24,433 bases of DNA, taken from positions 1-24,433 of IMG/VR virus record IMGVR_UViG_3300028025_000214; one strand, 5' to 3'. Both the position numbers and the translations under genes were made by a program. Each line of letters opens with the position of its first letter. Within the stretch, counting starts at the first letter, position 1. The notes beneath the pieces are model-generated. The model did not search any database and had not been told where the DNA came from. It worked only from the letters and a program-made list of their open reading frames with translations. Origin of the DNA: a virus. Below, piece by piece: positions 1 through 24,433 of the stretch.

Positions 1-2449
1 CACCAGCGGCCAGTTGTGCATTGAGAGCATTGATGCCTGCTTGGCTTTCTTGAGTACCAAGTGCGCCTTGAGCTTGAGCGGCTGATAGACCTGTCTGCAA
101 GCCCTGCAAACCGAAGCCTGCACCGTACTGAGCTTCTTGCATCTTGCGTTGCTGATCAGCATTGAACTGCTGTTGTGCGTTGTTAAACGCAGTGTTGTAT
201 CCAGTGCCAGTGATGTTGGCTAGGTTACTACCCAGATTACGCTGTGTTTCTGCATCCAAAATAGCCTGACGGGAGCCACCAAAAGCGCCAGCTTGAGTCA
301 TCTTGGCGGCATTCTGTTGTTGGGTAATCTGAGACTGACGGCGAGCTTCTTCTAGTTGAGGATTCAAAGAAGCCTGCAAATAGGGATTCATGTATTGCTG
401 GGCTTGCGTAGCATCAAACGATGTGGTTGTGGGTGTGTACTTCAGCCCTTGTGCGGCAGTGCCAATATTGCCTGCGGTTGTAGCGGCAGTACCAATGCTA
501 GAGGGTGTCTGCAAGTTTGCGGCATTGCTAAACGCAGAGGCCTGTAAAGGAGACTCACCCGCAGATAGCTGACCCATGTATGCCTGATAAGGCATGTTAG
601 CCAAGGCTTGGCCTTGACCAAGCATATTGGTTACATACGGGCCTGCCCAGTTGGATAGGTTAGATTCAACGCCAGATAGGCCTGCATTAAAACCAGCAGA
701 GGGGCTTGTTGTGCCACCTGTTTGGAACTTTTTAACTTCACCGCCAGCCGCATAGGCTTGGGCTAAACCACCGGGCATGAACTTATCAGGATTGATCTTC
801 TTGCCTTGCTTTTTGTTTCCAGTACGTGCCATACGAATTTTGTCCATCATTTGGTAAAGTTTCTTAGCTCCGGCATCTGAGTTGCCGTTACCCATGTGGG
901 AAACCACATCCGCAGGAATAACAAACTCGCCATGACTTAAGGCGGCAGGTTGGTTACGACCAATCTTAGCGGGGAGTTTGTCAGCCATACCATCTGTCTC
1001 GCCTCGGAGGTAACGGCCTTTAGCCATACCACCTTGGGCATAATTACCCACTGCCGCATCGTATGCGGCTTGAACATCGGCTTCACTTGTGCCCGTAGCC
1101 GCCGCCACCTCGGCTGGCGACCATCCTGAGTCTTGCATGGTTTCTAAAATGCTACCTACATCTCCAGAGGCAAGCGCCGCTTGAACACCCGGATCCGCAA
1201 AATATTGATAGATGTCGTTGCTTGTATCCAAGCCGCCACCGGAACTAACAACTGTGTCGTTGACTGCGCCAGACCCGCTGTCGCTAGAGCCGCCAGAAAG
1301 ATCGCTGTAATCTCCTACGCCAGCATATGAGGTTGGGTCTGCTTTGTACCCAGTTTCTGCGGCGTACTTGTTGGCATTATTGACATCACGCTGTTCAATT
1401 CCGTATTGAGCCATTACAGCGGCAACTTCAGCGGGTGAGTGACCTGCGGCCTGATAGTCCAAGATATTCTTGTACAACTGATCTAAACCCATGTCGTTGA
1501 TGATTGCGTATTCTTTACCGGCTGAGGCTGATAATGCGTTTAAACCACGAGCAATGTCTTCATCGTTTACACCTGCGTCCTTCATGGCGGCTTGAATTTG
1601 ATCATTTGTTGCATATGGGTTTTTAGCAACCCAATCAGAAATTGCAAAATTTAGTTCTTGCAAACCCATACCATGAGTTAAGCCGTACTTGGTGTAATCT
1701 GAAAAATTTGTAGTACGTAAAGCTTCTTGTAAGTCTGTCTGACTTACGCCAAACTTATCCATAGCGGCATCAATTTGATCTTTACTTGCGCGAGGATTAT
1801 CAATAAGCCACTGGTTAATGTTGTTTAAATATTGAGCGGGCGTTAGGCCAGCCGCCATTGCTAATTGATAGCCCTTAGAGCCTAGATTTACTGTATCGTT
1901 GCCTTTTGCGCCAACAAGTGTGTCGTTACCCTTAGCGCCTGTAATAGTGTCATTTCCTTTAGCGCCAGTAATTGTGGTAGTTTTATTGCCGCCCGGAACT
2001 ACTGTTTTATTGCCTGTTAAGTTAGCACCCGCTAACGTTCCAGTATTACCCCTTAAATTAACAAAAGGATCTGTGCCGGGGGCCATGCGGGTGTACGTTA
2101 CATCACCACCATAGTCAATACCACCTGCGCCCGGACGGTAACCCATCTCCTTTGTAGGAGGGGCAGAGATCATGTTACGGGTAGCCATCAGGTTGGGAAT
2201 AGCCCCTTGATAGCCTGATTTACCGTACTGAGCATTGTTATTGCCTGTAGCGCCCATGAGGGCGGCTCCACCAGCAATTAAACCTTTATTGTTAGTAATA
2301 AATCTGGAAAGATCAGAAAGGCCAAAGTTAGATGTCTGGTTTACATTTGGCATTGTTCCACCAAAAGTAGGATCAAACACCTGCTCATCTAAGCCTGTGA
2401 CATTGGACAGTGTTCCGCCATATGTAGGGTCAAATACCTGTTCATCCAT
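1..2449 (-). CDS. Large virion-associated protein with GEFVIPADVV motif (partial, C-terminus beyond window)
   Basis: The minus strand is open for 816 codons from ATG 2449 to the left edge with no stop. AAGGA lies just upstream, and the start overlaps the previous stop by 8 nt. Visible layout: residues 2-36, a duplicated DEQVFDPT(Y/F)GGT unit; 162-188, three RTX-like nonapeptides (GAKGNDTIT type); about 201-462, four degenerate helical units ending in patterns such as DQIDAAMDKFGV; 469-480, a glycine/lysine turn; 506-560, the motif GEFVIPADVVS followed by a basic stretch; 562-579, AAGGEVKKFQTGG; about 590-816, Gln/Ala-rich, with YMNPYLQASLNPQLEEARR and GAFGGSRQAILDAE. The last two blocks match, from memory, large phage proteins usually called internal virion or structural proteins. 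Last gene of the visible late operon. A role as an ejected or internal protein is inferred. The true length is unknown. Confidence 0.85.
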   Translation of the reverse strand, partial: MDEQVFDPTYGGTLSNVTGLDEQVFDPTFGGTMPNVNQTSNFGLSDLSRFITNNKGLIAGGAALMGATGNNNAQYGKSGYQGAIPNLMATRNMISAPPTKEMGYRPGAGGIDYGGDVTYTRMAPGTDPFVNLRGNTGTLAGANLTGNKTVVPGGNKTTTITGAKGNDTITGAKGNDTLVGAKGNDTVNLGSKGYQLAMAAGLTPAQYLNNINQWLIDNPRASKDQIDAAMDKFGVSQTDLQEALRTTNFSDYTKYGLTHGMGLQELNFAISDWVAKNPYATNDQIQAAMKDAGVNDEDIARGLNALSASAGKEYAIINDMGLDQLYKNILDYQAAGHSPAEVAAVMAQYGIEQRDVNNANKYAAETGYKADPTSYAGVGDYSDLSGGSSDSGSGAVNDTVVSSGGGLDTSNDIYQYFADPGVQAALASGDVGSILETMQDSGWSPAEVAAATGTSEADVQAAYDAAVGNYAQGGMAKGRYLRGETDGMADKLPAKIGRNQPAALSHGEFVIPADVVSHMGNGNSDAGAKKLYQMMDKIRMARTGNKKQGKKINPDKFMPGGLAQAYAAGGEVKKFQTGGTTSPSAGFNAGLSGVESNLSNWAGPYVTNMLGQGQALANMPYQAYMGQLSAGESPLQASAFSNAANLQTPSSIGTAATTAGNIGTAAQGLKYTPTTTSFDATQAQQYMNPYLQASLNPQLEEARRQSQITQQQNAAKMTQAGAFGGSRQAILDAETQRNLGSNLANITGTGYNTAFNNAQQQFNADQQRKMQEAQYGAGFGLQGLQTGLSAAQAQGALGTQESQAGINALNAQLAAG
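1886..1966 (-). repeat. Three tandem RTX-like nonapeptide codings
   Basis: Three consecutive 27-bp units encode GAKGNDTIT, GAKGNDTLV and GAKGNDTVN (residues 162-188 of the large protein). They fit the hemolysin-type calcium-binding consensus GGxGxDxUx, except that the second Gly is Ala. The preceding residues (GGNKTTTIT) look like a decayed fourth unit. Confidence 0.75.
2342..2446 (-). repeat. 57-bp in-frame tandem duplication at the N-terminus of the large protein
   Basis: Residues 2-17 and 21-36 are near copies (DEQVFDPTYGGTLSNV and DEQVFDPTFGGTMPNV; 13 of 16 identical) with a 19-residue period. The third-position differences show that the duplication is not recent. Confidence 0.8.
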
Positions 2450-3731
2450 TTTGATTCCTTAGTAAACGAGCAAGAGCATCCATATCAGAGGATGCTTCGG
2501 TTTTAGGCGCTCCAAGTGCTTGCAACTTGTAAGCAATATCGTTGCCAAAAACATCTTCCATTGATTTTATATTGGCGTAAGGATCTTGGCTAGGTAATTG
2601 CACAACCTGCTGTGCACCTTGCCCGGAAAGCAATGATGCCAAATCTGCTCCGGAAGCGGTAGTTTTTGTATTGCCAGTTTTTTGAGTTGTGGTTTTAGCA
2701 CCGCTAGGAAGTGCTCCAGCCCGAGACATAATTTCTGCGCCAGTTAAGGCTGTTTGAGAATTAGGCAAGTAACTCATGTCAAGAGAATTACCATCCTTGT
2801 CAGTCCATACGTTTGGACTGGTTTGGTTGTACTCCCATTCAAGGTTGGGGTCAATATTGCCAGTCTCGTAGCCAAGCGGGTTTCTTAAGCCGCCAAGGTC
2901 ATCTTTAATGTAACGACCTGTAATCTCGTCATAGTACCCAGAGCCAGTTACACCTTGAGTTCTGGACATTGGGTCAATATAACCCTCTCCACCCGGCAAG
3001 AAGTAGCCTTCTGTAAAGTCATCCGGGTTCATTCTGAGCCCATCAAGAGAAGAGGTTATAGCATTCTTGCCATAATTTAAACCTTGGCTTAGTAAGAACT
3101 TTTCAAGGTCAAACTCACCTTCGTTGGTAACAAAACTTCCAGCGGCCTTAGATGCAATATCTGTTCCTGTTTTTCCAAGAACATCTGTAATTCCCTCCAT
3201 GCCGGAAACAGAGTTTGCTACTTGTCCACCAACATAAGACAACAGGGCAGACTTGGCAATATCTCCAATATCTTTACCCATTGCCGCGTTTAAAGCGGCT
3301 GAACCGGCAGGGCCACCAAAATAGGCGGCTCCTATTTGAGCGGCGGCGTTAAGTAACTTATTATCCCCAAGCAAATTAACAAGGTCGTTAGAAGATGCGC
3401 CTTGTGTATAAAAGACAGGATTACCTTTGGCATCAAACTGAACGCCAAAGCCAGTGTTTCCTTTACCCTCATAAGACCCAGACCAAAGATTGTCTTTTGT
3501 ACGCTCACCATAACCTGATTGCAACTTCTCGCCAGTGGCTTTGTTGATAATGCCACTCTCGCCTTTACCAACCTGAGATATGTCGGTAATACCACTTTTA
3601 GCCAAATCATCAGCCATGTAAGAAGCGGCTTTTTGAGGGTCAAGACCACCCGTCCACGTGGCCGTAGTGCCTTGTGAGAGAATTTGTTGCGTTAGCTTTT
3701 TAACATTTTCTGCGGTGTAAGTATCTGCCAT
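2442..3731 (-). CDS. Phage structural protein of unknown role, 429 aa
   Basis: This soluble-looking protein has an N-terminal helical segment (ENVKKLTQQILSQ) and a glycine-rich region with a short YGG-type turn. Residues about 125-180 form an Ala/Gly-rich amphipathic or weakly hydrophobic stretch (LLNAAAQIGAAYFGGPAG), and the C-terminal third is Ser/Thr/Gln-rich and looks disordered. No enzyme motif was found. It sits between a jelly-roll fibre-like gene and the large left-edge protein, in a position where podoviruses often carry internal or ejection proteins. That role is inferred from context only. Start ATG 3731 is directly preceded by the palindrome GTTTAAAC and an AAGG. The stop overlaps the start of the next gene by 8 nt. 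Confidence 0.75.
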   Translation of the reverse strand: MADTYTAENVKKLTQQILSQGTTATWTGGLDPQKAASYMADDLAKSGITDISQVGKGESGIINKATGEKLQSGYGERTKDNLWSGSYEGKGNTGFGVQFDAKGNPVFYTQGASSNDLVNLLGDNKLLNAAAQIGAAYFGGPAGSAALNAAMGKDIGDIAKSALLSYVGGQVANSVSGMEGITDVLGKTGTDIASKAAGSFVTNEGEFDLEKFLLSQGLNYGKNAITSSLDGLRMNPDDFTEGYFLPGGEGYIDPMSRTQGVTGSGYYDEITGRYIKDDLGGLRNPLGYETGNIDPNLEWEYNQTSPNVWTDKDGNSLDMSYLPNSQTALTGAEIMSRAGALPSGAKTTTQKTGNTKTTASGADLASLLSGQGAQQVVQLPSQDPYANIKSMEDVFGNDIAYKLQALGAPKTEASSDMDALARLLRNQNG

Positions 3732-3740
3732 GTTTAAACC

Positions 3741-4412
3741 TTAAGGGGGAGTTGGGCGGGGGTCAGGCAACCGCGCAATAAAGTTAACTGCCATTACTAC
3801 GGAAGCGGCGGCTGGATACGGAGCAGATGCCGCAATAGACTCTAGCGTTACATTGGTGTTATCTGCGCCCCATTGCATCTCAATGTACTCACTAGCCGCC
3901 AAATCAATGTTGAAGTTCCAAGACACATTCATGTGATTGTCAGAGCCTTCAACGGTATATTTATGGGCAGAATATCCAATCGTAACGTTGTTGCGTTTAA
4001 TCCAAATCTGCACATCTTTGGCTGAAGCATTTGTACTCTTTAACTGAGCCGACAACTGGAAGTTATACACCCCGCCTACAGCCACCTCAATTTTAGAAGT
4101 GCTGGCAGTCTGTAGGGCCACATTGTTGTTCAGGTATGTGACGTTGAATGTGATTGGGTAGCCCGTATCTACAGCGGCTAAAGTCTGATCTACGGTGCTA
4201 AAGAACAACCCATTAGGTGAATTATTTAAAGACGGATCAAGTGAACCAGAGGCCGTTAATTGTGCGGTCAGGGCATCAAGTCGGTTAAAGTACAAGCGAA
4301 GCACATTGAGCATCTGGTCAAAATACACACGGTCGTACTCTTGCGGAGGTAGAGGCACGTTAGGTGCGGCTACCTTGTTAAGCTCAAACTCAGTGGTGAC
4401 AATAAAGCTCAT
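3741..4412 (-). CDS. Probable tail fibre / jelly-roll (C1q-like) structural protein
   Basis: The 223-aa protein has two parts. Residues 1-55 are helical, with YDRVYFDQMLNVLRLYFNRL typical of a trimerising phage fibre neck. Residues about 85-215 are beta-rich, with the pattern G-x-Y-N-F-Q-L-S-A-Q-L, then Q-I-W-I-K-R-N, then a segment ending E-Y-I-E-M-Q-W, then A-S-V-V-M-A-V-N-F. That strand pattern matches TNF/C1q-like jelly rolls on phage fibres. It starts within the stop of the nozzle-like gene (ATGA overlap), so the two are probably translationally coupled. The C-terminus is proline-rich. A receptor-binding or tail-peripheral role is inferred; the exact family was not checked. Confidence 0.7.
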   Translation of the reverse strand: MSFIVTTEFELNKVAAPNVPLPPQEYDRVYFDQMLNVLRLYFNRLDALTAQLTASGSLDPSLNNSPNGLFFSTVDQTLAAVDTGYPITFNVTYLNNNVALQTASTSKIEVAVGGVYNFQLSAQLKSTNASAKDVQIWIKRNNVTIGYSAHKYTVEGSDNHMNVSWNFNIDLAASEYIEMQWGADNTNVTLESIAASAPYPAAASVVMAVNFIARLPDPRPTPP

Positions 4413-6496
4413 CGCCTGCCGTCCGGTCTGATGTCAATACGGGTAGCACCCAACTGCCATGTTGTGCCAAGGTTAGAAGAAGCAACCTTTAAAATAAGCT
4501 GGCGACCACGTACCCGTGTATTAATCTGGCCTGTAAAGCCTTCAGTCACTGTGTACTGAGCGCCAGTTAGCTTATTAACGTTCTTATCTACCGCAGTCCC
4601 TGTGCCTGAGCCTGAGTTCTGCATAGGATACAAAGTGTACGTAACTTGCGGAGTTGGTGAGGCATCTGACCCTGAGAATGTCAGGTCAGGGAGCATTCTC
4701 CAGACAAAGCCAAAGTGTTCGCCATCTTCAATGTCAAACTCAGCAGAGGAGATATAAGCCTCAATACCTGCTGGCGTACCAGTCTCGTTGTTGTCTAAGC
4801 CAAACTCTTGATTAACTAAGTTGTAGTTGTATGTGGCGGCAATAGGGTAATCCCTTAGACCAGAATCAAGCCATGCGGTACGTTCCATTGTGCCGTAGTA
4901 CCAGACCTTCTCAAGATAGTTGTACACGACATAACGGTTGGCAACTAGACTACCAGCCGAGCAATAGAACCACCAGACCTCATTGAAACCCTCGTTTGTA
5001 CTGGCAAAAACCTGTTGGTTTTGCTGAAGGTTAATGTCTTGATAGATGTACCGACGCAGGTCACAGCTTAAGGTTTGTAAGCGTCCATCGTATATATAGA
5101 ACTTGTCCACACCCATCCAGTACACAACACCAGAAGCCTGCGTTGCCGCATTCTGGCCAAGGATAGAGATGTTGTCACCCATCAATTGGCTAGACCAAAC
5201 CACAGGTGGGCCAATGTATTGGAGAGAATAGATGGCTGAATCAGTCCACACCAAGATCTCCTGACGGGTCTGAACGGCAGTCACAATGCTGGAGCCGTGC
5301 GACAACTGCACACTACCAGCTTGATTGGTTGCAGATGGTGTCCAGTTAACCACAGACTCCTGATTTGACCAGCGAATCAACATAGGATTCTGCGTTGTAG
5401 AGCCGTAGTCATTACAACCAAAAGCAAACACAAATCGGCTAACGTCAGATACAAAGACAAAGTTCTGGATGATTGGGCAATCTGATGCACCAGCCAGATT
5501 TACGATGTTTACACCATTTGGCATGATGTAATGAGTCCCAGACTGCGTTCCTGTTGTAGTAATAGCCGCACCGCCAACCGTCAAGGCTAGGTTAAATGTT
5601 GTGCCGCTGGTGTTTACAACGTAGTAAACGGTTCCGGGAGACAGGCCTGTAGGCAGAGCCGCAGGATAGCCGCTATTTGTAAAGACAACCGGAGCGTCAT
5701 TAGGCAAACTAAACGCCGCTGTAACCACCGCAGGAGAAGCTATAGTGACCGTAGCCAAGGATGGGTCTACACCGTAACCAGCATCCCAATAATAGATTGG
5801 GCCGCCACGGTAGGCATAAACCAAATCCTCACCAAAGTTGTTCTGGCTCCATAAACGCAGAGCAGATGTGGATGTACCACCAAAGCCCCAAGTTCCTGCA
5901 CCCCATGTGCCAGCACCCCAGCCAGACAATGGAATCTCGTATGGATCGCCTGTGTTAATTTGATAGACTGCGTTTACATCTGTACCACCGCCAGCCGCAA
6001 CTGTTGAGGTCGCCGCCGTAGCGGCTACGATTGTGTATGTATTAGCATCAATAACAGTGACTTGATATTCATTGTTTAAATCAAGTCCACCTACGGGAGC
6101 TACGTTACTAAACGTTACAAAGTCACCTGTAATTGCGCCGTGGGCTGAATCTGTAACTGTAACTAAAGTAAGTAAGTTGGTTGTGGCAAACGGATTGCTC
6201 AGAATAGCCGTTGCCCGAAGAGGCGTGATGTCGTTGTACTGACCACCCAACTCAAGGTAAAACTTTAAGTTAGTGCCCACTCCTATTAGATTCAAGTTAT
6301 CTAGCGTGATCCAGTTCCACAATGAGCGGCACAGGCCTTGGAATGTGGATACAGATATACGTGCCCAGCCACCTATTTTCTCAGGTGAACCTTGGCGGAA
6401 CCGCACTTTGTCGGACTCATACCAACCACCTTCGTTGGTATAACGGGTGTTCTCCCGGTTAACGCCCGGCTTTAGTACAAGTTTTTTAAGCGCCAT
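4409..6496 (-). CDS. Large tail hub/nozzle-like virion protein, 695 aa
   Basis: The N-terminus (KPGVNRENTRY, GGWYESDKVRFR, PEKIGGWAR) is a signature I associate with large podovirus structural proteins at the tail hub, comparable in place to P22 gp10 or T7 gp12. Tryptophan/tyrosine-rich beta repeats suggest a propeller-like fold, for example residues 372-440 (IRWSNQESVVNW, QEILVWTDSAIYSL) and 455-475. Two small beta modules appear inserted: residues about 108-178 (AHGAITGDFVTF, NEYQVTVIDANTYTI) and about 250-326 (YPAALPTGLSPGTVYYVV, TFNLALTVGGAAI). The first resembles a module in the protein at 22650-23168. Its start lies 9 nt after the holin stop, and its stop shares ATGA with the next gene. 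The structural assignment is likely; the nozzle name is tentative. Confidence 0.75.
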   Translation of the reverse strand: MALKKLVLKPGVNRENTRYTNEGGWYESDKVRFRQGSPEKIGGWARISVSTFQGLCRSLWNWITLDNLNLIGVGTNLKFYLELGGQYNDITPLRATAILSNPFATTNLLTLVTVTDSAHGAITGDFVTFSNVAPVGGLDLNNEYQVTVIDANTYTIVAATAATSTVAAGGGTDVNAVYQINTGDPYEIPLSGWGAGTWGAGTWGFGGTSTSALRLWSQNNFGEDLVYAYRGGPIYYWDAGYGVDPSLATVTIASPAVVTAAFSLPNDAPVVFTNSGYPAALPTGLSPGTVYYVVNTSGTTFNLALTVGGAAITTTGTQSGTHYIMPNGVNIVNLAGASDCPIIQNFVFVSDVSRFVFAFGCNDYGSTTQNPMLIRWSNQESVVNWTPSATNQAGSVQLSHGSSIVTAVQTRQEILVWTDSAIYSLQYIGPPVVWSSQLMGDNISILGQNAATQASGVVYWMGVDKFYIYDGRLQTLSCDLRRYIYQDINLQQNQQVFASTNEGFNEVWWFYCSAGSLVANRYVVYNYLEKVWYYGTMERTAWLDSGLRDYPIAATYNYNLVNQEFGLDNNETGTPAGIEAYISSAEFDIEDGEHFGFVWRMLPDLTFSGSDASPTPQVTYTLYPMQNSGSGTGTAVDKNVNKLTGAQYTVTEGFTGQINTRVRGRQLILKVASSNLGTTWQLGATRIDIRPDGRR

Positions 6497-6505
6497 GAGC
6501 TACCT

Positions 6506-6943
6506 TTATTTACTGGCAACGCCTTTGGTCTTCTCAAAAGAACGCATACCGGCAATGCCCAAGATGCCTGATAATATCACCCAAAGTTGGTCTGCGTCTA
6601 GTACTGGCGGGGGATCCATACCCACTGGAACCCAGCCCATAGCTTGCAAGTATTTCCAGCACCATTGGAACAATGGGTACAGTAAAAACTGATAGCCCAT
6701 AGCCGCCACACCAATCCAGCCAATAGCAGGCCTCCAGCCTGAAACAAACACGCTAGAAGAGGAGGCTTCAATCTTGTTGACCTCAATCTGGGCTAAGTCT
6801 GTAGCTTGGTCAATACGCTTCTCTTCAAGATCAAGCTTACGTTGCTCAATCTCCATCTCCATCTTTTCTTTATCGGTGGTGATTAGGTCGCCTGCAACCT
6901 TACCCACGGCTTCAATAATTGATCCAACGGCAAGCAAGCTCAT
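6506..6943 (-). CDS. Holin of the 3-transmembrane type
   Basis: The 145-aa protein has an N-terminal amphipathic stretch, a charged coiled coil (residues about 24-58, KEKMEMEIEQRKLDLEEKR) and then the block SGWRPAIGWIGVAAMGYQF. Further hydrophobic segments follow (YPLFQWCWKYL; LWVILSGILGIAGMRSFEK). The block W-R-P-x-x-G-W and the C-terminal G-I-A-G-x-R-S-x-E-K-x-K-G are characteristic of the GTA/3TM holin family as I remember it. Holins form the inner-membrane lesion that releases or activates the endolysin. It overlaps the endolysin stop by an ATGA-type junction, a standard lysis pairing. Length and motifs fit well. Confidence 0.88.
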   Translation of the reverse strand: MSLLAVGSIIEAVGKVAGDLITTDKEKMEMEIEQRKLDLEEKRIDQATDLAQIEVNKIEASSSSVFVSGWRPAIGWIGVAAMGYQFLLYPLFQWCWKYLQAMGWVPVGMDPPPVLDADQLWVILSGILGIAGMRSFEKTKGVASK

Positions 6944-7455
6944 GCTAAACCTTTCAATGTGCGGTTAATCCAACCCAGCAAGAACTTGGACTGCGCTCTG
7001 TTTTTGTTGCAAATCTCAGCGTAACGAGCAATCTTAGCCAAAGCGTATGCCTGTTTAAACTGCTGGCCGTCCGTAACTTGATTGAGTTTCTCTACGGTCT
7101 TAGCACCAATGCCGCCGTCAGGGGTAGCGCCCACAATCAACTGAGCTAACTTGACCGCCATGCCCATGCCTGCGTTTACACCAAAGTTAAAGATGGTGCT
7201 GGCTACGTCTTGGTTGCTAATCTCGTTACCACGCATCTTGTCCCAGAACTCAATCCGGTAGAACTCCCGAACCATAGGCGTTAAGGAGCCACCAAACTCC
7301 TTCTTATCTACAAGCGCCCAGCCGGGCCACTGCGGGTTCTTGTTCCTAGCAATACCAGCGTAGGTCATGCCACCCGTGTCGCCGGGTACTTCGTGGAGGA
7401 CGTAGCCTCCCTCGTCTTGCATCATTTGCTCAAAGGCTGGTTCAAACTGCGCCAT
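6940..7455 (-). CDS. Endolysin, GH108 N-acetylmuramidase with C-terminal peptidoglycan-binding domain
   Basis: The 171-aa protein carries the GH108 signature near the N-terminus. EGGY (residues 15-18) contains the expected catalytic Glu15, followed by PGDTGGMTYAGI. The C-terminal half (GATPDGGIGAKTVEKLN, then ARYAEICNKN and FLLGWINRT) matches the predicted lysozyme-associated binding domain PG_binding_3. It should cleave the glycan strands of murein. No signal peptide is visible, so export is expected through the holin encoded immediately downstream. Its start overlaps the upstream membrane-protein stop as TAATG. Length is normal for the family. Confidence 0.93.
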   Translation of the reverse strand: MAQFEPAFEQMMQDEGGYVLHEVPGDTGGMTYAGIARNKNPQWPGWALVDKKEFGGSLTPMVREFYRIEFWDKMRGNEISNQDVASTIFNFGVNAGMGMAVKLAQLIVGATPDGGIGAKTVEKLNQVTDGQQFKQAYALAKIARYAEICNKNRAQSKFLLGWINRTLKGLA

Positions 7456-8066
7456 TACTGTTTACTCCTTGAAAGCATGGTGGCGGCAATTTCCATCATG
7501 GTTCTTGTTACCTGAATGTCGGCGGGTTCACTATCCCAGCCCACAGTAATCTGGCCTACAAATCTGTTTGGGTCTGGTGGAATACTAATTCGGCAAGTGT
7601 AAGCAACCCCCTTGGCGATGTACCACAAACCCATTTCTGACTGCGCTGAACGGTATTCCCCACAAGGTATCTCACTCGCCATCAGCTTAACCACATCTGC
7701 GTTGTTGGATGCGTTCTGAGTAAACAAGCCCACATCAAGCCCATCGTTAGTTTTTTCTCGGCCTTCTTTGGTGTAAGCACGGTACAGCACTCTGGTTCCA
7801 AACATGGGGTTTACTTTGAACACAGCAACAATGGTGGCGTTAGTGGTTTTAAACAAGTGGGCGGCGGCATCTTCTACCCTGTCCTCAACAATGCTCGGCA
7901 TCTTCTTGGACTCTTTGTATGCGCCCATCAACAGTTCTTGGTTCTGCCAAACAAAGTATCCAGAAAACGCAAACACCGCCATGAGTATCAGCGCGAACAG
8001 TTTAAACGGGCTATCCACATAGGACAGCACCTTGCTTAGTATGTCTGCTGGCTTTTCGTCACTCAT
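7455..8066 (-). CDS. Membrane-anchored lysis-region protein of unknown function, 203 aa
   Basis: The short charged N-terminus is followed by one transmembrane segment (residues about 22-42, LFALILMAVFAFSGYFVW). A soluble domain of about 155 residues comes next (TTNATIVAVFKVNPMFGTRV; LWYIAKGVAYTCRISIPP; FVGQITVGWDSEP). The alternating strands vaguely recall a GAF/PAS-like sensor fold, but I cannot name a family. Two cysteines (in IPCGEY and YTCRI) could pair if the domain is periplasmic. It sits between a 50-aa membrane protein (ATGA overlap) and the endolysin (TAATG overlap), so it is co-expressed with lysis functions. A spanin-like or lysis-timing role is possible but unproven. It lacks a lipobox. 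Confidence 0.8.
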   Translation of the reverse strand: MSDEKPADILSKVLSYVDSPFKLFALILMAVFAFSGYFVWQNQELLMGAYKESKKMPSIVEDRVEDAAAHLFKTTNATIVAVFKVNPMFGTRVLYRAYTKEGREKTNDGLDVGLFTQNASNNADVVKLMASEIPCGEYRSAQSEMGLWYIAKGVAYTCRISIPPDPNRFVGQITVGWDSEPADIQVTRTMMEIAATMLSRSKQ

Positions 8067-8215
8067 CCTAGTCCAATCATTCCAAGTAGTTTATTCACAA
8101 TCTTATTTGACAAGTCATCGGGCAGGAACTGGAGAAACCCAAGTACCCACCAAGCAATGCACAACCGCACAAAGACTTTAAGGAAGAGGTCAAATTGCTT
8201 TTGGTACTCATTCAC
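8063..8215 (-). CDS. Small single-span membrane protein, 50 aa (GTG start)
   Basis: This ORF is read by hand. GTG 8215 sits in a GTGA overlap with the upstream stop, and the TGA at 8063-8065 sits in an ATGA overlap with the next start. The product begins MNEYQKQFDLFLKV, has a hydrophobic segment CIAWWVLGFLQFL (residues about 15-31) and ends in an amphipathic helix (DDLSNKIVNKLLGMIGLG). Codons run without a gap between two real genes, and both junctions are canonical coupling overlaps. This strongly favours a true gene. Function is unknown; the lysis context suggests a holin accessory or antiholin-like role. A competing ATG in another frame at this junction gives no coherent product. Confidence 0.75.
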   Translation of the reverse strand: MNEYQKQFDLFLKVFVRLCIAWWVLGFLQFLPDDLSNKIVNKLLGMIGLG

Positions 8216-8712
8216 CGCCCACATCCTGCTTTACCGCACATATTTTGCAACTCAGTCAAGCCGAAAGCAATCAGCGTTACAAGAAAAACAATTGCCAATC
8301 CAGCTACTAAGTAAACTGTCTGCTCTTCCTCGGCTTCTTTTTGTTTTTTTTCTTCAAGCCGTAGCGCCTTCATCTCTTTGGCATCTGCCAAGTCCATTGC
8401 GGCTTGCCGTGCTTTGATCTTGTTCCATACGTCAATCTTGCCTGTTGTCATAAAGAGCATCTTTAGCTCTTCTTCAAACGCTCTGGCTTGCTCAAGCACC
8501 ATCTCAATCTGTAGCGCGGTTCCCATGTTGGAACCCTTCTTGGAACGCTTGGCCTCGATCATCGCTTTGGTAGCAGTGCTCCTAGCATCAAACATCTTGC
8601 CAATCATCGGGGCAAGACCGCCTAAATCATTGGCAACCTTGCTGGCCTTCTTGACCATGCTGATGGCATTTTGCAACCCATCTAATGCCGCTATGGGATC
8701 AATTAAAACCAC
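8212..8712 (-). CDS. Membrane-anchored coiled-coil protein in the lysis region, 166 aa
   Basis: I chose GTG 8712 because GGAG lies 6 nt upstream and the product then starts MVLIDPIAALDGLQ, like remembered phage homologues. An upstream in-frame GTG at 8724 would add four residues. The N-terminal half is helical (NAISMVKKASKVANDLGG). The middle is strongly coiled coil (LEQARAFEEELKMLF; WNKIKARQAAMDLADAKEMK; RLEEKKQKEAEEEQ). A transmembrane segment (VYLVAGLAIVFLVTLIAFGL) comes last, followed by a short Cys-containing tail (MCGKAGCGR). The protein is therefore tail-anchored with a large cytoplasmic part. Role unknown. It overlaps the 32-aa gene upstream and the 50-aa gene downstream. Confidence 0.78.
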   Translation of the reverse strand: MVLIDPIAALDGLQNAISMVKKASKVANDLGGLAPMIGKMFDARSTATKAMIEAKRSKKGSNMGTALQIEMVLEQARAFEEELKMLFMTTGKIDVWNKIKARQAAMDLADAKEMKALRLEEKKQKEAEEEQTVYLVAGLAIVFLVTLIAFGLTELQNMCGKAGCGR

Positions 8713-8801
8713 GACCAACTCCACGCAATTATGTACGTGCCATAGATGACAAAGGCCACTATACAGGCCGCCGCAATGAATGCTTCAGCCCAGTCCCACA
8801 T
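8703..8801 (-). CDS. 32-aa hydrophobic membrane peptide
   Basis: ATG 8801 follows the preceding stop by 2 nt (TAA-TC-ATG). The reading frame runs 32 codons to TAA 8703, inside the start region of the next gene. The product begins MWDWAEAF, continues as one hydrophobic helix (IAAACIVAFVIYGTYIIA) and ends with alternating tryptophans (WSWSWF). Size, a single membrane span and placement at the head of the lysis cassette fit a small holin-like or membrane-perturbing peptide, but nothing shows this directly. No other feature covers the interval, and reinitiation from the upstream gene is likely. Confidence 0.7.
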   Translation of the reverse strand: MWDWAEAFIAAACIVAFVIYGTYIIAWSWSWF

Positions 8802-8803
8802 GA

Positions 8804-9301
8804 TTAGGGAGTCTCAGGCCAAGTCATTGTCCAAGGGAAACCGCTTGCCGCAGTGATATCACGCAGTGCTTGGCGGTATGTAGCCCATGCAGTTTTATCT
8901 GCGGTGCTGTCGGCAATCTGTGTCCAGTCGCAGTCCTTGAGCTTTTCTGTACGTGTGCGGCGTACATTGGCGGCTTGTTCTGCGTCCTTCATTGCACGAT
9001 AAGCGGCTTCGTTCTCAGCGGCTGTTTTGGCAGGCTCTGTTTCTGTTGCTGGCGTATCAGTAAAAATAGGGCCAAGAACGTACTTTGTGTACCATTTGCC
9101 CTCCAGTTGCTCTACGCCTTGACGCATGGAGAATTGATAGACTGTGCCGCCGGAAGCCTGTGGGCCTTCAAAGACAATGTCTGCGCCCCAGTCGTTTAAA
9201 CCTGCTTCGGTCAAAACTTTGGGCAATCCCAAACCAAAATGCAGTCTGCGGAACTCGTCCTCATACATAACTGCGCCAGTGTCTCTTACACGAATTTGCA
9301 T
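8804..9301 (-). CDS. Phage tail-assembly chaperone-like protein
   Basis: The 165-aa protein has a C-terminal domain (residues about 112-164) reading R-T-R-T-E-K-L-K-D-C-D-W-T-Q, then WATYRQALRDI, then GFPWTMTWPETP. This is the hallmark of the Phage_tail_APC family often found beside tail-fibre genes. The N-terminal part (residues 1-75) is a distinct mixed fold with IRVRDTGAVMYEDEFRRLHF. In related phages these proteins act as fibre-assembly chaperones or trailers. The neighbouring large fibre gene, 9 nt upstream, fits. SD-like AAGGAA precedes ATG 9301. Confidence 0.82.
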   Translation of the reverse strand: MQIRVRDTGAVMYEDEFRRLHFGLGLPKVLTEAGLNDWGADIVFEGPQASGGTVYQFSMRQGVEQLEGKWYTKYVLGPIFTDTPATETEPAKTAAENEAAYRAMKDAEQAANVRRTRTEKLKDCDWTQIADSTADKTAWATYRQALRDITAASGFPWTMTWPETP

Positions 9302-9310
9302 GATGATTCC

Positions 9311-11338
9311 TTATGCTATTGCCAAGAAGATAAATGTGCCACCGCTTGCATTGATAGCGGCTGGCGCAGTTGAACTAATTTCAAATCCTGCGCTGTATGC
9401 GTCAACGTAATCGGTGTTGGTCACTTCGGCTGTTGAACTGTTTAAAATTTTGTAAGGGTCATTACCCGCCACGATGCCACGGGCTGAGTCCCATACATAC
9501 CAATCACCAGTTGAGTCTGTGCGTTTGATTAGAACAAACCTTGCCCCTGCTGTAAAGCCACAATTAATTTGGAGCGTTGTGGCTGTTCCTGTGTAGCTCC
9601 CTACTTTGGAGACACCTGCACAAGTGGCAAATAGATACGCAACAAATGTAACCCCATTAGCGTTTGCTCCCGTGGAATTACCTAACGAGAAAACTGAAGA
9701 AGTTGGTGTTGTGCTATTCCATTGAGGTGCGCCCGGCCCATCTTTTGCGGCAGTTGTATCTAACGACAAAATGTAATCAGTTCCAATTGCCGCCGAATAA
9801 ACAGGCCAATATCCAGCCGCACTTCGTGATTTAACAATCATCAACTCAGGTACTGCCGCTAAGTTATGGTTAATTGTTCTAGCAGATGCGTTACCTGTAT
9901 AGCAAACCACATCAAGAAAACTTGGTGCTCGAGCAAATGTTTCTGAAACATAAGTTTGAGAACCAAAATTCCAAGCCACATAAAAACCACCAATATCATT
10001 TTGAATAATTGAAGTGCTATTTATGGCTGTTATGCCGTAAGTCGCTGGACTTTCTGCCCCTGTATCATATGTGCCTAATTCAGATTTAAATCCACGCAAT
10101 CTATCTACAACACCGCATCCTGCGGCACGATTAAATTGCAAAACCAAATCAGCATTTGGTGCGCTTGCACCAGTCAAAATTCTTCCTGTTGTCCCATTTG
10201 CTGTATAAGCGTATGGATTAAAAACACTAGTCCCACTCGTAGGTACAGCCATCGGGCCTCTACGAATGGCTATGTAAATGATAGTTTCAGTTGAAGCTGA
10301 TGATAAATCTGTAAATCCAGTAGAGTCGATGGAAAGAATATTGCTTCCTGACGCTTCTGCATTTGTGAGGTTTGCAAATAAATATGCGTCTGTACCTGAT
10401 GCAGTTAAACCCCGCATATTGTCTACAATTCGCCAACTAGACACACCAGATGCACTTTTTATCATAATCCATTGAGGCTCAAATCCAAGCGTGACTTTGC
10501 CATTGCTACGAACATAAGACCCACACATAATTGCATTGTCTGTACCAGTCAGACCAAAGCCTCCTGCGTCATGGGCGAATAGGTAGGCTACGTAGGTTTG
10601 TCCTGACTGATTGGTTGTGTTTGAAGTGCCGACACTAAAAACCGTGCTAGTGGGTGCAGTTGAATTGAAGTAAGTTGGCTCTGAAGATTGCGCATCTGTT
10701 GCTTGCAACTGCATTGCAAATGCTGCGGAAGTCATTCCCCTGTGATATACCGCCCATACATACGCGCTACTTGTGCATTTGATAATGATGCATCCCGGCG
10801 TAGAGCCGAGATTGTGCGCAATCGTTCTGTTGGAACCCGTCCCTGTATAAGTCACAACATCAAAGAACTTTGGTTGCTTGCGGAATGTCCATGAGGCGTA
10901 TGTGCCACCATTAGCATTTCCACCACCATCAAGACCTAATGAAAATCCATCAGAGTTAAATGATGTTAAAGAAGTTGCGTCTGTGTCTTGAGCGTTTGTT
11001 AAATCGCTATAAAGTATTTTTGTAGCACCTCTCGCTGTGTCAAAAAGCTGATGATTACGAACTGCATCACGCCTTTTTATCCAAGTGAGTCCACCCTTGC
11101 CAGACAAGTCAATCCCATTGGTAATGGTCTGTGTAGAGCCGTTGCCTGTATAAAGGTATGTTGAAAACACATTCTCAATAAAATTTTGAGTATTGCCCTG
11201 TGTAGGCCATTGGCCAAGCTTTTGCCAGTATGCCTGTTGATTAAGCGTCCACACACCGGGCGCAGTGCTGTTTGCGTATGGGCCTGATGGTACAGGTGCA
11301 GTCTTGGAGATTATTCCGCCGGGGTACTGTTTAGACAT
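9311..11338 (-). CDS. Large tail fibre with repeated domains (DUF7483-like), 675 aa
   Basis: The N-terminus combines MSKQYPGGIIS (residues 1-11) with GVWTLNQQAYWQKLGQWP (28-45). Both modules recur in neighbouring fibre proteins and probably dock to the tail. The rest is repetitive. Units centred at residues about 62-104, 160-202, 270-312, 475-517 and 578-622 share the plan Y-T-G-N-G-S-x-x-T-I, H-N-L-G-x-x-P, I-I-I-K, W-x-V-Y-D, R-G, and are followed by S-x-G-F and A-Y-L-F strands. From memory this is the DUF7483-type fibre repeat. The product is likely a trimeric receptor-binding fibre. The start codon lies inside the stop region of the previous gene. Confidence 0.82.
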   Translation of the reverse strand: MSKQYPGGIISKTAPVPSGPYANSTAPGVWTLNQQAYWQKLGQWPTQGNTQNFIENVFSTYLYTGNGSTQTITNGIDLSGKGGLTWIKRRDAVRNHQLFDTARGATKILYSDLTNAQDTDATSLTSFNSDGFSLGLDGGGNANGGTYASWTFRKQPKFFDVVTYTGTGSNRTIAHNLGSTPGCIIIKCTSSAYVWAVYHRGMTSAAFAMQLQATDAQSSEPTYFNSTAPTSTVFSVGTSNTTNQSGQTYVAYLFAHDAGGFGLTGTDNAIMCGSYVRSNGKVTLGFEPQWIMIKSASGVSSWRIVDNMRGLTASGTDAYLFANLTNAEASGSNILSIDSTGFTDLSSASTETIIYIAIRRGPMAVPTSGTSVFNPYAYTANGTTGRILTGASAPNADLVLQFNRAAGCGVVDRLRGFKSELGTYDTGAESPATYGITAINSTSIIQNDIGGFYVAWNFGSQTYVSETFARAPSFLDVVCYTGNASARTINHNLAAVPELMIVKSRSAAGYWPVYSAAIGTDYILSLDTTAAKDGPGAPQWNSTTPTSSVFSLGNSTGANANGVTFVAYLFATCAGVSKVGSYTGTATTLQINCGFTAGARFVLIKRTDSTGDWYVWDSARGIVAGNDPYKILNSSTAEVTNTDYVDAYSAGFEISSTAPAAINASGGTFIFLAIA

Positions 11339-11675
11339 TAGTCACCTCAACCCATGAAGTTGTTGGCTCGTCCCATGTATAACGCTTATTGTCTGTTGGC
11401 ATTGGTGTAGGGGCATTCCATTGGCAAGTTGTTTCGTTTAAACCCCAAGATGCGTATGGCTTGGGTGGAATAAAAGCATCACGTCCTGAGTCATATGTGT
11501 AACCAACTCCTGCGTAATTCTTACGCAATGGGCGACCTTCAGGATGCTGACCGCCATAGGTGTTATACGAGGTCTGCACCCAGCCTGTACCAAACAGGCC
11601 TGAATCAATAACGTCCTGTTCAGCCACAATAACTTGGGTGACGATGCCGTTTTCTACTTTTGCAAAATGACTCAT
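11331..11675 (-). CDS. Small tail-fibre-associated protein, 114 aa
   Basis: The likely start is ATG 11675 (MSHFAKVENGIVTQVIVAEQ), not the in-frame extension to 11714, which would run into the upstream coding region. The opening is a well-conserved phage pattern as I recall it. The middle (GQHPEGRPLRKNYAGVGYTY) and end (APTPMPTDNKRYTWDEPTTS) are rich in Pro, Tyr and Trp. This type of protein occurs next to fibre genes in many phages and cyanophages, and its function is not established to my knowledge. It lies between a polyglycine adhesin candidate and the large repeat fibre, overlapping the latter by 8 nt. Confidence 0.78.
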   Translation of the reverse strand: MSHFAKVENGIVTQVIVAEQDVIDSGLFGTGWVQTSYNTYGGQHPEGRPLRKNYAGVGYTYDSGRDAFIPPKPYASWGLNETTCQWNAPTPMPTDNKRYTWDEPTTSWVEVTNV

Positions 11676-11683
11676 GTTGTGCC

Positions 11684-12583
11684 TCAGAATGTGATTGAAC
11701 CTGACGAAGTCCATTGATAAACGCGATAGCCGCCAGCTACTGTAATTGTAGGAGAACCTGTAGTGGATGTAGCGGCTAAATAAGTGTCGGCATAACGAAT
11801 GACAACAATGCCTGAACCACCAGCACCGCCAGTGTCCCCACCACCCCCGCCACCACCTCTGTTTGCAGTGCCAGCGCTTCCAGTAGCAGAGTAAACAGCA
11901 CCAGCCCCACCGCCACCAGAACCTCCAGCACCACCAGTTTGGTTGAATGTACTTCCACCACCGCCGCCAGCGTATGTTACAGATGAGCCAGAAATAGAGG
12001 ATGCTGTGCCATCACCGCCTTTGCCACCAACTGTTGCTTGACCTGCCTGACCAGCTTGACTAGCTCCGCCGCCACCGCCAGCTTGTAGATTATCATCATT
12101 TGAATTGTGAGCACGACCTGCACCACCATTTGTGCCTTGAGCTGGTGATGTTGATGGAGTGTTTCCTGTGCCACCAGCACCACCTGCGCTTGCGCCACTT
12201 TGCCAAACATTACCACCACCGCCAGAGCCACCGTTTCCACCAGCGGCAGAAGCCGATTGACTTACAGTTGTACCGCCATTTCCACCGCCAGCGGATGTAA
12301 TAGTGCTAAATACAGAGTCTGAGCCAGATGCACCAGATGCACCGCCAGCACCAACAGTTACAGTAATTGCAGAACCAGAAAGTACCTCAAATATAGCCGC
12401 TGTTCTAAAACCACCCGCACCGCCACCACCACCGCTATAACCCGAAACACCACCGCCGCCACCGCCGCCGCCAGCTACAACAAGATATTCAACAGATGGC
12501 GGTGCAACAGGAACAGGCCAAGTGCCCGCCGCTATAGCTTGCATCTGCTGTCTTAATGTCCATGATCCTGAGTATCGAGCCAT
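11684..12583 (-). CDS. Polyglycine-rich adhesin-like tail protein B, 299 aa
   Basis: The N-terminal anchor SGSWTLRQQMQAIAAGTWP (residues 5-23) resembles the second module of the 675-aa fibre. From VEYLVVAGGGGGGGG (residues about 32-46) the sequence is a glycine lattice with GGGG clusters, and it closes with GSGIVVIRYADT and GGYRVYQWTSSGSITF. Repeated Gly runs separated by short polar segments are expected of packed polyglycine-II helices, as in the T-even/S16 gp38 adhesins. Function (host-receptor recognition) is inferred. It is a clear paralogue of the next upstream gene (12591-13484). The DNA is a dense run of ccaccgcc-like units on the plus strand. Confidence 0.8.
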   Translation of the reverse strand: MARYSGSWTLRQQMQAIAAGTWPVPVAPPSVEYLVVAGGGGGGGGVSGYSGGGGGAGGFRTAAIFEVLSGSAITVTVGAGGASGASGSDSVFSTITSAGGGNGGTTVSQSASAAGGNGGSGGGGNVWQSGASAGGAGGTGNTPSTSPAQGTNGGAGRAHNSNDDNLQAGGGGGASQAGQAGQATVGGKGGDGTASSISGSSVTYAGGGGGSTFNQTGGAGGSGGGGAGAVYSATGSAGTANRGGGGGGGDTGGAGGSGIVVIRYADTYLAATSTTGSPTITVAGGYRVYQWTSSGSITF

Positions 12584-12590
12584 GTTATCC

Positions 12591-13484
12591 TCAGAAAGTT
12601 ATTGAACCGCTGGAAGTCCATGTGTAAATACGATAACCGCCAGATACGGTAACTGTTGGTAATCCTGTAGTAGAAGCCGCAGGGTCAAAAGTATCGGCGT
12701 AACGGATGATGACAATGCCAGAGCCACCTGCACCAGCATTCTTCGCTGATGCACTAGAGCTACTACCGCCACCGCCGCCACCAGTATTTGCCGTTCCACT
12801 TGTTGCGTCAACACTTGGTTTTGCACCAGTACCACCACCACCAGTACCGCCTGCGCCAACTGTTGATGCGGCATTTTCTGCACCGCCACCACCGCCGCCA
12901 GCATAAGTTACAGATGAGCCAGTAATACTAGATGCCGATCCATTTCCACCTGCACCGCTATTGTAAGGACTTGCACCACTTGCGTTGCCACCAACAGCAC
13001 CCGCACCGCCACCACCGCCGCCAGAATCACTACCGCCAGTGCCAGCACCATTACCACCAGTATTACCTTGACCAGAAGTCCCGCTTCCGCCTAAACCCAG
13101 TCGTCCACCGCCACCACCACCAGAGCCTCCTGAACTTCCATTGTCTCCAGAAGTATTTGTTAAAGCACCACCACCACCACCACCGCCTGTAGCTGTAATG
13201 CTAGAAAATACACTATTACTACCATTATTCCCATTACCCGCAGATGATGGAGCCGCGCCTCCTGCGCCAACAGTAACGGTTATTGCAGACCCAGTTGAAA
13301 CAGCAAATCCTGAAGCGGTAAGAAAACCGCCCGCACCGCCACCACCGCCTGAGCTACTTGTATTTGTGGCCCTTCCGCCACTAGCACCGCCAGCAACAAC
13401 CAAATACTCAACTGTTGGAGGTGGTGATGCGGCTAATGCATTAAAAGAAGCGGTAATAAACCCGCCGGGATAGCGATTGGACAT
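12591..13484 (-). CDS. Polyglycine-rich adhesin-like tail protein A, 297 aa
   Basis: It opens MSNRYPGGFITASF, sharing the YPGG-F/I-I module with the 675-aa fibre. It then has the same VEYLVVAGG entry, glycine lattice and exit (GSGIVIIRYADT; GGYRIYTWTSSGSITF) as the gene immediately downstream. The 'ITVTVGAGG' and 'SSITGSSVTYAGGGGGG' segments are shared by both copies, while the loops between Gly clusters differ. This is the pattern expected when adhesin loops diversify on a constant scaffold. Probable role: exposed receptor-binding tip. The two copies are separated by only 7 nt. Confidence 0.8.
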   Translation of the reverse strand: MSNRYPGGFITASFNALAASPPPTVEYLVVAGGASGGRATNTSSSGGGGGAGGFLTASGFAVSTGSAITVTVGAGGAAPSSAGNGNNGSNSVFSSITATGGGGGGGALTNTSGDNGSSGGSGGGGGGRLGLGGSGTSGQGNTGGNGAGTGGSDSGGGGGGAGAVGGNASGASPYNSGAGGNGSASSITGSSVTYAGGGGGGAENAASTVGAGGTGGGGTGAKPSVDATSGTANTGGGGGGSSSSASAKNAGAGGSGIVIIRYADTFDPAASTTGLPTVTVSGGYRIYTWTSSGSITF

Positions 13485-13496
13485 CTTCTACCCCAA

Positions 13497-13892
13497 TCAG
13501 GAAATGACTTCGTAACTGATGCTGTATGTGATACCGCTGGCTGTGCCGGATGTAACGATAATTGACGAGCCTTCCATTAAATATACAGCAGTGGTTTTAT
13601 CAACCACAATCAATGAAGCATCAGCAGGAACCGACACTGTAGACACGATTGGATAAGCTGTACCGCTAGAAGGAGCGGAGCCTTGAGCCACAGCGCCGTT
13701 GGTGTAGATTGCCACAGTGGTATCTACAGCCGCAGAACCATTAACGTTAGCCGCAACGATCTGGTTGATTTTAAAAACCTGACCACTAGAAGCCGCATTA
13801 GGGACAAGAACAACAGCAGTTGTAGCACTGGGTGTGAGGTATGTAGTTGTGCCTGACGCTGTGGTCGCGGCGAAAAGATTTGGATTTGCCAT
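13497..13892 (-). CDS. Small beta-rich virion structural protein, 131 aa
   Basis: The protein begins MANPNLFAATTASGTTTYLT and is made of short Val/Ile/Thr strands (VKINQIVAAN-like; TVAIYTNGAV; ASLIVVDKTTAVYLMEGSSI; GITYSISYEVIS). It lacks charged motifs, membrane segments and catalytic residues. Similar 110-130-aa proteins with the N-P-x-L-F-x-x-T-T-x-x-G-x-T-T start accompany fibre genes in many environmental phages as I remember them. They are thought to be peripheral tail or head proteins, without a proven role. SD GGAA precedes ATG 13892. Confidence 0.72.
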   Translation of the reverse strand: MANPNLFAATTASGTTTYLTPSATTAVVLVPNAASSGQVFKINQIVAANVNGSAAVDTTVAIYTNGAVAQGSAPSSGTAYPIVSTVSVPADASLIVVDKTTAVYLMEGSSIIVTSGTASGITYSISYEVIS

Positions 13893-13901
13893 GATAGTTC
13901 C

Positions 13902-14708
13902 TTAAAAGCCAAAGACCATTGCGATGGCCGTTGCCTTCGCTTGAGATACACCAGAAGCCGCAGGTGCGGCAGATGTCCATGTAGTACCGTTAGACACTAA
14001 AACATTACCGTTTGAGCCGGGGGCAACGAAATTAGGCGTTGATGTACCGTTACCCAGAATCACGTTGTTAGCAGTCAAAGTGGTTAGACCTGTACCGCCT
14101 TGGTCAACGCCCAGAGTACCCGTAGACACCAAGTTCTTACTGCCGTTTGTAAATACAGGCTTACTGGCAGTCAGTGAAGAATCAATGATGTCATTGGCGG
14201 TCAGCGTTGTGCCATCAAATGTCAAGTTGGCAGAAGCTCCAAACGCACCAGAACTATTAAACTGAACCTGCGTGTTAGAACCTGCTGGTAAGCCGCCGCC
14301 CACATTTACAAAGTTAGTGCCGTCCCAAGCAATGATGGCCCGAGTCCCAGCCGCTACAGTAACACCTGTTCCGGTTGCCGCTTTTACAAGAATTGACTGG
14401 GTGCTAGACGTTTTGTTGATAACAACGTAGGTCTTAGACTGGGCTGGAACCGTAATGGTGCGTGTAGCTGTGCCGCCAGCAGTCCACAAGATAACTGCGT
14501 ACTGAGAGCTATTACCTGTCAGACCTGTGCCTGCGTATGTACCCGTAGTAACAGTTAATGTAATGTCAGCATCAGTGGAAATTGTCTGTGTACCAGCAAC
14601 GGCAACGTCAATAATCTGTGAGATGGCGTTGTTAACTGTGTCGCCCCACTGCCCGGACAGTGTGCCCGTGGCTGGTAGCGTGAGGCCGATTAGTGCTGTA
14701 TTTGCCAT
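13902..14708 (-). CDS. Tail-fibre/collar-type protein with GGTG repeats, 268 aa
   Basis: The N-terminus (TALIGLTLPATGTLSGQWGD, then VNNAISQIIDVAVAG) is a widely seen phage fibre opening. Residues about 55-140 are beta-rich and glycine-spaced. Residues 150-250 carry the fibre-shaft pattern: LTANDIIDSSLTASKPVFTN, then GVDQGGTGLTTLTANNVILG, then SNGNVLVSNGTTW. The C-terminal tail is GVSQAKATAIAMVFGF. The GVxxGGTGxT unit is typical of trimeric beta-helical fibre shafts. This supports a tail-fibre or fibre-extension role. AGGAG precedes ATG 14708. Confidence 0.8.
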   Translation of the reverse strand: MANTALIGLTLPATGTLSGQWGDTVNNAISQIIDVAVAGTQTISTDADITLTVTTGTYAGTGLTGNSSQYAVILWTAGGTATRTITVPAQSKTYVVINKTSSTQSILVKAATGTGVTVAAGTRAIIAWDGTNFVNVGGGLPAGSNTQVQFNSSGAFGASANLTFDGTTLTANDIIDSSLTASKPVFTNGSKNLVSTGTLGVDQGGTGLTTLTANNVILGNGTSTPNFVAPGSNGNVLVSNGTTWTSAAPAASGVSQAKATAIAMVFGF

Positions 14709-14717
14709 TTAGTTCTC

Positions 14718-15494
14718 CTACTGTGTAGAAATTTGTGTCCAACCGGGCGTTTCGGTATTGTTTACATCAGACCAAACCGGTGTTTGCGGATTGCTGATAT
14801 TTTGCCATGTTACGCCTTGTGTGTCATCAATGACTTCCCACAAATTTCGCCCGCTATTTGTGTCTGTAATTGACATCGCTTCTGATCTGCTTACGCCATA
14901 CCCAGTTATTGCAGTGGGTGAGTCAACAATGTTTGCGGCTTCAGTTAAAAACTCTGTGTAATACGTACCGACCGTGGTGCTTTCTAAAGCCGACATTGAC
15001 TCTGTAATAGTCATTATCAAAGTGGCAAGAGCCTCCTCAGCAACAGAAATAGACTCAGTAATATCGCCAAGGAACGTAGCTACAGCCTCTTCAACCGAGG
15101 TGGTATCCGCAGTCTCAGTAATAGACACAGCAAATGTTGCATTAGCCAATTCAGATGCGTTTATAGCCGCACTTTCTCCCACAATTGCTGTATAGGACGT
15201 AGTTGCGTCATTGTTATCCGCAATGGATGCTGTTTCAGTGATGCTTTGGGCAAATGTTGCCGCTACAGATTGAACTTCTGTGTATTCAGCAGACTCTGTT
15301 ATGGACAAGGCAAAGGTTGCTAATACTGATTGGGCTTCTGTATACGCCGCAGATTCTGTGACGGAAACCCCAAAATTAGCTGTGGCCGCCTCGGATGCGG
15401 TGATTGACATGGATTCTGTTACGGCTACCTCGTAGACATCCGCGCCACCCCAGTAGCCATCCCCCCAAGCAAGATCACCCCATCCGGTTGCCAT
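14718..15494 (-). CDS. Structural protein made of about ten 20-residue SITE(S/T) repeats, 258 aa
   Basis: A tryptophan/glycine-rich opening (GWGDLAWGDGYWGG, residues 4-17) leads into about ten copies of a 20-residue unit with plan T-F-A-x-S-I-T-E-S-A-x-x-x-E-x-x-S-V-x-A (residues about 20-213). The protein ends with three short tryptophan repeats (VTWQNISNPQTP, VWSDVNNTETP, GWTQISTQ). The composition is strongly acidic with almost no lysine. A regular 20-residue period suggests a beta-solenoid or an elongated stacked rod, as expected for a virion fibre. The surrounding genes are structural. I do not recognise a named family. It starts 1 nt after the preceding stop. Confidence 0.75.
   Translation of the reverse strand: MATGWGDLAWGDGYWGGADVYEVAVTESMSITASEAATANFGVSVTESAAYTEAQSVLATFALSITESAEYTEVQSVAATFAQSITETASIADNNDATTSYTAIVGESAAINASELANATFAVSITETADTTSVEEAVATFLGDITESISVAEEALATLIMTITESMSALESTTVGTYYTEFLTEAANIVDSPTAITGYGVSRSEAMSITDTNSGRNLWEVIDDTQGVTWQNISNPQTPVWSDVNNTETPGWTQISTQ
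14856..15437 (-). repeat. About ten degenerate 60-bp coding repeats
   Basis: Each unit encodes about 20 residues with a core of (A/V)-(S/T)-(I/V)-T-E-(S/T). The closest pair is residues 59-78 and 79-98 (TFALSITESAEYTEVQ, TFAQSITETASI). Units near residues 139-177 are one or two residues shorter. Confidence 0.75.
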
Positions 15495-15495
15495 T

Positions 15496-16065
15496 TTACG
15501 TTGCTGTTAATGTAGCAGTGTAAGTTACAGCAATAGTGTCGCCGTTGACCACAGCTTTGGAGCTAGAGAAATCACCAGCAGAGAACAATGTTCCAGTGGT
15601 TGAATCTTTGGTTGCGCTACCGCCAATGTTAATGAAGCAACCTGCCACCGTACCCGTGCTGGTCATAGAGAATGACACGGCAGAAGATGTAGCCTTGCTA
15701 CCAGCCGCCGCTGAACCAAAAGATGGTGTAGGACGATTTCCTGAGTAAGCGGGAGCATTTGTGCCGCCAACCTCGTTCCAGCTTGCGTGAGAGGCTTGCG
15801 TATCAGCCGCAACAGCCGTTCCTGTACCTTTTAAACCCATGACCACAGCACCGCCAGCAGTATTGCCAAAAGCGGTATCTAGGGTGAAGTTACGACCAAC
15901 GGTTGTGACGATGTTTTCAATCTCATCCGTCCATTTAACAAAGCCGTCAACACTGTAGCAAACAGCCGTGTAGTGACCGCTGATACCAATCGTATCTTCG
16001 GGCATTGTGTTGTATTTAGTAATCGCTTCCACTTTGTCGGTTGCGGTGATTTTGTCCATAGTCAT
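15496..16065 (-). CDS. Virion structural protein, 189 aa, unknown fold
   Basis: The N-terminal region (KVEAITKYNTMPEDTIGISG, then HYTAVCYSVDGFVKWTDEIE) is followed by NIVTTVGRNFTLDTAFG and then Gly/Ser/Thr-rich beta segments. These include GTVAGCFINIGGSATKDSTT and DTIAVTYTATLTAT. The pattern of a 'V-T-x-x-G-(R/K)-N-x-x-L-D-x-x-F' helix followed by variable beta sheet is common in phage structural proteins near the neck. No enzymatic motif is present. ATG 16065 has AAGGAG nine bases upstream. Probably co-assembled with the neighbouring 138-aa and adaptor proteins. Exact location in the particle is unknown. Confidence 0.72.
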   Translation of the reverse strand: MTMDKITATDKVEAITKYNTMPEDTIGISGHYTAVCYSVDGFVKWTDEIENIVTTVGRNFTLDTAFGNTAGGAVVMGLKGTGTAVAADTQASHASWNEVGGTNAPAYSGNRPTPSFGSAAAGSKATSSAVSFSMTSTGTVAGCFINIGGSATKDSTTGTLFSAGDFSSSKAVVNGDTIAVTYTATLTAT

Positions 16066-16075
16066 GGGAAGCTCC

Positions 16076-16492
16076 TTAATTAGAAGAACGGATTAATGCC
16101 GCCGTTGCTGTGTTAGCAGGCATTGTGATAGTGAAATTGGATGAAGTTTTGTCAGACCCAAAGTCCAACACAGCAATTGATTTATTACCTTGAGTTACGT
16201 TGTAAATCAAAGCACAACGAGCCGTTACCGATGCGTTAAACACCACATCGGCAAAGTCTACATAAGCTGTATACCCAGAGGAGTTAATGGTCACGCCCGT
16301 AAGCGTTACACCGCCTGCAACGTATCCTGTACCCGTCACCTCTGCGGTGGTCGTGTAAACAGTGGTTGCTTCGTTTAAATCAGCATTGGCCGTATACAGG
16401 GCGATCTTTAACGTATTGGTAGATAGGTTATGAACGCCTGTATAAAGCTCCTTTTTGAAGCTTGTCGTTTGGGTTTGAACAATACTACTCAT
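16076..16492 (-). CDS. Small virion structural protein, 138 aa
   Basis: The opening TTSFKKELYTGVHNL, then LKIALYTANADL, TTAEVTGTGYVAGGVTLTGV and WADVVFN-like strands form a beta-sandwich-like pattern. I remember this in many phage genomes beside adaptor and fibre genes. No charged catalytic site is visible, and the length is normal for that group. The start shares ATGA with the stop of the adaptor gene (16489-17157), so expression is tightly coupled. Likely role: neck or tail component, inferred from context. Confidence 0.74.
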   Translation of the reverse strand: MSSIVQTQTTSFKKELYTGVHNLSTNTLKIALYTANADLNEATTVYTTTAEVTGTGYVAGGVTLTGVTINSSGYTAYVDFADVVFNASVTARCALIYNVTQGNKSIAVLDFGSDKTSSNFTITMPANTATAALIRSSN

Positions 16493-17157
16493 GAGACTGG
16501 AACCCTCACCTGACCATCACGATAAGCATCCATACGTTGCTTGCCATCACCCAAGTTCTTAAGGAGTGCAATAGCTTGAACGTACCGTTCTTGGTACGTT
16601 TTGTACATACCGTCTTCTGGTGAACTCTTCATGTATGTTCCGGCCTCAGCCAATGTGCCATACAGCAATGCAGAGTCAAAGTTATCACCCAGCCATGTGG
16701 TTAAGGCGGTAACAATAGACTCTGGGTAGTAGTAATAATGAAGCTCTGCGTTGTAATTGGCATCTGGCGTTGGGCCAAGAATAAACGACAACTCATTGAC
16801 GTTACTGGACTGTGGGCCAAAGATGGCGTAATGCTTAGGCTTTCCCGTAGTCGCAGGGTTAGGATATGCATCGCGCATGAAGTTCACATCCTTGTTAAGC
16901 AAGTAAAGGTAGTCACCCGTGCCTGAGGCAGGGTACACGGCAAGGCTATATGTTGACAAAAAGTCTGCCGGACAAGCTAAGTACTTATTGCCGGAAGACA
17001 GAACGCCCGTTACGTTCTTACGCAAGTTGGCAATCTGCACCGTGTTATAGATGCGTTGCTCCGCTTGCTGGATCATCGTATTGATGGTCGTGGTATCAAA
17101 CGTGTTCTGCGTGTAATCAGTTACAGCAGTAACAAGTTGGGCGTATGTCATTGTCAT
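16489..17157 (-). CDS. Head-tail adaptor protein (SU10/gp6-like), 222 aa
   Basis: The N-terminal half is helical, with TYAQLVTAVTDYTQNTFDT and TINTMIQQAEQRIYNTV. It is followed by LACPADFLSTYSLAVY, RDAYPNP and a YYYYPESIV strand. The C-terminal helical bundle contains NFDSALLYGTLAEAGTYMK and YQERYVQAIALLKN. This is the recognisable layout of phage adaptor proteins that sit under the portal (SU10-type adaptor). The product should seal the packaged head and connect it to the tail. Two in-frame ATGs occur (codons 1 and 3). The upstream AGG plus GTTTAAAC lies just before the first. Confidence 0.85.
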   Translation of the reverse strand: MTMTYAQLVTAVTDYTQNTFDTTTINTMIQQAEQRIYNTVQIANLRKNVTGVLSSGNKYLACPADFLSTYSLAVYPASGTGDYLYLLNKDVNFMRDAYPNPATTGKPKHYAIFGPQSSNVNELSFILGPTPDANYNAELHYYYYPESIVTALTTWLGDNFDSALLYGTLAEAGTYMKSSPEDGMYKTYQERYVQAIALLKNLGDGKQRMDAYRDGQVRVPVS

Positions 17158-17167
17158 CGTTTAAACC

Positions 17168-17434
17168 TCAAGCCATCGGGCCACGAGCCATCAAACCTTT
17201 AGTTGCCGCACCTGTACCGCGAACTTTGATGCCAGTTGTCTTGGTTGGCTTATTACCAGCAGACTTGCTTTCATTGCCAATGCTAACGTCTAAAGCGTCA
17301 AGATTGCTACGGTTAGGGCCGCTACCGGGGTTTGTAGAGGCACTTACAGCTTTGCCAGACATGGTGTGTGGCTTGGCATAGACCTTGGCATCGCCAACTT
17401 CTTTGCCCATCATTTTTTTGCTATATGTAGCCAT
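17168..17434 (-). CDS. Small basic phage protein ending in ATKG-x-x-ARGPMA, 88 aa
   Basis: The protein is lysine/serine/glycine-rich and predicted to be disordered. It begins MATYSKKMMGKEVGDAKVYA. It ends TTGIKVRGTGAATKGLMARG, a terminal motif I associate with small structural-region proteins of environmental phages. The G-x-G-x-A-T-K-G core resembles the R-A-D-G-x-A-T-K-G tail of genes further upstream, but the similarity is short. No domain or function can be given. It lies 2 nt after the 61-aa gene and 10 nt before the adaptor start. Confidence 0.72.
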   Translation of the reverse strand: MATYSKKMMGKEVGDAKVYAKPHTMSGKAVSASTNPGSGPNRSNLDALDVSIGNESKSAGNKPTKTTGIKVRGTGAATKGLMARGPMA

Positions 17435-17436
17435 GA

Positions 17437-17622
17437 TTAGCCTCGCTTTTGATTCATTGCACGGGCTAAGTTACGACCGACCTTACGCATTTCCATGCCT
17501 GTAACGCCAGCAGTCTTTTTGCCGCCCATGATTTCTTTTGCGGTTGGGCCACTATCGCCTAAGTTTTTGCCCTCGGTTTTGCCCTTTTTAGCAATGCCGT
17601 CGGCTGATCTTGTGTATGCCAT
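17437..17622 (-). CDS. Small basic phage protein with N-terminal RSADGIAKKGKTEG, 61 aa
   Basis: Residues 5-18 read RSADGIAKKGKTEG, a variant of the C-terminal tail motif shared by the proteins at 19856, 20205 and 21042, here placed at the N-terminus. The remainder (PTAKEIMGGKKTAGVTGMEM, RKVGRNLARAMNQKRG) is basic and probably helical at the end. ATG 17622 has AAGGAG nine bases upstream with GTTTAAAC between them. It may bind DNA or another virion component; that is a guess from charge alone. Confidence 0.75.
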   Translation of the reverse strand: MAYTRSADGIAKKGKTEGKNLGDSGPTAKEIMGGKKTAGVTGMEMRKVGRNLARAMNQKRG

Positions 17623-17633
17623 GTTTAAACTCC

Positions 17634-18047
17634 TTAAGATACCTGTACTGTACCAACAAATGTGGTTGCCACCAAATAGTTTGGTGTCATACCAGCATCA
17701 AAATTACTGGCCCCGCCAACCGGATTCCAGCCCCATTGAATATCCCGAGAACCACCAGTGGGAACACCACCAGATGGGCTATCCACAGGAAAAAGCTGTA
17801 GGCCGTTTACACCAGCCGTTACATACGTTGTGTCTCTGCGTGGATTACGCAAAGCCTGAGGATCTTCAACAGGGAATGTTCCCAACATCAACTGAGGTTG
17901 ATCTGGATCCCAGCATTCATGGCAGACCAACAGTTGATACTTACGTTGCTTAATGATCTCTGTCTTAAGCGTCTTCAGCAGAAACTGTTGCCCACAGCGG
18001 TCGCACATGGCAATCGCCCGTTTGCCCGATGCATACCGATTACTCAT
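17634..18047 (-). CDS. Zinc-ribbon structural-region protein, 137 aa
   Basis: Residues 15-18 (CDRC) and 42-45 (CHEC) form a four-cysteine zinc ribbon separated by a basic/hydrophobic helix (LLKTLKTEIIKQRKYQL). Next come WDPDQPQLMLGTFPVEDPQA and RNPRRDTTY, then a Gly/Pro-rich C-terminus ending in short strands (YLVATTFVGTVQVS). Phage proteins with this 'M-C-x-x-C-G ... C-x-x-C-W/Y-x-P-x-x-P' layout lie between adaptor genes in many genomes. Their role is unknown to me. It starts on the TAATG junction with the larger adaptor-like protein, so it is probably made in a set ratio with it. Confidence 0.8.
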   Translation of the reverse strand: MSNRYASGKRAIAMCDRCGQQFLLKTLKTEIIKQRKYQLLVCHECWDPDQPQLMLGTFPVEDPQALRNPRRDTTYVTAGVNGLQLFPVDSPSGGVPTGGSRDIQWGWNPVGGASNFDAGMTPNYLVATTFVGTVQVS

Positions 18048-18973
18048 TAGGATCCACCAATATACATCTGACGGGGTACAAACCTAGCAGGAGCCTTCTC
18101 CCTATCTTCTCCTGCCGCTATCTCAAATGTCTCGTCATAGATCTGCTTAAGCATCTGAATGCGGGGCATTAAATCTGGTGTCTTAATTGCAATGTGGTAT
18201 GCCAGTCCGGCAACCAAGCAAGGCAAGAAACGGAAATTCATGTCTGCTGTTTCTACACCAGCGCCAGCATCCTGAACCCGGCGCAGTCTCCAGTACACAA
18301 ACTGATATGGGGTGCTGTTATCTGGCGTAGGCCAAAGAGTTACCGCAGGTAACTGAGGAACATAGATTGCAGTTCCAGTTGTATGGGCGGCGGCAGTTGT
18401 ATTGTTCTGACCACGGTACACACCACCTAAGATATTGCCTGTGATGTAGGTGTAGTAAATGTCTTCAGCATCAATACGGATAAAGCCAGAGCCTGCTAAC
18501 CCAACCACCGTGTTAAGCGTGATCGTGTCTGCCGTGGAGGTGATGTTGCCGTCCAACGTTGAAGACGTTGGGTTAACCTGACCAGAAAGCCTTTGAATCC
18601 AAACTTGGATAGGTCTTGCTTGCTGGAGTTTGTTTGGAATGGTCGCATAGGTAGAAACACTAATACGGCTGATGGTTAGATCTGCCTGTGTAGAAGCTGT
18701 GTTTTGCCCTGTACGGACGACATGCTCTAACAGGTCAATGGTGTCCACTGGCAGGGCGTATGTAGGCAATCCCGGAGTCAGGTTAATAAACCCCTGCTCC
18801 ATCGTCCACATGTTAATACCTTTGTTCTGCCACTCAATGGTCATTAGGTTCATTGACCTACGTGCTGTACGCAAATCATAGCCTGAACGCATTTCCCGGC
18901 CAGCCCTCTCCCACGCTTCCTCGGCGATCTCCGTGAAGTCCATATTGAATAGGGTTGAGCCGGTAGTGGTCAT
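18047..18973 (-). CDS. Head-completion/adaptor-like virion protein with inserted beta domain, 308 aa
   Basis: The N-terminal helices (DFTEIAEEAWERAGREMRSG, RRSMNLMTIEWQNKGINMW) precede beta segments (GLPTYALPVDTIDLLEHV). The C-terminal half (VTLWPTPDNSTPYQFVYWRL, FRFLPCLVAGLAYHIAIKTP, DREKAPARFVPRQMY) is typical of phage head-tail connector proteins. Residues about 141-206 break this layout with a small domain, GFIRIDAEDIYYTYITGNIL followed by GVYRGQNNTTAAAHTTGTAI. It resembles an independent beta module found in other phage structural proteins. The start shares ATGA with the 77-aa gene upstream. It is a second adaptor-type protein besides 16489-17157. Confidence 0.8.
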   Translation of the reverse strand: MTTTGSTLFNMDFTEIAEEAWERAGREMRSGYDLRTARRSMNLMTIEWQNKGINMWTMEQGFINLTPGLPTYALPVDTIDLLEHVVRTGQNTASTQADLTISRISVSTYATIPNKLQQARPIQVWIQRLSGQVNPTSSTLDGNITSTADTITLNTVVGLAGSGFIRIDAEDIYYTYITGNILGGVYRGQNNTTAAAHTTGTAIYVPQLPAVTLWPTPDNSTPYQFVYWRLRRVQDAGAGVETADMNFRFLPCLVAGLAYHIAIKTPDLMPRIQMLKQIYDETFEIAAGEDREKAPARFVPRQMYIGGS

Positions 18974-19203
18974 CTAAATCCTGCCGTTTTCTTTGCTATT
19001 GTTTTAGGTTGGGCTACAAACTGTTTGCCAGATGCCTTACCAGCACGTTTGGCTTTGGTTGTAGCCGCATATTCCTGAGGAGACAAGGACTTAATAGCCG
19101 CTTCAGGCAAATATCTCTCACCCGTCTTACTTGACGGTTTACCAGACTTAGTGCGCCATTTCTGGTCGCCCCAGTCCTTAAGCGATTTTTGAGGAGCTTT
19201 CAT
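18970..19203 (-). CDS. Small basic protein resembling the second half of a DUF5872-type protein, 77 aa
   Basis: The sequence is SLKDWGDQKWRTKSGKPSSK, then GERYLPEAAIKSLSPQEYAA, then K-A-K-R-A-G-K, GKQFVAQPKTIAKKTAGFR. It matches a small phage/bacterial module I remember as the C-terminal part of DUF5872-like proteins (W-x-T-K-x-G-K, RYLP-x-x-A, LSP-x-E-x-A-A-T, GKQFV). Very basic; possibly nucleic-acid binding. It is bounded by ATGA overlaps with the 43-aa gene upstream and the adaptor-like gene downstream. The matching N-terminal half appears as the separate gene 19324-19611. Confidence in the family name is moderate. Confidence 0.78.
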   Translation of the reverse strand: MKAPQKSLKDWGDQKWRTKSGKPSSKTGERYLPEAAIKSLSPQEYAATTKAKRAGKASGKQFVAQPKTIAKKTAGFR

Positions 19204-19331
19204 TCAAAATCTTCAGCGGTTAAACCAGCCTCTTCAAGCGCTAATTCTTCAAGAACTTCATCCGTGCCACAAGTGCATGGGCCATCTTCTCTAACGGCGC
19301 AATCGCCTAAATGTCCTGCGTATTCAATCAC
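19200..19331 (-). CDS. Hidden 43-aa cysteine-containing acidic protein (GTG start)
   Basis: This ORF is read by hand because it is short and starts with GTG 19331. It overlaps the stop region of 19324-19611 and ends at TGA 19200-19202 inside the next ATG (ATGA). The product runs (M/V)IEYAGHLGDCAVREDGP, then CTCGTDEVL, then EELALEEAGLTAEDFE. Residues 7, 11, 19 and 21 (H..C..C-x-C) could bind a metal. The protein is acidic, unlike its basic neighbours. It fills the whole 19204-19323 gap that would otherwise be intergenic, and both ends couple cleanly. Function unknown. Confidence 0.75.
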   Translation of the reverse strand: MIEYAGHLGDCAVREDGPCTCGTDEVLEELALEEAGLTAEDFE

Positions 19332-19611
19332 GATAACCTCCTCCAGCATCTTTATAACGTTTAGCCATTAACTGAGCTTTGCGGGCTGACCACTGACCTG
19401 CGCCCGTGCCCTGTACTGCGGCGGCTTTAACGCTGTTAAAGATCCGCTTACGTAACTCAGGCTTGGTGTAGTTGCCAGACTCGTTAACCTTAGACTTTAC
19501 CTTGCCACCTTCAGCATATTGCGTGAAGTCAGTGTCGTCCCTTCGGGTTTTTTTAGAGCCTTTTGGCATTTTGCTTGGAAGAACGGCTCCCATTCCACGA
19601 CTTGCCATCAT
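19324..19611 (-). CDS. Small basic protein with GQWSARKAQ...GGGY domain, 95 aa
   Basis: The N-terminal leader is MMASRGMGAVLPSKMPKGSK (nearly the same opening as the next upstream gene), followed by YAEGGKV at residues about 33-39. The C-terminal domain reads SGNYTKPELRKRIFNSVKAA, then GAGQWSARKAQLMAKRYKDA and GGGYRD. The latter matches, from memory, the N-terminal half of DUF5872-type proteins found in phages, bacteria and algal viruses. Function is unknown. Start ATG 19611 shares ATGA with the stop of the upstream gene. Downstream the 43-aa gene begins inside its last codons. Confidence 0.8.
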   Translation of the reverse strand: MMASRGMGAVLPSKMPKGSKKTRRDDTDFTQYAEGGKVKSKVNESGNYTKPELRKRIFNSVKAAAVQGTGAGQWSARKAQLMAKRYKDAGGGYRD

Positions 19612-19853
19612 TTTATACCTGCCACTTTCTTTGCCGCAGAGTCAACACTGTCACCCTGATTTACCAGATTAACAATTTTATTGAGAACTTTTTCGTCCAA
19701 ATCATCCAAGCCATAGCGTTTAGCCGCCATTACAAATTGATCGCCATCTATGAAAGCCGCAGGAAGTTTCCCACCATCAGCATAGCTTGACTTCTTCATG
19801 CCACTTGGCATTTTCAATTTTGTAATAGCGCCCATGCCACGGCTTGCCATCAT
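19608..19853 (-). CDS. Small basic protein with MASRGMGA leader, 81 aa
   Basis: I place the start at ATG 19853 (MMASRGMGAITK), 2 nt after the upstream stop. An in-frame GTG at 19862 would overlap that gene and is less likely. Leader residues 1-30 contain KMPSGMKKSSYADGGK, homologous to the leader of the next gene. The body reads PAAFIDGDQFVMAAKRYGLD, then DEKVLNKIVNLVNQGDSVDS and AAKKVAGIK, and is probably helical. The segment DGDQFVM-x-A weakly resembles the GEFVIPADVV motif of the large left-edge protein, which would be of interest but is short. Function unknown. Confidence 0.77.
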   Translation of the reverse strand: MMASRGMGAITKLKMPSGMKKSSYADGGKLPAAFIDGDQFVMAAKRYGLDDLDEKVLNKIVNLVNQGDSVDSAAKKVAGIK

Positions 19854-19855
19854 GA

Positions 19856-20194
19856 TTAGCACTTCCCGCCGTAATTCATTTTAATCATTGTGCCCTTGGT
19901 TTTACCCTTGGTTGCACAACCATCAGCACGGCTAGACGCTGAACTTACTTTGCCACCACTAGCGTAGCCCATGTCGCTAATTTTCTTACGATCTTTAGCG
20001 TCTTTAGCTTCTTGAATAGATTCTTGCATTGCGTCAAAGTTAGCTGGCTTTTCAACGCCGCGAGACTCGCGCTTTATTTCGGCGGCGGCTTCGCGTTTCT
20101 TTTTTGGAGAATTATCAATTGTATTTTTAAGCGCATAAATCCCAGCACCAGAGCCTAAAGCGGCTCCAATTGGGAAAGCAAGTGGGATTGGCAT
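19856..20194 (-). CDS. Small protein with N-terminal hydrophobic segment and RADG-ATKGKTKG tail, 112 aa
   Basis: ATG 20194 (MPIPLAFPIGAALGSGAGIY) has AAGGAG upstream at good spacing. A longer in-frame ORF to 20281 would be inside the upstream gene and is rejected. Residues 4-23 are hydrophobic and glycine-rich, possibly a membrane or virion-penetrating segment. Residues 28-75 are highly charged helix (PKKKREAAAEIKRES, QESIQEAKDAKDRKK). Residues 77-112 carry YASGGKVSSASSRADGCATK and GKTKGTMIKMNYGGKC. This tail is nearly the same as those of 20205-21032 and 21042-21419. Function unknown. Confidence 0.8.
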   Translation of the reverse strand: MPIPLAFPIGAALGSGAGIYALKNTIDNSPKKKREAAAEIKRESRGVEKPANFDAMQESIQEAKDAKDRKKISDMGYASGGKVSSASSRADGCATKGKTKGTMIKMNYGGKC

Positions 20195-20204
20195 ATTTAA
20201 CTCC

Positions 20205-21032
20205 TTAACACATACGGCCACGGGTCTTGCCTTTAGTGGCAATACCGTCAGCACGTTTAGAAGCAGAAGAAACCGATCCACCAGACTTCATCTTCATACG
20301 TTCAGCCAAAGAAAGTTTGGTTACATCGGTAGATTTAGAACGTTCATTTTTTAATTTCTGGCGTTCAGCCAAAGAGAGCTTAGTCATATCAACTGGAGCT
20401 TTACTTTGGTTTTCCTCATCACGCTTGCCTTTGTGCGTAGCAACAGGAGGCTCGTTAGGTGTAAATCTTGGTGTTCGCTTCTCGTCAGTAACTCCACGTT
20501 TATCAAGAGTTCCGGGAACCCCTACCATAGAGCGACTACCAATAGGATTATCGGCTTCCTGTTCCGCTTCGGTGTTAAGTCTAGTGCGTGAAGTCGTGGC
20601 TTTTGAAGGCTTAGATGCATCAGGCTTGGGAGCGGTTGGCCTTGGGGCTGTTTTTCTTGGATTGTCAGCTTCCTGTATTGCTTCTGGGTTACGTGGGCGG
20701 TTTGCATAATATTCAGCCACACTTGCATCGCCAGAAGGCTGGCGCTTACCTTGCTCTTCACCAGCGGCAAAAATAGGATTAGGCCTCATGGATGGACGAA
20801 CAATAGGCTCTGACCCGCTTACGGAAACTGACTCGTTTACGGGATTGCGTTCTGAGCGTCCACGGCCTGCACCGAAGCGTTTGTATGCCTCAGAGCTAGG
20901 ATCGTCTATATTGCCCATGCGTAAACGCTGGAAGAAGCCTACATCATCACCTTTAGAGGCTTTAAGGCCTGACTCTTTGTCAGCAATTTCGCCGCCACCT
21001 TCGTAGCGTTTAAACTTCATTGATTTTTTCAT
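20205..21032 (-). CDS. Disordered basic protein with KLSLAER repeats and RADG-ATKGKTRG tail, 275 aa
   Basis: The opening MKKSMKFKRYEGGGEIADKE is a glycine/lysine turn seen in related proteins. Residues 20-200 are polar, Pro/Arg/Ser-rich and probably disordered, with EADNP repeated at 121-125 and 159-163. Residues 217-224 and 238-245 are exact copies of TKLSLAER (21-residue period). The C-terminus SGGSVSSASKRADGIATKGK, then TRGRMC, is the shared tail module. No enzyme motif is present. Position between head genes and adaptor, and the high positive charge, suggest a capsid-internal or assembly role. This is inference. Confidence 0.78.
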   Translation of the reverse strand: MKKSMKFKRYEGGGEIADKESGLKASKGDDVGFFQRLRMGNIDDPSSEAYKRFGAGRGRSERNPVNESVSVSGSEPIVRPSMRPNPIFAAGEEQGKRQPSGDASVAEYYANRPRNPEAIQEADNPRKTAPRPTAPKPDASKPSKATTSRTRLNTEAEQEADNPIGSRSMVGVPGTLDKRGVTDEKRTPRFTPNEPPVATHKGKRDEENQSKAPVDMTKLSLAERQKLKNERSKSTDVTKLSLAERMKMKSGGSVSSASKRADGIATKGKTRGRMC

Positions 21033-21041
21033 GGTTGCCCC

Positions 21042-21419
21042 TTAGCAGTATCTGCCGCCCTTAGCCATTTTAATCTGTGTGCCTTTGGTTTTACCCTTTG
21101 ATGCAACACCATCACGGCTAGGAGCCGCTGTTTTTACTGCGCCCATTTTGGATGGAGCCATGCCGCCTTTAGCAAGCTTGGTCATAGGCTGACCTTTGTG
21201 CAAACGGCCTTCGTGTTTATTCACAGCCTTTTGCATCATGCCTTTGTCCATTTTTACGTCTGAATGTTTCATATCGCCACCTTTAGAAAATTTACGACCC
21301 TTGTCAGCCGCTGAAAAATCTTTTCCCACGGACTGTGGGACTCCTGCTTTCTTGGCGAACGCTGGGTTATGAGCCACCGCTTCCATGAAATTGTGTTGCT
21401 TTTTACTTACGCTCGGCAT
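21042..21419 (-). CDS. Small basic protein with MPSVSKKQHNFM opening and shared tail, 125 aa
   Basis: Residues 1-46 (MPSVSKKQHNFMEAVAHNPA, then AGVPQSVGKDFSAADKGRKF) form a module found widely in phage genomes. Residues 50-86 read MKHSDVKMDKGMMQKAVNKH, then EGRLHKGQPMTKLAKGGM, another recurring basic unit. Residues 101-125 (SRDGVASKGKTKGTQIKMAK, GGRYC) match the tail of 19856-20194, with one residue missing. The protein is therefore a chain of three modules, all lysine-rich. Function unknown. It starts 2 nt after the upstream stop. Confidence 0.8.
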   Translation of the reverse strand: MPSVSKKQHNFMEAVAHNPAFAKKAGVPQSVGKDFSAADKGRKFSKGGDMKHSDVKMDKGMMQKAVNKHEGRLHKGQPMTKLAKGGMAPSKMGAVKTAAPSRDGVASKGKTKGTQIKMAKGGRYC

Positions 21420-21421
21420 CG

Positions 21422-21661
21422 TCAGCCTTTTTGAATAAGCTGGTCAATCTTTGCTTCAAGCTTGTTAAAGCGTTGGTCAATGTGGTTCGTAATTCGATCC
21501 ACTTCTGCTTGAGTAACGTTATCACGGGCAACCTCCTCACGGGTTTTGTTCAACAGGATCGTGACACGAGCCAATTCCCTGAACTTTTCATTCATCATGT
21601 AGCCAAGCAATCCTATTACGAGAGTAAGGATTGCCGACCATGCGGTGTTTAAATCTAGCAT
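21422..21661 (-). CDS. Single-span membrane protein with C-terminal coiled coil, 79 aa
   Basis: I choose ATG 21661 (MLDLNTAWSAILTL) over an in-frame GTG two codons earlier. The stop of the upstream gene overlaps by 7 nt. Residues about 7-21 (AWSAILTLVIGLLGYMM) form one transmembrane helix. Residues 25-79 are a charged helix or coiled coil (ELARVTILLNKTREEVARDN, DRITNHIDQRFNKLEAKIDQ). Similar small membrane proteins occur in phage head regions and lysis regions. A role in membrane attachment of the phage or in lysis regulation cannot be told apart from sequence. Confidence 0.76.
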   Translation of the reverse strand: MLDLNTAWSAILTLVIGLLGYMMNEKFRELARVTILLNKTREEVARDNVTQAEVDRITNHIDQRFNKLEAKIDQLIQKG

Positions 21662-21924
21662 TTCCACCTCGCAAGAGAAGCCGCCTTGCGGGTAGGTCTA
21701 CCTTTTTCATCTTTCATTGGCCCGGGCATTCCTGACATCCGAGCACAAAAGGAATCTTTCCTTGCACCGCCTTGAGGTTGGGGGGCTTTTAAATTACTGC
21801 CTGTTGCGGCGTTGTACTTGGCCCGGCCTTTGGCGGTCAGTCCAGCGCCCTTTGATGCAGGTAATTTCTCACCACGGCCAATAGCTAATGATGGGCCTTT
21901 TTTCTTCGGAGTTGCTTTAGCCAT
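21655..21924 (-). CDS. Small basic protein, DUF6321-like, 89 aa
   Basis: The conserved pattern GAGLTAKGRAKYNAATGSNL, then PQPQGGARKDSFCARMSGMP, then MKDEKGRPTRKAASLARWKC, matches the DUF6321-type module as I remember it. It has fixed cysteines in FCARM and at the C-terminal WKC. It is strongly basic throughout. Function is unknown in the family. It begins inside the stop of the glycosyltransferase gene (8-nt overlap), and its stop overlaps the next start. The module is widespread in phages and some bacteria, so this copy is not unusual in itself. Confidence 0.82.
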   Translation of the reverse strand: MAKATPKKKGPSLAIGRGEKLPASKGAGLTAKGRAKYNAATGSNLKAPQPQGGARKDSFCARMSGMPGPMKDEKGRPTRKAASLARWKC

Positions 21925-22657
21925 TTACAACCTTCAGTTTGGAATGATAGATATTTTCCAACATTGGCATGACAACTTCCTCACGGAAGTTACGCTCAAA
22001 TGTTTCCTGACCTACGTGAGGCAGACTAATGTCTACATCGATGTAAACGGTAAAGCCCATCTGCGTTGCTCTATCGCAGAACAGGTAGTCTTCACCGACA
22101 TACTTGCCGTCCACAATAGCAAAGTCAAACACTGCTGACATCTTCTCTGTCGGGGTCTTTTCATAAGTCCACTCAGGATGAGCCGCCACCAATTGCTCAA
22201 TGACATGGCGCTGGATCAACATGAACCCTGTAGGTGCACGTTTTAAACGCATCAAAGAGCCTTTAAACTCTAAATCGCCATTGTCGTCAAAGTACACATC
22301 CGCAAAGAACTTTGCGTCTTTAGCTCTGCGTGGGTATGCGCCAGCAGTTATATCCATGCCACCACTTTGAGCCAGCAGGCGAAGGATGTCATCAGGATTG
22401 ACAACCACATCCGCATCAATAAACAGAAGCTCTGTGCAGTCTGTCTTTAAGAATTCGTGTACCAAGGCATTACGAGCCATGGTAATGATGGAGCAATTAG
22501 ACAAATCAGACAACGTGACGGACACGCCAAGACTCATTGCTTTGGGCATTAACTGCGCCAGAGCAAATGCCGTCTTGATGTTCAGCTTGCCGTCATAGGC
22601 TGGGATGCCTATAAACAGCTTACGTCCCGCCAATGTTGCCTGTTTTGTTTCAGCCAT
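21917..22657 (-). CDS. GT-A glycosyltransferase-like protein, 246 aa
   Basis: After an N-terminal strand (KLFIGIPAYDG, residues 13-23) come SNCSIITMARNALVHEFL (53-70) and the strand LLFIDADVV (77-85). Asp81 and Asp83 form the DxD site for metal and nucleotide-sugar. Downstream are PTGFMLIQR (142-150), GEDYLF (188-193) and the metal-ligand candidate His214 in LPHVGQ. Together they give a complete GT-A (family 2-like) core, so the protein should be active. The acceptor could be host surface glycan or a virion protein. Its position within the capsid operon favours a virion target or timing with assembly, but that is inferred. It starts inside the preceding stop. Confidence 0.85.
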   Translation of the reverse strand: MAETKQATLAGRKLFIGIPAYDGKLNIKTAFALAQLMPKAMSLGVSVTLSDLSNCSIITMARNALVHEFLKTDCTELLFIDADVVVNPDDILRLLAQSGGMDITAGAYPRRAKDAKFFADVYFDDNGDLEFKGSLMRLKRAPTGFMLIQRHVIEQLVAAHPEWTYEKTPTEKMSAVFDFAIVDGKYVGEDYLFCDRATQMGFTVYIDVDISLPHVGQETFERNFREEVVMPMLENIYHSKLKVVNG

Positions 22658-23168
22658 AAAACACCGTTACAAAGCTAGTGTTTGAGATGCTTGCGTAAAT
22701 ACCAAGCGCCGCCAACATACCCTCTCCGGGAATTAAAACTGCAACAGGTGTTGTAACACTTGTAGAAGTCCCAAAACTTACTAGCCAGCGAGCACCACTG
22801 TTTACGTATCGGCAAGCTGTACCCGCTGTAACTGTTCCAGAATTTGGGTCTGTAAAAGTAAAAGTGCTTGAGTCAACAACAGTAATTACATAATTACCAT
22901 CTGTGGCTGATGCGCCAGCGGCGGCACTAAAACCAATACCAACACGATCACCTGTTGCCAAGCCATGTGCTGATTTGGTTACAGTAACCAAAGCACTTGA
23001 CCTGCCATAAGTAGCAGATGTAGGGGCTACAGTCGTGTCAAATATTTCAACAACCCCCGCACCGCCACCGCTACCTTGGAAGGTAATTTGTTTTACACGA
23101 TTACGCCCAGTAGGAGCGATAAAGCCTGAAACATCAAGATGTCCAGCCAATACGTCTGTTTGCATCAT
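22650..23168 (-). CDS. Small head/decoration-type protein interrupted by a beta domain, 172 aa
   Basis: The frame residues 1-52 (MMQTDVLAGHLDVSGFIAPT, GRNRVKQITFQG, GVVEIFDTT) and 126-172 (ARWLVSFGTSTSVTTPVAVL, IPGEGMLAALGIYASISNTS, VTVFYG) together match a very common roughly 110-aa phage structural protein. I remember it as one continuous sequence. Between them, residues about 53-125 hold a separate module (TKSAHGLATGDRVGIGFSAA, DGNYVITVVDSSTFTFTD) resembling one in the 695-aa tail protein. Two ATGs start the gene; AAGGAG is 8 nt upstream of the first. Likely role: capsid decoration or head-associated; not proven. Confidence 0.78.
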   Translation of the reverse strand: MMQTDVLAGHLDVSGFIAPTGRNRVKQITFQGSGGGAGVVEIFDTTVAPTSATYGRSSALVTVTKSAHGLATGDRVGIGFSAAAGASATDGNYVITVVDSSTFTFTDPNSGTVTAGTACRYVNSGARWLVSFGTSTSVTTPVAVLIPGEGMLAALGIYASISNTSFVTVFYG

Positions 23169-23187
23169 AATTAATCTCCTTGTAAAC

Positions 23188-23203
23188 GGGGGCCGAAGCC
23201 CCC
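23188..23203 (-). terminator. UUCG stem-loop between two head genes (weak terminator or attenuator)
   Basis: Read on the minus strand, the transcript has GGGGGC-UUCG-GCCCCC, a six-pair G/C stem with a UUCG tetraloop. It is followed by GUUUACA, not a long U-tract, so full termination is unlikely. It lies between the stop at 23212 and the SD of the 22650-23168 gene. It could reduce read-through or protect the 3' end of the upstream message. Confidence 0.6.
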
Positions 23204-23211
23204 TAGATCAA

Positions 23212-23736
23212 TTAAGCAGATGCTGGGAATTGTGAGCCGTTTGAGTCAGCAACCACGTACATGATTGTGTACTGGACAGTACCAGCAGTCACAGCCGCTA
23301 CGGTTGGAGTCATTGTGGCAACAATCTTCACGTCTGTTGGGCCAACACCAATACCGTTAGGAGAAGCTGTAGAAGCCGCTCCGCACCATGCACCTAATTT
23401 AGCAGAGGCATTGCTAATAGCGGCGCGGCCAAGAGCGGTAACGTCTGTAGCGGCCCAATACAAGGCGGCAGTTGTACCATCACCAAGGCTTACGTTTGCG
23501 GCAGTAGAGCCTGTAAACGCAACGGTGGTGTCGATAAAAATATCAACGATTTGAGCGCCAGCAGGCAATACACAGATAGTGTCAGTAGTCGCAGAAGCGG
23601 CTTGACCTGTGTAGTTCTTTTTGAATGTTTGAGTAACAACGGTTGCACCGCAGTTTTCAATAGTGCCGACAGTAGTGCCAGTTGTGTTACGGACAGTGCC
23701 CAAGAGCCAAGGGCCAAGGTGAGTTGCGAATCCCAT
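23212..23736 (-). CDS. Beta-rich head protein next to the capsid gene (decoration candidate), 174 aa
   Basis: Start chosen at ATG 23736 (MGFATHLGPWLLGTVRNTTG), with AAGGA nine nt before. The extension to a TTG at 23769 would enter the leader. The pattern LGPWLLGTV-x-x-T-T-G-T, VLPAGAQIVDIFIDTTVAFT, then VSLGDG matches proteins that follow the capsid gene in many podophages and may decorate the head. Ala/Thr/Val-rich strands fill the rest. Two hairpins flank the gene (23188-23203 and 23856-23882), which would let it be expressed separately from the capsid gene. Role is inferred from place and fold. Confidence 0.78.
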   Translation of the reverse strand: MGFATHLGPWLLGTVRNTTGTTVGTIENCGATVVTQTFKKNYTGQAASATTDTICVLPAGAQIVDIFIDTTVAFTGSTAANVSLGDGTTAALYWAATDVTALGRAAISNASAKLGAWCGAASTASPNGIGVGPTDVKIVATMTPTVAAVTAGTVQYTIMYVVADSNGSQFPASA

Positions 23737-23760
23737 GATGTTTTCCTTCATGCAGTTTAG

Positions 23761-23804
23761 GTGTATCAATCTTGCATGATGTCTGCCGGGACAGTTTGAT
23801 ACAC
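23761..23804. promoter_or_regulatory. 9-bp inverted repeat in the leader of the decoration-like gene
   Basis: GTGTATCAA (23761-23769) and TTGATACAC (23796-23804) form a perfect inverted repeat with a 26-nt spacer. It lies between the candidate promoter and the SD, so it could be a protein operator or a long-loop stem in the 5' untranslated RNA. No function is shown. Confidence 0.5.
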
Positions 23805-23825
23805 CGGAAAGCCCGGATTAACATG

Positions 23826-23854
23826 TTTATACCACTACGTTTAAACCAATGCAA
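23826..23854 (-). promoter_or_regulatory. Candidate sigma70-like promoter for the head/structural operon
   Basis: On the minus strand TTGCAT (23854-23849) and TATAAA (23831-23826) are separated by 17 nt. The -10 fits at 5 of 6 positions; the -35 is weak (3 of 6). It lies just downstream of the capsid terminator and about 90 nt upstream of ATG 23736. It contains a GTTTAAAC palindrome (23839-23846) in the spacer. Confidence 0.35.
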
Positions 23855-23855
23855 C

Positions 23856-23882
23856 AAAAAAGGGAGCCGAAGCTCCCTTTTT
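23856..23882 (-). terminator. Intrinsic terminator after the major capsid gene
   Basis: The minus-strand transcript reads an A-tract, GGGAGC-UUCG-GCUCCC (23877-23862) and then six U residues (23861-23856). The flanking A/U tracts extend the stem and make it usable in both directions. It lies 17 nt downstream of the capsid stop (23894-23896). This is the strongest terminator in the window. Confidence 0.9.
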
Positions 23883-23893
23883 CTTTTCGTCGA

Positions 23894-24433
23894 TTAGGAC
23901 GAACCGGGTGAACCAAAGATACCCAGTGGATCTGACACGCCGAAGCTGTAACGCTCACGGGCTTTGTAACGAACGTTACCTGTGTCAAAGTCACCGTCCA
24001 TGCCTGTAGACATGGGGGTACGCACGAAGTGCTTCAAGCCGTTAGGCACATCAGTCAACAAGAACCAAGCATTTGGGTCTGTCAAGAAGTGGTTAACGGT
24101 GTAGCCTTCAGGGATAGAACCGTTGTTCTTCAATGCGTTGATGTCGTTGTCGGTTGTGCCAACACGCAATTCAGTCTCAAGGAGACGGGTTGCAACGAAC
24201 ATCAAAGAAGGAGGAACAACCAACTTCTTAGGCTTGGCGGCGATGAGCAAACTGCGCTCGTCTGTCCAAGCGGCGATCTGAATAACAGCGTTTTCCAACG
24301 ATGTTTCGTTCAAGTCAGCGCCTGTTGTAGGACGGTTGCTGTTAGTACCACCGGAAACCAAGGGGTGAGCAGTAGAGCAAAGCACCACGCCGTCGCCGTA
24401 TGTTGGGCCACCTGTGAAGGCGTTGTTCAACAC
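23894..24433 (-). CDS. Major capsid protein, C-terminal part (N-terminus beyond window)
   Basis: The frame is open to the right edge; 179 codons plus the stop TAA at 23894 are visible. Recognisable capsid segments are CSTAHPLVSGGTNSN, DLNETSLENAVIQIAAWTDE, KPKKLVVPPSLMFVATRLLE, YTVNHFLTDPNAWFLLTDVP and NVRYKARERYSFGVSDPLGI. The order and motifs (T-A-H-P-L, L-V-V-P-P-x-L, W-F-L-L-T-D, R-x-R-Y-S) fit the Mu gpT-like / HK97-fold major head protein group. It forms the capsid shell. The GTG at the right edge is probably internal, not a true start. It ends in a strong UUCG terminator, as expected for a highly expressed gene. Confidence 0.88.
   Translation of the reverse strand: MLNNAFTGGPTYGDGVVLCSTAHPLVSGGTNSNRPTTGADLNETSLENAVIQIAAWTDERSLLIAAKPKKLVVPPSLMFVATRLLETELRVGTTDNDINALKNNGSIPEGYTVNHFLTDPNAWFLLTDVPNGLKHFVRTPMSTGMDGDFDTGNVRYKARERYSFGVSDPLGIFGSPGSS

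Follow-up and report, generated by a model that had tools for sequence, protein, structure and literature searches.

The window analysed here is a single virus record, IMGVR_UViG_3300028025_000214, taken over its whole length of 24,433 bases. Seven genes on its minus strand are transcribed in the order U2, U1, B, A, S, C, APC. Gene B (12591-13484; 297 aa) occupies what we term slot 1 and joins a short leader, MSNRYPGGFITASFNAL, to a Gly_rich_2 head; gene A (11684-12583; 299 aa), transcribed after B across a gap of only 7 nt, occupies slot 2, with the leader MARYSGSWTLRQQMQAIAAGTWP and a Gly_rich_2 head of its own. They are followed by S (11331-11675), a 114-residue protein beginning MSHFAKVENG that accompanies Gly_rich_2 genes and is a candidate assembly chaperone or cap, by protein C in slot 3 (9311-11338), in which a full leader, MSKQYPGGIISK...APGVWTLNQQAYWQKLGQWP, precedes two DUF7483 domains, and by APC (8804-9301), which resembles tail or tail-fibre assembly chaperones. 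On the upstream side lie U1 (13497-13892; 131 aa), a conserved flank of the site at which heads are swapped, and U2 (13902-14708), a candidate fibre base or adapter with a conserved N-terminus and a variable C-terminus. The PHROG names attached to the window's proteins are a mixture of tail and head terms. Genes A and B are two slots of a cassette that sits between conserved genes, and comparison with relatives points to a modular kit for attachment and not to a mere pair of duplicates.

Both A (30.8% glycine) and B (31.6%) belong to the Gly_rich_2 family. Matches to PF21722 have E-values of 1.7e-25 for A and 5.9e-26 for B, with scores of 90.8 and 92.3 bits that lie far above the curated cut-off of 24.3, and they span positions 7-225 and 16-225 of the 226-position model in the two genes; both also match phrog_2295. 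End to end the two proteins align at 53% identity (E 2e-98, with composition correction off). A shared glycine bias was considered as the source of this match and is ruled out, because the exit half still aligns under composition-based statistics (52.9% over 121 residues, E 2e-21). The initial annotation described a constant frame carrying variable loops, and this description holds on both counts. The frame strands VEYLVVAGG, GSGIV[VI]IRYADT and GGYR[VI]YxWTSSGSITF are found in A and B alike, and the entry and exit strands are near-constant in a 62-row family alignment (mean entropy 0.34 and 0.21 bits, respectively); over the core of the same alignment 78 glycine columns average 0.70 bits, versus 2.12 bits for 114 non-glycine columns, a division that the structure models and matches also bear out. 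In six other loci (L026, L076, L081, L088, L096 and L111) a single open reading frame has at least two consecutive glycine-rich domain motifs, an alternative to tandem genes.

Monomer models of A and B were built with AF2 on the 62-row alignment and have mean pLDDT values of 92.3 and 92.8. The glycine stretches, where an adhesin of the S16 gp38 type would have polyglycine-II packing, are mostly neither helix nor strand. The leader of A is predicted, at moderate confidence, to form a short helix (model residues 9-18), and that of B is a low-confidence prediction with no helix. Foldseek searches of the PDB give weak matches, with the tail fibre of cyanophage Pam3 (7ypx_A) at the top for A (E 0.024) and the tail-tip protein of mycobacteriophage Bxb1 (9d93_Qa) at the top for B (E 6.7e-4); 7ypx_A matches B at E 6.9e-3. 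With a second aligner, VIA, Pam3 7ypx_A matches A with Z 12.4 (165 residues aligned, rmsd 2.6) and B with Z 14.8 (174 residues, rmsd 2.4), and Bxb1 9d93_Qb gives Z 12.2 for A and 15.1 for B; the next matches, to glycine-rich domains of ALK/LTK, fall to Z of about 5. The Pam3 fibre is also recovered by sequence with a profile of the family (E 6e-4). A constant frame with a variable tip is therefore a known architecture, since the models match the Pam3 fibre tip and the Bxb1 protein, whose chain Q in 9D93 has the same Gly-rich fold as A and B.

The Pam3 fibre gp24 (7YPX, 7YFW) is a close known parallel in that it, too, combines a TNF-like domain with a glycine-rich head and has a partner chaperone gene, and both window models display the TNF-like plus glycine-rich fold that characterizes such tips. 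The published description gives the fibre a TNF-like domain and a glycine-rich lattice of six loops, names gp25 as its specific chaperone, and proposes the hypervariable distal ends of the glycine-rich domain as the receptor-recognition site (PMC9608196). The differences lie in the mounting: Pam3 mounts its only fibre protein through a long helical bundle, whereas the window has several head genes on short leaders. Tips of the Pam3 type are characterized as homotrimers docked by an N-terminal helical bundle; in the monomer models, the leader of A has one short helix and that of B none. The small companion S also differs from the Pam3 chaperone. Another glycine-rich lattice is that of the polyglycine adhesin gp38 of Salmonella phage S16 (6F45), the middle domain of which is a β-helix and not TNF-like, as the same paper states (PMC9608196); neither the Foldseek nor the VIA match lists for A and B contain gp38.

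The N-termini of A and B had been noted as different, and they indeed behave as separate, position-specific leaders of about 20-45 residues. The slot-1 consensus is MSxRYxGGFITASYNGL (core RYxGGFI) and that of slot 2 is MPNYSGSWTLRQQMQAIAAGTW (core NYSGxWTLRQQMQ). Protein C combines the leader motif of A with that of B, a point that the first reading passed over, and slot-3 leaders take the form MSKQYPGG[IL]I[ST]K...AxGIWTLxQQA...GxWP. The leaders were classed with hand-made patterns that match some unrelated open reading frames as well. When neighbouring leader-bearing genes were counted after deduplication on their first 60 residues, with two rows (L017 and L054) judged by eye to be misclassified and set aside, half-leaders ran from slot 1 to slot 2 in 25 pairs and from slot 2 to slot 1 in five, with no 1-1 or 2-2 pair. 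Pairs that include a full leader ran from slot 2 to full in three cases, from full to full in five (six with one row misread by the pattern) and from full to slot 2 in one. Searched as protein, the full leader matched one of 50,697 phage records, DSL-LC04, which according to its report was assembled from a metagenome (PMC10611076).

The strict alternation of half-leaders, in 30 of 30 neighbouring pairs, together with the pairing of full-leader genes with one another, could be taken to mean that slot-1 and slot-2 proteins join in a hetero-complex, each bringing half of the leader that slot-3 proteins have entire, and that the two halves meet at a single docking site. The pairs, however, are of common ancestry and not independent, for which reason no probability is put on the leader-order counts, and the slot-2 leader, which has a YSG resembling the one with which the full leader starts, may instead be a shortened form of the latter. 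We regard the hetero-complex as a doubtful proposition, at perhaps the weight of a secondary candidate.

To view the region in a sample independent of the adhesins, loci were collected by a downstream marker, a 695-residue protein (window 4409-6496) that matches the virion protein family phrog_3287; 80 loci were kept from at least 600 matches, and the 33 with at least 5.5 kb of upstream DNA were read. Seven GTDB contigs have relatives of the marker, all of them from MAGs and of different groups, and therefore no phage host is claimed. The heads found on the conserved leaders comprise Gly_rich_2, fn3 plus Gly_rich_2, DUF7483, laminin-G and RCC1 domains. One locus with a marker 90% identical to that of the window (L118) holds a tandem pair of full-leader DUF7483 proteins and lacks a glycine-rich gene; another, at 88% (L122), has two glycine-rich genes (one above the Gly_rich_2 threshold), S and a DUF7483 protein; three at 84-85% (L125, L132 and L135) have four Gly_rich_2 genes and S; and in one at 72% (L127) the slot-2 leader is found on RCC1 β-propeller proteins (L127:1570-2730 and 5655-6824). 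The adjacent U1 is up to 96% identical in relatives with differing neighbouring adhesin heads. A single copy with invariant loops in related phages, which the initial annotation had set down as the pattern contrary to its proposal, was not seen: relatives have from zero to four leader-bearing adhesins, with differing heads.

Head exchange has also left its mark within gene A. Over its first 60 nt the gene shares 88% identity with the slot-2 genes of two relatives (L037 and L039) but only 38% with the slot-1 gene of L037; over nucleotides 541-645 it shares 93% with that slot-1 gene versus 57-67% with the slot-2 gene of L037. A tree places the core of A as sister to the L037 slot-1 core (SH-aLRT 97), and cores 88% (L036) and 80% (L038) identical to it stand under unrelated leaders. 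As judged from these sequence comparisons, gene A is a mosaic, in which a slot-2 leader precedes a core closest to those of L036, L038 and L037 slot 1. More generally, 13 pairs of cores that are at least 70% identical carry different leaders, and in the set of window type (15 slot-1 and 11 slot-2 cores) 13 of the 26 cores have their nearest neighbour in their own slot, with a mean of 12.8 on shuffling, so that slot and nearest core are unrelated in this set. Shuffling is nevertheless not universal, because in one sub-group (L007, L011, L025, L027, L125, L132 and L135) heads track slots; this sub-group mainly accounts for the clustering of slot labels on a tree of 65 leader-bearing cores (22 changes versus a shuffled mean of 28.7, with none of 200 shuffles as low), a tree with poor support for most of its inner branches (5 of 62 starred).

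These comparisons bear on the direction of exchange. An origin of B and A by tandem duplication in this lineage, with diversification by mutual recombination of their loops, would fit their common family, adjacent position and shared entry and exit strands, and loci with at least two Gly-rich open reading frames are common (53 of 107, in a sample that was picked via A or B and is biased to the Gly-rich domain). Against it, cores within a locus are no closer than cores of different loci (50.9% versus 51.0% identity, in 89 versus 9213 pairs; p 0.62), A and B have no exact DNA match longer than 19 nt, and the core of A, which shares 52% identity with that of B, shares 88% with one on another contig. 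Exchange of loops within the pair as the main process is accordingly rejected, and we consider this duplication scenario very improbable, the least credible of those weighed here. The earlier suggestion of loop recombination within the tandem pair is thus not upheld. Of the mosaic copies that it led one to look for, gene A is an instance, but the exchange that is seen runs between leader and head and, because tandem cores resemble each other no more than cores from separate loci do, between phages.

The presence of S is closely tied to that of Gly_rich_2 genes. The longer reading frame of S matches phrog_7759, a family of unknown function (E 1.4e-33). Among the 30 marker loci that extend 6.5 kb or more upstream, S is present in all seven that have Gly_rich_2 and in none of the 23 that lack it (Fisher p 4.9e-7, kinship ignored). 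It lies within 2 kb of the cluster in 103 of 120 Gly_rich_2 loci, most of them picked via A or B, and seven of the 17 loci without a nearby S had less than 2 kb of downstream DNA remaining. A search with the S protein itself matched 41 phage records, 24 of which were examined, near-duplicates and one unlisted row being skipped; Gly_rich_2 is within 3 kb of S in 23 of these 24 and within 65 nt in 17, the exception being an uncultured phage of 735 kb in which the match to S is weak. This companionship spans phage records of several families and hosts (L199-L222), several of them metagenome-derived. Two cultured examples are Roseobacter phage CRP-207 and Pelagibacter phage HTVC025P, in which S and Gly_rich_2 genes are neighbours but the leaders seen in the window are absent. 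By its genomic company, then, S is a candidate dedicated chaperone or cap for Gly_rich_2 proteins. No kinship of S with a chaperone of known structure came to light: its profile has no match among PDB sequences up to E 5, and searches gave no match in Pfam (longer reading frame, up to E 0.1) or NCBIfam (up to E 1). Genes annotated as 2OG-Fe(II) oxygenases are found near S in a number of the records (L199, L210, L212-L216, L218 and L220-L222; 10 in all counting L199), which raises the question of whether fibre tips are hydroxylated.

A second pairing of head and helper appears at slot 3. Protein C matches PF24299 (DUF7483) in two stretches (E 2.5e-104), and APC matches PF16778 (E 8e-18; 64.5 bits, above the curated cut-off of 26.6). 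In all five relatives with a DUF7483 protein in slot 3 the following gene starts M[QE]IRxRxTG, as in the window, and with a slot-3 protein of laminin-G type, assigned by a short motif with a Pfam check of L128, it starts M[FQ][IV]AK in 11 of 12, the remaining one having no such gene in range. The N-terminus of APC tracks the slot-3 head type, as would be expected of a cognate fibre chaperone. At the other end of the cassette the N-terminal part of U2 aligns in most marker-selected loci, with a varying C-terminus and total lengths of 186 to 1331 aa. Forms of at least 699 aa (699-1331) occur in none of 10 loci with leader-bearing adhesins and in seven of 17 without (one-sided p of about 0.02, computed by hand; three of 30 loci had no usable U2, and two false positives, L131 and L167, were counted as leaderless), which faintly hints that U2 may be a fibre base.

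Protein C also matches two differently labelled PHROGs, one of head and packaging (virion structural protein) and the other of tail fibre. The former would suit an interpretation of A and B as decorations of the capsid surface or head that stick loosely to cells or surfaces and are not specific tail adhesins. The best fold matches of A and B, on the other hand, are tail-fibre and tail-tip proteins, and the cassette ends in a chaperone gene of the tail assembly type; we think such decorations unlikely.

We prefer, with a probability of roughly three in four, the explanation that a tailed phage here has a modular cassette for host recognition with A and B as its receptor-binding tips, and that in each protein a slot leader does the docking and the head is exchangeable. 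Each slot-specific N-terminal leader probably docks its protein to the virion. The β-strands VEYLVV and GSGIVIIRY and those of the C-terminus would form the base of the Gly_rich_2 head, from which the glycine-rich lattice would project, and variable residues at the ends of the loops would meet the host surface; A and B might provide two specificities. Recombination in the DNA that joins leader and head would move heads between leaders and between phages, and a phage could therefore alter its binding without altering how the tip is mounted. A broader and more speculative version, which we hold only tentatively though above the hetero-complex, is a plug-in system independent of fold: a leader grammar (half 1, half 2 or both) would mount unrelated heads at fixed virion sites, paired halves would make mixed tips, and each head type would travel with its own helper, S with Gly_rich_2 and an N-terminally matched APC with slot 3.

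A conserved mount bearing a swapped head is a known general idea, as two papers show (PMC3909814, PMC6872550). The first describes host-recognition genes, including tail fibres, in variable islands of related marine phages (PMC3909814), and the second describes Klebsiella phages that have several receptor-binding proteins, some of them mounted by short conserved peptides at the N-terminus, and whose heads have been exchanged from phage to phage (PMC6872550). The window cassette is alike in having a conserved short N-terminal peptide and a swapped remainder, an arrangement by which anchor-plus-conserved-peptide receptor-binding systems are recognized. The Klebsiella heads differ in being depolymerases, and there the first protein combines an anchor with a T4gp10-like docking domain; neither turned up in a scan of 10 window proteins, in which Pfam gave no match for a T4gp10-like docking domain. 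In Alteromonas phage A5/V22 a tail fibre and its cognate chaperone are shared together among distant phages; its host recognition module, as described, has a different fibre and one tail fibre/chaperone pair per module (PMC10579305). Our literature search returned no paper naming Gly_rich_2, DUF7483, PF24299 or phrog_7759, and the window's specific leaders, their alternation and the link to S were not found in print in the literature searched. What is new here is how the locus is built, with its slots, leaders and head swapping.

Marine and lake phages alter their host-recognition genes fast, and the parts that are kept and those that are swapped are seldom so readable as they are at this locus. 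The kept piece is the leader, the swapped piece is a whole fold, and the DNA shows where one gives way to the other. Should the leaders be docking tags, receptor-binding proteins of any fold could be recognized by them in unannotated phage genomes. The tight link between S and Gly_rich_2 offers a testable role for a protein of unknown function.
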